This document shows positions 1 through 62,199 of a stretch of 62,199 nt of DNA, in pieces. Below the pieces are notes generated by a model, which had not been told where the DNA came from, did no database searches, and worked only from the letters and a program-made list of their open reading frames with translations. The position numbers were made by a program, and so were the translations under genes. The stretch is from IMG/VR virus record IMGVR_UViG_3300047494_000127, positions 1-62,199 of that record; one strand, 5' to 3'. Position 1 is the stretch's first letter. Each line of letters begins with the position of its first letter. Origin of the DNA: a virus.

Positions 1-127
1 TCGGTGATTGAGATGGAGCGAAGGCAACGCTTGGCCGGAAAGAGACTGAACAATCCAGATGATGAAGAGCACCCCCACGATGGCATAGACGAGCTGGCGG
101 ACCTTCGGCGGCACGGGCAGGAAAAAC
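1..127. repeat. 127-bp terminal direct repeat, left copy
   Basis: Identical to the last 127 bases of the window. A perfect repeat of exactly 127 bases fits the overlap left when a de Bruijn assembler with k=127 closes a circle. It also cuts a coding region, which continues correctly across the junction. I read it as proof of circularity, not as a phage terminal repeat. Confidence 0.9.
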
Positions 128-207
128 CCGATGATCCAAAAGACCAATTCCAGGACGAGACAGGCGACGAGGGCGTAGAGCAGGATGGTCAGCAAGGTAG
201 TAATCAT
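1..207 (-). CDS. Small two-helix membrane protein, holin candidate
   Basis: A 69-residue protein starting at 207; its TGA stop lies at 62070-62072 across the circular junction, overlapping the next start codon (ATGA). It has two hydrophobic helices (about residues 4-30 and 38-54) separated by a short proline-rich turn with K-V-R-Q. This pattern matches the small phage membrane proteins labelled Thivi_2564 family in databases (recalled, not searched). It sits directly before a probable cell-wall enzyme, so a holin-like role in lysis is a fair inference. No signal peptide cleavage site is evident. Confidence 0.75.
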   Translation of the reverse strand, partial: MITTLLTILLYALVACLVLELVFWIIGFFLPVPPKVRQLVYAIVGVLFIIWIVQSLSGQALPSLHLNHR

Positions 208-221
208 AGGATGCGGTTGGG

Positions 222-401
222 TTACTTCGGCATGTGCGGGAGCTTGTATGCCGGGTTGGGAACGATGGTCAGGGCCACTTGCCCGCCGATGCCGTCCTTG
301 CTCGTGTCCACGCCTGCGGTAATCCCGGAGACGTAGAACGGGGAGTTGGCACTGCACCCGGCCAGGGCAAGGGCGAAGACGGCCAGGGCAAGGCGGTTCA
401 T
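222..401 (-). CDS. Small lipoprotein
   Basis: A 59-residue protein with a short hydrophobic leader and a lipobox (L-A-G-C at about residues 13-16), so it is probably lipid-anchored after export. The mature part is about 43 residues, rich in small polar residues, ending in a proline-containing tail. Start at 401 overlaps the stop of the gene before it (ATGA). Its place between membrane proteins and a probable lysin suggests an outer-membrane lysis accessory such as an o-spanin, but no inner-membrane partner with a clear coiled coil is seen. Confidence 0.7.
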   Translation of the reverse strand: MNRLALAVFALALAGCSANSPFYVSGITAGVDTSKDGIGGQVALTIVPNPAYKLPHMPK

Positions 402-835
402 TTCGGGATCAGGGGTTGGATGACATCCCCATTGGCCGCGATCAGCACCCGCCGGTAAGCCGGGAGGATTCGATGGGTGCGGACGAATTCCCGCAGATGC
501 CCCGTGCGCGCGGCCTGTGAGGCTCCAGGAGTGCCGAGGATGGCAATGGCCGTGTTGGTCGCGGCAATCGCGGAGCCGCTGCTGGTGCCCGCCGGAAGCG
601 CCGCAAGGGCCGGGTGCGTGGACGCCGAGACGGGCGCACCTTGGGAAAGCGCCGTGACGATGCCCCAGCCAGCATTGATCGCTGCCGCATCGGTCGGGTA
701 TTTTTCAGCCAGGGCGGCAACCAAAGGTTGCGCCGCCGTCTCCGCAGCGTTGATTTGCGCCGGGGTGATGCTTTGGGTGGTGCCCGCGCATCCGGTCAGG
801 ATGGTGAGAGCAAGAGAGGGCAGGAACGTTTTCAT
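398..835 (-). CDS. Predicted lipoprotein of the lysis region
   Basis: A 145-residue protein with the start at 835 chosen because it gives a classic lipoprotein leader: K at position 2, a hydrophobic stretch and the lipobox L-T-G-C-A near residue 16. A longer reading frame upstream is unlikely because it would run through the previous gene. The mature part is alanine-rich and predicted helical, with a basic stretch near the end. Function unknown. It overlaps both neighbours by four bases, so it is translated in a coupled way. Confidence 0.7.
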   Translation of the reverse strand: MKTFLPSLALTILTGCAGTTQSITPAQINAAETAAQPLVAALAEKYPTDAAAINAGWGIVTALSQGAPVSASTHPALAALPAGTSSGSAIAATNTAIAILGTPGASQAARTGHLREFVRTHRILPAYRRVLIAANGDVIQPLIPK

Positions 836-1131
836 GGTTTTGGCGGTTGGATGGGTTGCAGTGGGAGAGAGGGAGCGGCGGTTGGCGGGGCCACGGGCGG
901 CGGGGCCTGCGGTGCGCGGCCCGCGACGTGCCAGGAAACCAGCGTGATCGCGCCGCCCCAAATCCAGTAACAGATTTGCCCGATCTGCTTTTTGAGATCA
1001 TCGGGCAGAAAGCCAATGGTTTGCGGCCAGGTCATAATCACGGCACTTACCGGGAGCCCAATGGCGAAGGTGCGCTGGGTGGGGTTCATGGCCTGCCAAC
1101 GGCCTACGATGTAAGTGAGGATGTTTTTCAT
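832..1131 (-). CDS. Membrane protein with proline-rich tail
   Basis: A 99-residue protein. Residues about 20-36 and 50-68 are hydrophobic and could form two membrane helices, joined by a charged loop (D-D-L-K-K). The last 25 residues are proline and alanine only, with almost no charge. Position in the lysis block and small size make it a second holin-type candidate. No family recognised. Confidence 0.65.
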   Translation of the reverse strand: MKNILTYIVGRWQAMNPTQRTFAIGLPVSAVIMTWPQTIGFLPDDLKKQIGQICYWIWGGAITLVSWHVAGRAPQAPPPVAPPTAAPSLPLQPIQPPKP

Positions 1132-1134
1132 AGG

Positions 1135-1425
1135 TTAGTAAGAGAGCTTGCGGTGAATCTCGTCTGCGTCCGGCACCGATAAGCCTTTGTTGTCGTGTTC
1201 CATCCTCGACGAGTAGGCGCGCATCTCGTCGCGCGTCCAAATGATGTCGAGCTTGTTTTGAACCTGAACCAGCGTCGTGACCAGGTAGACGGTAATGGTG
1301 AAGCAGGAGGTGGCCCCCAGGACGACCAGCCATGCCGGGAAGGCGAGGTTTTTGCCCGTGACCACGAATGGCTGCGCTTTGTCGTAGCCTTGGAAGGAGG
1401 GCAGCTCATGGTTATGGTTGGGCAT
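1135..1425 (-). CDS. Single-pass membrane protein
   Basis: A 96-residue protein with one hydrophobic segment (about residues 28-52) and a polar C-terminal half rich in charged residues that may be helical. Such bitopic proteins near lysis genes are often i-spanins or antiholins; the sequence alone does not decide. Its start lies inside the last 14 bases of the receiver-domain gene, so the two are co-translated. Confidence 0.6.
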   Translation of the reverse strand: MPNHNHELPSFQGYDKAQPFVVTGKNLAFPAWLVVLGATSCFTITVYLVTTLVQVQNKLDIIWTRDEMRAYSSRMEHDNKGLSVPDADEIHRKLSY

Positions 1426-1831
1426 AATCGGATCGCAGGAAAATGTGATAGATGCGCTCGCACCATTGTTCGGGGTCGCGGTGCGCCTGCTTCTTCAGGA
1501 TGAAATCTTGCGCCCCGCATTCTCCCACGCACTTGGCCCGCAGCTCGGGCTCGCGCGCGTCGTTGCCGGTGATGACAAAGACGGGTGGCCAATGGGGAGC
1601 CACCTCGCGCAGTGAATCTACCGTCTCATCGGTCGAGGACCCCGGCGGCAAGCCGAGATCGAGCAAAATCAGGTCCGGGCGGAGAATCTTCACCTCGCGC
1701 ACCGCATCCTCCCAGGAATTCACCGTGGCAATCGAAACCGCCCCGTGAAACTTAGCCGCGCACATCCCATGGAGAATCATCAACGTATTCGCCTCCTCCT
1801 TGATGTCCTCGACTAGAAGAATCTTGCGCAC
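1412..1831 (-). CDS. Stand-alone response-regulator receiver domain
   Basis: A 139-residue CheY-like protein with all receiver hallmarks: acidic pair E8/D9, phospho-acceptor D58 in the segment D-L-I-L-L-D-L-G-L-P-P-G, T88 in V-I-T-G-N-D, and K113 in F-I-L-K-K. There is no output domain, so it would act by binding a partner. GTG at 1829-1831 is the likely start because the domain begins there; the frame is open further upstream but overlaps the preceding gene. It lies between fibre-like and membrane proteins in the late strand. A role in interfering with a host phosphorelay is inference. Confidence 0.85.
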   Translation of the reverse strand: MRKILLVEDIKEEANTLMILHGMCAAKFHGAVSIATVNSWEDAVREVKILRPDLILLDLGLPPGSSTDETVDSLREVAPHWPPVFVITGNDAREPELRAKCVGECGAQDFILKKQAHRDPEQWCERIYHIFLRSDYAQP

Positions 1832-1848
1832 GGGGGAAGGGGACCCGC

Positions 1849-2205
1849 TTATGCGCTCGGCGCGGGTGGGGTGACGGTGATACTTCCGTCCGCGTTGACG
1901 GTGTAGGGCGGGATTTGCGCCAGCACGCTCGCCGTGCAACCGGGCGTTTGCTGCTCCAGATACGCCGCGGTTTGTGAGGAACACAGGAGCGCCCTTTTGA
2001 GATCGTCCGGGCTCTCGTTGAACCACGCCGTGAGGAGGGCCTGCGGGTTCTCGTGTTTCCAGACCCGGAAAAGGTTGCCCCGCCAACGGTTGAAAACCTC
2101 CTGCAACGTCTTGGCCGTGGAGGTGCGGATGTCGTTGACCACGGCGAGTTCCGCACTCGGGCGCATGGTAACATTGGGATCGGTGATAGTGACGAATTGA
2201 GACAT
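1849..2205 (-). CDS. Unknown protein next to fibre genes
   Basis: A 118-residue protein. Start at 2205 (M-S-Q-F) is preferred to an in-frame ATG at 2250 that would overlap the neighbour. It has a helical middle rich in W, N and L and a C-terminal acidic and proline tail. No family recognised. It lies five bases after the fibre-like gene, suggesting a virion accessory or chaperone role. Confidence 0.6.
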   Translation of the reverse strand: MSQFVTITDPNVTMRPSAELAVVNDIRTSTAKTLQEVFNRWRGNLFRVWKHENPQALLTAWFNESPDDLKRALLCSSQTAAYLEQQTPGCTASVLAQIPPYTVNADGSITVTPPAPSA

Positions 2206-2210
2206 AAAGA

Positions 2211-2900
2211 TTAGCCGTTGGAAATCATTACGGTGCCCCCGTTGCTCCATAGCTCTCCTGTAACTCCAGGGTCCGATGTGGGAAGGTTCGCGGCAGTGAT
2301 GTTGCCGGTCACGGTCAGGTTGGTGTTCGCGGTCAACGAATTAGCGCCTACGTTGCCGTTCCCGTCCGAATAGATATTCCCACTGTCAAAACTGATAATA
2401 CCGCCACCGTTAGTAATGCTCGCCGTGTTGCTGGAAGTTTTGAAGGCTGTGGCTGCTGTGATTGTCGTGCCGAGAATGGTGCTGGCTTGGGTGCCCCCGA
2501 TCGGGCCAGGACTGGATGGCGCAAAATAACCGTGCAAGACCCACGTGTCCGTGCCCGTCTTGATGACCTCAAACATGGCATATTGAGCCTGAAGGCTCGT
2601 CCCGATGCCTGTTTGGAGTGTGCCACCAGAGGCAATGGCGAGGTTGACTACATTGGTCCCGATGCGCTGGACAATTACGGCGGTCCCGATAGGGAAAGCC
2701 ACCGTCGCATTCAAGGGAATGGTGACGGTGCTGTTGGAACTGCTGGACATCGTCACTACGCCACCGGCATCGGTCAGCGCCAGCGTATAAGCTGTGCCGG
2801 TCTGAGCATTGACGCTCCCAAACAAAGCCGACTGCATCGCGGCTTTGGTCGTTGCCTGCATCAAGGTATCGACCACCGTGTTGACCGTAAGGTTAGACAT
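2211..2900 (-). CDS. Fibre-like structural protein
   Basis: A 229-residue protein rich in T, S, G and N with alternating hydrophobic residues, the composition of beta-structured tail fibres or spikes. It ends with L-P-T-S-D-P-G-V-T-G-E-L-W and V-M-I-S, a short C-terminal pattern I recall from many phage tail-fibre and decoration proteins. N-terminal 40 residues are helical and could be the attachment part. No enzymatic motif is visible. Confidence 0.65.
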   Translation of the reverse strand: MSNLTVNTVVDTLMQATTKAAMQSALFGSVNAQTGTAYTLALTDAGGVVTMSSSSNSTVTIPLNATVAFPIGTAVIVQRIGTNVVNLAIASGGTLQTGIGTSLQAQYAMFEVIKTGTDTWVLHGYFAPSSPGPIGGTQASTILGTTITAATAFKTSSNTASITNGGGIISFDSGNIYSDGNGNVGANSLTANTNLTVTGNITAANLPTSDPGVTGELWSNGGTVMISNG

Positions 2901-2902
2901 GT

Positions 2903-3052
2903 TTAGCGGTAGTAGGTGCTCGTTCCGTCGGGCCGGTAGTAGATGCTCGTCCCGTCAGGGCGATTGTAGATGTAGTTGCTCGTAGCTGCGGCTTTGGGCT
3001 TGGACGCGCCCACTCTGATCCTGCGGATTTGCGGGAGAGGGGAAGCATTCAT
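2903..3052 (-). CDS. 49-residue basic protein with a tandem repeat
   Basis: A short open frame filling the gap between two structural genes. The first half is basic (R-R-I-R-V, K-P-K); the second half holds the unit Y-x-R-P-D-G-T-S twice, ending Y-Y-R. Similar Y-R-P-D-G repeats occur in small phage structural proteins (recalled). Start ATG at 3052. Confidence 0.55.
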   Translation of the reverse strand: MNASPLPQIRRIRVGASKPKAAATSNYIYNRPDGTSIYYRPDGTSTYYR

Positions 3053-3058
3053 GGGCGT

Positions 3059-3364
3059 TTAGTCCCACTCCTCCCAGACCGTGAGATTGACATGATTTCC
3101 GTTGTCGATCACGTAAACGGCGGCTGTCGCGGAAATGGAGATGCTCGCCCCCGCGGGCAGCGTGTAACCTGTCGTGCCTGTGACGGTGGAAGCCCCAATC
3201 TGCGCTGCGTTCGTCCCGTCCAGGTTGGTAATGATCGCAGCCCGCCGAGTCTGCCGGTAGGCGAGAATCGTTGCTGCCGTGCCGGTCGTCGCTTGAACGA
3301 ACGATTGGAACGAGTTCGCCCCCGCGTTCGTCGCGCTCCGGTTGGGTGTGGCGGGAGTAATCAC
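3059..3364 (-). CDS. Small structural protein
   Basis: A 101-residue protein, beta-rich with the central segment R-R-A-A-I-I-T-N-L-D-G-T-N-A and a C-terminus that ends in W-E-E-W-D. The pattern resembles small virion surface or tail proteins in which a conserved R-x-x-x-I-I-x-N-L-G-x-N-P core recurs. Tight packing with the genes on both sides supports expression as part of the late operon. Confidence 0.55.
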   Translation of the reverse strand: MITPATPNRSATNAGANSFQSFVQATTGTAATILAYRQTRRAAIITNLDGTNAAQIGASTVTGTTGYTLPAGASISISATAAVYVIDNGNHVNLTVWEEWD

Positions 3365-3369
3365 GGCGC

Positions 3370-3837
3370 TTAGGAGAGCGTCACGTTGTCAATCGAGAGC
3401 ACATACCAAAGGCCCTGATAGGCCATCAGGGTAATGCTCGCGCCCGCATGGGCGGCAAAGGTCGCCGTGGTGTAAGGCACGCCGCTGCCGCCGTTGTTCA
3501 GGAGGCTCATGGCCGTGATCGTATGGGCGTAGGCCGTGCTGCTGACAAATTCCAGTTTCACCCCATCCATGGTGCCGGAGTTGGGCGCAGCCAGGGTCAA
3601 GGCGGCAATGGCGCTCGATTTGGTGATGGCATACTTCCCGCCGACTACCGGAACCGCCCCGCTCGCGCTCAAGGCGTTCACGCTCGTCGCCATCTGCCCG
3701 GTATTCGGGTCAATGGTCGCTCCGACGGTTCCCTTGGCATTGACCAGCCCGAAGGCTAGCACGGCAACGTCCGGCTCGGACGTGAACCTCCCGATGGAGG
3801 TGCGGAGCTTTTTGGCGATGGAGGCGAGGTTTAACAT
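3370..3837 (-). CDS. Virion protein, probable decoration or fibre
   Basis: A 155-residue protein, Ala/Gly/Thr-rich after residue 25, with hydrophobic alternation typical of beta sandwiches. It is the first gene behind leader copy A, which lies about 65 bases upstream of the ATG at 3837. That distance is larger than for the other four genes with this leader. No family recognised. Confidence 0.55.
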   Translation of the reverse strand: MLNLASIAKKLRTSIGRFTSEPDVAVLAFGLVNAKGTVGATIDPNTGQMATSVNALSASGAVPVVGGKYAITKSSAIAALTLAAPNSGTMDGVKLEFVSSTAYAHTITAMSLLNNGGSGVPYTTATFAAHAGASITLMAYQGLWYVLSIDNVTLS

Positions 3838-3902
3838 ACAATTTAGATGCGGTCCTGACGGTGAGTGTGTGGTCCGGGATTGAAGAGGGCCGGACGATTG
3901 CG

Positions 3903-3935
3903 CGGCGTTTGGGAGTCATGCCCCAATGGCAAGAC
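3903..3935 (-). promoter_or_regulatory. Leader element copy A
   Basis: Minus-strand copy of the repeated leader: CTTGCCATT followed after eight bases by GACTCCCAAACGC. Preceded by an A/T-rich stretch just after the stop codon of the upstream gene. See the finding on the five copies. Confidence 0.75.
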
Positions 3936-3948
3936 TTTTATTTCGCCC

Positions 3949-4260
3949 TCACTTGGCCAAGATCGTCAGGGCGAGGAGATAGGAGCCGAGCCCGTTGGCC
4001 AGTTCACGTAAGTCCTCTGCCCTCCACACTCCGCAGGCCCGCATGTCGCGCCACGCAATCACAGCGGCCTCGCACTCCACAGCAAGCGTGGCCACGCGTC
4101 CGAGGACAGGGATACCCAACCAGGTTTCACGGACCCGCCAAATTATCGTGCGCCGGGTGTGCTGATCCAGGTGCGCGTATTCGTGAAAGGTCTGGTAGGG
4201 CGTAACTCCCGCAATCAGCGCGCCGCTGAAAGGGTCATACGCGGCTATTGGCTTGCTCAT
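3949..4260 (-). CDS. Mini HExxH metalloprotease-like protein
   Basis: A 103-residue protein with H-E-Y-A-H-L-D-Q-H near residue 35, the zinc-binding HExxH signature, followed about 35 residues later by E-C-E-A-A, the type of downstream glutamate used by gluzincins. Start at 4260 (M-S-K-P) overlaps the preceding gene by 26 bases. It is much shorter than known peptidases, so it may be a minimal maturation protease, a peptidoglycan-associated protein or an inactive remnant. It lies next to the portal gene, where capsid maturation proteases often sit. Confidence 0.6.
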   Translation of the reverse strand: MSKPIAAYDPFSGALIAGVTPYQTFHEYAHLDQHTRRTIIWRVRETWLGIPVLGRVATLAVECEAAVIAWRDMRACGVWRAEDLRELANGLGSYLLALTILAK

Positions 4261-4591
4261 CGAGAGCGCGCAGTGCCTCGCGATCGGTCGCGAGTTGCTT
4301 GGCTGGCCAATCGACCATGGCGCGGAGTCCGAATAGCCGTTGGGCGTAAGCGTCCCGTGTGCCCACGTCCCGCCCGTCGATGTCGCGCGCCTTCTCCTCG
4401 ATAATGCCAATGCCGAGATTCACGAAAGCCAGATAGCGGGCAAAGTCCTCGCTCGTCGTTAGCCGTTCCAGCCAGCGAATGCGATCGACCAACAGAATGC
4501 GGGTTTGCTCCGCGCTGACCTTTTCCACCGCGGGCGCTCCGGTGGGATTGAAAGCGGAAGGGATGATTTCGGGCTTGGCTTCAGAAGGCAT
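4235..4591 (-). CDS. Unknown protein after the portal
   Basis: A 118-residue mostly helical, charged protein (many R, E, D and L). It begins four bases after the portal stop and overlaps the mini-protease gene. The composition and position suggest a head-completion or portal-associated factor; no motif supports a specific role. Confidence 0.6.
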   Translation of the reverse strand: MPSEAKPEIIPSAFNPTGAPAVEKVSAEQTRILLVDRIRWLERLTTSEDFARYLAFVNLGIGIIEEKARDIDGRDVGTRDAYAQRLFGLRAMVDWPAKQLATDREALRALDEQANSRV

Positions 4592-4594
4592 AGA

Positions 4595-6883
4595 TTAGGA
4601 GGCCGGCGGCAAGGCGCGGATCGGTTGCCCGTGTGGAAGGCCAGGGAGTTGCGGGGCTGGCTTGCCCGCGGCGGTCGCCGCGTCTCCGGCGGCTGCCGCG
4701 GCTTCTGCCTCTTCCGGGCTCGATGGTTGAATTCCAAACTGCTGCACTGCCTGTGGCCGCTCCTGCGGGGTGAAGTCCTCCAGCTTGGCCGCAATCGAAT
4801 GAGCGACGGGGGCGGGCTGCTTCTGCTGTTGTGCTTGAGCCCACTGCTGCACCTCGGCATCCGTGATCTCCCGGCAATAGGAATCCGCGTCATCCACTTC
4901 CAAGCCTTTGAGTTGGTTGATGACCAACGGGCGGATCAGCTTCGCCCGGCGGGGATTGGAATCGGCCAACTCGTTGTATTTGTCCGCGATCTGGAGGGCC
5001 TGCGCGCTGGTATTGAGAAGCTGCGTGCTCTTGGAGCGAGTGAGCAGGAGCCGCACATCTCGGGAAAGGTTCCGCGCTTCGTGCCGGTTTATCGTGGCCA
5101 CGAGCTTGGTTTCCGGGTCCACGGCCAGCACCTTCGTATCCATGTGTTCCAGGATCACATCGACCACCTGCGAGAGGATGGCGTTGACTGCCGTGATTTG
5201 CTCCTGCTCCGTGGCCTTGGTGATAACGTCGCTCGCCTGCTGGACGAGCTGGTTGCCCGTGGCCGTCTTGCTTTGGTTGAAATCGCTCTCGCTGGCCGTG
5301 GCCGTGGAGATCGCGCCCACCAGGGAGTCCGCCGATTGCCGCATTGTCTCCATCATCTTCTGGTCCGCCTCGAAGTTACTCGCCATGTTTTCCCGCCAGA
5401 TGGGTTTGCGCCGGCCCTCGGTATCCCAGTCAGAGCGCACCCAGTAAGTGCGGCCATCGCCGATCACGGGGGCGATGCCATTGGCCCAGCCCTCGACGGC
5501 ATCCCGGTAGGCAAACTGAATGGTCGAATCCTGTGAATTCTTGTAGAAGGACCGGCTAAGTTCCACGTCCTCATAAAAGAGGTGCGCGTCCAGCATCCCG
5601 TAGATGCCCCGCCCATACCACCGTCCCGGAACCTGCTCGATGCCGGGAATCGACTCAAACGGGCGCTTCTCCATGTGGTTGGCCAGATAGTTCCGGTAAA
5701 TCCACTTCTGGTTGGTCCAATCCATCACCCCCAGCACTTCCTTGTCCTCGCCGGTCTTGTCCGGGTCGCACCGCCGGTAAACCTCGGCCACGATGATCTG
5801 CTGGAAAATCTGCGTCGTCGGGAGATCGTTTTCTCCCTGCTCATACTTCGGCTTGTTCTGCCCCGGCTGGTTCCACCAGGCGAAATACTGCTGGGAGCAG
5901 TCAATGCCCCCATAGATTTTCTGGAGGCGGTTCGGCGTCTCCATGTAGAGATGCACGACCGTATCCGCGTCGTGGATGCTCTCGACCTTCAGGGGGCAGA
6001 GGAAGGAACGATAGTCGAGGGCCTTACAATAAACCCCTTGCTGGTGAACCATCACTTGGGGCAGGGCCGAAAAATACTGGTAGCGCCCGGTGCGCTCCGG
6101 CTGATTGCCGTAGGCGGGGATTGTGACCAGTCCCGGCGTGGGGTTTTGCGCCATTTGAAAGGTCGGGTCCTCCTCCAAAAGCATCATCCCCTGCACATCC
6201 GGGCTTGGGATGAGCTGGTCATTCTCGAAAACGTAAAGCCCTTTGTCCGGCGTCTTGATCGGTTCCCCGGTTGCCGCGTCCACGAGCACCGTGGCCTCGC
6301 CGATGAAAGGCGTGGTGTCGGAAATGTATCCGGTCTTGACCACGCATTCATTGCGGTAAATCGCGATCTTCTGTGCCTGCCGGATCGCCGCTTGGACATT
6401 GGAGACGGAAATCTTCCGCTGAATCTCCGCCTCCACTTGCTTGGCAAACTCCTCCTTATCCTGCTTCTGCGCGAGGGCCGCGAGGAAAGGGCTCGTGCCC
6501 AAGAGATCATCCTGCACCCGCGCGGCATTGTAGCGAACGTGCCGCATCCCGCTACCGAGGGTCAGGTTGCTCTTCGTGAAGATGCCCCCGAAGGCTAGCC
6601 GCCAGCTCAAATCTCCCTGATAGTAGCTCTCGTGGCATTTGCGCAGCCACATCCAGGAGTTGGGCTCGACATCGTTGGTCACGCTCAACCCCATCTCGCG
6701 CTGGAGTTCATAAATGCGGTCGATGCACTCCCGCAGGAAATCGGCATCCTGCTCCGGAGTCAGTCGAAGGGGGCTGGCAAACTGCGCCGGGACCACGGCA
6801 GGGGGCTGCTCCATGGGCGCGCTCTCCGGGATGGGATCGGACTCGAAGTCGGACGGGAGACGGGGCGGCAGTAATCCGGGCAT
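4595..6883 (-). CDS. Portal protein
   Basis: A 762-residue protein. Size and pattern match podovirus-type portals: helical N-terminus, a central region with the stretch Y-G-R-G-I-Y-G-M-L-D-A-H, a long helix of the stem with M-M-E-T-M-R-Q-S, and a glutamine-rich C-terminal tail. It would form the dodecameric DNA gate joining head and tail and dock the terminase. The start at 6883 is chosen because the in-frame ATG at 6919 would translate leader copy B, which is repeated elsewhere in non-coding position. Seven bases separate the leader from the ATG, and there is no Shine-Dalgarno sequence. Confidence 0.88.
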   Translation of the reverse strand: MPGLLPPRLPSDFESDPIPESAPMEQPPAVVPAQFASPLRLTPEQDADFLRECIDRIYELQREMGLSVTNDVEPNSWMWLRKCHESYYQGDLSWRLAFGGIFTKSNLTLGSGMRHVRYNAARVQDDLLGTSPFLAALAQKQDKEEFAKQVEAEIQRKISVSNVQAAIRQAQKIAIYRNECVVKTGYISDTTPFIGEATVLVDAATGEPIKTPDKGLYVFENDQLIPSPDVQGMMLLEEDPTFQMAQNPTPGLVTIPAYGNQPERTGRYQYFSALPQVMVHQQGVYCKALDYRSFLCPLKVESIHDADTVVHLYMETPNRLQKIYGGIDCSQQYFAWWNQPGQNKPKYEQGENDLPTTQIFQQIIVAEVYRRCDPDKTGEDKEVLGVMDWTNQKWIYRNYLANHMEKRPFESIPGIEQVPGRWYGRGIYGMLDAHLFYEDVELSRSFYKNSQDSTIQFAYRDAVEGWANGIAPVIGDGRTYWVRSDWDTEGRRKPIWRENMASNFEADQKMMETMRQSADSLVGAISTATASESDFNQSKTATGNQLVQQASDVITKATEQEQITAVNAILSQVVDVILEHMDTKVLAVDPETKLVATINRHEARNLSRDVRLLLTRSKSTQLLNTSAQALQIADKYNELADSNPRRAKLIRPLVINQLKGLEVDDADSYCREITDAEVQQWAQAQQQKQPAPVAHSIAAKLEDFTPQERPQAVQQFGIQPSSPEEAEAAAAAGDAATAAGKPAPQLPGLPHGQPIRALPPAS

Positions 6884-6886
6884 TTG

Positions 6887-6920
6887 GCGCGGCGTTTGGG
6901 AGTCGCACGCCAAAGGCAAG
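6887..6920 (-). promoter_or_regulatory. Leader element copy B (portal)
   Basis: Minus-strand element CTTGCCTTT, then GCGTGCGACTCCCAAACGC, ending a few bases before the portal ATG. One base of the otherwise conserved CCATT differs. The preceding bases are A-rich. Confidence 0.75.
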
Positions 6921-7034
6921 TTTTTTCCCGTGTCCGCGAAAACCGCTCACCGGCAAGAACCGCTTGCCAGCGGGGGGTCCCGATGGCAGACAAAGTAACC
7001 CATGAATACCGTCCGCACTGCCGCCCTTCACGAA

Positions 7035-7047
7035 GGTTCAAGTAACC
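7035..7047. promoter_or_regulatory. GGTTCAAGTAACC element, copy 1
   Basis: Imperfect palindrome with GGTT/AACC arms, 11 bases before the ATG of the interrupted gene. The same 13-mer occurs at 54499 and 54598. It may be an operator or part of a ribosome-loading site; function unknown. Confidence 0.4.
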
Positions 7048-7069
7048 TCCCTGCCTCATGCTGAAATTC

Positions 7070-8038
7070 GGTAGTGGGCTACTTTGAAAATGAGACTTAA
7101 CCTAATCGGACTTTCGGGCGGAAAGGACTCCACCCTCCTCGTCGGATGGGCAATCCACGAAAGCGGCTATCCCGTGGAGAGTCTGCGGTTTTGCTTCTGC
7201 GACACAGAGAACGAATACGATGAAGTGTATCGCCAGATAGAAGCTCTGGATGCCTACGTGCGTAGGGCCGGATGCTCGCCAGTGGTTTACCTGCGCGCGA
7301 GCGGAAAATGGGTAGACGAGTTTTGGATGTTCCCGCTTTTCTTGGCCTTGGCGGTTTGGAAAGGGCGGTTCCCTTCGGCCAAAGCGCGGTTTTGCACTCA
7401 GTTCCTAAAAATCAAACCGACTGAGAAATTTATATCAGAGTTGGTTGCCGCCGGTCACGAGATCGTGAGCCATAGCGGCGTTCGGGCATCTGAATCTTTT
7501 GAGCGTTCCACAATGGAGGAATGGGGCAAGGATATGTTTGGCTGCCAAACTCGCCGCCCATTGCTGGCGCTGACTCTTTCCGACGTGTGGGAAGGTCACA
7601 AAAAATACGGACTGCCAATCAACCCCCTTTATCTGGCCGGGTGGAAGCGAGTTGGATGCCGTCTCTGCATCATGTCGAACAAGGCCGATGTTCGCCGCAC
7701 CGTGAAACAGCGCAACTGGGTCATTGCGATCTATCGCACTTGGGAGCTTATCGTGGCAGCTTATCGTCGCAAGCGCGGTGGAATCACTGATTATTCATCG
7801 TGGTTTCACCGGAAAACTGTTCCGCCCTCCCAGCGGTCGAAGATGGTCGAAACAAAAAAGGGGCCGATGCTGGTAGCGACCATTGACGACGTGGCGCGGT
7901 GGTCGGGAACGACCAGGGGCGGCGTCCAAGAGCCGTTTTCATTCATGTTCGACGAGGAAAGCTTCAACACCGACGACGCGCACGCGCCGTGCCAATCAGG
8001 CTTTTGCGAATGAACAAAAGCCAAAGTAGCCCACTACC
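7070..8038 (+). mobile_element. 969-bp inverted-repeat gene cassette
   Basis: Left end GGTAGTGGGCTACTTTG (7070-7086) and its perfect reverse complement at the right end (8022-8038). Flanking 8-bp direct repeats TGAAATTC at 7062-7069 and 8039-8046 are a target duplication. The single gene fills the cassette, with 3 bases before its ATG and 8 after its stop. There is no transposase, so the element must have been moved in trans or by an unknown route. It resembles mobile insertion cassettes described for IS-derived elements. Confidence 0.85.
7090..8013 (+). CDS. PAPS-reductase-like ATP pyrophosphatase
   Basis: A 307-residue protein of the phosphoadenosine-phosphosulfate reductase / N-type ATP-PPase family. 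It has the PP-loop S-G-G-K-D-S near residue 9, an acidic C-D-T-E-N-E-Y segment, C-T-Q-F-L-K, G-V-R-A-S-E-S, and a cysteine cluster G-C-R-L-C near residue 195 that could bind metal or iron-sulfur. Phage members of the family are common but their substrate is mostly unknown; sulfur transfer or DNA modification are possibilities. The ATG at 7090 is used because an upstream TTG lies in the inverted repeat. By eye it is less GC-rich than its neighbours, in line with recent import. Confidence 0.85.
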   Translation: MRLNLIGLSGGKDSTLLVGWAIHESGYPVESLRFCFCDTENEYDEVYRQIEALDAYVRRAGCSPVVYLRASGKWVDEFWMFPLFLALAVWKGRFPSAKARFCTQFLKIKPTEKFISELVAAGHEIVSHSGVRASESFERSTMEEWGKDMFGCQTRRPLLALTLSDVWEGHKKYGLPINPLYLAGWKRVGCRLCIMSNKADVRRTVKQRNWVIAIYRTWELIVAAYRRKRGGITDYSSWFHRKTVPPSQRSKMVETKKGPMLVATIDDVARWSGTTRGGVQEPFSFMFDEESFNTDDAHAPCQSGFCE

Positions 8039-8306
8039 TGAAATTCACCCTCATTGCCCAAGGCAAAAAGGATGGCCGCGTCACGGTCGGGCTTGGGTTG
8101 TCCCGCCGAAATTGCGAAAGGCTCCTCGCCGGAGAGCCGATTGTGGTCAAAGGCGAATCGCTGAACCTCGCGGAGCCGATCGACATTATTCTTTGTGCCG
8201 GGGAAACCGAGCAAACGCTGATGAAGGAGATTCAAACCAAGTGGGGATTCGAGTTGCCCACGGACCCGGACAAAATTCACATCGACCCCAAGTTGAGTGA
8301 CCCGGA

Positions 8307-8483
8307 ATGATCACCACCGAAGAAGAATATCACCGGGCGCTCGCCCGGATCGCGGAGCTGATGGACAGCGAAGAGGGCACGCCAGAGGGCCAAGAGCTGG
8401 AGCGGCTCGCCGTCGCCGTCGAGAAATACGAGCGAGTAACCTACCCGATCCCTGCACCCGATGACCCCGATATTTATGAGTGA
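8307..8483 (+). CDS. HigA-like N-terminal fragment
   Basis: A 58-residue acidic protein (E-E-Y-H-R-A-L-A-R-I-A-E-L-M near the start, then T-P-E-G-Q-E-L-E-R-L). This is the N-terminal segment seen in HigA-type antitoxins, but the DNA-binding helix-turn-helix is missing and no HigB-type toxin is next to it. It may be an independent small protein of that fold. ATGA overlap with the gene before and overlap with the gene after. Confidence 0.6.
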   Translation: MITTEEEYHRALARIAELMDSEEGTPEGQELERLAVAVEKYERVTYPIPAPDDPDIYE

Positions 8484-8700
8484 ATTCAGCCCCTTTCTCG
8501 CGGCCAAGGATTACCTGCGCCGCCTCCGCATCAAGTGCGAGGCCGCGGGGCTGAATGCGGATCGCGTCACCGTCCTGCGCCTCATGCTGGAAACAAAGGA
8601 GGAATGCGGGTTCACCAATGCCCAATGGGTCCGCGTCGCGGAGTTGGTCGATGAATACGCGGACATCCTGAGCGACATCAAAGTGAGCCGGCCACGGTGA
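8476..8700 (+). CDS. Small helical protein
   Basis: A 74-residue charged helical protein starting at 8476, inside the end of the previous frame and overlapping the next start codon (GTGA). No family recognised. Tight overlaps on both sides support that it is translated. Confidence 0.6.
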   Translation: MSEFSPFLAAKDYLRRLRIKCEAAGLNADRVTVLRLMLETKEECGFTNAQWVRVAELVDEYADILSDIKVSRPR

Positions 8701-9050
8701 CTGTGTCGGTGCCGATCGCGCTGCCGAGTGCGCAGCGGATCGAGGAAATCATCCGCGAGGAGGCCAGGGCGGTGGCGGAGCGGCAGCTCGCTTGGCTGAC
8801 GTTTGACCAGGCAGCGGGACACATGGGGATTTCGCCGCGCACTTTCGAACGCAAGAAGAAGGAACTCGGCCTGCCGGTGTCGATCATCGACGGGGTGAAG
8901 CGCGTGGCCCGGGCCGATGTGGATGCGCTGATGCGCGCGCATCTGCACGTGCCGGCGGCGACCGTGATTGCCTTTCCGTCGGTGCTCCAGCGAGACGCGG
9001 AGCGCCGCATTCAGCCAAAGGAGCCAACGGCTCATGCCGGGGCAGCCTAG
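8697..9050 (+). CDS. Helix-turn-helix DNA-binding protein
   Basis: A 117-residue protein with an excisionase/MerR-type helix-turn-helix at about residues 33-75: L-T-F-D-Q-A-A-G-H-M-G-I-S-P-R-T-F-E-R-K, followed by the wing V-K-R-V-A-R-A-D-V-D-A-L. GTG start overlaps the preceding stop. It may control the plus-strand accessory operon. A hairpin lies just after it. Confidence 0.7.
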   Translation: MTVSVPIALPSAQRIEEIIREEARAVAERQLAWLTFDQAAGHMGISPRTFERKKKELGLPVSIIDGVKRVARADVDALMRAHLHVPAATVIAFPSVLQRDAERRIQPKEPTAHAGAA

Positions 9051-9072
9051 ACTTTTTTTGACGACAGAAAAA

Positions 9073-9105
9073 CGCCCGCGCCGGGTTCAGAGCCGGACGC
9101 GGGCA
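9073..9105. repeat. Strong GC hairpin between genes
   Basis: Stem GCCCGCG-CCGG pairing with CCGG-A-CGCGGGC across a short loop. On the plus strand no U-tract follows, on the minus strand GTTTTTC follows. So it is not a clear terminator for the plus operon; it may be a leader hairpin of the next gene or a block against minus-strand read-through. Confidence 0.5.
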
Positions 9106-9120
9106 AAACTAACAACGCAC

Positions 9121-9537
9121 ATGATTGATACACCAACTCTCGAAACTAACAAGCCGGAGGCGGACCCCGGTCCGAAAACCGCCGCCACTGCAGTGGCTGA
9201 AGTGTTCAGTGAATTTCGCAAACTGCGCGACGCAGCGCACGATGCGATCGTCGAGGCAAGACCGGCATTTATCCACCTCTGCCAGGTCATGGCCCAACGC
9301 ACGAACCAATCCTATCACGTGCGGGCTATCCTTTTCTCGCTGTGGAACGGGAAGCCCACCAGCTTGCTCGAGGTCGTAAATCTGGACCGCGCCATCCGCA
9401 AGGATGTGTGCTCGGTTATCTGCGCCTTCGGCTGTCACGACGGCAAGGATGAGTTCTTTTACGAGGCCATTTCCGGGCCATTGAAAAACCTCGGCCTCTT
9501 CGAATGGTTTATCGCGGAAAGTGAGGTGGAGGGATGA
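9121..9537 (+). CDS. Unknown protein
   Basis: A 138-residue protein, start at 9121 (M-I-D-T-P). The N-terminal 30 residues look disordered; the rest is helical with an aromatic C-terminal part (F-F-Y-E-A-I, L-G-L-F-E-W-F). No motif identified. It overlaps the next gene (ATGA). Confidence 0.6.
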   Translation: MIDTPTLETNKPEADPGPKTAATAVAEVFSEFRKLRDAAHDAIVEARPAFIHLCQVMAQRTNQSYHVRAILFSLWNGKPTSLLEVVNLDRAIRKDVCSVICAFGCHDGKDEFFYEAISGPLKNLGLFEWFIAESEVEG

Positions 9538-10043
9538 GCGTTTCGATCTTCATCCGCGAAGTGGATATGAGGGGTTATATCACGAACGAGGACGGAAGCA
9601 GGCTCTCTCTCACGCTCAGCGATGGCCGTCGGTTTCCCAATCTCGTGGCTGCGCGCGAATTCTTTGAACGTGTGCCCGGAAAATATCGGGCCGGCAGCCG
9701 CTACGAAATGGTTGCGGCCGATCCCGACATCTCCAGCGAAGAGGCCGATATCGAACCAATGGGGGAACTCGATGACTTCATCGAGATTGAGCAAACGCCC
9801 CTTCGGGGTGCAGTTGAACTCTTCGCGATGCTCCGTAAGAGCTCGAAATACTTTCACCAGTTCCAAGGCTGGGTGAAGGTCGATGCCGTCATCGCACCAA
9901 GTTATGGCGACCAATACTGTTTTCGGTGCGCGCACAATGCCTATCGACACGAGGATCTGATCTTCGCGGTGAAGCTTCGGACCGGCGAAATGGCTCGACT
10001 GGATAAGTGGCTCGCACCGAAGGCCGAGAGGAGGGCAGCATGA
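9534..10043 (+). CDS. Unknown protein
   Basis: A 169-residue acidic protein with a mixed alpha/beta pattern, including G-Y-I-T-N-E-D-G-S-R-L and Y-C-F-R-C-A-H-N-A-Y-R-H, the latter with two cysteines and two histidines that could bind zinc. No family recognised. Overlaps both neighbours. Confidence 0.6.
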   Translation: MSVSIFIREVDMRGYITNEDGSRLSLTLSDGRRFPNLVAAREFFERVPGKYRAGSRYEMVAADPDISSEEADIEPMGELDDFIEIEQTPLRGAVELFAMLRKSSKYFHQFQGWVKVDAVIAPSYGDQYCFRCAHNAYRHEDLIFAVKLRTGEMARLDKWLAPKAERRAA

Positions 10044-10234
10044 GTGCCCTTCGGAAGAATGCTGACGCGTCAGCAATGCCGCTGCAGGTCGTACCGCCGC
10101 GGACGGCGCGGATGTATCTCGACGCGGCCAAAGGCAATGCTGCCGCTCGCAAAGGCCAGCCTTCGCCCCGCCGCGTGCAAAAGACTGCCGGGCGCGGTCG
10201 CTCTGGCACTTTCAAGAAAGGTTTCCTCGCGTGA
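10040..10234 (+). CDS. Small basic protein
   Basis: A 64-residue protein, start at 10040. The C-terminal half is rich in R, K and G, probably unstructured and nucleic-acid binding. Four-base overlaps on both sides. Confidence 0.5.
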   Translation: MSALRKNADASAMPLQVVPPRTARMYLDAAKGNAAARKGQPSPRRVQKTAGRGRSGTFKKGFLA

Positions 10235-10569
10235 CCTTGGACGAATTCCGCCGGAGGATGACCGCGAACGCGTTCACGGCAGCGCAGAAAGCGAAGCGGG
10301 CGAAAATGAAACTCGACCTATTGGCGTGGGGATTCATCTGGCTCGCTTTCGTGGCAATCTGGATTGTTGCCACGAGCCATATCTTTTCCGTGCGGCTCAT
10401 CAATGTCTTCGGCGCGCTCTTCGATCTTTGGAACGCATGGCGCTGTCAAAGGGACGCTCGAAAGATGTGGGGAGTATGGATGGAATTTCGCCAATGGACA
10501 CTCGATGTGAAGACCGCCGTAGAGAAGGGGTCGGAACCACCTCCCGCACCGGGAGAAATTGCAAAGTAA
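10231..10569 (+). CDS. Single-pass membrane protein
   Basis: A 112-residue protein with a GTG start. A basic N-terminus (residues 1-27) is followed by a strong hydrophobic helix (about 29-49, L-L-A-W-G-F-I-W-L-A-F-V-A-I) and an amphipathic aromatic C-terminal part. Last gene of the plus-strand accessory block; converges with the tRNA and giant gene. Confidence 0.6.
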   Translation: MTLDEFRRRMTANAFTAAQKAKRAKMKLDLLAWGFIWLAFVAIWIVATSHIFSVRLINVFGALFDLWNAWRCQRDARKMWGVWMEFRQWTLDVKTAVEKGSEPPPAPGEIAK

Positions 10570-10576
10570 CGGGAAG

Positions 10577-10650
10577 TGGCGGGGGCGGGATTTGAACCCG
10601 CGACCTTATGGTTATGAGCCACACGAGCTACCGGGCTGCTCCACCCCGCT
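10577..10650 (-). tRNA. Initiator-type tRNA-Met (anticodon CAT)
   Basis: A 74-base cloverleaf on the minus strand: acceptor AGCGGGG/CCCCGCC, D-arm GAGC..GCTC, anticodon loop CTCATAA, T-arm GCGGGTTCAAATCCCGC. Two features point to an initiator: position 1 and 72 do not pair (A1 with C72), and the D-arm and T-loop match the bacterial fMet tRNA pattern (T-G-G-A-G-C-A-G-C-C, TTCAAAT). Only two of the three usual G-C pairs at the base of the anticodon stem are present. CCA is not encoded. It lies 38 bases after the giant gene stop on the same strand and is probably co-transcribed. Confidence 0.85.
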
Positions 10651-10688
10651 AACGAGCAGTTCACACCACGGCCCGGCCTCAGTCAATC

Positions 10689-13600
10689 TTAGAGCCGCGA
10701 GAAAGCGCTGCCGCCCATCGCTGCTAGAGCAGGCGCACGCCGTGGCTGCTTGGCCGGCTGCGGAGGCACCCCGCCGATGAGCTTGAGAAACTTCGCCGCG
10801 TTGTCGGCGTGATCCTGCTGCGCTTGCGCGTAAACCTCTTTTTGGTGCGGGGTCAGGGTGGCCAGCATCTCCGCCTCGCGGTCGGCGTTTCCGGCGAACA
10901 TTTCCGGGGCCACGGTGCCGTTGCTGCGGATGCCCACGGCGTGGCTGATAGCCGCCATGGATTTTCCGCGATTTTGCAGCCATTGGATTTCCGACTTTGC
11001 CGCGGCCATGTCGTCATTGTCCAGGGCGCGGCGCAATTCCGTGTATTCTCCGGCGGTATCTCCCGATGAGCGATCGGCGCGGAAAGGTTGGGCAATGGCG
11101 AACATCTCCGAGCGCGCGGATTGAGCGTTGGCGACCTTCATGCCGACGCTCTGCAATAGCTGCTTCTCGATTGAGCCAGGTTGCCGCGAGTAACGGAAGC
11201 CAAGCGGCTGGCGCGGATCGCGCTCCAGCACGGCCCCCGTGACGAGCGGCACCGGCAGCACTTCGGAGATGGCTGAGCGGGCGCGGTCCGTGTTGTTCAG
11301 GAAGTGTCGGCCAGAATAATCGCGGCCCGTCAGCTCTTCCTTCGACGCACGCGCCAGGGGAGAGAGCTTGTTGCTCACGATGTGGCTGGCCACGTCCACA
11401 GGGTTCTCGTGTTGGGCCAGATACTTCATGGCCGCAAACGAGTATTCCCCGGCGATCTCCAGCGGATCGAACCAGTAACCCAACTTGCCGCCGGGAATCC
11501 ATGCGTCGAGCTTGTGACCGTCCTCCTTGTTCTGGAAGGTGCTCTGTCGGCGGGTCATGAAGTTGAGGATCTGATTGACCGCGAGAAGTCCCACGAGCCC
11601 GGCGGCAAAAATCCGGGCGGCGTTGCCGAGCCGGAATCCTTTGCCGCGCGCGGCGTTGAATGCGGCTTTGGCACCCTGCCCATAGGCGCGGGCCTCGTTT
11701 CGGAACTGGCTCTCTGCCCAATTCGGGGCAAGGAAGACAAGCCGGGCGATGTCCTGAAGCGTCTTGCTCTTGAAGATGCCTTGGCTCTGGAGATTGCCAA
11801 AAAGCTCGTTCATCTCCTTTGCCGTCTGCCGATAGGCTTGTTCCTCGGTGTAAGCCGGGTTCTTCAGGTTGCGCTCCAGATTGCCGAGCGAGCTTTGCAG
11901 CATCGCGGAGCGGGAGAGCTTGGTGAAAATCCAATCGTTCAACTTGGAGACGATCGGGAGATGAAGCTTGGCCTGCTCCAGCAAGTTATCCGAAACCTTG
12001 CCGACGTTCATCCCGTATTGCATCAAGCGCTCGATCTTCGGGCGGTTCGCGCGGGCGTAGGCGGCTTCTTCCTTGGTGATGTCGTGCATCGCCTCGGCGC
12101 GGCCAAGATCAGCGTCGCTGTATTCGAGCAGGGCGCGGCCCTTGTGGATGTTCCAGGCGAGATGCGAATTCCGTTTCATCACGGGCCGTCCACCGCCCGC
12201 CGCGGCCATCTTGAAGAGCATCCGGCCAATGTGGAAGGTATCGACCGCGAGGCTGGCGTGCTTCACGAACGCTGCTGCCTTGAGCCCCGCGCGCCCCACC
12301 AAAGTCTGGCGCACGGCGGATTCGCCGAAGAGGTTGCGGAACGTGGAAGCGAGATCGTCGTGGATGACCAGCGGCGTGCCGGCGGCGTTGACGACGCTGT
12401 AACCCCTCGGGGTCGTCTGCTCGGTGTCCCCGTTGGCGAGTTTCCGTTGCTGGAACTTGCCGATGATCGGCTTGCCATCGGTCGGTGCCGGGGTGTTGCG
12501 CAACTCGTCAAACATCTCTTTCTGAAACACCAGCCGCTTCCCGGCCTCGATGCGATGTGCGTCGAGGTCCGCGAGGTCGGTGGAGATTGGCGGATAACCG
12601 GCCTCGATGGCGTCGGCCAGCGTCTCAAAAGAACGGCCCTTGGCGAAGTAGCGCGGGTTGCTCCCTTTGCCGCTCCCCATGCTGAAGAGCGGGTTGGGGA
12701 GGGCTTCCTTCACCGCGTCCGGGGCTTCGAGTTTGCGGGTGACGTAGTTTTCCACCTCGCCCACGTCGATGTTATGGGCCTTCAGCTCCGCCATGCTGTC
12801 CTTCATGAGCTGGTCGTGATTGGCGCGCGCGGCGTTCAACTTCGAGAATTCGGCAATGGCGCGGTCGATAACCGGCTCGAATTTCTTGGCGAGCTTGGGG
12901 TCATTGCTTGCCGCGATCTGTGCCTTGAACTGGACGAGCTTCTTGGGGTCGCCACCGGCCTCGATGACGAACGGCATCGCCGCGCGGTCGGCGGCGTCGG
13001 GAAGGTCGAGTTTGATCGAATTCCCGGCCTGCTGCCCGTGATAGTTGGCGCGATTGGAAACGGCGTCGGTTTTGTAGGCGACCTTTTCTTTTGTGCCGCG
13101 CAACTTCAGTTCATCCTTTGCCCCTTCGATGGCGTCGGCTGCTGCATCGTAAGCGGCACGCATGGGGCTGGCTCCGTGCAGACGAAGGTTATTCCCTGCG
13201 TCACCCAAATCATCTTTCCCCGGATTGAACCGCACTGCGAGGTAGGCTTCTCCACCGCGCGTTACACCCCATGCACGCTCCCGTGGTTTGGCCAAGCTCC
13301 AGTCCAAGGCTCCCAGTTGCACCTTTCCTTCCCGGTGCAGTCCCATGAGTATCCCTTTGCCCTTCGCAAATCCCGTGGCAGTCGGCGGAAGACCAGCGCC
13401 CTCCATGAGGTCGGAAATCGTCACCCAAGGATGTTGCGTCTCCTGCTCTAGCCGCGCTGCGACTTCCCTCAACTTGGGCTCCATCTCCACCTTCCCCGGT
13501 CCAGTCGTCCGGCGATCGTTCATATCCCGAAAAACGTAACCTGCCTCGGTGCTGTAGATAGGATTGTGGGCATGGGCAGACGGAGACGTGGCCGATGGAT

Positions 13601-16600
13601 TCCTGCGGGCAGCGGCAATTCGCTCCCGCAGCCAATCATCCCCCCACATCCGTCCCTCCTCAATCGTGCTTTCCGGAACCCCATATTTCCGCGCCTCGGC
13701 TTCGAGCTTCGAGCCCTTTTCTTCCACCGGCTGCGATGAACGGCTTTCGACCTTCTCCGCCGCGCGGTCCGTCGCCGTTTTCTCCATCGCGGCACGAACC
13801 TTCGCCATCAGCCACCCACTACCCATTTCATTCCACCCACGGGAGATTTCTTCTTGGCTCACGCCATATTTCTTGGCGAGGGCGTTGATTTCCGACATCC
13901 GCGTAGTGGAGTCCAAAAGCTCGCGGTCGCGGTTCAATTCGTTGTTCGGATTTGCCCCGCTGAGCCGCTGCCGCTCCTGCTCCTCCGCCGGGCGCAGCTC
14001 CCGCTTGCTGGCGATGAGATTGAGCGCACGAAGGCGCTTCGCGTCGGCAGGATTGGCCCCGCCGAGTTGCTGCGGCGGTTTCTGGATGGGAGTGCCAATG
14101 AACGAATCCCGCGCCTCCGCCGTCCTGAAGTGGAAGCCCGGAATTGCGCCAGCCCCGCGGAAGCTCGAGTAATTCCCGTCGAGGGCCTTTGCCTTGGCAT
14201 TCGCGGCTGCATACTCGGTGGAGTTGAGTCGCCGCATGATCTTGGCGACGTAGATGGGCGCGCCCGTCTTGGTATGTTTGAAATCGGCGGGTGAAAAATC
14301 GTTGTCCCTGGTGGGCGTGGGGACGGTCGAGAGTGCGGCTTGCGGCTTTGGCGTCTCCACGGCTTGCCGGACAGACGCAAACCCTTGCTTCACTTGCTCC
14401 GGAGCCAGCGGGGTTTCTGTGGCGGGTGTGGCTTTCTCCGGGCGGTCCGGCACGCTGAGATGCTTCAGCCGGGAGAAAAGCTCCTTGATGTCCGCCGCGT
14501 CTGTGAGATCACGCGAAACAGTTTCACCGGGCGTGTTCGCTGAGTCTTTGTCGAGGACAACCACGCGCGTTGCGGCTCCCGTGCCCGCGCGCTCAAAGGT
14601 CGAAGTGGGCAGCTTGATCTCGGCGCGTTGGGAAAAACCCTTCGCCGCGTCGCTATCCATCCACGCGTTAAACCGGCTCTCCATGCTACTCCCCATTGGG
14701 ATGAGGGCGACGAGACGGCCACCGTCGCGGAGATGTTGCGCCGCTTTGGCGACGTGCTCCATGGCCGTTTTTCCCGCAGTGCCGAATGGCGGGTTCATCA
14801 CCACGGCATCAAACTTATTGATCGTGTTGTAGTCCTCGAAGCGCTGTTGATGGATCTCCGTGTCGGTGGCGTTGAGGGCGAGACGGCCCGCAAGTTCGTT
14901 GCTCGGCTCCACAGCGTGGCGGTTCGTCGAGTCCGGAAAGAATCGGGCAATCGCGCCGTGGCCCGCGCTCGGCTCCAGCACCTTTTCACCGGGGCGGATG
15001 CCGGCCCATTCCACCATCTTGTAAGCCAGCGGCTCCGGTGTGGCGAAGTAATCGACTCCCTCCGACGACTTATTGCGGCTCGTCTTCTTCTGATTGGTGT
15101 AATAAAGGGCCACCGCGTTGTCATACGGATCGCCGTGTTCGCGTGCGCGATCGAGCGCTTTGCCGCCCGTGCCTTGTGTCTGGCTCGGGGCCATGGCCGT
15201 GGCATCGTTGTAACCATTGGCGAAAGACTGGAGGAGGGAGCGAGCCCGCTCGCCCATGGCGAGGTTTTCCGCGGTGCTCGCCCGCTGCGCGATCGTCTGC
15301 GCGAACGTCCACCGCTCGAAGTTGGTCCCGGTCGTGAGATATTCAAACACCGCGTTGCTCTTCACTCCGAAGCGGTAGGGCCGTCCTTCGCATTGGATGG
15401 CGTCTGTGGGTCGCCCTGGAATTCCAAGATCAATGAGGGCGCGCTGGTGCTTCCCATCGCGGTCATGCAGGGAGATGCCCTCCTTGCCGCTGGCGCGCTG
15501 GACGAGAATGACGTTCATCTTGCCGCCGCTGGTGTTGAACTGGTCCACGACCGCGCGCCGCTTGGCTGCTGGCACGTCACCATTGAAAATGCCGATCTCC
15601 GGAAAAGCCTTCTGCAAGGTCGCGAGCGGGGATTGGAGTCCGTCGAGCGCAGAAAGGAACTGATCGTAGTCCGGCACTGCGGAGCGCAACTCATCGTAAG
15701 CGTCACCAAGCCGCACGCTCTGGTATTTGCCCGTCTTGTCCATGTAGGATGCCACCGCATTTTCATCCATGCCGATCGGGCGAAGGGGATTGTCGGAGCC
15801 GCCTTTCTTGTAATCGTGGAACACGACCACCTTGCGTCCCATGTCGAGGTGTTGCTGAATGCGATCAACGGCTTCCTCCGCCTTGATCGCTTCGAGCAGG
15901 TAGCGCCGTTGCAGATAGTCCCCGATGCCGATGAATTTTTTCAGCGGGGACAGGCGCGGATTGGTGTCGAGGGCCTTCATCACTTCGTCCACCTTGTTGC
16001 CAATGGAGTTTTCCGTGAGAACGAAATCCCGGCTGTAATCGTGTGGCACGTCGAGGGCGCGCCCTGACATCGCGCCGTCCTTCATCAACTTCTCGGCAAA
16101 CCGTCGCTCCAAGATGCCGGTGGCCGTGGCATTCTCCGGCTGGGTGAGCTTGTTGTTGCGCATCCGGTAGCCGAAATTTTCGATAAAGAAGCGGTCCCGT
16201 GCCGAAGGGGTATTGTAACCGCGGTTCTGCGGCTCGGGGCCATGGTCGAAGAGATAGCCCTCCGCGTAGTCGAGGCTCTTGTGATAGGCAAAAGGCGTGG
16301 CGGAAAGCAGGATTGCCTTGGGGCGTCCTGCCTCGCCCATCGCAGAAGCGCGCGCTTTCAACTCGCGCTCACGCTCGCGAATCTGGCCGCGAAGGCCGTC
16401 GATGACACCGCGGGTGGCAAGGCTTGGGTCCTTGAGCCGCGAGAGCTTTTTCAACTTGGCGGAAACTTCCGGGAGTTCCATCTCGGCCCGCTTGTAGATA
16501 CCATTCGGATGCCACGTGAGCGCGCGGAAGGCGTCGAGTGCGTTGGTGCCGTCGCCGTCCTTTGCCTGGGAGAGATAGTGCGCCTCGTCGGCCACGACCG

Positions 16601-19600
16601 CGCCCCACGGGCGCTTTGCCAGTGCGTTGTTCTGGCCAAAGTTCGCGTATGTCGTGACCACGATGCGATTGCCTTCCCCGGCATCGGTGATGCTTTGGAG
16701 TTGGACGGAATCTTTGACGCCAAAGTAGCCCCTTGCGGCAGCAAGCCAGTCGTTGGCGATCTTATCAAACGGGACCACAACAAGAACGTGCTTCTCGCCC
16801 TTCTCCAGCATCCGATGGACCGCGCCGAGTCCGCTGAAGGTCTTGCCAGTGCCGGTGCCGTTGGTGAGCAGCACACCCGGCTTTTTCGCGTCGTTCAGCC
16901 GTCGCTCGATGAATGCAACGTCGCCAGCTTGTTCCGGGCTGAGTGCGGGATGATACCCGCTGGGAGTCGTTACGCTGCCTTCGCCAGCTCCGCCGCTTCC
17001 TTCCAGCGTGCCAACGTCGCTGGGGACGACAAGGCTTGAATCAGCATCGCCTTCTGCGGGTCGGTCAGCTTCCACTCCAGTTGCATCAGGTCCGCCGCTT
17101 CCTCCGGGTCGTTCACTTCCGGCAGGGCGTTGCGCATGCTCGGATGCTGGCTCACGAATTGATTGATCGCTGTCCCCTCCGTGAGGAGCGGAAGGCACGT
17201 CGGCAGACAACGGGCCACTATCTCCGGCGTTCCCGCTTTCTCCTCTTCCTCCCTCCACACTTGCCCCATCACGATCAGTTGCTCCGGATTCAGTCGAAAG
17301 GCCACCTTTGCCGCCGGACTCACTAAGTGTTGCGTCCTCGCGATCTGGTTCCACACGGCTGCCGGTAGGTTCGTCATGCTGGGAAGATACCACGCCGCGC
17401 CGCTCATTGAAAAGGGGAGTTTCACCGCCCCCAAACATATCCGCCGTCATGTCGCCCGCGTCACCCTTCAACGGGGCCTTGGCCTTCTCGATCATATCGG
17501 CCTTGGCCTTGGCCTCGTCGCGCTTCTTCTGCGCGGCTTCCATGCGTGTGCGTTGTTCCTCCACACTCTCCGGTTTTTCGAGGGCGAGGGGATTGGCTTG
17601 CGGCTTTTCATCGCCCGGAAAATGGTTTTCCTCCTCCGGAGCGGCGTCGAGCTGCCCATACAGAATCTCTCCCTCCTTTACCTGCTGAATCCCGTATTTC
17701 GAGTGATCCTCCAGCGTGGCGTCGAAGGTGTCCGGGTCAATATCGATGACCTTCATCTTTTCCCCGTTCACCTCGACTACGTCCCCAACCTTCAGCGAGT
17801 CCGCGGGAATGAGTTCCGTGCCGGCATGAGGCTGGCGCGCGTCCTGGTCAAAGGCTTCCTCCTGTTTAGCCGCGGTTGCTTGCTGCTGCCTTTGAGCCGT
17901 GTCTTGCTGGCGCAGGCGGTTGGAGGATTTGGAAATGTCACCGATGGCTTTCCACATTTCCGTCTCCGACGAGCCCGGCGGAAGTAGGTGCGCCTCGACG
18001 AGCGCGGAGGCCATCTCATTAGGCATCAGCCCGTTTGGCTTGTAGATTTGGTTGTGCGTCGGATGCGCGAGGGCAGGGGCATCATCCCATTCGCCTTTGC
18101 TCGCGCGCCACTTCTCGGGGCTCCAGCGCTTTTGCACGGTGCTCTTGCTGGCCAATCCGCCCTGGTTGGCAATTTCCTGAATGAGCGGATTGGACGCAAA
18201 ATGCTCGTCACGCGGCCCGGTGAACTTGAAAGCGCGGGGAGCGGGAGATTTCTCTTCCGGTGTGAGGCTTGCGTAGATCGGAGCCCAATCGCTCGGGCCG
18301 TCCGGCAAATCCGTATCCACGCTGCCCAACATCCGCCAGAGCGCCTTGCTGAAGGGGCGCGCCTTGCCGCCGCTCATCTCGTCGAGGAACTGCGCCATTT
18401 TCTCCGGCGTGTTGATGCCGTCGCGGATCATGAGATGGACGAGCTTGTTGGCCTCGTCCTTCTTCTCAACCGGGAAACCGCGTTGCTCGATCGGCTCCGG
18501 ATTCGCGCCGTGGAGCGCTTTCGGCGACGCGCCAAAGAGACCGTCAAAGGTCTTCTTGAACTGCCGGATGGTGTCGGCCTTCGCCGCCGACTTTAATGCA
18601 CCGGAATTATCTCGTGGAGCGGGACGCCCCGGCGCTCCGCTTCCGCCATCTCTTTCGCCAGTTCCACTCGCGCGTGCGCCAGCATCGCCTCGGTCCGCCC
18701 CTTCAACGTCGAGGGCTCGCTCCCGGACGGCTGCCGGGAGGGCTCCGTGTTTCCAGTTGGCGTCGGTTCCGTTGGTGATTGCATCGACGACACTATGGGC
18801 CTTTTGGCGTGCTTCGTCAACCGACAAGGGCGGCACGGGGGCTTCCTTGAGCGAACCACTTTCGACCGATACAATGTCCACATTTGGATTGCCAGCAAAG
18901 CGTTCGGCAACGGCGGCGAATTCACGCCGAGCACCAGCATGAGATTGCGCCAGCCCTTCCGCGGTGGCCATGCGCTTTTCAACCAGAGCCCGCTGAAGAT
19001 TGCCGCGCATTGCCTCGCCCGGATCACGAAGAATGAAGATCGCTCGCACTTGCCGTCCGCTGTCGAGTGCCTGCTGAATGCGGTCCCCAAGCAATCCCGG
19101 TTGCGCGTGGACGGCATCAAGAACGAAATCCGCATCCTTCACCTTGTTGATAAACGTGCTCTTGCCGCTGCCCGGTCCGCCGATGGTGAATACCACGTCG
19201 CCCTTCGCCGGCTGTTTGAGCAGATAGTCGAACGCGGCTTGCCGGGCGCGATCGGCGGCAGGTTTTAGCTCGTCATAGACCTTCTGCCCCTGCTGGAAGC
19301 TACGGTTCGGGTCGGTGATTGCTTTGGCCTGTTTCATGGCCGGGCTTCCGCCCACAAGGTCATCCGCATTGAGCACAACCAATCCGTCAGGGCGACGCGC
19401 CATCTCGACGACCTTCGCCGGGTTGGTGAGGTCGGCGTCGTATTTGCGCTGCTGTGCCTCGACGACTTTCGCGGAGGCTTTTTCTTGCTCTTCGTTCGCC
19501 CGGTATTTCCCCAGCTTCTCCTCGATGCCCGCGATCAATTCGCGCGTGTCCTTGGAAAGATTGGTCAGTTTTTCCTTCAGCCAGTTCAGGAAGTCCGCGA

Positions 19601-22600
19601 GGAATTTGTAAGTGGCCTCGGTGAGCTTTTCCGGCCCGCGCAAGAGGATGCGTGCCGCTTCAGCGGCCTGCCCAAACTCTCCCAGCTCGTTCCACGTAGA
19701 ACCGTAAACATCCGCCGCACGCTTCATGAGGTCCTCGTCTTCGTGCAACCGGAGTAGCCGGGCCATGTTTTCCGGGCTCTCCTTCGCGTATTGGATCGTG
19801 GCCACGTGGGCGACTTCCTCGGCGACGATGTTCTTCACGAATGCCAATGCCTTTGCGTTCTCCTCGCCCTTCGGTGCGCGCTCCCGCACTGCGGCAATGG
19901 ACTCGGCAAACTTCTCCGGGTTGATTTCGATGCGCCCGGTTTCGAGGTCGGTCGAAATGCCAGCGTTGTCGAGTTCGCCCTCCGCGTCCCTGGCCTTGGT
20001 CACAAATTCCAGTGGGTGCCCCAATGCCTTCAGTTCGTCCTCGTGGAGCTTCAGCGCGGCGTTTGCCAGCTTGAGCGCATGGGCCGCTTCGGGCGAGTGG
20101 GTCTCTTCGGCCTTCGCGGGTGCAGTGGGTTTTACCGCCGGTTCCGCGGGCAATCCGGGGATTTCGGGCACGGGTGCTTTCTCCCCCTTGGGCGGCGTCA
20201 GCTCCGCTTTGCCCTCGATCGGCACGAACCGGCCTTTCTGCATCTTGCCCGGCGTGATCTTGGAATATGGGCCACCACCCTTGAGGATGTTGCCCCCGCG
20301 CACGTCAACGATGGACGCGTGCGCAACTTGCCCTTTGGTGTTGATGGCCTCGACGTGACTCGCGCCTTTCGGCAAAGCGAGCTTCACCGCATCGTCTTCG
20401 TGGAGCGCGGTTGCGAGAGTGCGCGGCTTGGCTGGTTGGGTAGAGGATTCAGACTTGTTTGGCGTTTCGGGCGTGCTAGGCTTGTTTGTCGGCGCGGGGA
20501 ACGCTTCGGGCGTTTGAGTCGGGGACGGGCGCAAGCCCGGTGCATCGGACGCCCCGCCCGGCTTCTTATCAGAAGAAGGTTTCGCCGCCTCTCCCGTGGC
20601 GACCCGCGCCTCATCTGCTGGAGTCCTTTCTTTCTCCGCACTTGGCGCGGGCGGCTGGCCTTGTGCCGGGGATTCGACCGGCGGCGAAGTCTTGGGCGGC
20701 GTCGCTTTCAAGTCGCGCGCCTGCTTCTCCAATTCCTGGGTGCGCGTTTCCTGGCTGGCCACTTCTGGCGTGGCTGTCGGCGGGGTGCCCTCGGCGGGGA
20801 GTTGATCGGCCACGGGCACAGGCGAAGGTCCGCCCCCGGTTTCGCCCGTGCCCATCACGGCCTGAAGCTCTTTGATGCGCCCCTCGATCAACGGGCGCTT
20901 GGTGGTGTCGTCCGCCGGCAGGGCGGCTAATTCTTTCTGACGGGCCGCAAGTTCAATTCGAGGGGTTGAAGAAGGGGATGCGGTCGTGGCAGTCTGCCCC
21001 GATGCGACCGTATCGGCCTGATTTTCCGGGGAAAGCAGTTGGGGGGATTCTGCTTTTGCTCCTTGCTGCGCTGTGGGAATGGCTGGCGTCCCGCTTTGGC
21101 TGGCCGTCGCTGCTTCGGTAGGGGTTCCCAAGGGTGCGCTTTGAGGTTGACCCTGCTGCGTGCTTGGGGTAGGAATCGGATATGAATTGGATTCACTCGA
21201 TCCTGTTGGGTTATCGCGAGATGCGGGAGCGGAACTTCCAGAAGAAGTTTGAGCAGGAGGTTGAGCGGCGGAAGAAGGTCCGGGAGTTTTGGGATTCGCC
21301 GTTTGGTCAGACAGTTGGGCAGGCTGCGGAGCGGGTTGCGAAGGAGCCTCATTCGACTCAGGCGAAATCTTAACGGCGGTAACTCCGTAGGGCTTCCCGC
21401 CCATCGTTGCCTGCTCACCAGTCGAGCGGCGAAGCGCGTTCTCCACGTCCTCGTTTGATGGATTTTGTGGAATATTGCCGGAGGCGCGTTGTTTGATGAG
21501 TTCCGATTTAAAGGCGTTTGCGGTTTCGATTTCATCCTTCGTCATCGGAACGCCCATACGTTCCTTCACAACAGCGCTCGCGATGTCATTTGGGGAAAGC
21601 TTACCGATTTCAATCCCGTGGCCGGCCACGAACGCCCCGACAAGCGCCGCCTGCGCAGCGCCCGGCAAGGTCTGCCCCTCGTCACTCAGCCCGAGCGCAT
21701 GCGCACCCTGTTTGATGATCGTGTCGATGGCGACATTTGCGGCTGCCGCGCCGCCGACTTTGGCCGCGATGGCCTTGGCGATCGTGCCAGTGCTTGCCCC
21801 GCTGGCCGCACGAATCGCGGCGTCACCGGCAAGGTTCGCTACCGTCATCGGAACGCCCGACCCGAAGGCGATCAAATTGCCTGCGGCGTCGTAGTAGGGA
21901 TGCGCGTCGGCGGCATCGGTGAAGCTTTTGATGGTGTCGCTGTATTCGCCGAGTTTGCGCAAAGTCTTGTCGGCTCCGAACGATGCAAGCCCGCCAGTGA
22001 TGAGGCCACCGATGGCCGCGCCCGCGGGGACAGTGGCCCAATCCAGCGGACCGCCAAAAGCACCGATGGCCGCACCGGCTTCCGCGCCTGGTCCAGCCCC
22101 GGCAAGAAATGCCGCGCCCTTGCCTGCACCATACCCAAGGGCTTTGAGCTTCGATGCGACGGAATCGTTTGCCAGAAGCTTCTGCTGCGCCGCAATGGCG
22201 TCCTGTGCGGCCTGCGCCTTGGGTAGCAAGGTGGTGAGCTTGTCTTGGTCAATTGCACCGTCCTTGAACGCGGCAAGGAGACCGTCCTGAAGTCGGTTTG
22301 GGTCGAACGCAATACCGCCCGCGGGGTCAACGCGGTAGGGTGCTTCTGTCGGGGCGAACGGAGTTGCCGCTGCCGTCTGGCTCTGGCCACCGTCAAGAGC
22401 CGTCGCTGGCGCGGCGGGTTGCTGTGGCGCGTTTGCGGCCGTAATCCGATTCTGCGCCGCCGTGGCCCGCTGCTGCGCGTCCACCATGGCGTCAATCGCG
22501 GCGTGCCCTTGGGCCTTTGCGGCGTCAATGTTGGCGCGATACTGCTGCGCCGCCGGGGTGAGGTCATCATTGAAAAGCCCCGCCTTCGCGTTGGCCTGCG

Positions 22601-23213
22601 GCTGGTTGTAGTAGGATTGAAACCGGCTATCGAGCGCTGCGTGCGCGGTGGCAGCGTCCCCGGAAGCGAGAGCGTTTTCGAGGGTCGGGCTTCGGCCTTG
22701 GTCGCGATCGAGGATGCTGGCAATCTGCCCAAACTGCCGTTGCGCATTTTGATAGTCCGCATTGGCCGTGACGGCTGCGTGCTGGTCGAGTGTGAGCTTG
22801 TCGCCCTGCTGCTGTGCGGCCTGGGCAACGGCGGCGTCGCGCTGCTGTTGGAGATCATTCGCCGTGCCGGTTGTGGCCGGCTGGGGAGGCGCGCCGAGCG
22901 TAATTCGCGGCGTGGGGTTGGCGGCTCCGAGCGAATCCCACGTGGAGCTGCTGCCCTTGGTTTGCGGAATCGTGGGCAAACCGGGTAATGCGGGCACACC
23001 TTGCGCGGCAAACTCCGCCCCGCTCATCTTCTGCTGCGCCTGGTCTTGCTGATCCGTGTTGAGCTGCTGGCGCTGGACGGCGATCGAGTCGGCGATTTGC
23101 CGGGCATCAGTCTGCTTCGGGTCCTCCTGCGGCGCGGGAGGAGTGGGCTGAACGGGATCGGGAGCAGGCGCACCCCAATCCAAGGTTGTGGCGCTGTCGA
23201 GGGCGGAAGGCAT
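10689..23213 (-). CDS. Giant polyvalent virion protein (kinase-helicase-methyltransferase)
   Basis: A 4174-residue protein, one fifth of the genome. In order: Gln/Ala-rich N-terminus; a Gly/Ala-rich hydrophobic stretch at about 360-540; Pro/Thr/Ser-rich linker to about 1000; a helical region with E-E-V-A-H near 1130 (HExxH-like, first His replaced); a zeta-toxin-like kinase with G-G-P-G-S-G-K-S-T near 1345; an SF2 helicase with G-T-G-T-G-K-T near 2120, D-E-A-H near 2208 and Q-C-E-G-R-P-Y-R near 2606; an adenine methyltransferase with E-P-S-A-G-H-G near 2750 and N-P-P-F near 2805; and a helical C-terminal third with one hydrophobic helix near 3870. The helicase-methyltransferase pair resembles the P1 DarB antirestriction protein. 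It is probably packed in the head and injected to protect incoming DNA. Leader copy C lies next to the ATG. Confidence 0.88.
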   Translation of the reverse strand: MPSALDSATTLDWGAPAPDPVQPTPPAPQEDPKQTDARQIADSIAVQRQQLNTDQQDQAQQKMSGAEFAAQGVPALPGLPTIPQTKGSSSTWDSLGAANPTPRITLGAPPQPATTGTANDLQQQRDAAVAQAAQQQGDKLTLDQHAAVTANADYQNAQRQFGQIASILDRDQGRSPTLENALASGDAATAHAALDSRFQSYYNQPQANAKAGLFNDDLTPAAQQYRANIDAAKAQGHAAIDAMVDAQQRATAAQNRITAANAPQQPAAPATALDGGQSQTAAATPFAPTEAPYRVDPAGGIAFDPNRLQDGLLAAFKDGAIDQDKLTTLLPKAQAAQDAIAAQQKLLANDSVASKLKALGYGAGKGAAFLAGAGPGAEAGAAIGAFGGPLDWATVPAGAAIGGLITGGLASFGADKTLRKLGEYSDTIKSFTDAADAHPYYDAAGNLIAFGSGVPMTVANLAGDAAIRAASGASTGTIAKAIAAKVGGAAAANVAIDTIIKQGAHALGLSDEGQTLPGAAQAALVGAFVAGHGIEIGKLSPNDIASAVVKERMGVPMTKDEIETANAFKSELIKQRASGNIPQNPSNEDVENALRRSTGEQATMGGKPYGVTAVKISPESNEAPSQPAPQPAQLSDQTANPKTPGPSSAAQPPAQTSSGSSAPASRDNPTGSSESNSYPIPTPSTQQGQPQSAPLGTPTEAATASQSGTPAIPTAQQGAKAESPQLLSPENQADTVASGQTATTASPSSTPRIELAARQKELAALPADDTTKRPLIEGRIKELQAVMGTGETGGGPSPVPVADQLPAEGTPPTATPEVASQETRTQELEKQARDLKATPPKTSPPVESPAQGQPPAPSAEKERTPADEARVATGEAAKPSSDKKPGGASDAPGLRPSPTQTPEAFPAPTNKPSTPETPNKSESSTQPAKPRTLATALHEDDAVKLALPKGASHVEAINTKGQVAHASIVDVRGGNILKGGGPYSKITPGKMQKGRFVPIEGKAELTPPKGEKAPVPEIPGLPAEPAVKPTAPAKAEETHSPEAAHALKLANAALKLHEDELKALGHPLEFVTKARDAEGELDNAGISTDLETGRIEINPEKFAESIAAVRERAPKGEENAKALAFVKNIVAEEVAHVATIQYAKESPENMARLLRLHEDEDLMKRAADVYGSTWNELGEFGQAAEAARILLRGPEKLTEATYKFLADFLNWLKEKLTNLSKDTRELIAGIEEKLGKYRANEEQEKASAKVVEAQQRKYDADLTNPAKVVEMARRPDGLVVLNADDLVGGSPAMKQAKAITDPNRSFQQGQKVYDELKPAADRARQAAFDYLLKQPAKGDVVFTIGGPGSGKSTFINKVKDADFVLDAVHAQPGLLGDRIQQALDSGRQVRAIFILRDPGEAMRGNLQRALVEKRMATAEGLAQSHAGARREFAAVAERFAGNPNVDIVSVESGSLKEAPVPPLSVDEARQKAHSVVDAITNGTDANWKHGALPAAVRERALDVEGADRGDAGARASGTGERDGGSGAPGRPAPRDNSGALKSAAKADTIRQFKKTFDGLFGASPKALHGANPEPIEQRGFPVEKKDEANKLVHLMIRDGINTPEKMAQFLDEMSGGKARPFSKALWRMLGSVDTDLPDGPSDWAPIYASLTPEEKSPAPRAFKFTGPRDEHFASNPLIQEIANQGGLASKSTVQKRWSPEKWRASKGEWDDAPALAHPTHNQIYKPNGLMPNEMASALVEAHLLPPGSSETEMWKAIGDISKSSNRLRQQDTAQRQQQATAAKQEEAFDQDARQPHAGTELIPADSLKVGDVVEVNGEKMKVIDIDPDTFDATLEDHSKYGIQQVKEGEILYGQLDAAPEEENHFPGDEKPQANPLALEKPESVEEQRTRMEAAQKKRDEAKAKADMIEKAKAPLKGDAGDMTADMFGGGETPLFNERRGVVSSQHDEPTGSRVEPDREDATLSESGGKGGLSTESGATDRDGASVEGGRGESGNAGDSGPLSADVPSAPHGGDSDQSIREPASEHAQRPAGSERPGGSGGPDATGVEADRPAEGDADSSLVVPSDVGTLEGSGGAGEGSVTTPSGYHPALSPEQAGDVAFIERRLNDAKKPGVLLTNGTGTGKTFSGLGAVHRMLEKGEKHVLVVVPFDKIANDWLAAARGYFGVKDSVQLQSITDAGEGNRIVVTTYANFGQNNALAKRPWGAVVADEAHYLSQAKDGDGTNALDAFRALTWHPNGIYKRAEMELPEVSAKLKKLSRLKDPSLATRGVIDGLRGQIRERERELKARASAMGEAGRPKAILLSATPFAYHKSLDYAEGYLFDHGPEPQNRGYNTPSARDRFFIENFGYRMRNNKLTQPENATATGILERRFAEKLMKDGAMSGRALDVPHDYSRDFVLTENSIGNKVDEVMKALDTNPRLSPLKKFIGIGDYLQRRYLLEAIKAEEAVDRIQQHLDMGRKVVVFHDYKKGGSDNPLRPIGMDENAVASYMDKTGKYQSVRLGDAYDELRSAVPDYDQFLSALDGLQSPLATLQKAFPEIGIFNGDVPAAKRRAVVDQFNTSGGKMNVILVQRASGKEGISLHDRDGKHQRALIDLGIPGRPTDAIQCEGRPYRFGVKSNAVFEYLTTGTNFERWTFAQTIAQRASTAENLAMGERARSLLQSFANGYNDATAMAPSQTQGTGGKALDRAREHGDPYDNAVALYYTNQKKTSRNKSSEGVDYFATPEPLAYKMVEWAGIRPGEKVLEPSAGHGAIARFFPDSTNRHAVEPSNELAGRLALNATDTEIHQQRFEDYNTINKFDAVVMNPPFGTAGKTAMEHVAKAAQHLRDGGRLVALIPMGSSMESRFNAWMDSDAAKGFSQRAEIKLPTSTFERAGTGAATRVVVLDKDSANTPGETVSRDLTDAADIKELFSRLKHLSVPDRPEKATPATETPLAPEQVKQGFASVRQAVETPKPQAALSTVPTPTRDNDFSPADFKHTKTGAPIYVAKIMRRLNSTEYAAANAKAKALDGNYSSFRGAGAIPGFHFRTAEARDSFIGTPIQKPPQQLGGANPADAKRLRALNLIASKRELRPAEEQERQRLSGANPNNELNRDRELLDSTTRMSEINALAKKYGVSQEEISRGWNEMGSGWLMAKVRAAMEKTATDRAAEKVESRSSQPVEEKGSKLEAEARKYGVPESTIEEGRMWGDDWLRERIAAARRNPSATSPSAHAHNPIYSTEAGYVFRDMNDRRTTGPGKVEMEPKLREVAARLEQETQHPWVTISDLMEGAGLPPTATGFAKGKGILMGLHREGKVQLGALDWSLAKPRERAWGVTRGGEAYLAVRFNPGKDDLGDAGNNLRLHGASPMRAAYDAAADAIEGAKDELKLRGTKEKVAYKTDAVSNRANYHGQQAGNSIKLDLPDAADRAAMPFVIEAGGDPKKLVQFKAQIAASNDPKLAKKFEPVIDRAIAEFSKLNAARANHDQLMKDSMAELKAHNIDVGEVENYVTRKLEAPDAVKEALPNPLFSMGSGKGSNPRYFAKGRSFETLADAIEAGYPPISTDLADLDAHRIEAGKRLVFQKEMFDELRNTPAPTDGKPIIGKFQQRKLANGDTEQTTPRGYSVVNAAGTPLVIHDDLASTFRNLFGESAVRQTLVGRAGLKAAAFVKHASLAVDTFHIGRMLFKMAAAGGGRPVMKRNSHLAWNIHKGRALLEYSDADLGRAEAMHDITKEEAAYARANRPKIERLMQYGMNVGKVSDNLLEQAKLHLPIVSKLNDWIFTKLSRSAMLQSSLGNLERNLKNPAYTEEQAYRQTAKEMNELFGNLQSQGIFKSKTLQDIARLVFLAPNWAESQFRNEARAYGQGAKAAFNAARGKGFRLGNAARIFAAGLVGLLAVNQILNFMTRRQSTFQNKEDGHKLDAWIPGGKLGYWFDPLEIAGEYSFAAMKYLAQHENPVDVASHIVSNKLSPLARASKEELTGRDYSGRHFLNNTDRARSAISEVLPVPLVTGAVLERDPRQPLGFRYSRQPGSIEKQLLQSVGMKVANAQSARSEMFAIAQPFRADRSSGDTAGEYTELRRALDNDDMAAAKSEIQWLQNRGKSMAAISHAVGIRSNGTVAPEMFAGNADREAEMLATLTPHQKEVYAQAQQDHADNAAKFLKLIGGVPPQPAKQPRRAPALAAMGGSAFSRL

Positions 23214-23220
23214 TTCCCGC

Positions 23221-23253
23221 CTCGCGTTTGGGAGTCGGAGCCCAATGGCAAGA
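23221..23253 (-). promoter_or_regulatory. Leader element copy C (giant gene)
   Basis: Minus-strand TCTTGCCATT then GACTCCCAAACGC, ending just upstream of the ATG at 23213. Directly before it is a short hairpin, GCGGG-TATA-GCCCGC, matching a similar hairpin before copy E. Confidence 0.75.
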
Positions 23254-23284
23254 AGATTTGCGGGCTATACCCGCCGAAACAAGT

Positions 23285-23524
23285 CTAAGCGCCCATCGAG
23301 GCGTAGCCTTCCACCGGAGTCTTCTTGCCCTTTTTCGCCTTTTGCGTCACGCCGCCGGAAAGCTCGCCCCATACAACAAAGAAACTCCCCAGCAAAACCG
23401 GGACACCGAAAAGCATCGGTGTCTCATTGATCCAAGGAGCCACACAGGAAGCCCCGATGACACTCGCAATCACAGCCCGCTTCCAGAAGCGAGCGGGGCG
23501 GTCAAGGGTGAGTGCGCTTTTCAT
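23285..23524 (-). CDS. Membrane protein
   Basis: A 79-residue protein with two hydrophobic segments (about 17-31 and 37-53) and a basic C-terminus. Overlaps the gene before it by four bases (ATGA). It sits directly upstream of the giant gene's leader; role unknown. Confidence 0.6.
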   Translation of the reverse strand: MKSALTLDRPARFWKRAVIASVIGASCVAPWINETPMLFGVPVLLGSFFVVWGELSGGVTQKAKKGKKTPVEGYASMGA

Positions 23525-23763
23525 AATCTCTCTTGGAGGAGGCTGAGAATGTATTTTGCAGCGAAGATGAGGGCCACTGCAATTACCACGATACCGTCGA
23601 GCATCGCAAACTCCAGCCCCACGGCGGCTCCCGTCATCAACACAACCAGTAGGAAAATACCCACCACATGCTCAAACAGTTTTCTCATCTCGCGCCAGAG
23701 GCGCATTTGTGAGGGCAATCTGTCAATCCAAAAAGGGTTGCATCCACTTGGACCGCGGGACAT
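23521..23763 (-). CDS. Membrane protein
   Basis: Up to 80 residues; starts at 23763, 23706 or 23688 are all possible, and the C-terminal 50 residues hold two membrane helices. Paired with the next membrane protein; together they may anchor or deliver the giant protein, which is inference from position only. Confidence 0.5.
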   Translation of the reverse strand: MSRGPSGCNPFWIDRLPSQMRLWREMRKLFEHVVGIFLLVVLMTGAAVGLEFAMLDGIVVIAVALIFAAKYILSLLQERL

Positions 23764-23851
23764 CTTTCCAGCGTCCGACTAGAGACCGGACACGCATGTT
23801 CTACCGCTCGGAGTAATCAACCGGAGCGGGCGACCCACATAAGAAACTAAA
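23764..23851. other. Non-coding gap with a hairpin
   Basis: Between divergent genes. It holds a stem CCGCTC/GAGCGG around 23806-23829 and no convincing open frame. It is probably the 5' part of the structured plus-strand RNA described next. Confidence 0.4.
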
Positions 23852-23923
23852 GTCCGTCCGCGATAGCCCCCTGGTGATTCTTGGGGCGAAAAGGTCTCTA
23901 GCCTTCGCGGGCGGACTTTTTTT
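23852..23923 (+). ncRNA. Structured RNA ending in an intrinsic-terminator shape
   Basis: A 12-bp outer stem (23852-23863 with 23905-23916, one G-T pair) encloses an inner CCCC/GGGG hairpin and a second small loop, and is followed by seven T (23917-23923). On the plus strand this is an intrinsic terminator or a small RNA end. It lies eight bases before the ATG of the plus-strand gene at 23932, so it may be an attenuator of that gene or the 3' end of a short regulatory RNA. Confidence 0.55.
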
Positions 23924-23931
23924 CTGAACCA

Positions 23932-24159
23932 ATGAAAATAAACAAGGGCAGCCAACGGCTGTCCAAGAAATGGAGTCTCCAACTGAAGGGGAGACACAAC
24001 AAGCTGGTCATTGACCACGATCCGAAGCGCGGGACCCGGTATTTCCTTCAGCAAGGAAAGGAGAAACGGCCTTCGGAACTTTCGAGGCTCGGGGCCGCGA
24101 TCTGGTTTCTATCGGAGCGGGTTCCGATGGTCCTCCGGGAGGAAATCGGCATCATGTAA
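23932..24159 (+). CDS. Small basic protein, isolated on the plus strand
   Basis: A 75-residue protein with K/R-rich N-terminal half and an amphipathic C-terminal helix. It is the only plus-strand gene in the 30-kb minus-strand virion block, preceded by the structured RNA and followed by a strong terminator. This isolated layout is typical of a late-acquired gene (moron) or a regulator. No family recognised. Confidence 0.6.
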   Translation: MKINKGSQRLSKKWSLQLKGRHNKLVIDHDPKRGTRYFLQQGKEKRPSELSRLGAAIWFLSERVPMVLREEIGIM

Positions 24160-24163
24160 TACC

Positions 24164-24200
24164 AAGCGGCCCCCTCGGTATTTGCCGTGGGGGCCGCTTT
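24164..24200. terminator. Bidirectional intrinsic terminator
   Basis: Nine-base stem GCGGCCCCC/GGGGGCCGC with T residues after it on the plus strand and A residues before it. It separates the plus-strand gene ending at 24159 from the minus-strand gene ending at 24199 and can serve both. Confidence 0.8.
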
Positions 24201-25407
24201 AGAAGCCTAAGCCTGCGGAGGGTTGTTGAGCCGCGAGCGCTTTGCGCCGGGCTTCGTCGTCGTCATCGCCAGCCGGTGCAGCGCTCGCGCTGGTCGAGGT
24301 AGGCGCATTGGTCGTCGTGGGCGAGGTTGCCGGGATATTGTTCGTGGCGTTGTCCAAAGCTGCGGGTTTGGCCGGCGGCTGACCCGTGGGCGCGGTCGGG
24401 CCGGGAGCCGGGGCTGCCGATGGTGTGGGCGCGTTGGCCGTGTTGGCGTTCTTGTCGCCAAACCAGCTTTGCACGCTCGAATAGGCGTCTTTCGCGGCGC
24501 GAATCGGGTTCACAAGTTCCGCGAGATAGTTACTCCCGGCGTTGGTGACATTGTTCGCGACATTATTGGCCACGTCCGGCCTGAGCCCGACCGCCTGACC
24601 GGCGGCGGCGATCCCGCTCTTGACCACGCTTCCCGCGCTGGGGGCATTCTGCGCCGCGATGAGCGCGCGGCCCGGAAGTGATTCCGGCGTGAACGGCCCG
24701 GCCTGTGCCTGATCGGAGCGAATCTTATCCGTGGCCCGCTGGGAAACGATGGCATCCGTCGAGCCAGGGGCCGCGAGATCGTGCCGTCCGGCCACGGCGG
24801 GAGTGCCGATGGTCCCCGCCTTCTGCTGAACGATCGGGTCGAGGAATGAGGAAGCGTTCTCATGCGCCGCCTGCTCGCCATACTGTTGGGCGTATTTGGT
24901 GAAAGCTTGGTTCTCCGGGGTGCCCGCCTTGAACACTTCCGGGTAGGCGGAGTAGAGCCGCTGGCGCGAGGTTGCTTGGTCGTAGGGCTCCACGCCCAAG
25001 TCCGGGATGCCGTTCTTCTCGTTGAATGCGGCATTCGTCGCGGCGGTTTCCGCCGGGAGATCAACGTGCCCGCTGCCGTATTGGCTCGGCACATTGACGC
25101 CAGGGCGCACGACCGTAGGCGTCACGTGCGCCGCGCGATCAAGAGCGGCTTGGATGGCCGGAGAATTGACATCGAGGGGTTTGCCGCCCGTGGGGCGAAT
25201 CCCGTCCGTGCGGGCAGGGGGATTGGTGACATAGGCCCCGTTGGACGGTGCGCCAGTGCCAAAAGCCTTATCAAAAGCGCTCCAGTCGTGCCCGGCGTTC
25301 GGGGTGACGTTCGGGACGTTGCTGGCGTGTGTCCGGCGGTCCATCTGGACTTGGCCGGGAGAATTCGGATTCGGATAGCGCAGCGTGGGAAGCCGATAGT
25401 TGCTCAT
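24199..25407 (-). CDS. Internal virion or ejection protein candidate
   Basis: A 402-residue protein rich in A, P, T, N and Q, largely unstructured at both ends, with helical parts in the middle (A-A-F-N-E-K-N-G, Y-S-A-Y-P-E-V-F). The C-terminal 70 residues are a Pro/Thr/Ala tail with D-D-D-D. Such composition and the position next to the giant protein fit an ejected internal protein. It is led by leader copy D. Confidence 0.6.
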   Translation of the reverse strand: MSNYRLPTLRYPNPNSPGQVQMDRRTHASNVPNVTPNAGHDWSAFDKAFGTGAPSNGAYVTNPPARTDGIRPTGGKPLDVNSPAIQAALDRAAHVTPTVVRPGVNVPSQYGSGHVDLPAETAATNAAFNEKNGIPDLGVEPYDQATSRQRLYSAYPEVFKAGTPENQAFTKYAQQYGEQAAHENASSFLDPIVQQKAGTIGTPAVAGRHDLAAPGSTDAIVSQRATDKIRSDQAQAGPFTPESLPGRALIAAQNAPSAGSVVKSGIAAAGQAVGLRPDVANNVANNVTNAGSNYLAELVNPIRAAKDAYSSVQSWFGDKNANTANAPTPSAAPAPGPTAPTGQPPAKPAALDNATNNIPATSPTTTNAPTSTSASAAPAGDDDDEARRKALAAQQPSAGLGF

Positions 25408-25412
25408 GGCCC

Positions 25413-25447
25413 GCGTGCGTTTGGGAGTCGCACGCGAATGGCAAGAC
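25413..25447 (-). promoter_or_regulatory. Leader element copy D
   Basis: Minus-strand TCTTGCCATT then GCGTGCGACTCCCAAACGCACGC, in which GCGTGCG and CGCACGC are perfect inverted arms around the conserved ACTCCCAAA. It ends about five bases before the ATG at 25407 and begins just after the stop of the previous gene. Confidence 0.8.
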
Positions 25448-25452
25448 CGAAT

Positions 25453-26127
25453 TTAGGTCCACTGCGTTCCAGTAAACGTGGCGTCACAGGAGCCGGGTCC
25501 GCCATTGTCGGCGGTCGGGCCGTAGATGGGCATTTGCGCAATGTTTGCCAGGCTCCCCGCGAAAGTCAGCATCCCCGCTTGGACCAAGGTGCCATTAGTC
25601 AGGCAGGTGTAGTTAAACATGCCGTCGTAGCCAGAGAAACCAAATGGCACGTAAAAATTCGGGCTATAGTAATAAATAAATGATAAATAATCAAGAGAAA
25701 GCCCGAACGTAAATTCATTCCCGGAGGTGGACACCTCAGGGTTAGGCCATTGCTGTCCGTCTCCTATGCCATCTTGGATGGGCGGGTTTAGCAAAAACCG
25801 AAGAGGATCGTAGTCGGGGCCGTCCCCCGTTTTCCAGTCAACATAGCCCGAAAAGCTCCCGCCTGCTGCGGTCACATCCAACTGCCATTTTTGGGAGTTC
25901 CACATCAAGTCCACGAGCGGGCTCACGCTCTTGGCTTTGATGTAGACGCTTGCGGCAGGAACCGTTTCCGGGTCGTTCGTGAAGACATAGGCCAAGCTGC
26001 CACCGTTGCCGATTCCAAAGGTGCGCCGAATCCCGGTAACCGGGTTGGAGTAGAAACTGAGGTTCTCCCACGGAATAACCTGACCATAGTTAGGATCGCA
26101 GTAGAGCCCGGAAGCAAACGCCCTCAT
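25453..26127 (-). CDS. Virion protein, tail or adaptor candidate
   Basis: A 224-residue beta-rich protein with many aromatic residues (F-I-Y-Y-Y-S-P-N-F-Y) and few charges, as in tail or fibre-attachment proteins. The DNA is visibly less GC-rich than the neighbours. No family recognised; four-base overlap with the gene before. Confidence 0.55.
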   Translation of the reverse strand: MRAFASGLYCDPNYGQVIPWENLSFYSNPVTGIRRTFGIGNGGSLAYVFTNDPETVPAASVYIKAKSVSPLVDLMWNSQKWQLDVTAAGGSFSGYVDWKTGDGPDYDPLRFLLNPPIQDGIGDGQQWPNPEVSTSGNEFTFGLSLDYLSFIYYYSPNFYVPFGFSGYDGMFNYTCLTNGTLVQAGMLTFAGSLANIAQMPIYGPTADNGGPGSCDATFTGTQWT

Positions 26128-26828
26128 AAGAAAACAAAACCGCCCACTACGGTTTGATTCGAGTTGGAGGAATCATTCATGTTCGCCGCGGTGGCCAGGA
26201 GGAAGATGGCGTTGTAACGCATCTGCGTCACCGTCACTAGGCCCGCGATGGTTTCCGCCTTGGCCAGCGGGACGCGGATTTTCGTCTGGGTGTTGATCGT
26301 CGTGGACCCGGACGAGTCTTGATCATACTCCAGCACGCCGCCGCCGGGTAAGGTCGTGCCTCCGGCAGCTTTGATCGTGGCCGAGTTCACTGTGGGGAAG
26401 GTGCCAAACGCGATTTCCAGAAAGAGGTAATCGCCGCTCGCGTTCATTGCGATGTCTGTGTTGAGTTGCGAGAGGGTGACACTCGTGGAGAGGTCAAAAT
26501 CAGAATAGAAGAGCCCCGTCTTGATTTTCCATTTCCAAGAGCCCGATACCTGATGATAGATCGGGGTCCAGAGCAAAGGGTTGCCCGTGTCCCCTTGGAG
26601 GGGAGGAAGATCGTGGCGAATTGGCCGGTTATTGCGGATAGCCCAATTGCCGCCGCGCCCGAAGGTAGACATTTCCTTGTCGCCCTGAAATCGCATCCCG
26701 GCCATGCGGGTGCTGATCGCCTCGTTCACGAGCTGCTCAATATCCGCCCGGCCTAATCCGCCAGTTTGCAACCCGCCAGTTTTGATTCCATCAACGTCGA
26801 GTCCGCCTGTATCGAGTGCGCCCGCCAT
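26124..26828 (-). CDS. Virion protein with Gly/Asp repeats at the N-terminus
   Basis: A 234-residue protein. Residues 1-30 repeat the pattern T-G-G-L, giving a flexible N-terminal segment that may anchor the protein in the particle. The remainder is beta-rich (L-E-I-A-F-G-T-F, V-P-L-A-K-A-E-T) and resembles phage structural proteins of unknown fold. Confidence 0.55.
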   Translation of the reverse strand: MAGALDTGGLDVDGIKTGGLQTGGLGRADIEQLVNEAISTRMAGMRFQGDKEMSTFGRGGNWAIRNNRPIRHDLPPLQGDTGNPLLWTPIYHQVSGSWKWKIKTGLFYSDFDLSTSVTLSQLNTDIAMNASGDYLFLEIAFGTFPTVNSATIKAAGGTTLPGGGVLEYDQDSSGSTTINTQTKIRVPLAKAETIAGLVTVTQMRYNAIFLLATAANMNDSSNSNQTVVGGFVFL

Positions 26829-26830
26829 AC

Positions 26831-27943
26831 TTAGATGGTGATTTGCTCCGTGCGCCGCCGGAAACCACCCCGAAAAGGTTCTTGCTCGTCGGAAAGGGTA
26901 ATGGTCCCGCTAAGGTTGGATGGCGAGGTGGCCAAACTAACCCAGTCCACGGAAATGGTGTTGAAATAACGTAGGTAGCCGCAAGGGACAACACCCGAAT
27001 CACAGGATGCCTTGACCTCCAGCAGGGGGTGCAAACAATCTGGAATGCTGCCGCCCCCAAAAGGGGTGATCCACTCGAAGGCAGTTGCCACAAGCGGGGA
27101 GGCGGACAGGCCAGTAAAAGGAACGTTGCTCCACTGTTCTGTGATCGTCACCAAGTGGTTGCCGGAGTAATCCGTGAGATTGGCATAGAAGACCGCACTG
27201 ACGATGTTGCCGGAGGAATCGTCAAGGACCAAGGGGGTAAAGGTCGTGAGCACGCGCGGCAACGCCACGTGCCGGAAAGAGGTATAGGTGCGCGGGTATG
27301 CCGCTGGCCCCGCCACACCAATGCCGCCCGTGGTCGTGGTTACGGTTTTGGTCCGTTTCCGGCTCTTCCACTTATCAATCGCCTCGACCATCGTGTATTG
27401 GCCATTGCTGCCGAGGGCCGTGGAGTTGGTCGTCGGCGCGACAATCTGACTGGATGATGGCAAAATGCCGCCCGTGTCCGGGTCGTATTCGCTACTATTG
27501 AGCAGCGGAAAGGTGGTCGCGCCGTAGAGCGAGATCAGCGAACGCTCCATGATGTTCGCGTCAATCGCGTTGTCCTGGTAGCCGAGCACGAGTTGGCTGA
27601 TTGAGGGAATAGCGGTGCCCTGCTGAAGCCGCTGCTTCACATCCTGAACGATCGCGCCGTCGGCGTCCGCGGCGAAGCGTAGGCTGGTCAGGGCAGCGGA
27701 GGGGATCGTCTGGAAGTCCTCACTGACGACCAAATCCGTGTCGTCGCCCTTGGTCAGCTTTGTGGAGATCAGGAGCGCGCTCGGGATGCGGTCGTGCGGC
27801 GTGAGGAACGCCTTCGGTGGGGTATCAACGTTCGTGCTGCGCTCCTCGATGATTGCCGGCGTGGCCAGCGAGTTATCGACAAAGCGCTTTCCTGGTTTTC
27901 CAAAAGCGTCCGGCGTGCGTGTGCGACCGTCGTTGCGTGGCAT
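26831..27943 (-). CDS. Structural protein
   Basis: A 370-residue protein, N-terminus charged and probably disordered, then a beta-rich body with S-L-I-S-L-Y-G-A-T-T-F-P-L-L and W-I-T-P-F-G-G-G. Placed between two other virion genes with one- and two-base spacings. Likely a tail or head-tail component. Confidence 0.55.
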   Translation of the reverse strand: MPRNDGRTRTPDAFGKPGKRFVDNSLATPAIIEERSTNVDTPPKAFLTPHDRIPSALLISTKLTKGDDTDLVVSEDFQTIPSAALTSLRFAADADGAIVQDVKQRLQQGTAIPSISQLVLGYQDNAIDANIMERSLISLYGATTFPLLNSSEYDPDTGGILPSSSQIVAPTTNSTALGSNGQYTMVEAIDKWKSRKRTKTVTTTTGGIGVAGPAAYPRTYTSFRHVALPRVLTTFTPLVLDDSSGNIVSAVFYANLTDYSGNHLVTITEQWSNVPFTGLSASPLVATAFEWITPFGGGSIPDCLHPLLEVKASCDSGVVPCGYLRYFNTISVDWVSLATSPSNLSGTITLSDEQEPFRGGFRRRTEQITI

Positions 27944-29223
27944 TACACGTAATGGGTGCTGGCCCCCTCACTGGAGGCGATCGTCCCCTCCAAGCGCTGG
28001 ATGGCCTCTTTGTAATTGGTCAGAATCCGGGGGAGGATTTCCGTGTTCTTGAACGTCGGGAGCGCACTTCCGTAATAGCGGGCGATCGGCAGTAGGATGG
28101 ATTCCACCCAGCCGTTGGGCATGTTGATAATCGTGCCGGGGTCCGCCGCACCTCCGCCCGTGTCCGAAGTAGTGACATTCAAAATACCCGTTGCGGTGCC
28201 AAGCGGGCTATAGCCTCCCACGGGATACAACGCGGTTCCCGCAATCCAGTAAGCAGCGGGAGTATCCACCACATCCATGGCTGCGGCCAGAATGTAGCAC
28301 CCTGCGTTGGGATGAACAAAAATACTGTAAGGGCCATCTGTCTCACCGCCGAACATTCGGTATCCATTCACATCGCACACGTAGCCATAGGTCTGGTTGA
28401 CGTTGGTATCGCTCGTTGCCCCGGTGACGGTCAGAGTATTAAGTCCGCTCACGATGTCCGCGCTCGTCACGCGGATAGGCGTCATCTTGTTGACCCAACC
28501 GATGCCCTGCGCTTGCGTCGGCATAGGTGAGAGACGCAAACGCGTGGAGGGATAGGCCACCGTGGAGTCAAAATAGCGGTCGAGAAAATATACCTGCGGG
28601 AAGAGCCCGGTGGGCTTCGGTCCCAGTGCCCAAAAAGGTGCCCACGTGTAACCCAACTGCGCGCCTGGAAACGCGCCGACATAGCCGCCCCACATTGGGA
28701 ACGCGCTCCGGGCGATGAAATCGTTTCGGCTCGTCGTCTCGATGACCAAGCGGCTTTGAGCGAGGACCAGCGGCCCGATGATGCGCTCAATCGTGTCATC
28801 AAGCGTGATGCAGTCGTTGTAGACCGTGGCCGCGATACCGCTCCCGCTCGTCCCTGCGTAGGGCCGGGCAAGCTGGGTGGCGGAGATCAGCTCGTTATCC
28901 TGCCCATCCCCGGAAATCTGGATGGTGCAACCCGGCATCCACGACTGCCACGAACTGAAACCGGAAATCGTCGTGCTGCCTTGTATGGCAGTCAGGGTGA
29001 TATTGGCGGGCGCGTGGATGTATCCGCTCCCCGGCTGGGTGAGTAACTCCGCCGGGCTGTGCTTGGCGCAAACCTGAAGGGCCTGCGTGATGCAGAGTGC
29101 CGCGCTCGTGAGGTCCGCCGGGCGGACCACGTTGGCCTGTGGCCCGGAAGGGTTCAGGGTGTAAATGCCCTGGTCCTTCAGAACCTCCAGTCCAACCCCC
29201 TGGACGGTGGCGGGCGCGCTCAT
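27943..29223 (-). CDS. Structural protein, head-tail connector candidate
   Basis: A 426-residue protein. The body is beta-rich; the C-terminal 50 residues are helical with L-L-P-I-A-R-Y-Y-G-S and I-L-P-R-I-L-T-N-Y-K-E-A-I-Q-R-L, a pattern like that of adaptor proteins docking on the portal. Overlaps the next gene by one base. Confidence 0.55.
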   Translation of the reverse strand: MSAPATVQGVGLEVLKDQGIYTLNPSGPQANVVRPADLTSAALCITQALQVCAKHSPAELLTQPGSGYIHAPANITLTAIQGSTTISGFSSWQSWMPGCTIQISGDGQDNELISATQLARPYAGTSGSGIAATVYNDCITLDDTIERIIGPLVLAQSRLVIETTSRNDFIARSAFPMWGGYVGAFPGAQLGYTWAPFWALGPKPTGLFPQVYFLDRYFDSTVAYPSTRLRLSPMPTQAQGIGWVNKMTPIRVTSADIVSGLNTLTVTGATSDTNVNQTYGYVCDVNGYRMFGGETDGPYSIFVHPNAGCYILAAAMDVVDTPAAYWIAGTALYPVGGYSPLGTATGILNVTTSDTGGGAADPGTIINMPNGWVESILLPIARYYGSALPTFKNTEILPRILTNYKEAIQRLEGTIASSEGASTHYV

Positions 29224-29226
29224 CGT

Positions 29227-29811
29227 TTAGGCGGTCGCAGGTGCGCCTTCCGCATACTTGGCGAGGATTACTTTGCGGATGGCGTCGTTCCCCTTCAAAG
29301 ACTCATCCCAAACGCCCGAGTCTTTGGCGATTTTGCGCAGGGAGTAAAAGGGGAGTTTGGCCAGCACGGTGGCGTCGGCTGGTTGCGTTTTCGGCGGAGA
29401 GTAAGGCTCGGGCGCGGTTGGCCAGCCACCTTCCGGCATCGGCGCGAGGGGCCATCCGGGGAGTTCGTTTTTGGCAATTGCGTGGCCAGCGCGGGCCGAT
29501 GCGCTGGCATCGTCCAGTAACTCCCGCCCATCCATGGCGAGATTGTAACCGGCCTCAAATTCGATCACGGCGGGCGCGCGGCTGGGAATCTCGTCCCGCA
29601 CCTCGGCCACATAGACGGCCAGCGTGGGAAACTTGGCCATCAAGACCAGTTCCTTGGAATGCTTCAGGAAAGTGGGCTCGTCCACTTCCAGCTCATGCCG
29701 GGCGAGCGCGGAGTTGAAGACCATCGTGCCGATCATCTCCCGGCGCAGATTGCGCAGATGGAAATGAGTGCCGGGTTGCCGGTAAATGGTGACGAGCTTG
29801 TAGTAACGCAT
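29227..29811 (-). CDS. Unknown late protein
   Basis: A 194-residue protein with a mixed N-terminal domain (M-R-Y-Y-K-L-V-T-I-Y-R) and a linker rich in P. The end (L-R-K-I-A-K-D-S-G-V-W-D) resembles a short helical domain of the rho-N or SAP type in phage proteins, which bind nucleic acid. Role unknown. Confidence 0.55.
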   Translation of the reverse strand: MRYYKLVTIYRQPGTHFHLRNLRREMIGTMVFNSALARHELEVDEPTFLKHSKELVLMAKFPTLAVYVAEVRDEIPSRAPAVIEFEAGYNLAMDGRELLDDASASARAGHAIAKNELPGWPLAPMPEGGWPTAPEPYSPPKTQPADATVLAKLPFYSLRKIAKDSGVWDESLKGNDAIRKVILAKYAEGAPATA

Positions 29812-29815
29812 GGGA

Positions 29816-30061
29816 TTACTTTCCCGTGGGGCGTTTATCGAGGCCCTTCTCCGTCAAGATTTCCGCAACATCGTCAATGTGGAGGGAGTCGCACAGGCAG
29901 GCGTAATCACTCGCCGACTGGACGACCGCGATATTCCCATTGCAATAGTCGTTGCCGGGAGTGGCGCTGTGCAGGACGCCAAACGCTTCGATTTTGCCGT
30001 CAGGTCCAAGGCGCACAATTTTGTCGCCGTTCTTTGCTTCTCGTCCGTTTCGGTAGTGCAT
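29816..30061 (-). CDS. Small conserved phage protein
   Basis: An 81-residue protein starting M-H-Y-R-N-G-R-E-A-K-N-G-D-K-I-V, a beginning I recall from many small phage proteins of unknown function. Two cysteines (Y-C-N, C-L-C) are present. It follows the capsid gene beyond a terminator, so its expression may be lower. Confidence 0.6.
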   Translation of the reverse strand: MHYRNGREAKNGDKIVRLGPDGKIEAFGVLHSATPGNDYCNGNIAVVQSASDYACLCDSLHIDDVAEILTEKGLDKRPTGK

Positions 30062-30087
30062 AGGATATTTGGGTTTTCAGCCCAAAG

Positions 30088-30113
30088 CCCCGCAGCGGCG
30101 AACCACTGCGGGG
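30088..30113 (-). terminator. Terminator after the capsid gene
   Basis: Eight-base stem CCCCGCAG/CTGCGGGG with a ten-base loop, followed on the minus strand by CTTTGGG. It lies 25 bases after the capsid stop, a usual place for a terminator that limits read-through from a strongly expressed capsid gene. Confidence 0.65.
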
Positions 30114-30138
30114 CGAGGAGGGCCTATGTGGGTCCGGG

Positions 30139-31773
30139 TTAGACGGTGGGAGCGCCGGGCACGGCGTTCGCAGAGAGCGCGTGCTCGACGATGACGAAGC
30201 CGGGGAAGGTGTTATCCCCCGCACGCGAGACAGCGGCGTAGCCGGCGCAGCCTTCCACGCCAATTGCCACGTCGTTGCCGAGGTCGAGTTCCTGCCGGCG
30301 CAAGACGCCTTGCTGGGGACCCGCCGGGGTTCCCATGATGACGCCATTGCCGCCGACAACGGCCTGTGCGCCAAACATGATCGAGCGGCAAAGGATCGCG
30401 CCAGCCGCGTTGCACTCGACGATGAGATCGCCGGGGTTGTGAACGTAGCTCACGGTGCTGCTCACGGTAGTAACCGTCAGCGCGTTGCCGTTGTTGACGG
30501 TGTAGCTCCAGATGGAATAACCGCCAGAGCCGATGGTCATCACATACCGGGTGTCGTGCGTGGTCGCCGCGATATTGTTGATGCCGCCATACATGATCAC
30601 CGGGGCATTGCTGAAATACCGGAACCATTGCGCCGTGGTGTCGCTGGACGCGCCGTTGAGCACACCGCCGCCGTTCAACGTGGTGGTGCTGCCGTTCGTG
30701 GCCACACTGAGCTTGGCGCGGGGCATCAGCGGGGAGCCGATGGCGTTGTAGTTCGCGTGGTCGCGGTGAATCCAGCGATAGAGCCCGTGGCCGCGAATGT
30801 CGGTCAGACCGCCCGCGAAAATCGGGTTGGTCTTGCCGCGATCCCAAGCGTATTGGAGCACCTGGGTCAGGGTCGGGTCGCTTTCGAGATCATACACGGC
30901 CTTGTCTGGCGTGAGCATGATGAACAACTCCGCCACGGAGCCGCCGCCATCCTTCGCGGTGCTCATGGGCAACGCGCCTTGGCCGGGGAGCACTTCGCCA
31001 GCCGCCATGATGGTCGGGAGGTCCAGAGTGTTCGCACTGCGGAGCGCGGCGCGGTTGGTCACGCCCACGGGATAGATGAAGTTCGCGCTGGGAGTGCCCG
31101 CGCTCATCTGCACGCTGCCGGAGGCGTTGCTGGCCACGCCGTAACCCGCGGCCTGCATCATGCGGTAGATGATGGTGTCGTTCTTGCGCGTCTGGTGAAG
31201 GTTGCGCAAGCCCTCCTGAAGCTTGGCGTTCTTCAGGATTTCCCGCCCGATCATCGACTTATCGACCGCCGATTGCTTGTAGCCCACGGCGAAGATTTGG
31301 TTGCCGATTTTCACCTGCATGTTGCCGGTGACGATCTGCGCTTCCGTGCCGTTGCGGACGTTGTCGCCCGTCGCACCCTCGCCACCGATACCGGCGGTTG
31401 CGAAGATATTGATGGTATCGCCGTTGACCTTGGAGGTGTCGGTGATCTCGACAATGGCCTTCTTCAGCTCGGTTTCGCTGGTCGCCTTGCCGATCTTAAT
31501 CCGGCCCGTCATGTTGTCGGCGAACGGGCACGACTGGTAATTCGCGCCGTTGGTGTCGAGCACGTCGCGAACCCAGAGTTGTTCCTGAACGTAGGCGTTC
31601 GCGGAAACGTAGTTCGCGAGGGTCGTGGTATTGATCTCGGGATAGCTCGTGCCAAGGGTCGCGCCGATGGCGCTCCAGTTGGCGAGACAGAGGACCGCGA
31701 GCAGCAAGGCCCACGGGGTGAAGAGTGCGCAGGAGGCAGAGATGCCCGCTGCGTAGAGTTGAAACTTTTTCAT
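30139..31773 (-). CDS. Major capsid protein, N4-gp56-like
   Basis: A 544-residue protein. The core at about residues 110-190 (G-D-N-V-R-N-G-T-E-A-Q-I, V-K-I-G-N-Q-I-F-A-V, then a helical R-R-N-D-x-I-I-Y-type segment) fits the N4-gp56 / DUF4043 HK97-fold capsids. Position after the scaffold candidate agrees. Odd: the first 38 residues look like a signal peptide, with K-K at 2-3, a hydrophobic helix and an A-I-G-A site; no better internal ATG exists. It may be a membrane-targeting or maturation segment that is cleaved. Confidence 0.8.
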   Translation of the reverse strand: MKKFQLYAAGISASCALFTPWALLLAVLCLANWSAIGATLGTSYPEINTTTLANYVSANAYVQEQLWVRDVLDTNGANYQSCPFADNMTGRIKIGKATSETELKKAIVEITDTSKVNGDTINIFATAGIGGEGATGDNVRNGTEAQIVTGNMQVKIGNQIFAVGYKQSAVDKSMIGREILKNAKLQEGLRNLHQTRKNDTIIYRMMQAAGYGVASNASGSVQMSAGTPSANFIYPVGVTNRAALRSANTLDLPTIMAAGEVLPGQGALPMSTAKDGGGSVAELFIMLTPDKAVYDLESDPTLTQVLQYAWDRGKTNPIFAGGLTDIRGHGLYRWIHRDHANYNAIGSPLMPRAKLSVATNGSTTTLNGGGVLNGASSDTTAQWFRYFSNAPVIMYGGINNIAATTHDTRYVMTIGSGGYSIWSYTVNNGNALTVTTVSSTVSYVHNPGDLIVECNAAGAILCRSIMFGAQAVVGGNGVIMGTPAGPQQGVLRRQELDLGNDVAIGVEGCAGYAAVSRAGDNTFPGFVIVEHALSANAVPGAPTV

Positions 31774-31817
31774 TGGAATTGGTGTAAGTGGATTGGTTGG
31801 AAGGGAGTGAAAGAGGG

Positions 31818-33035
31818 TTAGAACTGAACGGTGCCACTCCCAAAAAGCACCGTGCGGCGTAGCTGCGGGTTGTTCTCCAGTTGCTCCAAAACCTGCGCGG
31901 GATTGATCGCGACTGCTTCCGGGGCAGAGGAGCCTCCGGGCGTGGTCGTGAGGATGGTGCGCGGCACTGGGGCCGGAGTTTTCTGCGGCGGGGTCGCTGG
32001 AGTCACCGGGCTCGTAGCCTCGGCGACGGGCTTCCCCTTGATGGCTGCCAAGGCTTGTTCCTTGGTGTAGCCAAATTGTTTCTGGAGTTTGGCGGTCTTG
32101 CTCTCCACGGCCTTGGCCGTGAGCACCGCCGGAAAATTGTCTTGGCCCATCTGCGCGTGGAGCGGATGGGAGGGGTTGTTAGTCACGTCCCCTAGCAGGA
32201 GCTTGATCTCCTCGCCTAATACGCTCTCGTCATCATTGGCCGTTGGCCATTCCTGAAGCACCTGGGCCTTCACCGATTGCCGGGCGGTAAGCGCCTTGTC
32301 GTGGGCGCTCCGCTGATCGAGGGTGGCAAGAATTTTCTGCTCCACCTTCATGGCTTTGACTTCTGAAACCAACTCCGTCAGCTCGTCGGAAAGTTCCTGA
32401 ACCTCGGAATCGTAAAGCTTCTCATCGCTTCCCGCCTGCTTGAGCGTGGCCCGAATCTCGGTAATGCGCGCCTGCATGACGCTCAAAGGATCATTGCCGG
32501 GGATCTCCGGGGCGGCTCCCTTGGCCGGTTCGCCGGAGGCTGTCCCCTTTTCCTCCACAGGGAGGTCATAACCGATGCCCGCCGCAATCACTGCCGGGTT
32601 GGCATTCGGGTTCACGGCGAGGGCCGCTTTGTATGCCTTCAGGAAGGCGGATGCCTTGGCGTCATTGGTATGGACGCGGAAGTTTTTGGTGAAGTCGTCG
32701 CCTGCCGCTGGCGCGTCGTCCTCCTCTTCCGTGGGAGTGACGGGCGCGGGCTCCTCCTTCTTGGCTTCCACCGGGGCAACCGCCGCCGGGGTAACGGGAG
32801 TTACCGGCACGTCGGGAATGACGGGTTGCAAGGTCGGTGTGTCCGCCGCCTGGGTCGAGCCGGGCATCTGCCCCAAGGAGAGGGAGCGCCGGACATCCGC
32901 CGGGATTGAATCCAAGTCGAGGCTGGTAATCGCGGGCTCCGCCGCTGGCGCGGGCGTTGTGGCTGGCGCGGCTACGGGCGCAGTTACCGGGGCAGCGGGT
33001 GCCGCCGGGGCTGGAGCTGTAGGGGCTTCGGTCAT
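31818..33035 (-). CDS. Scaffolding protein candidate
   Basis: A 405-residue acidic protein. The first 100 residues are Ala/Pro/Thr repeats; the middle holds a long charged coiled coil (about 190-260, rich in E, K, L); the end is again Pro/Thr-rich with a short helical tail. This architecture and the position just before the capsid gene fit a scaffold. Start at 33035 (M-T-E-A-P) is chosen because the in-frame ATG at 33071 would translate leader copy E. Confidence 0.7.
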   Translation of the reverse strand: MTEAPTAPAPAAPAAPVTAPVAAPATTPAPAAEPAITSLDLDSIPADVRRSLSLGQMPGSTQAADTPTLQPVIPDVPVTPVTPAAVAPVEAKKEEPAPVTPTEEEDDAPAAGDDFTKNFRVHTNDAKASAFLKAYKAALAVNPNANPAVIAAGIGYDLPVEEKGTASGEPAKGAAPEIPGNDPLSVMQARITEIRATLKQAGSDEKLYDSEVQELSDELTELVSEVKAMKVEQKILATLDQRSAHDKALTARQSVKAQVLQEWPTANDDESVLGEEIKLLLGDVTNNPSHPLHAQMGQDNFPAVLTAKAVESKTAKLQKQFGYTKEQALAAIKGKPVAEATSPVTPATPPQKTPAPVPRTILTTTPGGSSAPEAVAINPAQVLEQLENNPQLRRTVLFGSGTVQF

Positions 33036-33037
33036 GT

Positions 33038-33072
33038 CGCGCGGCGTTTGGGAGGCCAACGCGAATGGCAAG
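33038..33072 (-). promoter_or_regulatory. Leader element copy E (scaffold/capsid)
   Basis: Minus-strand TCTTGCCATT then CTCCCAAACGCCGCGC, ending three bases before the ATG at 33035. It is preceded by a hairpin GCGAG-TATA-ACTCGC and an A/T-rich stretch, as for copy C. Confidence 0.75.
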
Positions 33073-33104
33073 AATTATTTTTAGCGAGTTATACTCGCGC
33101 CGTC

Positions 33105-33533
33105 TTACGCGGTCGGGTCGCCCTTCCGCGCCTCGATCTTTTCCCGGTAGCGGCGGAGGTCGCGCACTACCTTGTCCGGGTCGAGCGTCCGCCCGAAATG
33201 AAACATCGGATTGGCGTTGAGCAGCTCGACGAGCCTTACACGCAGCTCCTCGGCGAACGGGTTGCCCCACACATCATCCCCCACGTCGAAAATATGGGTC
33301 TTATGCAGAAGCTCCACTGGGACGTAATCAAGGAATGGCACGCTGAGAATCACGATCGCATCCGCCCAATCGAAGAGGAGGGCCAGCGCCTCGGGGCTGT
33401 TCGTTTCGAACCCGCACGCCAGCGTGTCGTGCCCGAGATACCGATGGAGAATGGATTTCATCGCCACGGAGCGCACCATACCAGCACGGCACATGCAGAC
33501 GATTTTCAGGACGGGGCGCTTGGTTGTGCTCAT
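33105..33533 (-). CDS. Low-molecular-weight tyrosine-phosphatase-like protein
   Basis: A 142-residue protein with the phosphatase P-loop C-x5-R-S (C15-R-A-G-M-V-R21-S22) preceded by a beta strand (L-K-I-V-C-M), and a later D-V-G-D-D-V-W-G-N-P that could supply the general acid. The fold resembles LMW-PTP and arsenate reductases. As a phosphatase it could act on host phosphotyrosine or phosphorylated virion proteins; substrate unknown. It lies between terminase-associated genes and the scaffold, i.e. in the late strand. Confidence 0.72.
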   Translation of the reverse strand: MSTTKRPVLKIVCMCRAGMVRSVAMKSILHRYLGHDTLACGFETNSPEALALLFDWADAIVILSVPFLDYVPVELLHKTHIFDVGDDVWGNPFAEELRVRLVELLNANPMFHFGRTLDPDKVVRDLRRYREKIEARKGDPTA

Positions 33534-33565
33534 GGTGCGAGGGTAGGTAAACCCCGGCGATAAGT

Positions 33566-33889
33566 CTATCCCCGCTTCCTCCGCTCCCGTGCCGCCTTGC
33601 GCCGCTTGTCCCTCCGCGCCTCCGCCTCCTCGCGCCGTTTCTTCGCGTTGCGCTGCCGCCGAATGTTACTCACGGCCCCAAGATCGCCGTCGCTGCCTAA
33701 TACCGGATCATCGCCAAACTTCATCGCTCCCGCGCTCTCCCCAAACCGCTCGTTGCAGTAAAGCCGGAGGGCTCGGCGTAGTTGCTCGGTGCCAAGGTTA
33801 TCGCCGCCCTCGCTCTGTGGCTCACGAAAGCCCGCCCGATCGCTGCCCTTCAAGTAAGGGCCGCGGGTGTGGGTGGGTTCAGCGCTCAT
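33566..33889 (-). CDS. Small basic protein
   Basis: A 107-residue protein, start at 33889 (M-S-A-E-P). The last 35 residues are dominated by R, K and E (R-R-Q-R-N-A-K-K-R-R-E-E), a typical RNA/DNA-binding tail or coiled coil. Function unknown. Confidence 0.55.
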   Translation of the reverse strand: MSAEPTHTRGPYLKGSDRAGFREPQSEGGDNLGTEQLRRALRLYCNERFGESAGAMKFGDDPVLGSDGDLGAVSNIRRQRNAKKRREEAEARRDKRRKAARERRKRG

Positions 33890-33903
33890 GGGGGAGGGAT
33901 GGG

Positions 33904-34293
33904 TTACGGCGTCTCCTTGGGGCTCAATTCCAGCACGCGCGCGTCCACCCATCCGTCAGGGGTGTAGCCCGGCGGGTGATACTCGCAAATGTGCTGGCCC
34001 TTCCAAAGCATCCGGGCAAAGCCGAAATTCTCCGGGACCACTTCCATAATCAAATGCTCGCTCACCTCGTCATTGGTCGGGACGCGGCCCTCGATCTCTT
34101 CAATCCGCTTGGTGCATGTCCGCTCCACGGTTTCCCGGATGAAATTGCGGTAGGCAACAGGGGTGTCTCCGCGTCGGCAGGCGGCTTGATAGCCAGCCCA
34201 AAACGCCTCTCGCTTGGCCGGAGTAGCCAGGCCGTTGCGCGTGTAATCGTAGACTGCCCGGCGGGCCTCGTCGTCATCAGGGGTGGGGTTCAT
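33904..34293 (-). CDS. Unknown protein
   Basis: A 129-residue protein with the start at 34293 (M-N-P-T-P-D-D-D), overlapping the previous frame. Helical N-terminal part (F-W-A-G-Y-Q-A-A-C-R-R-G) and a more mixed C-terminal part ending in acidic residues. No family recognised. Confidence 0.55.
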   Translation of the reverse strand: MNPTPDDDEARRAVYDYTRNGLATPAKREAFWAGYQAACRRGDTPVAYRNFIRETVERTCTKRIEEIEGRVPTNDEVSEHLIMEVVPENFGFARMLWKGQHICEYHPPGYTPDGWVDARVLELSPKETP

Positions 34294-34633
34294 AATGATT
34301 TTCAGGCAAAGCGTTCGCGGGGTGGTAAATCGTCCTTGTCTCGGGTCGCCGTGCATCGCGTAGGGCGGGCGGAACTGCGGGAGCAGGGGAATGTTGTGGC
34401 GTTGCTCGTAATCGCTGATCTTTTGGAGCAATTCGCCTCCGGCAACGGCGAGCGCTGTTTCCTCTCCGCCCGCAGGCAGCGGGGTGCATGGAGCCACAGT
34501 AGGAGCAGGCGCGAAGGCTGCCACACCGGAAACGCCCTTTGGTGGGAGGAGGGGATGCCTGCCGCCACGGAATGTTCCCGTCGGGAAAGACCCGTGTCGC
34601 AAAACTCTCGTTCTTGTGGGCCAGGGTGCTCAT
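34277..34633 (-). CDS. Zinc-finger-like phage protein
   Basis: A 118-residue frame starting at 34633. It holds C-S-Y-C-G-S-M-H-P near residue 45, a motif frequent in small phage zinc proteins. The part after it (Arg- and Pro-rich) does not look conserved, and the other frames of this stretch also stay open, so the C-terminal half or the frame itself could be wrong. Confidence 0.5.
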   Translation of the reverse strand: MSTLAHKNESFATRVFPDGNIPWRQASPPPTKGRFRCGSLRACSYCGSMHPAACGRRGNSARRCRRRIAPKDQRLRATPQHSPAPAVPPALRDARRPETRTIYHPANALPENHYEPHP

Positions 34634-34647
34634 AAGGCTTTGGCTTC

Positions 34648-34974
34648 TTACCAATCGCCGCTTACTCCGCCTCCGCCAGAGTCCCCTCCGCCGGGCGTGA
34701 AGTCCGGGGGCGGGTCCATCGGAGCGTCCGGCAGCGTGACGGTGTCAAAGGCGCTCTCCAGTGCATCTGCGGCAAAGGGCGAAATCTCCGAGAGCGGGTT
34801 GATGTCGTCCTCCGGCTCATCATCCTCCACGGGCACAGGCGCGCTCACCTTGCGCCAAAAGCGAAGGTCATAGATCGTGATGCCCTTGGGCACTTCGCGC
34901 AGAGCAACGTATTCGGTGCCGGCGTGGGTGACGACTTGGCCGATGCGGTAGGTATTACGGGTGGTGTGGATCAT
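34648..34974 (-). CDS. Small acidic protein
   Basis: A 108-residue protein with a beta-type N-terminal half (Y-R-I-G-Q-V-V-T-H-A-G-T-E-Y) and an acidic, glycine-ending C-terminus. Four-base overlap with the gene before. Function unknown. Confidence 0.6.
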   Translation of the reverse strand: MIHTTRNTYRIGQVVTHAGTEYVALREVPKGITIYDLRFWRKVSAPVPVEDDEPEDDINPLSEISPFAADALESAFDTVTLPDAPMDPPPDFTPGGGDSGGGGVSGDW

Positions 34975-35192
34975 AGAGTGGGAACGATCAGGGCTTGCAG
35001 CCGGGCAATGTCGGCATTGGCTTCCGCCAGCCGTGCGTGTGCTTCGGCCAGTGCATCGCCGTAACGTCGGCGCACGTCCTTTAGCTCTGCCTCCGCCGCG
35101 AGCCAGTTGGATTCAAAGCGCTCGGCATCGGCCTGCGCGTGGTCGAGCTTGATGCGGAGGCGGGATAGCTCGTCAATGGCGGTGGGGCTCAT
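34971..35192 (-). CDS. Small coiled-coil protein
   Basis: A 73-residue protein, almost entirely one heptad-patterned helix with A, E, R and L. Start at 35192 overlaps the terminase stop (ATGA). It may be a terminase accessory or scaffold-like factor; only the coiled coil is visible. Confidence 0.6.
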   Translation of the reverse strand: MSPTAIDELSRLRIKLDHAQADAERFESNWLAAEAELKDVRRRYGDALAEAHARLAEANADIARLQALIVPTL

Positions 35193-36841
35193 CCGCAGGC
35201 CCCCCACTTGTTCACGCCGCCCATGGTGCTGATGCCCGGCTGGGTGTCGTAAGGTCGCCCCCAGTTATCCGTGTGGGCGTAGGCTCCCACCCGTTGCTCG
35301 ATGGTGGCCCGGAATGTGGTGAAGCAGCGGACCACGAGCCCGATGCCAATGGCCGCTACCCAGTCGTCATGGTAGCCGCCCTGTGCTTCGGAGCGACCGC
35401 TGGGAAGCGTGATGAAGGTCAGAAACTCCTGTGCCGCCGGTTGGTAGCGGCAAATGAGCGCCTTCTCACGGATCGCCGCCGCCATGGCCTGAATCCAGTG
35501 CTCCCGGCTCCTCGACGTGGAGAGGAAGCCCACGAGCTTGGTTTCCTTGTTCGGGTTCACGTCGTCAATCTTCGTCCGGTGCCAGAGACGGACGTGGAGG
35601 GCCTGAAGCTTGGCAATCAATGCCGAGCCGAAGTTATTGGCCTCCACCACGGCCATGCAGCCGCCATAATGGTCCGCCAGGAGCTTGATGCGCTTGGCGA
35701 GCACGTCGGAGTCCCACTTGACGCCGCCCGGCCAGTGAAGGGTGGCCACCACATGATCAGGGTGCTCCCCGTCCGAGTCGAACCAGCCCTTGCGGATCAC
35801 GGCGCACGCGGTGTTGTCCCGTTCCTCCGTGCCTTCGGCCTGCTCGCACGTGTTGGGGTCCACGGTGATCAGATACTCCCCGCCGGGCATGGGCTTTTCG
35901 TCCATCCAGAGCCAGCCAGAATCGTCGGGGAGCCAAATGGCTGTGCCGGTGGCCCGGCTCTCCTCCAAACGGCCTAGACGCACCAATCCGTGGCCCTGTG
36001 CGGCCATGGCGCGGATATGGTCGAGCCCTTCCCGGTCGAATTTCGTCTCACCCTCGGCCAGCATGAAGTCGCCGTGGAGGGCGGAGCGGGTAAACTGCGA
36101 GTCCGCGCCGTGGGTGGCAATGATGCGGTCGATCTTCTCCTTGCTGATGTGGGGGCAGTCGAGGAGCCCCACCTTGATGCGCGTGTAACCCAAGAGCGGG
36201 TTGGTCTGCGTCTCGTAGAACCGCCCGTGCATCAGTCCGGGGGAGCTGGTCAGGAGGATCGCGTTGTATGTGCAGCGGTCGATGGCCGAAAAGATCGCGT
36301 CCGCCACAGTCTTGGCTTCGTCCACGATCATCAGGAGCGGCCCCTCTTCGTCGTCCAGCTTGTGCCAGCCTTCCGCCCGGCCCGCTTGGTCGGTCGTGAA
36401 GGCCACGAGCCGCCCGCCGGTCGGCGTGGTGATCTCACGCTCGATGAATTTCCAGGCGGGGAACTTATCGCGGTGCGCCTCGATCGCCGGCATAACTTGC
36501 CCGTCGAGCTGCTTGCCGTCCGCCGTGGTGATCACCACGCGGCCTTTGGGATAGAAGAAAAGCCAGCCCAGGGCCAGCGCGGGGATGAGGACAGCCGACT
36601 TGCCGGAGCCGTTGGGCGTCCGCACGCTTACTTGCACCATGCGCGCGGAGGCTTCATCGAATTCCAGCATTGCGCCGGCTTGCCAGTCGTAGATGTCGCG
36701 GCCCAACATCTCCGGCAGCTTCAGAATCTCCCGCGCGAACGTGAGAAAGCTGGCCTTGCTTTGCAGCGCCACGATGTCAGACTCTTCGCCGGGAACGGGG
36801 TCCGACGGCGGGAGGGGAAATCCTGTAAGGTCTGAGATCAT
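35189..36841 (-). CDS. terL: Terminase large subunit
   Basis: A 550-residue packaging motor. ATPase part: Walker A T75-P-N-G-S-G-K-S82 and Walker B L-L-M-I-V-D-E near residue 170. Nuclease part: I-T-V-D-P near residue 330, V-V-E-A-N-N-F-G near 410 and H-D-D-W-V-A-A near 500, the three acidic clusters of the RNase-H-like terminase nuclease. It cuts concatemeric DNA and pumps it through the portal. Length is normal for the family. It is led by a 144-bp gap after the small subunit gene. Confidence 0.92.
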   Translation of the reverse strand: MISDLTGFPLPPSDPVPGEESDIVALQSKASFLTFAREILKLPEMLGRDIYDWQAGAMLEFDEASARMVQVSVRTPNGSGKSAVLIPALALGWLFFYPKGRVVITTADGKQLDGQVMPAIEAHRDKFPAWKFIEREITTPTGGRLVAFTTDQAGRAEGWHKLDDEEGPLLMIVDEAKTVADAIFSAIDRCTYNAILLTSSPGLMHGRFYETQTNPLLGYTRIKVGLLDCPHISKEKIDRIIATHGADSQFTRSALHGDFMLAEGETKFDREGLDHIRAMAAQGHGLVRLGRLEESRATGTAIWLPDDSGWLWMDEKPMPGGEYLITVDPNTCEQAEGTEERDNTACAVIRKGWFDSDGEHPDHVVATLHWPGGVKWDSDVLAKRIKLLADHYGGCMAVVEANNFGSALIAKLQALHVRLWHRTKIDDVNPNKETKLVGFLSTSRSREHWIQAMAAAIREKALICRYQPAAQEFLTFITLPSGRSEAQGGYHDDWVAAIGIGLVVRCFTTFRATIEQRVGAYAHTDNWGRPYDTQPGISTMGGVNKWGACG

Positions 36842-36985
36842 TTACAGAGAGGGTTTTAGATTTCGCTAATTGTATGATGTTGTGAACGAGCTTATTGAGA
36901 CTGAAACTTAGGCTTCAGAGTAACTTCCCAAAAATCGCTCGGCAGAAATCAGGCGGAAAATGCAGAAATCGGACAAACTTAGCTC
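36842..36985. promoter_or_regulatory. A/T-rich gap between terminase genes
   Basis: A 144-base non-coding gap, unusually A/T-rich for this genome. On the minus strand it contains repeated GATTTCTGC motifs (twice, about 20 bases apart) and A/T-rich boxes close to the large terminase ATG. A promoter for the large subunit gene is plausible but no clear -35/-10 pair stands out. Confidence 0.35.
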
Positions 36986-37525
36986 TTACTGAGAAAGAGC
37001 GGTTTCGTCCTCTTTTTGCCGCTTGAGGAAAGCATTCGCGCGCTTCTTGTCCTCGATGAACTTCCGGCGCGCTTCTTCAGTCACCACATTGACCCCAACA
37101 GCCACGTTCACGGTCGTTCCCGTCTTCTCCACCATTTCACCGTAACGTTTCGGGTCCCACTTCGCCAGGAGCTTCAGGCGCGTGTCCACGCGAAGCTTGG
37201 AGCGCAGAATCCATTCCTTGTCTGGTATTTCACCGTCCTTGGTCTTGATCGTGTCGTTCGCGATGTCGTCGGCGATCTGGAGCGTTTCCAACGCGAGAGC
37301 GTCCCATCCGGCGACTCTCGCCCGCGCGAAGCTACTCGCTAACTTTTCGTCCTTTTGAAGCCAAACATAAACCGTGTCGATGTCCGGCATTCCCTCCTCT
37401 TGGCAAATGAGCGTCAGCGGCTTGGCCTTGCAAAGCTCCGAGCAGATATGAGCCATTACCTCAGCCTCGCGCCCTTCATAGGGCGAAGGCTTTCCCGGCG
37501 CGCGTTTGGGGATTTCATCGCCCAT
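36986..37525 (-). CDS. terS: Terminase small subunit
   Basis: A 179-residue protein. The N-terminal 80 residues fit the helix-turn-helix of small terminases (E-V-M-A-H-I-C-S-E-L, then G-M-P-D-I-D-T-V-Y-V-W-L), the middle is the oligomerisation helix pair with R-V-D-T-R-L-K-L-L-A-K-W-D-P-K-R-Y-G, a segment common to this family. It recognises the phage packaging site and feeds the large subunit, whose gene follows. Confidence 0.88.
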   Translation of the reverse strand: MGDEIPKRAPGKPSPYEGREAEVMAHICSELCKAKPLTLICQEEGMPDIDTVYVWLQKDEKLASSFARARVAGWDALALETLQIADDIANDTIKTKDGEIPDKEWILRSKLRVDTRLKLLAKWDPKRYGEMVEKTGTTVNVAVGVNVVTEEARRKFIEDKKRANAFLKRQKEDETALSQ

Positions 37526-37530
37526 AACCG

Positions 37531-37920
37531 TTACGATCCTTTCACCGCGACGGCCTCGGCAGCGGCGAGCGCATCCTCGACGTGATGCAACGCGCTGGAT
37601 TCGAGAGTATCACAGCCGATGCCGCCACTGGTCAGCGTGTTGACTTGCACGGTCGTTACCGTCTGACCGGGAGTGACCAGCACGATGCCGGGGCGAACTG
37701 TGCCTTGGGAATCGCGGAATATCACCGGGTCCCGATGTTGCAGCAATCGACCGTTGCGAAAGCGCAAGACGGCAGGCTGCGGAGGTGGAGGCACGGGCGC
37801 AGGCTCCGGCTTGGGCGGCGTCACATTGCGCACGGGGATGACTGGACGCCGCATTGGCAGCGGTTCCGGCGCGGGCACGGTTGGGGCAGGGGACGCGGTT
37901 GGGATTGCGGGGTCGCTCAT
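37531..37920 (-). CDS. Small protein with proline-rich N-terminus
   Basis: A 129-residue protein starting at 37920. Residues 1-60 are Pro/Ala/Val; the rest has the beta pattern V-I-F-R-D-S-Q-G-T-V-R-P-G-I-V-L-V. Overlaps the preceding small gene by four bases. Function unknown. Confidence 0.6.
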   Translation of the reverse strand: MSDPAIPTASPAPTVPAPEPLPMRRPVIPVRNVTPPKPEPAPVPPPPQPAVLRFRNGRLLQHRDPVIFRDSQGTVRPGIVLVTPGQTVTTVQVNTLTSGGIGCDTLESSALHHVEDALAAAEAVAVKGS

Positions 37921-38093
37921 AGCTTGCTCCAGGTCGAAGCGTTCTTGGCGAAAGTGGCTTCCTTGCGGAGAGACGGATCGGGGCTTTGCTTGGCCGCGTC
38001 GATCTTTGCCGCGGGAATCTTCTGGCCTTGGGGAACGTGCAACCGGCGGTGCAACTTGCCGCGATTTTCCGGTTTGATGTGAATCGGTGGCAT
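37917..38093 (-). CDS. Small conserved basic phage protein
   Basis: A 58-residue protein: M-P-P-I-H-I-K-P-E-N-R-G-K-L-H, then K-I-P-A-A-K-I and the end R-K-E-A-T-F-A-K-N-A. I recall this family as one of the most widespread small phage proteins of unknown function, usually near terminase genes. Its start codon is locked in a hairpin (38092-38112). Confidence 0.7.
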   Translation of the reverse strand: MPPIHIKPENRGKLHRRLHVPQGQKIPAAKIDAAKQSPDPSLRKEATFAKNASTWSKL

Positions 38094-38112
38094 GGGTCTG
38101 AAAAAGACCCAT
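38092..38112 (-). promoter_or_regulatory. Hairpin covering a start codon
   Basis: Eight-base stem ATGGGTCT/AGACCCAT with a five-base loop. The 3' arm includes the first bases of the ATG at 38093. As RNA it would hide the start codon; as DNA it is a palindromic operator. A related AGACCCATA sequence is found in the 53.7-kb control region. Confidence 0.5.
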
Positions 38113-38130
38113 ACAGACCCGATTTGTCAA

Positions 38131-38556
38131 TCACGAAACCGCGCGGGCCGTGAGCACACCGCGGAGAACCGCCTGCACTTCCGGCAAGCTGCGCACCACG
38201 TGGACGCGCCAGCCGTTGGCCTGCATCTTGGCGTGCATCTCGATTTGTTCCGGGCGCACGACGCCGATGGGCGTCTTGACCTCCAGGGCCATGGGCACGC
38301 CGTGAAAGGCAAAGGTGAAATCGGGCCAGCCGATCGGGAGCCGCGATTTCTTCCGCGGGTCCGGCCAGATGAATTCGATCTCGTTGATCCGCAGGTATTG
38401 CGCGATCTCGCCTTGCAGCGCGATCTCCGCTTTCGGGTCGTGGTCGGCGACCACTTCGGCCACGGTCCGGCCAGCATCCCCGAGAGCCTTACGGTCTTCG
38501 GGCTTCATGAGCTTCTTCAAATGCTCCGGGATGGCTTTCGGGTCGATTCTCATCAA
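38131..38556 (-). CDS. VRR-NUC type nuclease
   Basis: A 141-residue protein. The C-terminal 90 residues hold the PD-(D/E)XK core of VRR-NUC enzymes: G-W-P-D-F-T-F, then A-L-E-V-K-T-P, then R-P-E-Q-I-E-M-H-A-K-M-Q-A-N-G-W. Such stand-alone phage nucleases are linked to replication or recombination intermediates. The gene starts directly beside the iteron region. Confidence 0.82.
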   Translation of the reverse strand: MMRIDPKAIPEHLKKLMKPEDRKALGDAGRTVAEVVADHDPKAEIALQGEIAQYLRINEIEFIWPDPRKKSRLPIGWPDFTFAFHGVPMALEVKTPIGVVRPEQIEMHAKMQANGWRVHVVRSLPEVQAVLRGVLTARAVS

Positions 38557-38566
38557 TCTCGAATCG

Positions 38567-38830
38567 TTGGTCCAACGCCAACGCCAGTCGGCACCTATCC
38601 TTCCAAGTCCAAACGGCTATTATTTATATAGCCGTTGGACTTGGATAGGTCTGACGCCGTTAGACTGACTGCGTTAGACTGCATTGGACTACCTGTATTT
38701 ATCAGTGTTCCACGGCGATCCGTTTTTTGCGCGAAATTGGTCTAATGCGGCTTCCTGCATTAGACTAAAGCCCATTTTACAGAGAAAACGTGCATTGGAC
38801 CAAATCACGGGGTGCCGTGCATTGGACCAG
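38567..38830. repeat. Iteron array with a large imperfect palindrome, origin candidate
   Basis: Gap of 320 bases without a gene (38557-38876). It has about nine copies of GNRTTRGACY in both orientations, e.g. GTTAGAC at 38659 and 38673, ATTGGAC at 38683, 38794 and 38821, ATTAGAC at 38759, and GTCTAAT at 38740. At 38593-38650 a long palindrome (arms 28 and 23 bases, A/T loop) has two more copies in its arms. A 13-mer CTGTATTTATCAG at 38693 is shared with attP. This fits a replication origin or a multi-operator control region. Confidence 0.65.
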
Positions 38831-38876
38831 ATGCCATTTTTCATGCGCTGGATGTCGGTTTTCATGTTCCACAGCC

Positions 38877-39029
38877 TTAGCAACTGAAATCGCATTTCGC
38901 CCCGAGTTGAATGGCCACGTCTACCAGCGCCCGCAAATGGGGAACCTGAATCCATCGCTTTTCGGTGAGATGACGAACCCACTCGACGACCTTCGCCGAA
39001 GTGTTGAGGCGCTCGTATTCGATGGTCAC
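38877..39029 (-). CDS. Small protein
   Basis: A 50-residue protein with a GTG start overlapping the stop of the gene before (GTGA). It has V-V-E-W-V-R-H-L and A-L-V-D-V-A-I-Q-L-G-A-K and ends in C-D-F-S-C. Coupling and codon pattern support it. Function unknown. Confidence 0.55.
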   Translation of the reverse strand: MTIEYERLNTSAKVVEWVRHLTEKRWIQVPHLRALVDVAIQLGAKCDFSC

Positions 39030-39223
39030 TCACCTCGCGGACCCTCCTTCTTCGCCAAGCCCCGCTCTTCGCATTCTCGGAGCGCATCCATCGCCCGGTC
39101 TATCTGGCCATCAAAGAGCACGGTGGCTATCCATTCCGGCTCTCTCATCCGCTGGGGCAGCTCCGCCAGGCGGAGCCATACCAACACCTTCTCGCAGTCT
39201 TGCAGCTCATTGAAGGGGATCAT
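39026..39223 (-). CDS. Small acidic helical protein
   Basis: A 65-residue protein starting at 39223 (M-I-P-F-N). Helical, with W-L-R-L-A-E-L-P-Q-R and M-D-A-L-R-E-C-E-E-R-G. ATGA/GTGA overlaps on both sides. Function unknown. Confidence 0.55.
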   Translation of the reverse strand: MIPFNELQDCEKVLVWLRLAELPQRMREPEWIATVLFDGQIDRAMDALRECEERGLAKKEGPRGE

Positions 39224-39453
39224 TGCCGGCCTCCTTTGCTGGTCAGATGCCAGCCGTTGCACTCCGGGCAGTGGTAGACCCGCAGGAAGGCGGGCGTGCC
39301 GTGCCTCTGGCGGCGTCCACGGCCCCGCACACGGCCCTTCTGGCGTTGGTGCATCACCGTCACGGCCAGCTTGCGGGAACTGTATCGCACCTTGCTCCAG
39401 CAGGCGCGCGGCGGCTCCTGTGGCGTCTCGTAGTCCTCGAAGGTTGGGCTCAT
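39220..39453 (-). CDS. Small zinc-binding protein
   Basis: A 77-residue basic protein ending in Y-H-C-P-E-C-N-G-W-H-L-T, a CxxC plus H motif of phage treble-clef-like zinc ribbons. The centre is Arg-rich. It probably binds nucleic acid. Confidence 0.6.
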   Translation of the reverse strand: MSPTFEDYETPQEPPRACWSKVRYSSRKLAVTVMHQRQKGRVRGRGRRQRHGTPAFLRVYHCPECNGWHLTSKGGRQ

Positions 39454-39457
39454 GGGT

Positions 39458-39580
39458 TTACCTCGCGGCTTGACGCGATCGGGGGCTCAATCGGCCCGTC
39501 TTGTCGATGAACGCGCACGACGATTCCACGCCAGAAGGATGCTGCGTGTAATGGGCTGGGTGCTCTACGGGGTCATTCAT
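39458..39580 (-). CDS. Truncated DUF3310-like protein
   Basis: A 40-residue frame starting N-D-P-V-E-H-P-A-H-Y-T-Q-H-P-S-G-V-E, the exact N-terminal signature of DUF3310 (nucleotide-kinase-associated) phage proteins. The rest of the family sequence is missing. A +1 shift after G-V would give a protein-like tail that ends at the next ATG (TGA overlap), so a frameshift or a deletion remnant are both possible. Confidence 0.5.
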   Translation of the reverse strand: MNDPVEHPAHYTQHPSGVESSCAFIDKTGRLSPRSRQAAR

Positions 39581-39927
39581 ACCCGCCCCTCCCAGCGCTG
39601 GCAGGCCGGCCAGCGAGCCCGGATGTCCGTGGCCATCCCATGGGTCCAAGCCCGGCGGACCAGCGCACATTTGAGGTAATGCCCCGCGGCGGCGACCCGC
39701 ACCTTATGCCGACACGACCCGCACGTTTCCCCGTGCGGCCCCGTGCCGGGGAGCGCCGCGTAACCTCGCGGGATCGTCTTGCGCTTGGGCTTGCCGGCCA
39801 GCTTGCTCCATTGCACCTCCTTGACCGGCTGGCCGAACATATCGAGAGAGGCGACAGCGGGCGGGGCATCATCCCGCAGGCCATTTTGGATAGGCACACC
39901 GCTGTCCGTGGAAGTGGTCGCGCTCAT
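39577..39927 (-). CDS. Small zinc protein
   Basis: A 116-residue protein, start at 39927. The C-terminal half has G-E-T-C-G-S-C-R-H, H-Y-L-K-C-A-L and W-P-A-C-Q-R-W, four cysteines with the spacing seen in a common phage zinc protein (W-T-H-G-x-x-T-D-I-R). Role unknown. Confidence 0.65.
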   Translation of the reverse strand: MSATTSTDSGVPIQNGLRDDAPPAVASLDMFGQPVKEVQWSKLAGKPKRKTIPRGYAALPGTGPHGETCGSCRHKVRVAAAGHYLKCALVRRAWTHGMATDIRARWPACQRWEGRV

Positions 39928-40064
39928 AGCAGGAAGAAGAAAAAGACCAGGAGGCAGAACCACAGGAAATCTTCCGTCACATCGGTATGGCCCGTGCAAA
40001 CGCACACCGTCAGGCAGATAACTACCGTGCAGAGGATCAGCGCTGCGCTCGTGGAAGGTTTCAT
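39924..40064 (-). CDS. Small membrane protein
   Basis: A 46-residue protein with two hydrophobic segments; the second is F-L-W-F-C-L-L-V-F-F-F-F-L-L. A good Shine-Dalgarno AAAGGAG lies before the ATG. Overlaps both neighbours by four bases. Role unknown. Confidence 0.6.
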   Translation of the reverse strand: MKPSTSAALILCTVVICLTVCVCTGHTDVTEDFLWFCLLVFFFFLL

Positions 40065-40453
40065 AGCCGGGCTCCTTTCAGGAGCAGGTCAACCTCGCTG
40101 ACCGCTTTTTCCGCAGTCTGTAATACCTGAAAGCGAAGCTTGGAGATACTTTCCAATGCCCTGCGTTGGAGAAAGATAATCTCCAGCAAGATAGGAATGT
40201 CTTTATGAGCGCGGGCGATAAACTTCGCGTTGGCATCAATGCCCGGATACTTGGTGTCCTCCAGCGCCTTCGCCCCGTCGGGCTCCGCGTGGTCATAGAC
40301 AATAAAGCTATGGCCCGGCAGGAACATCACGTGTGGATAAGCATCATAAGAGTCTCCGGGCATTGCGGTCCACGGCTCTGGCGTGGTTGCCTCCACGCTG
40401 GCCCGGACTTCAGCCAGGTAACTATCAAGTGAGGTATCGTTTTCTTCATTCAT
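40061..40453 (-). CDS. Unknown acidic protein, Ead/Ea22-like
   Basis: A 130-residue protein with D-A-N-A-K-F-I-A-R-A-H-K-D-I-P-I-L-L-E, a segment common in Ead/Ea22-like phage proteins of the accessory region, and a final coiled coil. The family has no established function. Confidence 0.6.
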   Translation of the reverse strand: MNEENDTSLDSYLAEVRASVEATTPEPWTAMPGDSYDAYPHVMFLPGHSFIVYDHAEPDGAKALEDTKYPGIDANAKFIARAHKDIPILLEIIFLQRRALESISKLRFQVLQTAEKAVSEVDLLLKGARL

Positions 40454-41669
40454 GGTGTTTGGTTGTCAGGTGTCGAAAGAGCCTGCGAGCGATCCACTGC
40501 GCGACCGGCACAGCAACGGCGTTGCCGAGCATCCGGTAGCGAACCGAGTCGCTGAACCCCGCCGTCCAGTCGTCGGGAAACCCTTGCAGGCGCTCGCACT
40601 CCCGCGGTGTTAGACGCCTTACCCCTCCCAACCTCGGCTGGAAGATCACCGCTTCTTGGTCGCCTTTGTCGGCGTCGGCGGAGAGCGGGGGATATACCTC
40701 TTGCGGAGAGCCATCTTTATCCCGCGTGTAATGGGATGGTTTGAAGGCGACGGCCACGCTTGCTTGGCCGTGCCCGCTGCCGCAACTAAGAGCATGCGTA
40801 GTCCCATCGGCGCGCGAGATTGGGTCTTGTGTGGGATGAAACGCGATCAGGTTGTAGCATTCATCCCCCGCTGGTCCTCCCGTGCCTTTCGCCCATTTGC
40901 TGCTCACCGCGCCAGCGTCGCTGGCGCGGTGAGCAGCAAATGGGATGAGATGGCCCGAGTAGGCATCCTGTCCGTTGTAACTGCCGGGATGCGCGCCGGG
41001 AGTGAGGGTGCCAACCACAAAGGCCCCTTGGTTATCTAAGCCTGTGGTCCGGAAGCCACCGCTTTGAGAGCTTCCTCCAAGTGTGCCGGCAATTTCTTTC
41101 CCCGCTTCGCGGCGCGGCGCAGGATTCCAGCGCATGCCTTCGGCGAGAGAAAGTATTTCGGCGCAACAACCGGCTCCAATATCTCTCCGAGCGAACACGC
41201 CGAAGACCCTTCCTCGACGCTGGGCCAGGCCGAAGTATTGAGCATCAAGAGTTCGCCACCCTCCAGAATACCCGATCCGCTGAAACTCCCGGACCACGCG
41301 GAGCATGTCGCGTCCGTTGTCGGAAGTGAGTAATCCGGGAACATTCTCCCAAACAATGAAAGGAGGTGCGAGTTCATAGGCGATGCGAGTAAATTGGTAG
41401 AAGAGTCCCGACCGTGCCCCGGCCAGCCCGGCGCGTAATCCGGCTTGCGATAAGTCCTGACAAGGCCAGCCGCCCGTGAGCACGTCGCACTCCGGCAGGG
41501 AATACCACTTGCGCACGTCGATGAAAGATCGCGCACTGGGGAAGTTCCCGGCCAAAAGAGCGCGGCAGTGTTCATCCTGCTCCACGTGAGCCACGACCTC
41601 AAACCCCACTCGCTCAAAGGCGAGATCAAAGCCTCCTATCCCTGCGAAGGTGGAGACAACCCTCATCAC
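40446..41669 (-). CDS. DNA cytosine-5 methyltransferase
   Basis: A 407-residue C5 methyltransferase with the ordered motifs: F-A-G-I-G-G-F-D near residue 8, G-W-P-C-Q-D-L-S with the catalytic Cys near 69, E-N-V-P-G-L near 108, Q-R-R-G-R-V-F near 149, and near the end R-R-L-T-P-R-E-C-E-R-L-Q-G-F-P and L-G-N-A-V-A-V-P. The variable region between holds a perfect 53-bp DNA palindrome. No cognate restriction gene is adjacent, so it probably protects phage DNA. Overlaps the helicase gene by four bases. Confidence 0.92.
   Translation of the reverse strand: MMRVVSTFAGIGGFDLAFERVGFEVVAHVEQDEHCRALLAGNFPSARSFIDVRKWYSLPECDVLTGGWPCQDLSQAGLRAGLAGARSGLFYQFTRIAYELAPPFIVWENVPGLLTSDNGRDMLRVVREFQRIGYSGGWRTLDAQYFGLAQRRGRVFGVFARRDIGAGCCAEILSLAEGMRWNPAPRREAGKEIAGTLGGSSQSGGFRTTGLDNQGAFVVGTLTPGAHPGSYNGQDAYSGHLIPFAAHRASDAGAVSSKWAKGTGGPAGDECYNLIAFHPTQDPISRADGTTHALSCGSGHGQASVAVAFKPSHYTRDKDGSPQEVYPPLSADADKGDQEAVIFQPRLGGVRRLTPRECERLQGFPDDWTAGFSDSVRYRMLGNAVAVPVAQWIARRLFRHLTTKHHE
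40892..40944. repeat. Perfect 53-bp palindrome inside the methyltransferase gene
   Basis: Arms of 26 bases (40892-40917 and 40919-40944) are perfect reverse complements around a single T at 40918. It lies in the target-recognition region. Possible cruciform or very stable RNA hairpin. Confidence 0.9.
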
Positions 41670-43603
41670 CGTGCCCTCCCGGCCAGGTAAAGCAGCCCAT
41701 TGCGCGTCACCACACGTGCGGGGTTCTTATGTTTGTCCATCTCCCGCAGCGGTCGGAGGTAGTTATAGAAGGTCGCCTTGGTCATCCCATGCTCTTCCAT
41801 CACAGCCTTGCACAACGCCGTCACACTGATGCCGTCGATCACACTCAACTTATCGAGCAGCATTTGCTCGGAATATTTTGCCTCGAACGGACGGCCAACT
41901 TGCTTGAGCGCGGTCGGGTCCGCCGCTTCGTCGATCACGAAAATCGGCTCCTCCCATTTAATCACAAAGGCCGGTGGCCGCTTGAACAACCGCAGTGTCG
42001 ATTCGATGGTGAAGGAATCCTCGTTGTCATGCTCGGTCATGGTGAGGATGGCGTCTGGATCGCGCCCGAACGCGCCGCTGCCGCTCGCCCGGTCCATGCT
42101 CGTCTTGCTGGACTGGTCGCCCTTGGAGAAGTGATGGGAGTAAGCGATGGCCGCTCCGGTGTCGGAAGCGACCTTCTCCAGCAGGTTGAGGATGCGCATG
42201 ACTTCCGCAGTGCCGATTTCGTCCTTCCCTCCGGAGAGTTTGTAATACGGATCGACGATGACCGCGGCGAACGGACCGTGACGGCGGCAGTAAGGCAGAA
42301 TCTTTTCGCTCAAGTCCGCCATCGGATCGACCGCGCCGCGCAAATTCAGCACTTGGAGACTATCCTGAAGCGCCACGTCCTTGGCCGTGGCGATGCGATT
42401 CAGGCGTTTTTGCATCGCCCAATCGGGCACCTCGAAATTGATGAAGAGCACTCGGCCTTGTGTGGTGGGTATCCCCATCCACGGCACCCCGGCAGCAACG
42501 CTCACCGCCAGGTCCGCGAGCACGAAGGTTTTCCGCGCCTTACTCGGACCAGCCAGCATCATCTTGCAAGTTTGATGGAGGATTCCGTGAAGCACCTGAG
42601 GGGGATCTGGCATCAGGTTCTCCGCAAGATTCCATTGTGCTGCGCCCTTTGGCGGCGGTAGATCATACTGCACCTTCCCGGCGGCAAGCTCCGCCAACCG
42701 TTCCGTCTTCTTCTTGCCCTCCTCGATCAAATCCCACACTTGATCTTGCTCGCTGTAAGCGCGCTCCGCCAGCTCGGTATGGACGCGGATGCTCTCCCGC
42801 AGGGCGTATTTTTGCCGGAGCGTGTCCGCGTAATACTCGCACATCACCGGCAAGCCTCCGCACGTGTAAACCTCCGTCACGTAGCCCGCGCCTCCCGCCT
42901 CATCGAGCCGCCCGGCGTCCCGGAGGTGCTGGGTGAGCGTGACCAAATCAAATTCAATCCGCTCCCCATAGAGAAAGAGCATTTCGTCAAAAATGCGGGT
43001 GTGCGCCGGAAGGTGAAAGTGGCCCGCGAAAATGCCTTTCTGGGTGCAAAACAACCCAACATTTGCCGGGTCCACCATGAACGCGCCCAGAAAGCTCTTC
43101 TCCACCTCCGGGGCTTGGGGTAGCAGCCGGTGATGCTCCGGCCCGTGGCTCCCGTTGGCCCGCAGGTTCGCCCCACTTGGCTGCGCCGCCTTCGCCTGCG
43201 GCGGTTGAATCTCCTCGGGCTCACCCGCCGGTCCGTTGTCCATCGCGCGGTCCTCACTGCCGGGGGAGACTTTCCCGAAGACTTGACCGACTTTCCCGGT
43301 CGTCGGGTAAGTCCCCTCTGTCACGCTTTCTGCGCGATTTTTTTCCTCCTCGATATTGCTCAACTGCACCTCGCACCACATCTCCGCCTCTTCCCACTCC
43401 AGCCCCATCCGTTGCTCCACCAGGGCGAGGAACGGGAAGCGGTCGCCGGTGATCTCCTCCGCCATCCCTCGCTTGAGCCCCGCTACGTAAACCTTCGTCG
43501 AGTCATCCAGCCACACCGCCGCGCCCTCGCGCCGTGCGTCGGGGCACAGCGCCAGGGCCAGCTCGGCGGCATGGATTCGGATGCGCTCCTCGAGATCACT
43601 CAT
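41666..43603 (-). CDS. Replicative helicase: DnaB-N and RepA-like ATPase
   Basis: A 645-residue protein. N-terminal about 100 residues unknown; then a DnaB N-terminal-like helical domain (about 165-280, E-K-S-F-L-G-A-F-M ... L-T-Q-H-L-R-D-A-G); then a RecA-like AAA_25/RepA ATPase with the variant Walker A A-G-P-S-K-A-R-K-T near 358 and A-V-I-V-D-P near 450, plus A-Y-S-H-H; and a C-terminal winged-helix part (T-K-A-T-F-Y-N-Y-L-R). It is the likely fork helicase. A good Shine-Dalgarno (AAAGGAG) precedes the ATG. Confidence 0.85.
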   Translation of the reverse strand: MSDLEERIRIHAAELALALCPDARREGAAVWLDDSTKVYVAGLKRGMAEEITGDRFPFLALVEQRMGLEWEEAEMWCEVQLSNIEEEKNRAESVTEGTYPTTGKVGQVFGKVSPGSEDRAMDNGPAGEPEEIQPPQAKAAQPSGANLRANGSHGPEHHRLLPQAPEVEKSFLGAFMVDPANVGLFCTQKGIFAGHFHLPAHTRIFDEMLFLYGERIEFDLVTLTQHLRDAGRLDEAGGAGYVTEVYTCGGLPVMCEYYADTLRQKYALRESIRVHTELAERAYSEQDQVWDLIEEGKKKTERLAELAAGKVQYDLPPPKGAAQWNLAENLMPDPPQVLHGILHQTCKMMLAGPSKARKTFVLADLAVSVAAGVPWMGIPTTQGRVLFINFEVPDWAMQKRLNRIATAKDVALQDSLQVLNLRGAVDPMADLSEKILPYCRRHGPFAAVIVDPYYKLSGGKDEIGTAEVMRILNLLEKVASDTGAAIAYSHHFSKGDQSSKTSMDRASGSGAFGRDPDAILTMTEHDNEDSFTIESTLRLFKRPPAFVIKWEEPIFVIDEAADPTALKQVGRPFEAKYSEQMLLDKLSVIDGISVTALCKAVMEEHGMTKATFYNYLRPLREMDKHKNPARVVTRNGLLYLAGRAR

Positions 43604-43658
43604 CGGGCGCTCCTTTTTGGGAAAGTATTCGCGTCGGCGGACTCACATGAGCCCGCGC

Positions 43659-43701
43659 CAACTGCCGTTCCGATACTCCCAAGACCGGGGAGGGGCAGTT
43701 G
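43659..43701. repeat. Hairpin in the gap before the helicase gene
   Basis: Eight-base arms CAACTGCC/GGCAGTTG enclosing a second small hairpin (CTCCC/GGGAG), in the 154-base gap 43604-43757 between the ParB-like and helicase genes. No U-tract follows. It could be an operator or an attenuator. Confidence 0.45.
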
Positions 43702-43757
43702 CGGCGGTATGCCGGACGCGAAAGTGGAAGAGGGGAAAGAAATCAAGGGCCGATGGG

Positions 43758-44585
43758 TTAAGAGACGAACCGGGGAAACGCTTCGTCCGCCCGCCAGGAG
43801 AGAGTGCGCACGGGCTTCTTCTTCACGTCCGCGTTGAATGCCTTGGTCGTCAGGGCCAGCGTAACCGCCGTGGACATCTTCCCGGTCTGGGTCTTTTGTC
43901 GGATGAAACGCTCCCGCAGCCAGTAGGCCCCCGTGTCCAGCTTCAGGCCCACGCCGCGATTCACCGCGCCCCAGAAGTAGCTCAGGAATTCCTCATGAGG
44001 CTGGCCGTAGAAGAGCAAGAGCGAGCCCGGCGCACCGCGCAGAAAGCCCGGATGATTCGCCCGCTTGCTGATCTCCCGCAGGCACGGATGCGCCTCCAGC
44101 AACGCGAGCAATTCCTGCGTCGAGGGCTTGCAGACCATGGCCGGGTAATCCCGATGCTCGTAACGGTAGACCGCATAGAGGGTCGTCGAGAGCTGCCCCG
44201 CACTCAGCTCCCCGTTGATCGCCAGCACATCCTTGCAACCCCGCGCCCGCCCGCCGATGTCGATCGTGACGAACGCCTCCGGCTCCAAGTTTTCCACGAC
44301 CAGCATGTGGATGGTCACGCCGCTTTTCACAATCGCCCGGAGACGATGCTGACCGTCGATTAGTCGCCCATCCCAATCCACCCGAATCGTGTCGCCGTTG
44401 ACCTTGAACCGTCCACTCGCCATCTCCGACGCGAGGAAATCCACGTGCGAGGAATTCACCGGGCGGTTGTGTTCGATGTTGAACGTCAGGTAGAATTCCG
44501 CCATCTCCGGCGTCATATCCATCCAGGTGGATTTCGGTTCCGGTTTCGGCGCTGGCTCGGGCTGCGGTTGCGGGTCCTTCTTCAT
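43758..44585 (-). CDS. ParB/sulfiredoxin-like protein
   Basis: A 275-residue protein. Residues about 45-110 hold the ParB-like core: R-P-V-N-S-S-H-V-D-F-L, then D-T-I-R-V-D-W-D-G-R-L-I-D-G-Q-H-R-L-R-A. The G-Q-H-R motif is the nucleotide-binding/catalytic signature of this superfamily. The C-terminal part is helical. It may act in partition, as a nuclease or as a CTP switch; only the fold is visible. ATG overlaps the preceding stop. Confidence 0.75.
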   Translation of the reverse strand: MKKDPQPQPEPAPKPEPKSTWMDMTPEMAEFYLTFNIEHNRPVNSSHVDFLASEMASGRFKVNGDTIRVDWDGRLIDGQHRLRAIVKSGVTIHMLVVENLEPEAFVTIDIGGRARGCKDVLAINGELSAGQLSTTLYAVYRYEHRDYPAMVCKPSTQELLALLEAHPCLREISKRANHPGFLRGAPGSLLLFYGQPHEEFLSYFWGAVNRGVGLKLDTGAYWLRERFIRQKTQTGKMSTAVTLALTTKAFNADVKKKPVRTLSWRADEAFPRFVS

Positions 44586-44929
44586 GGCGTTTCGGGTGGT
44601 TGTGGTTTGCATTTGGAAGCCCGTTTCGCCTTCTCGTTTTCCCGCCGTTCCCGCTCCTTTATCACCAGCTCTTGCATCCGATCCTTGAGCGGCCCCGGCA
44701 CGATGCAGAGCACCGCAAAAATCCTCCCCACGTTCGCGTTCTCCGGCGCGTCGTAGGCAAATTTGTTGTTGTAGGGAACGCTCGAAATCCGCGCCAGGAG
44801 CGTGCCCGGTTCGCGCGGCTGGATCGCCGCCTGATGGAGCAGGGGGGCGAGGGTCTTCTCCGCCCAAAGCCCCGGCAGGAAAACCTCCACCGTCTCCAAA
44901 GGCTGGAGGGGTTGCGGGTCGGGATTCAT
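44582..44929 (-). CDS. Unknown small protein before ParB-like gene
   Basis: A 115-residue protein with a charged C-terminal tail (K-E-R-E-R-R-E-N-E-K-A-K-R) and no known motif. First gene of the minus-strand replication operon; its upstream region is attP. Confidence 0.55.
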   Translation of the reverse strand: MNPDPQPLQPLETVEVFLPGLWAEKTLAPLLHQAAIQPREPGTLLARISSVPYNNKFAYDAPENANVGRIFAVLCIVPGPLKDRMQELVIKERERRENEKAKRASKCKPQPPETP

Positions 44930-44960
44930 GGGCGCGGCCCTCCGTTTTGGCCACTCACCC

Positions 44961-45273
44961 GTAAATACCGCTGTATATACCGCTGTATATACCAGTGGGT
45001 TGCTGAGCTAAACTTGACTGGCGCGCTGGTGCGCACATCCATGAGCCCCGACCAGCCTAAAGGCCCTGTATTTATCAGCCTCAGCGAGGAGATGGCCAAT
45101 CTCGTCCACTTCTGCCCACTTCCGTCCAAGTTTGAGAAATTTCGTTCGCAATGAAGAGGCCTCGGGTTCGAATCCCGATACCTCCACACCTGCGGAGCCT
45201 GATAAATAAAGGCTTCGCGGGCGGTGGCCCAAACGGGGGAAATTCCTTGTATATACCCGCAGTATATACCAGT
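44961..45273. other. attP attachment region with arm sites
   Basis: Three tandem 12-mers GTAWATACCNNT at 44961-44996 and two at 45249-45273 flank a core. Inside, 45061-45089 and the reverse complement of 45191-45218 are imperfect inverted repeats sharing TATTTATCAG. The core 45140-45186 is the 3' half of a tRNA gene: anticodon arm with loop TTCGCAA, variable loop, T-arm TCGGGTTCGAATCCCGA, acceptor TACCTCC and A73. This is the architecture of a tyrosine-recombinase attP. The region 44930-45273 has no gene. Confidence 0.8.
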
Positions 45274-46398
45274 ATGGGAATCACTATGAGTGACCACCAA
45301 AAGGCAAAACCACGCGGGACTCGCGAACAACTGGAGCGAGTCGCACCCTACCTTTACCGCCATCAGGTTAATGGGACCTACTACGGGATCAAAAAGGCAG
45401 GCAAGAAGATCAAGAGCAAGTGCTTCGAAACGGTTGATCGCAGAACTGCGGATGGGAAGCTTTTGGAGTGGCTGAAGGAGTTGGGCGACTGTGATTTCGC
45501 CGCAACCGATTTGAAGCTCGACGGGCTTCTCTCCCGCTTCAGGCAAGTCCGAGCCGGCAAAGGCAAGGGAACAAAGGTCGCCGAAAAATCGCTTATCCGG
45601 GTTTTTCGCGAGACATTTCCCCGCCCCATGGACACGCTGGTTTCCCGCGTCCGGCATGGTGATCTCGTCCAGTGGTTGGGAAACCTGCCCAAGAAAATGC
45701 GGCATTCCACCTGGAACCGCTACCGGCTTTTCGTCGCGCAGCTCTTCGCGCTCGCCGTCACGGAGCACGTGATTGCTAAGAACCCGTTCGACGAAGGAAA
45801 GATTGCGGTTAAAAAAAAGCAGCACGTGAAGCGGCCCGTCCCAACTCCCGAGGAGTTTCAAGCAATCATTCACAATATTCGCAACAACCTGCCGAATGCC
45901 GATCGCGAGGACAGCGCCAACTTCGCCGAGTTCCTTGGCTTGGCCGGCGTCGGTCAGGCCGAGGCAAGCGCCTTGGAGTGGGAGAATATCGGCGAGAAAA
46001 CCATCCGCCTCACCCGCACCAAAACGCGCCGCGATTTCGAGATTCCGATATACCTTTGGCTTCGGCCCCTGATCGAGCGCTTGCGCGCCAAAGCCGGTCC
46101 CCACCCAACGGGCCGTGTGTTCAAAGTGAAGGATGTGAAGCACGCGCTGGCCGGAGCCCTTGAGCGCTTGCACCTTGGGCACTTCTCCCAGCGCTCCCTC
46201 CGGGCCATGCTCATCAAGCGCCTTTGGGAAGGCGACGTTGATGTGAAGTTGATTGCAAAATGGCAGGGTCATAGCGACGGCGGAAAATTGATCTTGTCCA
46301 CCTACACCGAAGTCTTTGGGAGCAACGATGCGGCGTATGAAGCGGCGGAGCTGGCCAAGGTCGAGGGCAAGGTGGTGCAGTTCAGAAATGCGGCCTAG
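45274..46398 (+). CDS. int: Tyrosine-recombinase integrase
   Basis: A 374-residue integrase if started at the ATG at 45274, or 370 from 45286. An upstream in-frame ATG at 45151 would translate the attP tRNA core and is rejected. The C-terminal catalytic domain has W-Q-G-H-S-D-G-G and the nucleophile T-Y-T-E-V-F. Variations: the first catalytic Arg is Gln (G-V-G-Q-A-E-A-S-A-L) and H-x-x-R is R-S-L-R. This combination resembles a variant I recall from Verrucomicrobiota. It catalyses integration at a host tRNA gene. The arm repeats run up to its start and may allow autoregulation. Confidence 0.88.
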   Translation: MGITMSDHQKAKPRGTREQLERVAPYLYRHQVNGTYYGIKKAGKKIKSKCFETVDRRTADGKLLEWLKELGDCDFAATDLKLDGLLSRFRQVRAGKGKGTKVAEKSLIRVFRETFPRPMDTLVSRVRHGDLVQWLGNLPKKMRHSTWNRYRLFVAQLFALAVTEHVIAKNPFDEGKIAVKKKQHVKRPVPTPEEFQAIIHNIRNNLPNADREDSANFAEFLGLAGVGQAEASALEWENIGEKTIRLTRTKTRRDFEIPIYLWLRPLIERLRAKAGPHPTGRVFKVKDVKHALAGALERLHLGHFSQRSLRAMLIKRLWEGDVDVKLIAKWQGHSDGGKLILSTYTEVFGSNDAAYEAAELAKVEGKVVQFRNAA

Positions 46399-46592
46399 CT
46401 GGTTCTCTCGTAGAACGTCTCTACGTCTTTCGCAGGAATGCGGACGACCCGCATAGCCTTGGATTTGCGGAGCAGCTTCCGCTTGATCAAAAGCTGGACC
46501 ATTCGGCGGGATACCCGAAGGTATGCTGCCGCCTCATTGATCGTGTAGCAGTTTCGTTGTGGCGATGCAGAGTCAATTTTCAAGGAGGGCAT
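46395..46592 (-). CDS. Excisionase-like helix-turn-helix protein 1
   Basis: A 65-residue DNA-binding protein: Y-T-I-N-E-A-A-A-Y-L-R-V-S-R-R-M-V-Q-L-L, then a wing V-R-I-P-A-K-D-V-E-T-F-Y. This is the MerR-like/HTH_17 fold of excisionases. It ends four bases inside the end of the integrase gene, in convergent orientation. Probable directionality factor. Confidence 0.75.
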   Translation of the reverse strand: MPSLKIDSASPQRNCYTINEAAAYLRVSRRMVQLLIKRKLLRKSKAMRVVRIPAKDVETFYERTS

Positions 46593-46612
46593 ATTTTGGA
46601 AAGACGAGACGG

Positions 46613-46813
46613 TTATGGAGCCCGGTTGGCAAAACTATCGACATCGGCACGCGGGATCAAAATCCGGTAAATTGTCGGATCACGGCGAAGCTGGCCGGAG
46701 GAGATCAATCGACGGACGCTCTTTGTTGAGCGGTGCAGAACCGTTGCCGCCTCTTCGAGCGTGTAGAACATTTCAGCGGGGACCGAAACCTGATGAGGCT
46801 CCTGAGCGCTCAC
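46613..46813 (-). CDS. Excisionase-like helix-turn-helix protein 2
   Basis: A 66-residue paralogue of its neighbours: F-Y-T-L-E-E-A-A-T-V-L-H-R-S-T-K-S-V-R-R, wing R-I-L-I-P-R-A-D-V-D-S-F-A. Probably binds related sites. The gap before it is short. Confidence 0.7.
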   Translation of the reverse strand: MSAQEPHQVSVPAEMFYTLEEAATVLHRSTKSVRRLISSGQLRRDPTIYRILIPRADVDSFANRAP

Positions 46814-46838
46814 AGGCCACCTCCGCTTTTCCCGTGCG

Positions 46839-47147
46839 CTAAACCGTCCTCCGGAAGAACGTCTCCACGTCCTTTGCCGGAATGTAGATTTTGCTCAAAG
46901 CCTTGGAGGAGCCGAGCAGCTTGCGCTTGATGAGCCGGCGCACAGTTTTGTCCGCCACTCCCAACTTCGCAGCGGCCTCCTTGATGGTGTAGCCGGCCTT
47001 TCCATTCACCTTGCTCCGCCGCTCTGGAGCTGCCTGTGGCGCGTTTTCTTTCATCCGCTGGACCACGATCTCGCCGATCTCCTCCACGACGAGTTCTGCG
47101 GCTTCCTGGATAAGCTGAGCAAGTCTGGCGGCATTGGCTGGCTTCAC
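46839..47147 (-). CDS. Excisionase-like helix-turn-helix protein 3, longer
   Basis: A 102-residue protein with a GTG start. The N-terminal 45 residues are a separate helical region; the C-terminal part is a third HTH_17 copy (Y-T-I-K-E-A-A-A-K-L-G-V-A-D-K-T-V-R-R, then I-Y-I-P-A-K-D-V-E-T-F-F). Closest to copy 1, suggesting duplication. Confidence 0.7.
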   Translation of the reverse strand: MKPANAARLAQLIQEAAELVVEEIGEIVVQRMKENAPQAAPERRSKVNGKAGYTIKEAAAKLGVADKTVRRLIKRKLLGSSKALSKIYIPAKDVETFFRRTV

Positions 47148-47192
47148 GGGGCCGATGGTTGGCGGATACCGGTTCCGTTGTCATCTCAATTT

Positions 47193-47753
47193 TCATAGGC
47201 TGCGAATGGTAGAAAGCGCGAGGTCCTTGGCTTCGTTGAGTGCGGCCATGTCGGCGTGACTGCCTCCACGATCGGGATGGGCGTCCACGGCCTTCCTACG
47301 CCAAGCGGCCATCACCTCCGGTTCGCTCGCGGTCTGCGGCACTCCCCGCACTTCCCAGCATGACGGGCCGGAGCGCGCGGGGAGAGCCTTGAAGCCCTTG
47401 AACATGGCGGTAATCATGTGCTTCGCGCCCCAGCGCTCCATGCCGCGCATGGCCTCGATGGTCAAGGCGATGGCGTGGACGTTGTGAGCCAGCACTTGCC
47501 AGCGGTCACAGGGGACCGCGATAGCCTGGTTGCGCAAATCGAAGTAGGCGACCACTCCCGGATCAGCGGGACGCTCCGCGCCGAGCGTGTAGTTGGACGA
47601 AAGGACGAGTCCCTTGCCGCCGAGCAATTCCACCTCACGCTTCAGCGCTTTGAGCGCAGATGGCAGCTCCGTTTTGAAGCGGCCCGATTCGCGCGCCGTG
47701 GTGCGCGGCCAGCCGGACGGCCATTGCAGGGGGTAGGCGGCGATCGTGCTCAT
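47193..47753 (-). CDS. J-domain protein
   Basis: A 186-residue protein with a C-terminal J-domain half: A-W-R-R-K-A-V-D-A-H-P-D-R-G-G-S, where H-P-D is the DnaK-activating motif. The N-terminal part is a mixed domain with W-P-x-x-W-P-R-T. Similar J-domain proteins are widespread in phages and may recruit host DnaK for replication. Overlaps the repeat protein gene by four bases. Confidence 0.78.
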   Translation of the reverse strand: MSTIAAYPLQWPSGWPRTTARESGRFKTELPSALKALKREVELLGGKGLVLSSNYTLGAERPADPGVVAYFDLRNQAIAVPCDRWQVLAHNVHAIALTIEAMRGMERWGAKHMITAMFKGFKALPARSGPSCWEVRGVPQTASEPEVMAAWRRKAVDAHPDRGGSHADMAALNEAKDLALSTIRSL

Positions 47754-48841
47754 GCTTTAACGAATTTTCCATCCACCACCTTGTAATCTTGATTATGTTC
47801 AATGCCGTCTTCGCCCACATACCCGACGACGATCCGAAAGCGTTTCGCTACTTCACACCAATAGGCCCCGATGACGGCACCGTTTTGACCGGCTTTCACC
47901 TGAGAGCCTCTCCCGAGCGCGCAGGCAATTCCGTAGTAGCCCGTGGCAGCGGCGTGGCCGGACTCGCCCGTGGCGGCGGCATGGCCGTAGTAGCCAGTGG
48001 CGGCGGCATGGCCGGAGTAGCCCGTGGCAGCGGCGTGGCCGTAGTAGCCCGTGGCAGCGGCGTGGCCGTAGTCGCCCGTGGCAGCGGCGTGGCCGTAGTC
48101 GCCCGTGGCAGCGGCATGGCCGGAGTTGCCAGTGGCGGCGGCATGGCCGTAGTAGCCAGTGGCGGCGGCATGGCCGGAGTTGCCAGTGGCGGCGGCATGG
48201 CCGGAGTTGCCAGTGGCGGCGGCATGGCCGTAGTCGCCCGTGGCGGCGGCATGGCCGTAGTCGCCCGTGGCAGCGGCGTGGCCGGAGTAGCCCGTGGCAG
48301 CGGCGTGGCCGTAGTCGCCCGTGGCAGCGGCGTGGCCGTAGTCGCCCGTGGCAGCGGCATGGCCGTAGTCGCCCGTGGCGGCGGCATGGCCGTAGTCGCC
48401 CGTGGCAGCGGCGTGGCCGGAGTAGCCCGTGGCAGCGGCGTGGCCGTAGTAGCCAGTGGCCATTGACTCAAGCGGGGTGGGCTTGGGTCGGTGTCGGCGA
48501 ACTAACGCCATCGCATCCCACCAAAAGCCCACGAAGACGACTTTTCCGCGACGAAACTTACATTTGTTTTCGAGATCACCTTGGCCGTGCAGAATTGAAC
48601 TTTCCTCCACCTCCACCACCAACCATTTTCGGTCGTGTCCTTTGGCTTTCAAACTGAAATCACCCACTCCCCATAACCACCCGTGGAGCCCGTTACCGCA
48701 GGAATAATTCTCCACAAAATCAGGAGCTTCGACCATTCCCTCAGACGGCCATCGAAATCCTCCGTAACTGGTCATGTCAGCAAGGCAAGTGCGAAGAACA
48801 AGGGCGTGGCCTACGGGAAGCGTATAGCTGGTAGTATTCAT
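47750..48841 (-). CDS. Octapeptide-repeat protein, DUF7666-like
   Basis: A 363-residue protein. Residues 1-125 form a domain with N-G-L-H-G-W-L-W-G-V-G and W-L-V-V-E-V-E (the DUF7666-like region, recalled). Residues about 127-290 are 19 exact copies and one degraded copy of the octad G-H-A-A-A-T-G plus two variable residues out of D, Y, N, S, E. The repeat probably folds as a beta-helix. The end is G-R-G-S-Q-V-K-A then a short beta domain. Function unknown. Confidence 0.72.
   Translation of the reverse strand: MNTTSYTLPVGHALVLRTCLADMTSYGGFRWPSEGMVEAPDFVENYSCGNGLHGWLWGVGDFSLKAKGHDRKWLVVEVEESSILHGQGDLENKCKFRRGKVVFVGFWWDAMALVRRHRPKPTPLESMATGYYGHAAATGYSGHAAATGDYGHAAATGDYGHAAATGDYGHAAATGDYGHAAATGYSGHAAATGDYGHAAATGDYGHAAATGNSGHAAATGNSGHAAATGYYGHAAATGNSGHAAATGDYGHAAATGDYGHAAATGYYGHAAATGYSGHAAATGYYGHAAATGESGHAAATGYYGIACALGRGSQVKAGQNGAVIGAYWCEVAKRFRIVVGYVGEDGIEHNQDYKVVDGKFVKA
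47935..48465 (-). repeat. 24-bp tandem coding repeats
   Basis: About 20 copies of a 24-bp unit encoding the octapeptide, contiguous with no spacers. Variation is concentrated in the codons for the two changing residues. Prone to copy-number change and assembly collapse. Confidence 0.85.
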
Positions 48842-49926
48842 AACTTTTCAATCGACGGTGCGACTTCCGTGGAGACGAGCAGCGGGCCGAGCAAATTCTG
48901 GATTGCCTTGCTGGCCTCCGCTCCGGTGTTGCCTCGCGTTTGGTAGAGCTTGATCGCGTTGCCCACGGTCAGCCCGGCAAACTGCAAAAGCTGTAATTCG
49001 GAAAAGCCCGCCGCGAGCAAGCGCTCGAAAGCCTTGGGCGCGTCTTTGATCGAACGGCGCGGGGAATTTTCCACCAGCATGTAGCCGGGCAACGTGCCCG
49101 CCTCGATGCGCGCCCGCGCTTCGGCTTTGATGCCCTTGACCCACGCATCCGAGAGGAGCGAGATGGCCGTCAGGCAGGTTGAAAGCTGGTCGGTCGTGAG
49201 ATCCTTGGCCGGCACCGCCACGAGCGGCGTGGCCGTGGAGATCAGCGCGCGGAATTCCGGGCATCCCACCTTCGCCTTGCAATACTCGCAGGCGTCCGCG
49301 CTGGCTACGCGCGGAGCCCCAGAGCCTTGCGCCCGATCCCAGATAGCCAGCAACTCATACCGGGCCTGGATGAGATCGGCACGCGTGTAGCGTGCAACGC
49401 TCTTCGCCGATTCCTTTGGAAGCCGGGGCTGGACAATGCCCACATAGACCGCGTCGCAATCCCATTCCTCCGCGCCCTGGACGGCGTAGGAGCGCAGTTG
49501 CAGATTGCGCGCGGCGGATGGAACGGCGGTCCGCCCAAACTTCTTGTCCGTGATGATCAGCACCTTGGCGGCTGGGTAATAGCGCCAGCGGTCGCAATGC
49601 CCGGTCCAGAGCAGTTTGAGCCCACGATGCAGTTGCAGCTCTTTCTCGTGGCCCTCCTGGAATTCCGCTTCCTCCAGTCCGTGCATCTGGATCACGACGG
49701 CGTAAATCTCCGCCTCGATCTCTTCGGCGCGGTTCAGCGTGCGAAGTTGCTCGTCTTCCAAGTGGGTGCGCGGCTTGGTCGGATCAGCCGCCAGCGCGTG
49801 GAGGTCGTGGCCCTCCTCCGCCTGCTCGCTCGTCTCTTCCGGCAGGCCATCCTCCGCCCAGTGACTCCCCGGACAGAGCGCGCGGCGGAAAAGATTGCTG
49901 CTGCTGGTCGTGGGGCGCGCGTTCAT
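48838..49926 (-). CDS. PD-(D/E)XK nuclease, DUF2800/Cas4-like
   Basis: A 362-residue protein. Nuclease core: G-H-C-D-R-W ... I-I-T-D-K-K-F-G, with the Q-L-R-S-Y motif after. Four cysteines (C-P-G-S near 18 and C-E-Y-C-K-A-K-V-G-C near 225-235) could hold an iron-sulfur cluster as in AddB and Cas4. It is the exonuclease partner expected for RecT, which is in the same operon. Confidence 0.82.
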   Translation of the reverse strand: MNARPTTSSSNLFRRALCPGSHWAEDGLPEETSEQAEEGHDLHALAADPTKPRTHLEDEQLRTLNRAEEIEAEIYAVVIQMHGLEEAEFQEGHEKELQLHRGLKLLWTGHCDRWRYYPAAKVLIITDKKFGRTAVPSAARNLQLRSYAVQGAEEWDCDAVYVGIVQPRLPKESAKSVARYTRADLIQARYELLAIWDRAQGSGAPRVASADACEYCKAKVGCPEFRALISTATPLVAVPAKDLTTDQLSTCLTAISLLSDAWVKGIKAEARARIEAGTLPGYMLVENSPRRSIKDAPKAFERLLAAGFSELQLLQFAGLTVGNAIKLYQTRGNTGAEASKAIQNLLGPLLVSTEVAPSIEKL

Positions 49927-50012
49927 CGGCGGAGTTGTTTCCGAATCAGCACGAGCGCAAGAAGGCCGGCGACCGCGGCGATTGCCAGCGGCCAGTTCGT
50001 GGATTGGTGCAT
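49923..50012 (-). CDS. 29-residue membrane peptide
   Basis: A tiny frame with one hydrophobic helix (W-P-L-A-I-A-A-V-A-G-L-L-A-L-V-L-I) and a basic end (R-K-Q-L-R-R). The ATGA overlap with the nuclease gene supports translation. Role unknown. Confidence 0.5.
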   Translation of the reverse strand: MHQSTNWPLAIAAVAGLLALVLIRKQLRR

Positions 50013-50027
50013 AAGCGCGTTCCCGGA

Positions 50028-50897
50028 TTAGCGCATGTCTGGCACGTCGCCGATGAGCGGCGCGATGCCGGTGGAGTCCTTGATCTTCTCAATGATCTCC
50101 TCCATGGCCGTCTGGAGAAGGTCCTCGATGCGTAGAAGCTCAAAGCGGATGACGAGCTTCTGATCCTGGTTGAGCCGCACGCGCAGCCGGGCCTCGATCT
50201 CGTAGGCCAAGCCGCCTCGATACGGGCGCAGCGCGACGAGGAAAGCCTTCGGCACCTCGATCTCCCCGGCCCCGCCCACCTTCGTCGTGCTCACGTAGTT
50301 GAGAGCGGTATCGCCATTGTCGAGGCGGACACTGCCCTTCCATTCCACGTTCTGTTTCAGCTCGATCTCGCGGGCGATGGTCATCATTTCCGACCCGTAG
50401 GGCCGGACGAAAAACCGGGAGTTGTCTTCGACGAATTCCGCAAACTCCTGCTGATTCAGGTCCTTCTTGTTCACCTGAAGCCAGCGCTCCCATTCCGGAG
50501 AGGGTTGCGTCCGATAAGTCGCGCGGTGCGACCCCCAAGCCGGGGCGTCCTTGTCGGGATAGTCGAAGATCGCCGTCGCGCGCACGCCGTTCTTCACGTC
50601 CCCATCCACGAAGATCGACGTGGACGGCAGCTTGAACCGCCCCACGTAATCGAGGAAGGATTCGAGAAACCTGACAGCGATGTGCGTGCGGATGCGAGTG
50701 GGCGCGGGCAGCACCTTCTCCATGTTCTCCAGCTCGCAATTCTCCGGCTTGATGATGTGCGGCACTCCGCCGATGTCGATTTGCTTCCCCGCCGCGGGGA
50801 AGGGGCCGTTGTTGCTGTTGTATTCGATGTGGACTGCCTCCTTGGCGATGTTGATACCGGCTTCGGTGAGGTCTTCGAGTGGGCTTTTGGCGGGCAT
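50028..50897 (-). CDS. DUF2303 family protein
   Basis: A 289-residue protein of the DUF2303 (YfdQ-like) family, recognised by R-F-L-E-S-F-L-D-Y-V-G-R-F, A-I-F-D-Y-P, the W-G-S-H-R-A-T-Y segment and F-A-E-F-V-E-D-N. The family is common in phage recombination operons; its role is unknown. Confidence 0.78.
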   Translation of the reverse strand: MPAKSPLEDLTEAGINIAKEAVHIEYNSNNGPFPAAGKQIDIGGVPHIIKPENCELENMEKVLPAPTRIRTHIAVRFLESFLDYVGRFKLPSTSIFVDGDVKNGVRATAIFDYPDKDAPAWGSHRATYRTQPSPEWERWLQVNKKDLNQQEFAEFVEDNSRFFVRPYGSEMMTIAREIELKQNVEWKGSVRLDNGDTALNYVSTTKVGGAGEIEVPKAFLVALRPYRGGLAYEIEARLRVRLNQDQKLVIRFELLRIEDLLQTAMEEIIEKIKDSTGIAPLIGDVPDMR

Positions 50898-50939
50898 GGT
50901 GTGGTTAGTAAGGTTGTGGTTGCAAGTGGAAAGGTTGGG

Positions 50940-51314
50940 TTACTTGGTGCTCGTGCCCTCGACGCCGCGCGCGAGACGTTCCCGCGTGCGTTTCTGGAGC
51001 CAGAGGAGAGCGGTTTCCGTGTGCGTCAGAGCCACGGAGTTTTCCTTGCAGGAGTATTCACCGCCCTGGAAACCGCGCAGACGGTCAATGACGATGGCCA
51101 GCAACGCTTCGTTGCTGATCCCGTTCACGCCACTCTCCTTGATCGGGCCGAGTTGGAAACGGAGCAGCGTCTTGACGCCGCCGGAGTTGGGAGCGCCGCC
51201 AACCTGGTCGATCTCGTAGCAATGGCACGCGTTACCGGGTCCAATCACGTCGAGCGCGCGGATGATCAAGGCTTCGTTCAGCCCGTTCACAATGTGGTCT
51301 GTGATCTCGCGCAT
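50940..51314 (-). CDS. Conserved phage protein, candidate nucleotide-sponge relative
   Basis: A 124-residue protein with a mixed N-terminal part (N-A-C-H-C-Y-E-I) and a helical hairpin: V-N-G-I-S-N-E-A-L-L-A-I-V-I-D-R-L, G-E-Y-S-C-K-E-N, then L-L-W-L-Q-K-R-T-R-E-R and the end A-R-G-V-E-G-T. I recall this C-terminal hairpin as being grouped with the Acb2/Tad1 hairpin that binds cyclic nucleotides in CBASS and Thoeris evasion. This is memory, not a search. Otherwise unknown. Confidence 0.6.
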   Translation of the reverse strand: MREITDHIVNGLNEALIIRALDVIGPGNACHCYEIDQVGGAPNSGGVKTLLRFQLGPIKESGVNGISNEALLAIVIDRLRGFQGGEYSCKENSVALTHTETALLWLQKRTRERLARGVEGTSTK

Positions 51315-51317
51315 AAC

Positions 51318-51704
51318 TTAGCTGGCGGATTCTGCGGTTGGCGGGGCCACGGGCGCGGGAGCCGGAGCCGCTTCCGGGAGTGCCCGGAAATTGAAATACT
51401 CCTGGTCCGGATCGTTCTTCTGCACCCGGCCCTCTTCGGTCGTGTAGTAGATACCGGCGCGAGGTGCGTTCGTCGGTTCCTTGGTCGTCACGGCGGCGGT
51501 GATGATCACGCGGTTGGCGTCGCCCCCTTGGGCGGGAGCAATCTTCAGCTTCAGCGTCAGGTCGCCCCCTTTGCCGTGTTTGCGCACGGCCTGGACGAGC
51601 TGCACGAAAGACTGGTTCATCTGCTGACTGATTTGCCCCTTGTTGAGATCGCGGAGCAACGCATCGCAGGCGTTATTGTCGGGCGGAGTAGGTTGAGTGG
51701 TCAT
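51318..51704 (-). CDS. Unknown protein in the RecT operon
   Basis: A 128-residue protein with a helical start and a beta centre (L-T-L-K-L-K-I-A-P), then a Pro/Ala tail. This type is common beside DUF2303 genes in phages (recalled). No motif. Confidence 0.6.
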   Translation of the reverse strand: MTTQPTPPDNNACDALLRDLNKGQISQQMNQSFVQLVQAVRKHGKGGDLTLKLKIAPAQGGDANRVIITAAVTTKEPTNAPRAGIYYTTEEGRVQKNDPDQEYFNFRALPEAAPAPAPVAPPTAESAS

Positions 51705-51715
51705 AAGTGGGTGAG

Positions 51716-52357
51716 TTATTCGGGGTCAGCTTCCGCGCGTTGCTGGGCGGAGTAGGAGAGGGACTCCGCCGTGTGACTCCGCAGCCCCACAAGGTTGCTG
51801 GAGGTGGCAGCGAATGCCGTGCAAACCGTTTCCCCGGTATGTGCAAACTTCATGCTGTTGTCGGGCGACACGCCCAAGCTCTGGCCGGCGGCGATGGCAT
51901 CCTGGTTCGCGCAGAGAAAGACAAACTCCCACCCATATTTCTCCCGTTGATGGGAAATCATGCTGTGGATTAGCCGGAGCGTGAATCGGTGACTCGCGTT
52001 CTCGAATCCGTCCGTGATGATGACGAAGATTACTTTCTCCGCCCGTTCATGCTCGGGGAGCTGTGCAAGGCGCTGGCCGGTGCCGTCGATTGCCTTGCCG
52101 ATGGCATCGAGCAACGCGGTGCTCCCGCGAGGCGTGAATGTCTTGCTCGTGAGCGGCTTTGCGCGGCGCACATCCTTGGCGTCGATCAGCGTTTCAAAAA
52201 CGTCGTCGAATTGGTGAAGGCTCAACGTGGCCGTGCCCGGTGCTTCCTGCTGATCCTTCAGGAAGTGATTGAAGCCGCCGATGGTGTCGGTGGCGACGCT
52301 CGACATGGAGCCACTCCGGTCCAGCACGATGGTAATATCAGCGTGGTTCTTTTTCAT
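51716..52357 (-). CDS. VWA-domain protein
   Basis: A 213-residue von Willebrand A fold: D-I-T-I-V-L-D-R-S-G-S-M (metal site DxSxS near residue 13), T in G-S-T-A-L near 79, and D in I-I-T-D-G near 115. Single domain. In phages, VWA proteins accompany replication or recombination genes; the partner, e.g. a MoxR ATPase, is absent here. Confidence 0.85.
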   Translation of the reverse strand: MKKNHADITIVLDRSGSMSSVATDTIGGFNHFLKDQQEAPGTATLSLHQFDDVFETLIDAKDVRRAKPLTSKTFTPRGSTALLDAIGKAIDGTGQRLAQLPEHERAEKVIFVIITDGFENASHRFTLRLIHSMISHQREKYGWEFVFLCANQDAIAAGQSLGVSPDNSMKFAHTGETVCTAFAATSSNLVGLRSHTAESLSYSAQQRAEADPE

Positions 52358-52362
52358 GTCGG

Positions 52363-53340
52363 TTACGCGGCGATCTCCGCGCGAAAGGTTTCCAAGTCGT
52401 CGAGGGCCAGTTGCACCTTCATCGGCGCGATGTCCTCCAGCTTCTTCGCGCTCGGCTCGCAGAGGTTGAATCGCGCGAGAATGCGGATGCGCGCCGCGTC
52501 GTCGATCTCCGGGGAAGCCTGCCGAAGCTCGTCGTAAACACTCCCCTTTGCCTCCGCCTCGATCACGGGCGCGGGCGTGGCCGGTGCTTCGGCTGCGGTC
52601 GTGGGCGTGGGCGTGGCAGTTTCGGGCGTCGCCTCCACCACGGCGGTAGGTTTCGGGAGGCGTTTGCGGGATCGGGGCGCGGCTTCCGGGGCGGAAGGCA
52701 ATGCCGGCACGGGGTTGGTCGCGATCTCCGGGCGCTCGATCACCAAGCCCTGGATCGGGCGCTCGTCGATGTCGTCCGCCTCCTCTTTCGTCGCCAAGCC
52801 CTTCAGCACGTCGCCGAAGTTATCCCGCAGATTGAAGCCACGGGCGCGGAAGAGCAGCATCCGCTCTGGGTATTGCGTCCATGGACCAGCCTTGCCCCAG
52901 AGCCCCGCCTTCTTCGCCTCGGCCACGCTGAAGGTATGGGTCAGCGCTTGCTCGCCCGTCCGCTTGCTCGTCACGCTGGCCGTGCGTGCGTCGCCTTCCC
53001 CGCTGATGCTCTGGGTGTAACTTTCGCATTTGCCGCTGGCACGCACCAAAGCCAGCGCTGCATCGCCGTAGATGCTCGGGCGACCGTTGACGACCGCCAC
53101 GTTTTGCAGCGCCGCCATGGGCGAAAGCCCCAGCTCCATGCCGAGCTGGATGGCGACCACGATCGCCTCCGGGGCCTCCATGCCCTTCGGGGCAAAGGGC
53201 GACGCCGCGATGCATTGGGCAAAGCGGTAGAGGGATTCAAAGGATTCGAGTTCAATCCCGCGGTTGCCCATGGGCAGCGGGGCGCGGGCGCGGGCTGGAG
53301 CGGTGAGTTGCTGGGAGTTGGTTTCGGCGAGTTGGGTCAT
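52363..53340 (-). CDS. recT: RecT-family recombinase
   Basis: A 325-residue single-strand annealing protein. RecT core: S-F-E-S-L-Y-R-F-A-Q, A-I-Q-L-G-M-E-L-G-L-S-P, then G-R-P-S-I-Y-G-D-A-A-L-A-L and W-T-Q-Y-P-E-R-M-L-L-F-R-A-R-G. The C-terminus is Pro/Ala-rich linker and a helical tail. With the Cas4-like nuclease it forms the recombination pair. Overlaps a 37-residue gene. Confidence 0.9.
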   Translation of the reverse strand: MTQLAETNSQQLTAPARARAPLPMGNRGIELESFESLYRFAQCIAASPFAPKGMEAPEAIVVAIQLGMELGLSPMAALQNVAVVNGRPSIYGDAALALVRASGKCESYTQSISGEGDARTASVTSKRTGEQALTHTFSVAEAKKAGLWGKAGPWTQYPERMLLFRARGFNLRDNFGDVLKGLATKEEADDIDERPIQGLVIERPEIATNPVPALPSAPEAAPRSRKRLPKPTAVVEATPETATPTPTTAAEAPATPAPVIEAEAKGSVYDELRQASPEIDDAARIRILARFNLCEPSAKKLEDIAPMKVQLALDDLETFRAEIAA

Positions 53341-53450
53341 AGGTAGTAACGGCGTGTGGAGTTGAAGAGTTGAAGGTGGCGGGCGAGCAGCGACGGCTCC
53401 GGGCGGAAGCGACGGGCCAGCCAGAGGCGGAGGCGGGCAAAGAGATTCAT
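53337..53450 (-). CDS. 37-residue basic peptide
   Basis: A short Arg/Leu-rich frame (L-F-A-R-L-R-L-W-L-A-R-R-F-R) with ATGA overlaps at both ends, between the regulator and RecT. Probably amphipathic. Role unknown. Confidence 0.5.
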   Translation of the reverse strand: MNLFARLRLWLARRFRPEPSLLARHLQLFNSTRRYYL

Positions 53451-53707
53451 TTCCGTTTCACCCGGTAGCATTTCACGCTCGTCCGCGGCGCGGCCTCCGT
53501 GGGCTTGTCGCCCGCGATCGGTTTCCAAAATTCCAGCGGGATGAAAGCCTGGAGCGCCTTGCGGATGATCTTCCCCTTGCTCCAGTCCCTTTCTTTCGTC
53601 ATGGCCAGTAGAGCGTCATGCGTCCGCTTGTCGAGCCGGGTCGAAAGCCGGGGGGATTCTTCGTTGAGGGGTTCCGTGCTGGGGTGGCGGCGCGAACGGG
53701 TCTGCAT
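53447..53707 (-). CDS. Ribbon-helix-helix regulator
   Basis: An 86-residue protein with a ribbon-helix-helix core: R-L-S-T-R-L-D-K-R-T-H-D-A-L-L-A-M, then W-S-K-G-K-I-I-R-K-A-L-Q. Start at 53707. It is the first gene of the minus-strand recombination operon and faces the control region with repeated operators, so autoregulation is likely. Confidence 0.72.
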   Translation of the reverse strand: MQTRSRRHPSTEPLNEESPRLSTRLDKRTHDALLAMTKERDWSKGKIIRKALQAFIPLEFWKPIAGDKPTEAAPRTSVKCYRVKRK

Positions 53708-53801
53708 GGGTCCCAAAAGCACCCAAAGGAACCCGTGAGACAAATATTTTTCGCGTTCCACAAATTTTTGGGGTGACAAAGGAACCCGTAGAGACCCATA
53801 A
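53708..53801. promoter_or_regulatory. Divergent control region with repeated operators
   Basis: AAAGGAACCCGT is repeated at 53725 and 53778, each followed by a GAGAC. A/T-rich blocks lie between. On the plus strand GTGACA (53774) and CATAAA (53797), 17 bases apart, could be a -35/-10 pair, which would put the start of transcription next to the ATG at 53811. ATGGGTC at the left end and GACCCAT at the right are inverted. Likely switch for both operons. Confidence 0.65.
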
Positions 53802-53810
53802 ATGCCGAGC

Positions 53811-54098
53811 ATGAGCACGACAACCTTAGCGAAAAAACGTAGATCGAGCGTTCCACGGCCCCGCCGCGCCACGTCTCCCGTCACCACGGATTGGACGCGG
53901 ATGAGCGTGGACGTGGCCAATGGGGAAGCCGGGGCAAACAAGATTCATGCCCGTGTCCCGGACAACGTCCTGGAGGCGGCGAAGAATTGCGCCAAAGCGG
54001 AGGGATTCGACGGCCCTTCGCCGCTCGCCCGAAAGGCTCTGATTTGCTACCTCATCGCCCAAGGCTACATCGCGCCCGGTCCGCGTCATGAAGATTGA
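53811..54098 (+). CDS. Small regulator candidate
   Basis: A 95-residue basic protein (98 if started at 53802). The C-terminal part, I-H-A-R-V-P-D-N-V-L-E-A-A-K-N ... P-L-A-R-K-A-L-I-C-Y-L, has the pattern of a ribbon-helix-helix DNA-binding protein. First gene of the plus-strand early block. If the proposed promoter is right, the mRNA is leaderless or nearly so. Confidence 0.6.
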   Translation: MSTTTLAKKRRSSVPRPRRATSPVTTDWTRMSVDVANGEAGANKIHARVPDNVLEAAKNCAKAEGFDGPSPLARKALICYLIAQGYIAPGPRHED

Positions 54099-54114
54099 GG
54101 GCTTCGGTCATCCA

Positions 54115-54143
54115 TTGACACCCTTGCGGCGATGTTCTAGGCG
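54115..54143 (+). promoter_or_regulatory. Possible promoter
   Basis: A perfect TTGACA at 54115-54120, then 17 bases, then TAGGCG, which is a poor -10. Upstream of the ribbon-helix-helix gene at 54168. Confidence 0.35.
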
Positions 54144-54167
54144 TCATGGCGTCTCGACCCCTGCCGC

Positions 54168-54473
54168 ATGGCCAACGCCCACTCGCCCGCCAAAGAAACC
54201 CTTTCAATCTGGATGCTCCGCGATCTCCTGCGGAAGGTCAAAAAAAAGGCGGAGCGCCGCGGAGTCACCCTTACGGATTTCGTCCTCAATGAACTGACCC
54301 ATGCAACGAAAGACATCACCCTCGACCCCGAAGACATCCGGGACATCGAAGAGGCCACCCGAATCGCCAAGGAAAAAAGGAAACGCCGTGCTACTAAAAG
54401 TTCCCATACCCCCCGGCCAGCTCCTCGCAAAGCTAAAAAAGGCAGCAAAAGCCGCCGGAAGAAACATCCATGA
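54168..54473 (+). CDS. Ribbon-helix-helix protein with basic tail
   Basis: A 101-residue protein. Residues about 9-45 (E-T-L-S-I-W-M-L-R-D-L-L-R-K-V, G-V-T-L-T-D-F-V-L-N) are a ribbon-helix-helix; the last 35 residues are Lys/Arg-rich. Probably a DNA-binding repressor. Its end overlaps another frame by 86 bases. Confidence 0.62.
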   Translation: MANAHSPAKETLSIWMLRDLLRKVKKKAERRGVTLTDFVLNELTHATKDITLDPEDIRDIEEATRIAKEKRKRRATKSSHTPRPAPRKAKKGSKSRRKKHP

Positions 54474-54642
54474 GCACGTGCTTTTTATTTTGAAGAGAGG
54501 TTCAAGTAACCCCAGCCCGGCGCATCCCGCGCCGCCGCCCGTGCTTTCGGGTCGCCTTGGGGGCGCGAACCCGCGCGCAAAATCTTCCCGCCCTGAAGGT
54601 TCAAGTAACCCCGGCGCGTCCGAATCGCGAAAACCGCAATAA
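54388..54642 (+). CDS. Second ribbon-helix-helix-like protein, overlapping frame
   Basis: An 84-residue frame with a GTG start at 54388. It begins V-L-L-K-V-P-I-P-P-G-Q-L-L-A-K-L-K-K-A-A, then R-N-I-H-E-H-V-L-F-I-L, the ribbon-helix-helix shape. Residues after 35 are Pro/Ser-rich and contain G-S-S-N-P twice, each encoded by the GGTTCAAGTAACC element. Long overlap with the previous gene makes it uncertain. Confidence 0.5.
   Translation: MLLKVPIPPGQLLAKLKKAAKAAGRNIHEHVLFILKRGSSNPSPAHPAPPPVLSGRLGGANPRAKSSRPEGSSNPGASESRKPQ
54499..54511. repeat. GGTTCAAGTAACC element, copy 2
   Basis: Identical 13-mer to 7035 and 54598, here inside a coding frame (encodes G-S-S-N-P). Confidence 0.4.
54598..54610. 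repeat. GGTTCAAGTAACC element, copy 3
   Basis: Third copy, 99 bases from copy 2 and in the same reading frame; preceded by the same GAA trinucleotide as copy 1. Confidence 0.4.
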
Positions 54643-54660
54643 TTCTCATCTGCCTTTCCC

Positions 54661-54990
54661 ATGCCTGAAACTCCCGATTCCGATGCTCGATCCGAGCACC
54701 TCCTCTCTGCGACGCCTGACCTTTCCTTCCGCGCCCGCGCCCCCCTCATCTCACTCCGCCAGAATAGCGACGAGATCAAAGTCACTCCCGATGTCGCGCG
54801 GGAATACGTCACTGACATCCTCCGCGCGGCGTCCGACGCGGAGGGGGATGCCATCCTCCTGGATTTCTTCATCGCAAAAACCAAAATGACCACCGAGGAG
54901 GCGCGTCACATGCTTGGTGAGTATCGCCTGCATCGCGCGCAATCACGCCACGAGGTCAGGGGGTTCATGTGCAATCCGGAGGAGTCTTGA
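54661..54990 (+). CDS. Unknown small protein
   Basis: A 109-residue mostly helical protein with D-I-L-R-A-A-S-D-A-E-G-D-A-I and the end F-M-C-N-P. Unknown. The stop codon overlaps the next start. Confidence 0.55.
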   Translation: MPETPDSDARSEHLLSATPDLSFRARAPLISLRQNSDEIKVTPDVAREYVTDILRAASDAEGDAILLDFFIAKTKMTTEEARHMLGEYRLHRAQSRHEVRGFMCNPEES

Positions 54991-55176
54991 TGCCCCAGCT
55001 CCTGATTCGCACAGCCAAGGACGAGGAACGCCTGCGGGCGCTGTTGGTTCGACGCGCCCAAGCAACGCGAGCACTTCCGCTGCCTAGCCGGCGCGTTGCG
55101 CTACTTCTGCCAAATGACATTCGATCGGATCAAGAAAGAGGAGCGGGCAAAGAAGAAAGGGGCGAAGCATGAATGA
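54990..55176 (+). CDS. Small protein with an apparent +1 frameshift
   Basis: The frame from 54990 starts M-P-Q-L-L-I-R-T-A-K-D-E-E-R-L-R-A-L-L-V-R-R-A-Q, then becomes Arg/Leu-rich and ends at 55172. In the +1 frame the same stretch reads R-E-H-F-R-C-L-A-G-A-L-R-Y-F-C-Q and ends at 55176, much more like a protein. A shift near CGCGCCCAAGCAACG would join them. Either a mutation, an error or programmed frameshifting. Confidence 0.5.
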
Positions 55177-55816
55177 GAAGGAGAAGGTAGATATGGCGCG
55201 TCGAATGCGAGAGCTGGATCGAATGATGCAGGAGCAAAAGGCCATCCCAACTTCCATTCGCAATAAAGCCGAGGAGATTTGGAGTTTCAAAGGAGTGGAG
55301 TGCTTTACCATTCGGACGGAAATGCCGGGCTGGGAAACCTTGCCTGATTTTGCGCGGAGGTCATTGCAGCGGGAACGGCCTTGCGGCTATGTCCGCATCA
55401 ATCGGCGGCTATTCCGGGAATTGGACTACGGAGGGCTTTTGACTTACGTGCCCGTCCATGGTGGGATCAGTTACCGGGCGCACGATCACGAGGGCTGTAT
55501 GATCTATGGCTTTGATTGTAACCACGCGGGCGACGAGCAGAGGGAATTCACCACGGAATGGGTGAAGCGAGAAACGGAAGCGCTGGCCACGGGCCTTTTG
55601 GTGGCCGTGCGGTTTGAAGCGGCGTATCTGGCCCGTGCGTCCGTTGGCACAGGAAAGGTGCCCAAGTGGCGTCGTCGTCGTCGTCGCAAACAGCTCCGCG
55701 CGCGGGCGCGGATCATTGATCGGTTTCATCAAGCGCTCCGGGCCTGCGGCGGTCCCCGCTTCGACCTTCAGGATAACTTCGGCGCGATGATTAACCTCTT
55801 GGGAGGTCGGTTATGA
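55169..55816 (+). CDS. Unknown early protein
   Basis: A 215-residue protein. The centre has V-H-G-G-I-S-Y-R-A and Y-G-F-D-C-N-H-A-G-D-E, a pattern I recall from conserved early phage proteins of unknown function, and a helix E-W-V-K-R-E-T-E-A-L-A. An Arg tract (seven Arg) follows. Role unknown. Confidence 0.65.
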   Translation: MNEKEKVDMARRMRELDRMMQEQKAIPTSIRNKAEEIWSFKGVECFTIRTEMPGWETLPDFARRSLQRERPCGYVRINRRLFRELDYGGLLTYVPVHGGISYRAHDHEGCMIYGFDCNHAGDEQREFTTEWVKRETEALATGLLVAVRFEAAYLARASVGTGKVPKWRRRRRRKQLRARARIIDRFHQALRACGGPRFDLQDNFGAMINLLGGRL

Positions 55817-56016
55817 AGAAAGTGTTTGAATTGGAGGTCACTGAGATTGAGAAGGATGACCGGGGCCTCGCAAAAATCGCCCATTGCGAGAATGAAGGAG
55901 AGGTGTTCTTTCGCATTCAAAGCTGGCGCGATAACGACGACAAGCATCCCGAGTTTGACGCACTTCAGCTTCGGGAAGGCAGTAAGATTCGGATCACGTT
56001 GGAGGTAGACCAATGA
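55813..56016 (+). CDS. Small acidic protein
   Basis: A 67-residue beta-type protein (L-E-V-T-E-I-E-K-D-D-R-G, S-K-I-R-I-T-L-E-V). Four-base overlaps on both sides. Unknown. Confidence 0.55.
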   Translation: MKKVFELEVTEIEKDDRGLAKIAHCENEGEVFFRIQSWRDNDDKHPEFDALQLREGSKIRITLEVDQ

Positions 56017-56303
56017 ACGCCTTCCCCGTCATGCCTCACAAGTGCCGCACCTGCCCATTCCGCAGAAACGGGCTGAAGGTGGTCCTTCCATTGCTTCAGG
56101 AGCGGGCTTTGTCCATCGGCACGCCGATTTGCCATAGCACTGGAGATAGCGATGTGACGCCGCGCGAAAAGAAGGTGCATCTCGATTCATGGCTTTGCCG
56201 GGGCGCGAGAGATTTTCAGATACAGGCCATGTTTCGGATGGGCCTTCTGGATGAACCCACAGATGCCGCGTGGGAGGCAAAGCGGCAGGAGTTAGGAGTC
56301 TAA
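56013..56303 (+). CDS. Small cysteine protein, DUF6283-like
   Basis: A 96-residue protein with C-R-T-C-P-F-R-R, then I-C-H-S-T, then W-L-C-R-G-A-R-D and the end T-D-A-A-W. This set of cysteines and C-R-G-A-R-D resembles the DUF6283 phage family; a metal site is likely. Confidence 0.65.
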   Translation: MNAFPVMPHKCRTCPFRRNGLKVVLPLLQERALSIGTPICHSTGDSDVTPREKKVHLDSWLCRGARDFQIQAMFRMGLLDEPTDAAWEAKRQELGV

Positions 56304-56322
56304 ACACCACCCACACCACACC

Positions 56323-56514
56323 ATGAGCAACACACAAATCCCAACGAATAACCAATACGTCTACAAGATCAAATGGGGCTACGTCGTGCGCGTGCCGACT
56401 AATGGAGGCATCGACCAAACTTACATCCCCGGAAAATGGGAAAATGCCGATCTCGTCGCCCGGAGCGTCCGCGATGAAATCCTCAGATACCACGGACGGG
56501 AGGCCCTGAACTAA
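56323..56514 (+). CDS. Small protein
   Basis: A 63-residue protein with a beta-type first half (N-Q-Y-V-Y-K-I-K-W-G-Y-V-V-R-V). No family. Preceded by a 19-base gap with an ACCACACC repeat. Confidence 0.5.
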   Translation: MSNTQIPTNNQYVYKIKWGYVVRVPTNGGIDQTYIPGKWENADLVARSVRDEILRYHGREALN

Positions 56515-56518
56515 TCCT

Positions 56519-57412
56519 ATGGTCAACGCCTCCAGAATGCCCGGCGCAACGAAACTCCGCTGGTCCGATCAGGAAGTGGCGGATGTCGTGACCCGGTTGC
56601 CCCGCCACAGCGACCACAAGCCGACGAAGCATGAAATCCTGCTCGCCCAGGAGATTCTCCCGCCCGCCCGTCGCCGGACTGTCATCGGCTACCCTTTAAT
56701 CAACCTCCTCGATCGTGTCCGCGCCCAAGCCCTCCGCGATGGCACGCTCCCTCGGGAAACGCCCGCCCCCGCTGCTGCTCCCGCCCCGCCTCCTGCCGCC
56801 GAAGCACAGGAGGAGCCCGCGGCCCCGGAGCCGCAAGCCTTGCCGGAGCCGGTTGCGCGGCTGGCTGATCTTCCCACGTTCATACTGGAGGCGGAGCTGG
56901 CCGATCGCCGCCAATCGTCTCTGGAGCGATTTCAAATCGGCGTTTTGGCGGAATTGAGGGCTATCACTGCCGCGCTCCGCCAGCTCATTCCACGGCCCGC
57001 GCCCAAGCCCACCGGGCACACTAATTTCACGGACGACTACGCGGATGGTCCAGCGCCCGCCGTCCCGCTCTCCGATCCCGGCAATGATGTTCCGCCCGCA
57101 CCGCCAAAACCAAAGGCCCCGCCACGGCCCCGCACAAAGCGGGTCGTCGTCATCGGTCCGTTGCCGGAGCAGTTCCATCACCTCTGCCGCAAGTTTCCCG
57201 CTCTCGATCTCACCTTGCTGGATAAAAGTAAAAACCCGGATGTCTCCCGCATCCCCGCCTCCAGTGATGCCGTCGTGATAGACACGCGGTTCATGAATCA
57301 CAAGTGGACCGCCACGGCCAAGGCTTTTTGCGAGCGGGCGGGCATCACTTACCTAGAGGGCTTTGGCCGCACCGGCCTGGAGCGCAACTTGGAATACGTC
57401 CTCAAGAACTAA
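56519..57412 (+). CDS. Regulator-type protein with Rossmann-like tail
   Basis: A 297-residue protein. N-terminal about 70 residues are helical (L-R-W-S-D-Q-E-V-A-D-V-V), then a Pro/Ala linker, a helical segment, a second linker, and a C-terminal about 90-residue alpha/beta part (K-R-V-V-V-I-G-P-L, D-A-V-V-I-D-T-R-F-M-N-H-K-W) like DUF2325. The next gene has the same tail type. Confidence 0.6.
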   Translation: MVNASRMPGATKLRWSDQEVADVVTRLPRHSDHKPTKHEILLAQEILPPARRRTVIGYPLINLLDRVRAQALRDGTLPRETPAPAAAPAPPPAAEAQEEPAAPEPQALPEPVARLADLPTFILEAELADRRQSSLERFQIGVLAELRAITAALRQLIPRPAPKPTGHTNFTDDYADGPAPAVPLSDPGNDVPPAPPKPKAPPRPRTKRVVVIGPLPEQFHHLCRKFPALDLTLLDKSKNPDVSRIPASSDAVVIDTRFMNHKWTATAKAFCERAGITYLEGFGRTGLERNLEYVLKN

Positions 57413-57415
57413 CTT

Positions 57416-58537
57416 ATGATTACCATCGCCCGCCGTCCGCAGGTTTTCACCGCCGAAACCATCGCCAGCTATAGCAGCACCCCCACGGCCCCCTATAAAT
57501 GCAAGGAATGCGGCAAGCCGTTTGATGCCGTGGCCGGCGTCAAGCTTCACTGGCTGCGCTCCCATGGGAAGATCAAAGGCTCCACGCGCAACATGGCCAG
57601 CGACTCCCACACCGAGCCGGACCTTGGCGGCGACCCCTATCATGGCCGCAACGGCAACGGCACTGCCGCGCCCCCGCCCAAGATCGACGGACGCGCCGGG
57701 GGTAAAGGTTCCCGCGGCCCGCGCAAATACTGGACGCCCACGGAATATGATCTCCTCCATGAGCAAGTCATGGAGCTATGGCACGAATCCCCGGAGGACG
57801 GCCTTTCCGTCGCCCTCATCAAGAAGGCCATGCACAAGATCATCGCCCAAGACCGCTGGCGCACCATGAACACCGTGGCCCAGTGCGAAGAGGTTTGGAA
57901 GCGTGCGGGCGCGGCCATTCGCGAGATCATCGCCAAGGCGGACAAGCCGCCGGAGGTTAAGATCGAGGTTAAGGAAATCCACGCTCCGGTCAATGTCGAA
58001 GAAATCTTGGCCAAGGTTTCCTTGGGCAAACTGGCCGGGATTGTCGCCCAGCGCGAAACCGATCTCCGGGAGCGCTACTATCTGCGGGGAGCCGTCTATC
58101 ACGAGGCCCCGCGCGAGGAACCGGCCAAGCAAGCTGAGAAGGAGCTGGCCAACAAGGGGGTTATCGACCCGGAAGCCGTTCAAGGGTTACTCCCGCGCGT
58201 CCAGGTCATCGGTTTCCGCAGCACCCAGCACGCGGCCATGGTCCAGCAATTCAAGGATCACCCCATAATTCTCTTTCCCTCGATCGACCCGGCCACACCG
58301 CCCACCTTGGAAGCGCTCGCCCCCAAGGCGACATGGTATCTCATGGATAACACCGCATCGATTGATGGCTGGCGCACGCTGGTCAATCAGAAGTTCGGCC
58401 CCGAAGTCCGGGCCACCTTCAGCGGCCCCAGCCGGGTCTTGGATCGCGTCAAACAAATCGCCAGCGATTTCGCGGTGAAGAACCCCGCTGCGCATCGCGA
58501 ATGGCAGCGGCAACACTTCACCCGCAAGACAATATGA
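57416..58537 (+). CDS. C2H2 zinc-finger protein with Rossmann-like tail
   Basis: A 373-residue protein. Near residue 28: Y-K-C-K-E-C-G-K-P-F, followed by V-K-L-H-W-L-R-S-H, a C-x2-C, H-x4-H finger of classical type. Then a linker, a helical region (Y-D-L-L-H-E-Q-V-M-E-L-W), a charged middle and a C-terminal V-I-G-F-R-S ... W-Y-L-M-D-N-T domain similar to the previous gene's tail. DNA-binding regulator or nucleoprotein. Ends six bases before the first tRNA. Confidence 0.68.
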   Translation: MITIARRPQVFTAETIASYSSTPTAPYKCKECGKPFDAVAGVKLHWLRSHGKIKGSTRNMASDSHTEPDLGGDPYHGRNGNGTAAPPPKIDGRAGGKGSRGPRKYWTPTEYDLLHEQVMELWHESPEDGLSVALIKKAMHKIIAQDRWRTMNTVAQCEEVWKRAGAAIREIIAKADKPPEVKIEVKEIHAPVNVEEILAKVSLGKLAGIVAQRETDLRERYYLRGAVYHEAPREEPAKQAEKELANKGVIDPEAVQGLLPRVQVIGFRSTQHAAMVQQFKDHPIILFPSIDPATPPTLEALAPKATWYLMDNTASIDGWRTLVNQKFGPEVRATFSGPSRVLDRVKQIASDFAVKNPAAHREWQRQHFTRKTI

Positions 58538-58543
58538 GGCTCC

Positions 58544-58615
58544 GGGGCCGTCGTCCAATGGTAGGATGCGCAACGTTCAACACTGCGTATGAGGGTTCGA
58601 CTCCCTCCGGCTCCT
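58544..58615 (+). tRNA. tRNA-like gene 1, unusual anticodon arm
   Basis: Acceptor GGGGCCG/CGGCTCC (one G-T), D-arm GTCC..GGAT, T-arm GAGGG-TTCGACT-CCCTC. In a 5-7-5 reading the anticodon stem is GCAAC/ACTGC with two A-C mismatches and loop GTTCAAC, giving anticodon TCA (reads UGA). Alternatively a 5-bp stem with a 9-base loop. Discriminator T, no CCA. Confidence 0.6.
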
Positions 58616-58622
58616 CCTCTCT

Positions 58623-58694
58623 ATCCGGGTCGTCTAATGGTAGGACGCAAGGGCCTTTAATCCCTGTATGGCAGTTTGACTCTGCCCCCGGATG
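58623..58694 (+). tRNA. tRNA-like gene 2, unusual anticodon arm
   Basis: Acceptor ATCCGGG/CCCGGAT perfectly paired, D-arm GTCT..GGAC, T-arm GGCAG-TTTGACT-CTGCC. In the same 5-7-5 reading the loop is CCTTTAA (anticodon TTT, but C instead of the invariant T at 33) and the stem has an A-C mismatch. The best helix is AGGG/CCCT with an 8-base loop. Amino-acid identity uncertain. Confidence 0.6.
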
Positions 58695-58702
58695 CTCCTT
58701 TT

Positions 58703-58774
58703 TTGCCCGTGGTGTAACGGTAGCACGCCAGCCCTGTGAAGGCCGGTGTGGCGGTTCGAGTCCGTCCGGGCAAG
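58703..58774 (+). tRNA. tRNA-like gene 3, anticodon GTG (His) or uncertain
   Basis: Acceptor TTGCCCG/CGGGCAA, D-arm GTGT..GCAC, T-arm GGCGG-TTCGAGT-CCGTC. Anticodon stem CAGCC/GGCCG with one A-C mismatch, loop CTGTGAA with T33, anticodon GTG. Lacks the extra G at -1 of His tRNAs and has discriminator G, so charging is doubtful. Confidence 0.65.
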
Positions 58775-58782
58775 CCTTTCAA

Positions 58783-58842
58783 ATGCCTGTCGTCCTCGTC
58801 CAATTCAGCGTGCGAACCGATATGGAGGAAATCGACCCGTGA
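58783..58842 (+). CDS. Possible 19-residue leader peptide
   Basis: A short frame M-P-V-V-L-V-Q-F ... ending in TGA that overlaps the GTG of the next gene, directly after the tRNAs. It may couple translation of the next gene. Very short, so uncertain. Confidence 0.35.
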   Translation: MPVVLVQFSVRTDMEEIDP

Positions 58843-59549
58843 GCCACCCCGCTTCCATCCTTGGCACTCCCGCCGAAGTAAAGGCGCAAGCCGCTGACAT
58901 CGCCCGCCAAGCTCTCCGCCCGGATGGCCACGTTGCCCTCTTGCCTGCGGAATTCTGGCGAAGCCAGCTCAACGCCACACGGGCCTTCGCCTTCATCACG
59001 GGCCGCTACGGCTTCCCCACCGTGGAATCCATTGCATGGCTTCGAGAGCAAATCGCCGGGCGCAAGGCCATCGAGATCGCCGCCGGGGCGGGAGATTTTG
59101 CCTTTCACTTGGGCATCCCTGCCACGGATTCCAAAATACAGGACACCATTCTCTTCGCCCTCTTAGCCATGGCCGGAGGCCGGCCTCCGGCCATCTATGG
59201 CCGCAACGTGGAGCAGTTGGAAGCGCTGGAGGCGGTCGCCACCTACTCGCCCCAAGTCGTCATTGCCTCTTGGGTAACACAGTGGTTCGACCCGGCGGAG
59301 ATGGACGATGGACCCGCTCAAGCTTCCATCTATGGCGTCAAGGAACTGGAGTTACTGGCCGCGCCGAGCGTGGAAACCTACATCGTCATCGGCAACATGG
59401 GGAGCCACGGCGAAAAGCTGGCCCGCCGACTCCCGCATGAGGTCTTGCAAGGGGACCACTTGGGGCTGGTTTCCCGCAGTGCCCGCCCGCAGGACAACTG
59501 CATATTTGTGTGGCACAAAAATAAGGAGGCCGAACATGACCACCTTTAG
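58839..59549 (+). CDS. Methyltransferase-fold protein
   Basis: A 236-residue protein with a GTG start preceded by GGAGGAA. The motif A-I-E-I-A-A-G-A-G-D-F near residue 68 is the SAM-binding G-x-G loop of class I methyltransferases, followed by P-A-T-D-S-K. Later V-V-I-A-S-W-V-T-Q-W-F and Y-I-V-I-G-N-M complete the Rossmann pattern. Substrate unknown; small phage methyltransferases of this type have no proven target. Confidence 0.7.
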   Translation: MSHPASILGTPAEVKAQAADIARQALRPDGHVALLPAEFWRSQLNATRAFAFITGRYGFPTVESIAWLREQIAGRKAIEIAAGAGDFAFHLGIPATDSKIQDTILFALLAMAGGRPPAIYGRNVEQLEALEAVATYSPQVVIASWVTQWFDPAEMDDGPAQASIYGVKELELLAAPSVETYIVIGNMGSHGEKLARRLPHEVLQGDHLGLVSRSARPQDNCIFVWHKNKEAEHDHL

Positions 59550-59730
59550 GATTGAATCCTTCGAGCGGGGCGATCGGCAGATTATCGAGGTTATCAAAGA
59601 GGGCCAAGTGTTGGGTCGCATCTACGCGACGGAGGAGGGGTTTCGCCTGATTAGCGACCATCTTGTAATTTCCGAAGAGGCGGAGGAGGAGGATAACATC
59701 ACCACAGTCGAGATCGCCATTTTCCCATGA
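59536..59730 (+). CDS. Small acidic protein
   Basis: A 64-residue protein with an AAGGAGG Shine-Dalgarno inside the preceding gene. Beta-type with an acidic tail (E-E-A-E-E-E-D-N). Overlaps the next start by four bases. Confidence 0.6.
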   Translation: MTTFRIESFERGDRQIIEVIKEGQVLGRIYATEEGFRLISDHLVISEEAEEEDNITTVEIAIFP

Positions 59731-60065
59731 AGCCGCACCTTGAACTAATCGACGGATGGAAGCGCGCCGCCGAAGAGCCGCGAACCTTTCACGTGCCCAG
59801 CCCGCAGGACCTAATGCGCCTTCAGCCGGGGATGGTCGTCAAGTTGGGCGTGGCATTTCCCAGCCCCGTGCCCAACCCCGCCTTCCCGCGCTGGGGCGGT
59901 CGCACGTGCGGAGGAGAGCGCTTTTGGGTCCGCGTCAAGAGCACCACACCGCAACTGGAGGGGGTCGTGGAGCAAAGCGACATGCTGCTCGCCGAGCACC
60001 ACGGCATCCGCCACGGCGACACGATTTTCTTTCAACCCAATAACATCCTCGCCATCTACGAATGA
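59727..60065 (+). CDS. DUF2314-like protein
   Basis: A 112-residue protein. G-G-E-R-F-W-V-R-V and H-G-D-T-I-F-F-Q-P near the end resemble the DUF2314 pattern. A short N-terminal helix precedes. Function unknown. Confidence 0.6.
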   Translation: MKPHLELIDGWKRAAEEPRTFHVPSPQDLMRLQPGMVVKLGVAFPSPVPNPAFPRWGGRTCGGERFWVRVKSTTPQLEGVVEQSDMLLAEHHGIRHGDTIFFQPNNILAIYE

Positions 60066-60331
60066 ACATCGACGAACCCGACCCCGAAATAATGGAAGCC
60101 TTGCGCCGGAGCGGGGGATTCCCGGTAATCCTCCAACTCGACATAACCACAGTCGTCCTGCTGGTCAGCCTTCTGCAAGTGGCCATGCGTCATCCGATGC
60201 TTCAGGAGAAGGAAGGTGCGGTTCGTCGCGCCCGCGAGTTCATTGCCGACGCGAGGGAGCAGCTTGCGTCCCGCGAGCCCGTTCTCGCCAAGCTGATCGA
60301 CATGGGCTTTGACCCGAAACACGACGTATGA
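60062..60331 (+). CDS. Unknown small protein
   Basis: An 89-residue helical protein (I-M-E-A-L-R-R-S-G-G-F-P-V-I-L, then A-R-E-F-I-A-D-A-R). Overlaps both neighbours (ATGA). Unknown. Confidence 0.6.
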   Translation: MNIDEPDPEIMEALRRSGGFPVILQLDITTVVLLVSLLQVAMRHPMLQEKEGAVRRAREFIADAREQLASREPVLAKLIDMGFDPKHDV

Positions 60332-60549
60332 ACGCACGCACCTTCACCATTGCCGACGATGGCCAGAGCATCACCTGCCACGCCTGCGGGCGGACCAGCC
60401 ATAACCCCAACGACGTGAAGGAACGCTATTGCGGCCACTGCAACGTCTTCCACGAAAACCCGCTGAGGGGCGCTGATCTGCGGGACATTTTCCGCTTGAT
60501 GGAAGTCCTCCAGGAAGGACGGCGCAGCCACCCGGAGCACGGGCAATGA
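60328..60549 (+). CDS. Small zinc-ribbon protein
   Basis: A 73-residue protein: I-T-C-H-A-C-G-R-T-S-H-N-P, then Y-C-G-H-C-N-V-F-H, two CxxC pairs forming a zinc ribbon of a widespread phage type. Confidence 0.7.
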   Translation: MNARTFTIADDGQSITCHACGRTSHNPNDVKERYCGHCNVFHENPLRGADLRDIFRLMEVLQEGRRSHPEHGQ

Positions 60550-61097
60550 TTACCTGCCGCTTCTGCATCGAATTCAGGGCGGACCCCGAACATCGGGGTA
60601 TGTCCGTGGCCATCATTCCGACGCCCACCGATACCAACGATGCGGAGGGAATGATGTGGCGTTTCTTTAATATCATGATCGCGTGCGCCAACAACCGCAC
60701 CCGCGAGCAGATAGTCAATAATCAGACGGCGGATAGGAAAAACACCTATATTGAGGCAACCAGCGAGGGCAGCAAGGCACTTGTCAAAGAGCAACTGGCC
60801 AAGCAAGGGCTGGCCCAGCGCGAGACGGCGGTGGTCAACTTTTCCTTCACCAAGGAAGGTGGTCCGCAGTATTTGCTTGGTTACGTGGTGGGCCATCAAT
60901 TCCAGCATCCGTTGGAAGAGCTGGTTTGGGGCACCTACAAGCGGGCGCTTGATGTCGGCACCGATTGGATGATGCGTGAAGAGGGAGGCATCAGCTACCT
61001 CGACTACGAGGAGGATCAGCGCGCCTTGCGGGAGCTGCTGGAGGAGGAACTGGCCAAGCTCCCCGTGTGGCCCGATGTCCGGGAGAAGACGCTATGA
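60546..61097 (+). CDS. Unknown protein
   Basis: A 183-residue protein with a beta-type start (C-R-F-C-I-E-F-R-A), a helical middle (M-M-W-R-F-F-N-I-M-I) and an acidic helical end. No family. Overlaps both neighbours. Confidence 0.6.
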   Translation: MITCRFCIEFRADPEHRGMSVAIIPTPTDTNDAEGMMWRFFNIMIACANNRTREQIVNNQTADRKNTYIEATSEGSKALVKEQLAKQGLAQRETAVVNFSFTKEGGPQYLLGYVVGHQFQHPLEELVWGTYKRALDVGTDWMMREEGGISYLDYEEDQRALRELLEEELAKLPVWPDVREKTL

Positions 61098-61513
61098 AAT
61101 GGTTCGGAAAAGCTCCTTTCGCCCGTCTCTGTGAAAACTGCGCCCGCACCGCCGCGCCGGTCAGGGTGCCGTGTCTGTATTGTGGGGAACCGATCGAGGC
61201 GGGAGATGAGGGGGTCATCCTGCCGCCCATCGAGGAGCCGCTTCACTTTCCCTGCTTCTTTCGGACGACTGTAGGGAGCGTCGGCCACCAAGCCGGGCTC
61301 TGCCAGTGCGGTGCCGACCAAAGCCGCCCAGCCTTGCGGGTTCTTGTCGCCGGAGCCGGGCCGATGCACGACCCGCCGGGCCTGACGTTGCGCGAGGGCG
61401 CACAAGCGGCCACGGAGTTTTGGGAAGCGCCAGCCTCGCCGGCCATTCGGCAAGCCATCCTTGTCCGCTGGGTGGCCATCGGCGCAGAGCGCGCGCAGGC
61501 TAAATCATTATGA
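61094..61513 (+). CDS. Cysteine-rich zinc protein
   Basis: A 139-residue protein with C-E-N-C, V-P-C-L-Y-C-G-E-P-I, then H-F-P-C-F-F-R-T-T-V-G-S-V-G-H-Q and C-Q-C-G, several metal-binding clusters typical of a common phage protein. Last gene of the plus-strand block, meeting the minus-strand lysis genes. Confidence 0.65.
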   Translation: MKWFGKAPFARLCENCARTAAPVRVPCLYCGEPIEAGDEGVILPPIEEPLHFPCFFRTTVGSVGHQAGLCQCGADQSRPALRVLVAGAGPMHDPPGLTLREGAQAATEFWEAPASPAIRQAILVRWVAIGAERAQAKSL

Positions 61514-61518
61514 ACAGC

Positions 61519-62073
61519 TTACACGTCTGCCCACTGCCACGTCACGCGGGCCATCACCGGAGGAGTGAGCTGAAGGGCCTTGCACGCGTCCGGGTTGAGA
61601 TCAATCCCCGCGCCGTTGGTGATGTCCCTCTTGTGCGGCATTGTGTCGTCCAGCGCACAGACCACTTTCAGCACCGTTCCGTCCAAAAGCTGCCGGGTGA
61701 CGAGCACGGGCTTGTGGCGCGCGGCTTCACCGGGTCCCCACTTCGCCTGCCAGTCTTCCGGGGGCAGGGCGCACTTCGGGCCGCTCCCCTCCACGGTGGA
61801 ATCGCCCCACAGTCCCACCCCGTTGTCCCCCACGCTGAAACACTCTTGATCGCTCTTCCCTTCGGCCTTGCACGCCTTGAACGCGGCCACGTCACGGGGA
61901 TCTGCAAAGCTCGACGCCATCACGGTATGAACGCCCGGAACGGGAGGCCACGGCGAAGCCGGATCAGCGGCGAGCAGGGTCGCCAGTGCGGCCCGGCTTT
62001 CCCCTTCAAAGTGGCCGTCCTGATCGGTGCCGATCAGCCCTTGAATCTGCTTGATGGTGTCCAGTGCGGTCAT
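61519..62073 (-). CDS. Probable cell-wall enzyme, double-psi beta-barrel type
   Basis: A 184-residue protein. After an N-terminal helical part (residues 1-40) comes a beta-rich domain with V-G-D-N-G-V-G-L-W-G-D-S, V-V-C-A-L-D-D-T-M-P-H, and the end G-I-D-L-N-P-D-A-C-K-A-L-Q-L-T-P-P-V-M, the closing pattern of double-psi barrel (RlpA/expansin-like) wall proteins. No signal peptide. It overlaps the small membrane protein gene (ATGA) across the junction, so holin plus lysin is the likely unit. Function by inference. Confidence 0.6.
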   Translation of the reverse strand: MTALDTIKQIQGLIGTDQDGHFEGESRAALATLLAADPASPWPPVPGVHTVMASSFADPRDVAAFKACKAEGKSDQECFSVGDNGVGLWGDSTVEGSGPKCALPPEDWQAKWGPGEAARHKPVLVTRQLLDGTVLKVVCALDDTMPHKRDITNGAGIDLNPDACKALQLTPPVMARVTWQWADV

Positions 62074-62199
62074 CGGTGATTGAGATGGAGCGAAGGCAAC
62101 GCTTGGCCGGAAAGAGACTGAACAATCCAGATGATGAAGAGCACCCCCACGATGGCATAGACGAGCTGGCGGACCTTCGGCGGCACGGGCAGGAAAAAC
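62073..62199. repeat. 127-bp terminal direct repeat, right copy
   Basis: Copy of positions 1-127. It contains the 3' part of the small membrane-protein gene whose start is at 207. The stop codon of that gene is at 62070-62072, just before this repeat, so the gene is intact on the circle. Confidence 0.9.

Follow-up and report, generated by a model that had tools for sequence, protein, structure and literature searches.

A Phage-Borne Single-Gene Cassette with the Ends of an IS1-Related Transposon and No Transposase of Its Own

Organization of the Locus

The window, that is, the whole 62,199-nucleotide stretch of viral DNA analysed here (IMG/VR record IMGVR_UViG_3300047494_000127), comes from a phage, with genes for a terminase, a DNA primase/helicase, a DNA methyltransferase and an exonuclease. 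At positions 7070–8038 it contains an element of 969 bp with perfect 17-bp inverted ends, holding one intact gene and no transposase. The features of the locus are as follows.

7058–7069 (+): first four codons (ATG CTG AAA TTC) of an interrupted 91-codon gene; the joined frame is open
7062–7069: left copy of the 8-bp target-site duplication TGAAATTC, with identical bases at 8039–8046
7070–7086 (+): left terminal inverted repeat GGTAGTGGGCTACTTTG, read directly from the sequence
7085–7087 (+): TGA closing the frame of the interrupted gene, two bases before the cassette ATG at 7090
7090–8013 (+): passenger gene (ATG 7090, TGA 8011–8013), 307 aa, a PAPS-reductase-like ATP-PPase by profile matches
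8010–8021 (+): subterminal motif ATGAACAAAAGC, with an outward ATG overlapping the passenger stop (ATGA)
8022–8038 (−): right terminal inverted repeat, the exact reverse complement of GGTAGTGGGCTACTTTG, from the sequence
8039–8046: right copy of the 8-bp target-site duplication TGAAATTC, read directly
8047–8310 (+): remainder of the interrupted 91-codon gene, from the joined frame and a relative in another viral contig (L204)

The single open reading frame fills the element, leaving 3 spare bases on its left (7087–7089, AAA) and 8 on its right (8014–8021). The left repeat includes a short palindrome, GTAG-TGGG-CTAC. At up to 3 mismatches the end is matched only twice in the window, by the two repeats themselves, against a shuffle expectation of 0.04, and none of 100 shuffled windows reached two matches. 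The GC content of the cassette is 54.7% vs. 60.9% for the genome (rank 4 of 632 windows). A transposase profile search of the whole 62-kb record gave no match; as this linear record may not be the complete genome, the phage could still encode one elsewhere. The original prediction, made without database searches, had given the ends, the duplication and the 3 and 8 spare bases correctly to the letter, and its reading of a transposon-like cassette that holds a passenger gene but no transposase is supported.

Two further observations concern other parts of the window. Positions 58544–58776 hold three phage tRNA genes, two of them for Lys and His and the third called as tRNA-SeC (anticodon tca); a phage would not usually carry a suppressor or selenocysteine-type tRNA, and the call may be mistaken. 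On the minus strand, 10689–23213 is open over 4174 codons and seems to encode a phage protein of several domains, in which helicase-like and methyltransferase-like stretches can be made out by eye.

The Passenger Gene

The passenger product matches PF01507 (6.5e-15, 56 bits vs. a cutoff of 22.5) and phrog_424, phosphoadenosine phosphosulfate reductase (2.2e-41), and its PP-loop, SGGKDS, is intact at residues 9–14. Profile and PP-loop signature show that it belongs to the PAPS-reductase/PP-loop ATPase superfamily; enzymatic activity is untested. Specific equivalog models (cysH, DndC and others) scored far under their cutoffs. Among solved structures, a sequence search found no more than a weak match to MnmA, and single-sequence structure prediction yielded no usable model (pLDDT 35).

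The closest viral relative, in contig L203, is 79% identical and is not flanked by these ends; nucleotide similarity between the window and L203 is confined to the gene, with none outside it. The two genes differ at 66/43/182 first, second and third codon positions, and since most differences lie in third positions, the passenger is under purifying selection. In the isolate phages P2, 186, S1 and Parlo the family appears as an ordinary phage gene, with about 33% identity at best among the isolate hits listed. No second copy of the window cassette was found among the searched loci.

The Interrupted Gene and the Target Site

When the duplication is collapsed, so that 7058–7069 is joined to 8047–8310, an open frame of 91 codons results, as had been predicted. 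A minus-strand frame of 149 codons is likewise open across the same join; the open restored frame on its own is therefore weak evidence, and it was rejected as sufficient proof of an insertion. The restored gene is plausible, backed solely by the uninterrupted relative in L204, which is 49% identical and has its own ATG. This relative is also all that came of the proposed search for a related phage with the intact gene, which gave no empty site at the nucleotide level. The joined flanks of the complete elements were compared with all collected loci and no convincing uninterrupted copy was found; a 51-bp spanning match at 84% was taken as chance. The frames spanning the insertion joins of the elements give a mixed picture. 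Neither the neighbouring gene for a 774-aa protein nor the gene at 8697–9047 has confirmed relatives in viral contigs or phage records, so that no close relative of the window phage is available for comparison.

Distribution of the Ends

The exact 17-bp end GGTAGTGGGCTACTTTG occurs in 61 viral stretches of IMG/VR. Its three other last-base variants occur in only 17 together, which puts the background at about 6 stretches per variant, and controls with the reversed pattern gave next to no matches in 50 viral records. Counting the window's, 15 non-redundant viral elements are flanked by perfect 8-bp duplications, and two more have duplications with one mismatch. The duplicated sequences mostly differ among themselves and follow a palindromic, AT-centred pattern. 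The check named in the original prediction, a search for other copies with different 8-bp duplications, is thus positive in many viral elements, and the finding that would have refuted it, ends without any other copies, was not obtained. A transposition-like event inserted the element.

In bacteria the end was met mainly in records of Acidobacteriota and Verrucomicrobiota, where many of the elements are short and empty and some are full. It is rare there: 3 of 247 genomes have it in the phylum of one carrier (G066), that carrier itself counted. GGTAGTGNNNCAGTTTGAA, a sister type of end, is present in at least 120 viral stretches; of 19 complete elements of this type that were examined, 9 have transposase matches and the rest are mostly decayed.

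Several observations on end copies and bacterial elements are recorded here in their own right. Two 41-kb viral contigs, L183 (G001) and L184 (G040), have eight and seven exact end copies, respectively, some in mixed orders and without matching duplications, as if recombined. A Verrucomicrobiales MAG (G069, e.g., locus L068) has about 25 exact end copies, most of them less than 150 bp from contig ends; this looks like a high-copy element breaking the assembly and is a likely source of active transposase. Bacterial same-ended elements L064, L073 and L157 carry a gene of a ClpP-like SDH-type serine protease (PF01972 for L064), with a transposase alongside in L073 and L157 and none in L064. Loci L302, L326, L340, L370 and L376, of the sister end type, encode a small conserved protein with, by eye, a GGxxGGxARAxxL..RW pattern, annotated as "histone H1" in Mesorhizobium (L302). 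Similar small proteins with an SCEGGxGH pattern, again by eye, lie beside both end types (L318 4334–4949 and L183 7393, minus strand) and suggest one cargo family captured by both.

The Partner Transposon

Longer elements with identical 17-bp ends (L035, L046, L063 and others) encode a transposase of about 281 aa, so the proposed search for a complete element with the same ends was also positive. This transposase matches Pfam PF03400 (DDE_Tnp_IS1) at 1.7e-7, above the cutoff, and NCBIfam NF033558 (IS1) with 54.5 bits, under the cutoff of 100. Its plasmid relatives, 51–53% identical, are mostly annotated as IS1 family transposases and belong to complete elements whose ends are very similar and whose duplications are also 8 bp long. 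One of these elements, in Mesorhizobium loti, spans 3.4 kb, has perfect ends GGTAGTGGGTCAGTTTGA and the duplication CGCTGGTG, and carries passenger genes; the corresponding element of Acidiphilium is 2.6 kb long. In the transposase tree L185, L063, L046 and L035 form a virus-only clade with support of 100/100. In the autonomous viral elements L063 and L035 the repeat downstream of the transposase is adjoined by ATGAACAAAAT, and this motif is matched by ATGAACAAAAGC, which takes the same position at the right end of the window element.

The IS1 family is known for short target duplications of about 8–9 bp, usually 9 bp in classical IS1, whose ends begin with GGT and whose targets are short and AT-rich. 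The present elements are like the family in their GGT-initial ends and short AT-rich targets; their profile matches agree with it only in part, DDE_Tnp_IS1 being matched above its cutoff and the NCBIfam IS1 model not. They differ from classical IS1 in three respects: the transposase is one uninterrupted frame with no frameshifted InsA-InsB' arrangement, inspection of the alignment found no N-terminal CxxC zinc finger, and the duplications are 8 bp throughout. They also differ from the family in the sub-cutoff NCBIfam score and in the passenger genes of most full elements. Because of the single frame and the missing CxxC, the label "IS1-related" is used here and not "an IS1". The families offered by the original prediction as candidates (IS6, IS66, ISL3 and IS1595) failed: an origin of the ends in any of them is unsupported, the transposase of same-ended elements being IS1-related.

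Short N-terminal pieces of the transposase persist in contigs G001 and G040, which points to internal deletion as one origin of transposase-less elements. As a separate observation, an isolated jumbo phage, Brevundimonas phage vB_BpoS-Gurke, has in locus L304 (172309–178166) an unannotated IS1-like transposase frame that is 29% identical, with one related end nearby.

Other Single-Gene Cassettes

About ten transposase-less single-gene elements were found in phage contigs. Between the same ends they hold the following cargo.

Window, L032, L186: PAPS-reductase-like gene
L033: C5 DNA methyltransferase
L007, L027: phrog_11619 DNA methyltransferase
L019: phrog_12600
L053: phrog_7314
L183: HNH-like gene
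L057, L187: unassigned genes

The elements of L007, L183 and L187 are without a clean duplication. In G040 the starts of a phrog_67 DNA methyltransferase gene and a phrog_9298 radical-SAM gene abut the end as well. A transposase search detected none in most of the other cassette contigs. The contigs with viral copies and cassettes are assigned to phages because of nearby homologues of RecT, Erf, DnaC-like, portal and terminase proteins. The original prediction had taken a phage cassette made of a single ATP-PPase gene to be, as far as known, undescribed; it turns out to be one of a series, in which L032 and L186 are two further PAPS-reductase-like examples.

The same cargo is present at two unrelated sites in other phages. 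The methyltransferase cassettes of L007 and L027 are 95.5% identical over 555 bp, and the two contig stretches have no other DNA in common but the ends. Among 80 viral loci examined that have a phrog_11619 methyltransferase, only these two have the ends, which are absent from the other 78. Since the right-hand parts of the two cassettes differ, the element ancestral to both may not yet have lost its transposase.

End Architecture and Translation

The frame of the broken gene runs into the cassette as ATG CTG AAA TTC GGT AGT GGG CTA CTT TGA. The 3-base spacer leaves no room for a ribosome-binding site of its own, so coupling probably accounts for translation of the passenger: ribosomes reading the broken gene would stop at the TGA at 7085–7087 and restart at the ATG at 7090. 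This stop-restart coupling seems likely and remains an inference, expression being untested. At the other end, the predicted in-frame relation held, as past its stop the cassette frame continues in frame into the broken gene. The outward ATG of the window element is not in frame with that gene, and a restoration of the gene is therefore not claimed.

Cassette start codons often lie 1–4 bases inside the end, and several stops lie within the end itself. Among 78 unique ends a start codon is found at +3 in 10 and at +1 in 4, with an expectation of about 1 per offset; a few of the ten are related copies. Ends with any nearby start codon (20/78) are no more frequent than random points (21%), and only +3 and +1 stand out. 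Outward ATGs fall in the stop-carrying frame of the end in 2 of 35 viral ends vs. 12 of 22 bacterial ones (Fisher p 5e-5, with related ends not fully independent). The motif TTCAT is present in 20 of 75 viral ends and in none of 125 bacterial ends.

Interpretation and Alternatives

The window element appears to be a mobile insertion cassette (MIC) that derives from a phage-resident IS1-like transposon but lacks the transposase; this reading is likely, with mobilisation in trans being inferred. It has those attributes of a MIC that can be read from sequence: two inverted repeats, a passenger without a transposase, a target duplication, and an autonomous IS with the same ends. The ends, the duplication, the intact gene under purifying selection, and the related elements with and without transposase are all shown. 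In the proposed mechanism a single phage accessory gene lies between both terminal inverted repeats of an IS1-related transposon that resides in phages. The cassette, or its full-length parent, would have transposed into the fourth codon of a small phage gene, leaving the 8-bp duplication. The transposase of a full-length relative, in the host or in a co-resident phage, would act on the ends in trans. The probable origin is a passenger-carrying transposon that lost its transposase gene, which for this element is likewise inferred and not shown.

The least remote alternative is a fossil, in which a full transposon with its passenger inserted here, lost the transposase by internal deletion and has been immobile since, the passenger being kept as useful. 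The transposase remnants in G001 and G040 show that such deletions occur, the window cassette is known in one copy only, and its passenger is under purifying selection. Against this, both ends and the duplication are still letter-perfect, and many phage elements are transposase-less and single-gene, several with end-flush starts, a pattern that accidental deletion is unlikely to repeat. We consider the fossil reading unlikely. The repeats and the restored frame could also be put down to chance, or to regulatory hairpins flanking a normal phage gene; the frame is weak evidence alone, given the minus-strand frame across the join, and no close phage relative shows an empty site. However, the 17-mer bounds the 15 viral elements with perfect 8-bp duplications and encloses IS1-related transposases, and only 0.04 end matches are expected in the window. 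As perfect, mostly different duplications are found at many sites, this reading is rejected and can be regarded as all but excluded. No more room is left for the possibility that the element is of a novel kind, mobilised by its own PAPS-reductase-like protein. It is the sole gene of the element, and two further genes of its kind lie between the same ends; however, the ends also enclose unrelated cargo genes, the gene lacks these ends in L203 and is an ordinary phage gene in isolates, and complete relatives encode a DDE transposase.

Beyond the MIC reading, a bolder one is possible. Phages may own a dedicated system of single-gene cassettes, functionally analogous to integrons, in which a virus-adapted IS1-related lineage packages phage accessory genes time and again, many of which encode nucleic-acid-modifying proteins or ATP-PPases. 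The cargoes cited for it are PAPS-reductase-like, DNA methyltransferase, HNH-like and radical SAM genes. The ends might then be shaped for operons, with the start codon set directly against the left end and the stop codon at the right one sharing bases with an outward ATG (ATGA), the end being open in the frames used. This reading rests on the flush starts, the avoidance of outward ATGs in one frame of viral ends, and the restriction of the TTCAT motif to viral ends. If it is true, a gene inserted in a translated operon could be expressed by coupling with little polarity.

Significance

The question of how single accessory genes ("morons") enter phage genomes is an old one, and illegitimate recombination is the usual answer. 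In the elements described here a route to such gain can be seen: their ends are defined, the target is duplicated, a partner transposon exists and the cargo is interchangeable. The cargo often consists of DNA methyltransferase and PAPS-reductase-like genes and could bear on restriction and counter-defence; its function and any benefit to the phage are inferred and not shown. Since the ends form a searchable 17-bp tag, large-scale surveys of cassettes, cargo and empty sites are possible.

Comparison with Known Systems

MICs as such are already known: MIC231 of Bacillus cereus, derived from IS231, and mic-qnrD have been described (PMC3913671). The open-access literature searched (preprints excluded) contained no IS1-type series of phage-borne cassettes with single phage genes, and as far as that literature shows, such a series is new. 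Phage PAPS reductase genes (phrog_424), of the same family as the window cargo, are common phage accessory genes.

The model for the window cassette is MIC231A1, which is mobilised in trans by the IS231A transposase (PMC3913671). Like MIC231 and mic-qnrD, the element has inverted repeats around a passenger, no transposase inside and a target duplication. Its ends are IS1-related, whereas those of MIC231 belong to IS231 and those of mic-qnrD are unassigned. It also resides in a phage and has a phage gene as cargo, as part of a whole series with exchangeable cargo. In contrast to mic-qnrD, for which no autonomous relative with matching ends was found, such a relative exists here; the duplication is 8 bp vs. 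2 bp, and start codons lie 1–4 bases from the end, whereas mic-qnrD has its own promoter and ribosome-binding site. The resemblance to integron cassettes is one of function only: both are compact single-gene units, mostly promoterless and interchangeable at target sites. No attC site or integrase is apparent here, although no dedicated attC search stands behind the former point, and the inverted repeats and target duplications show transposition and not site-specific recombination.
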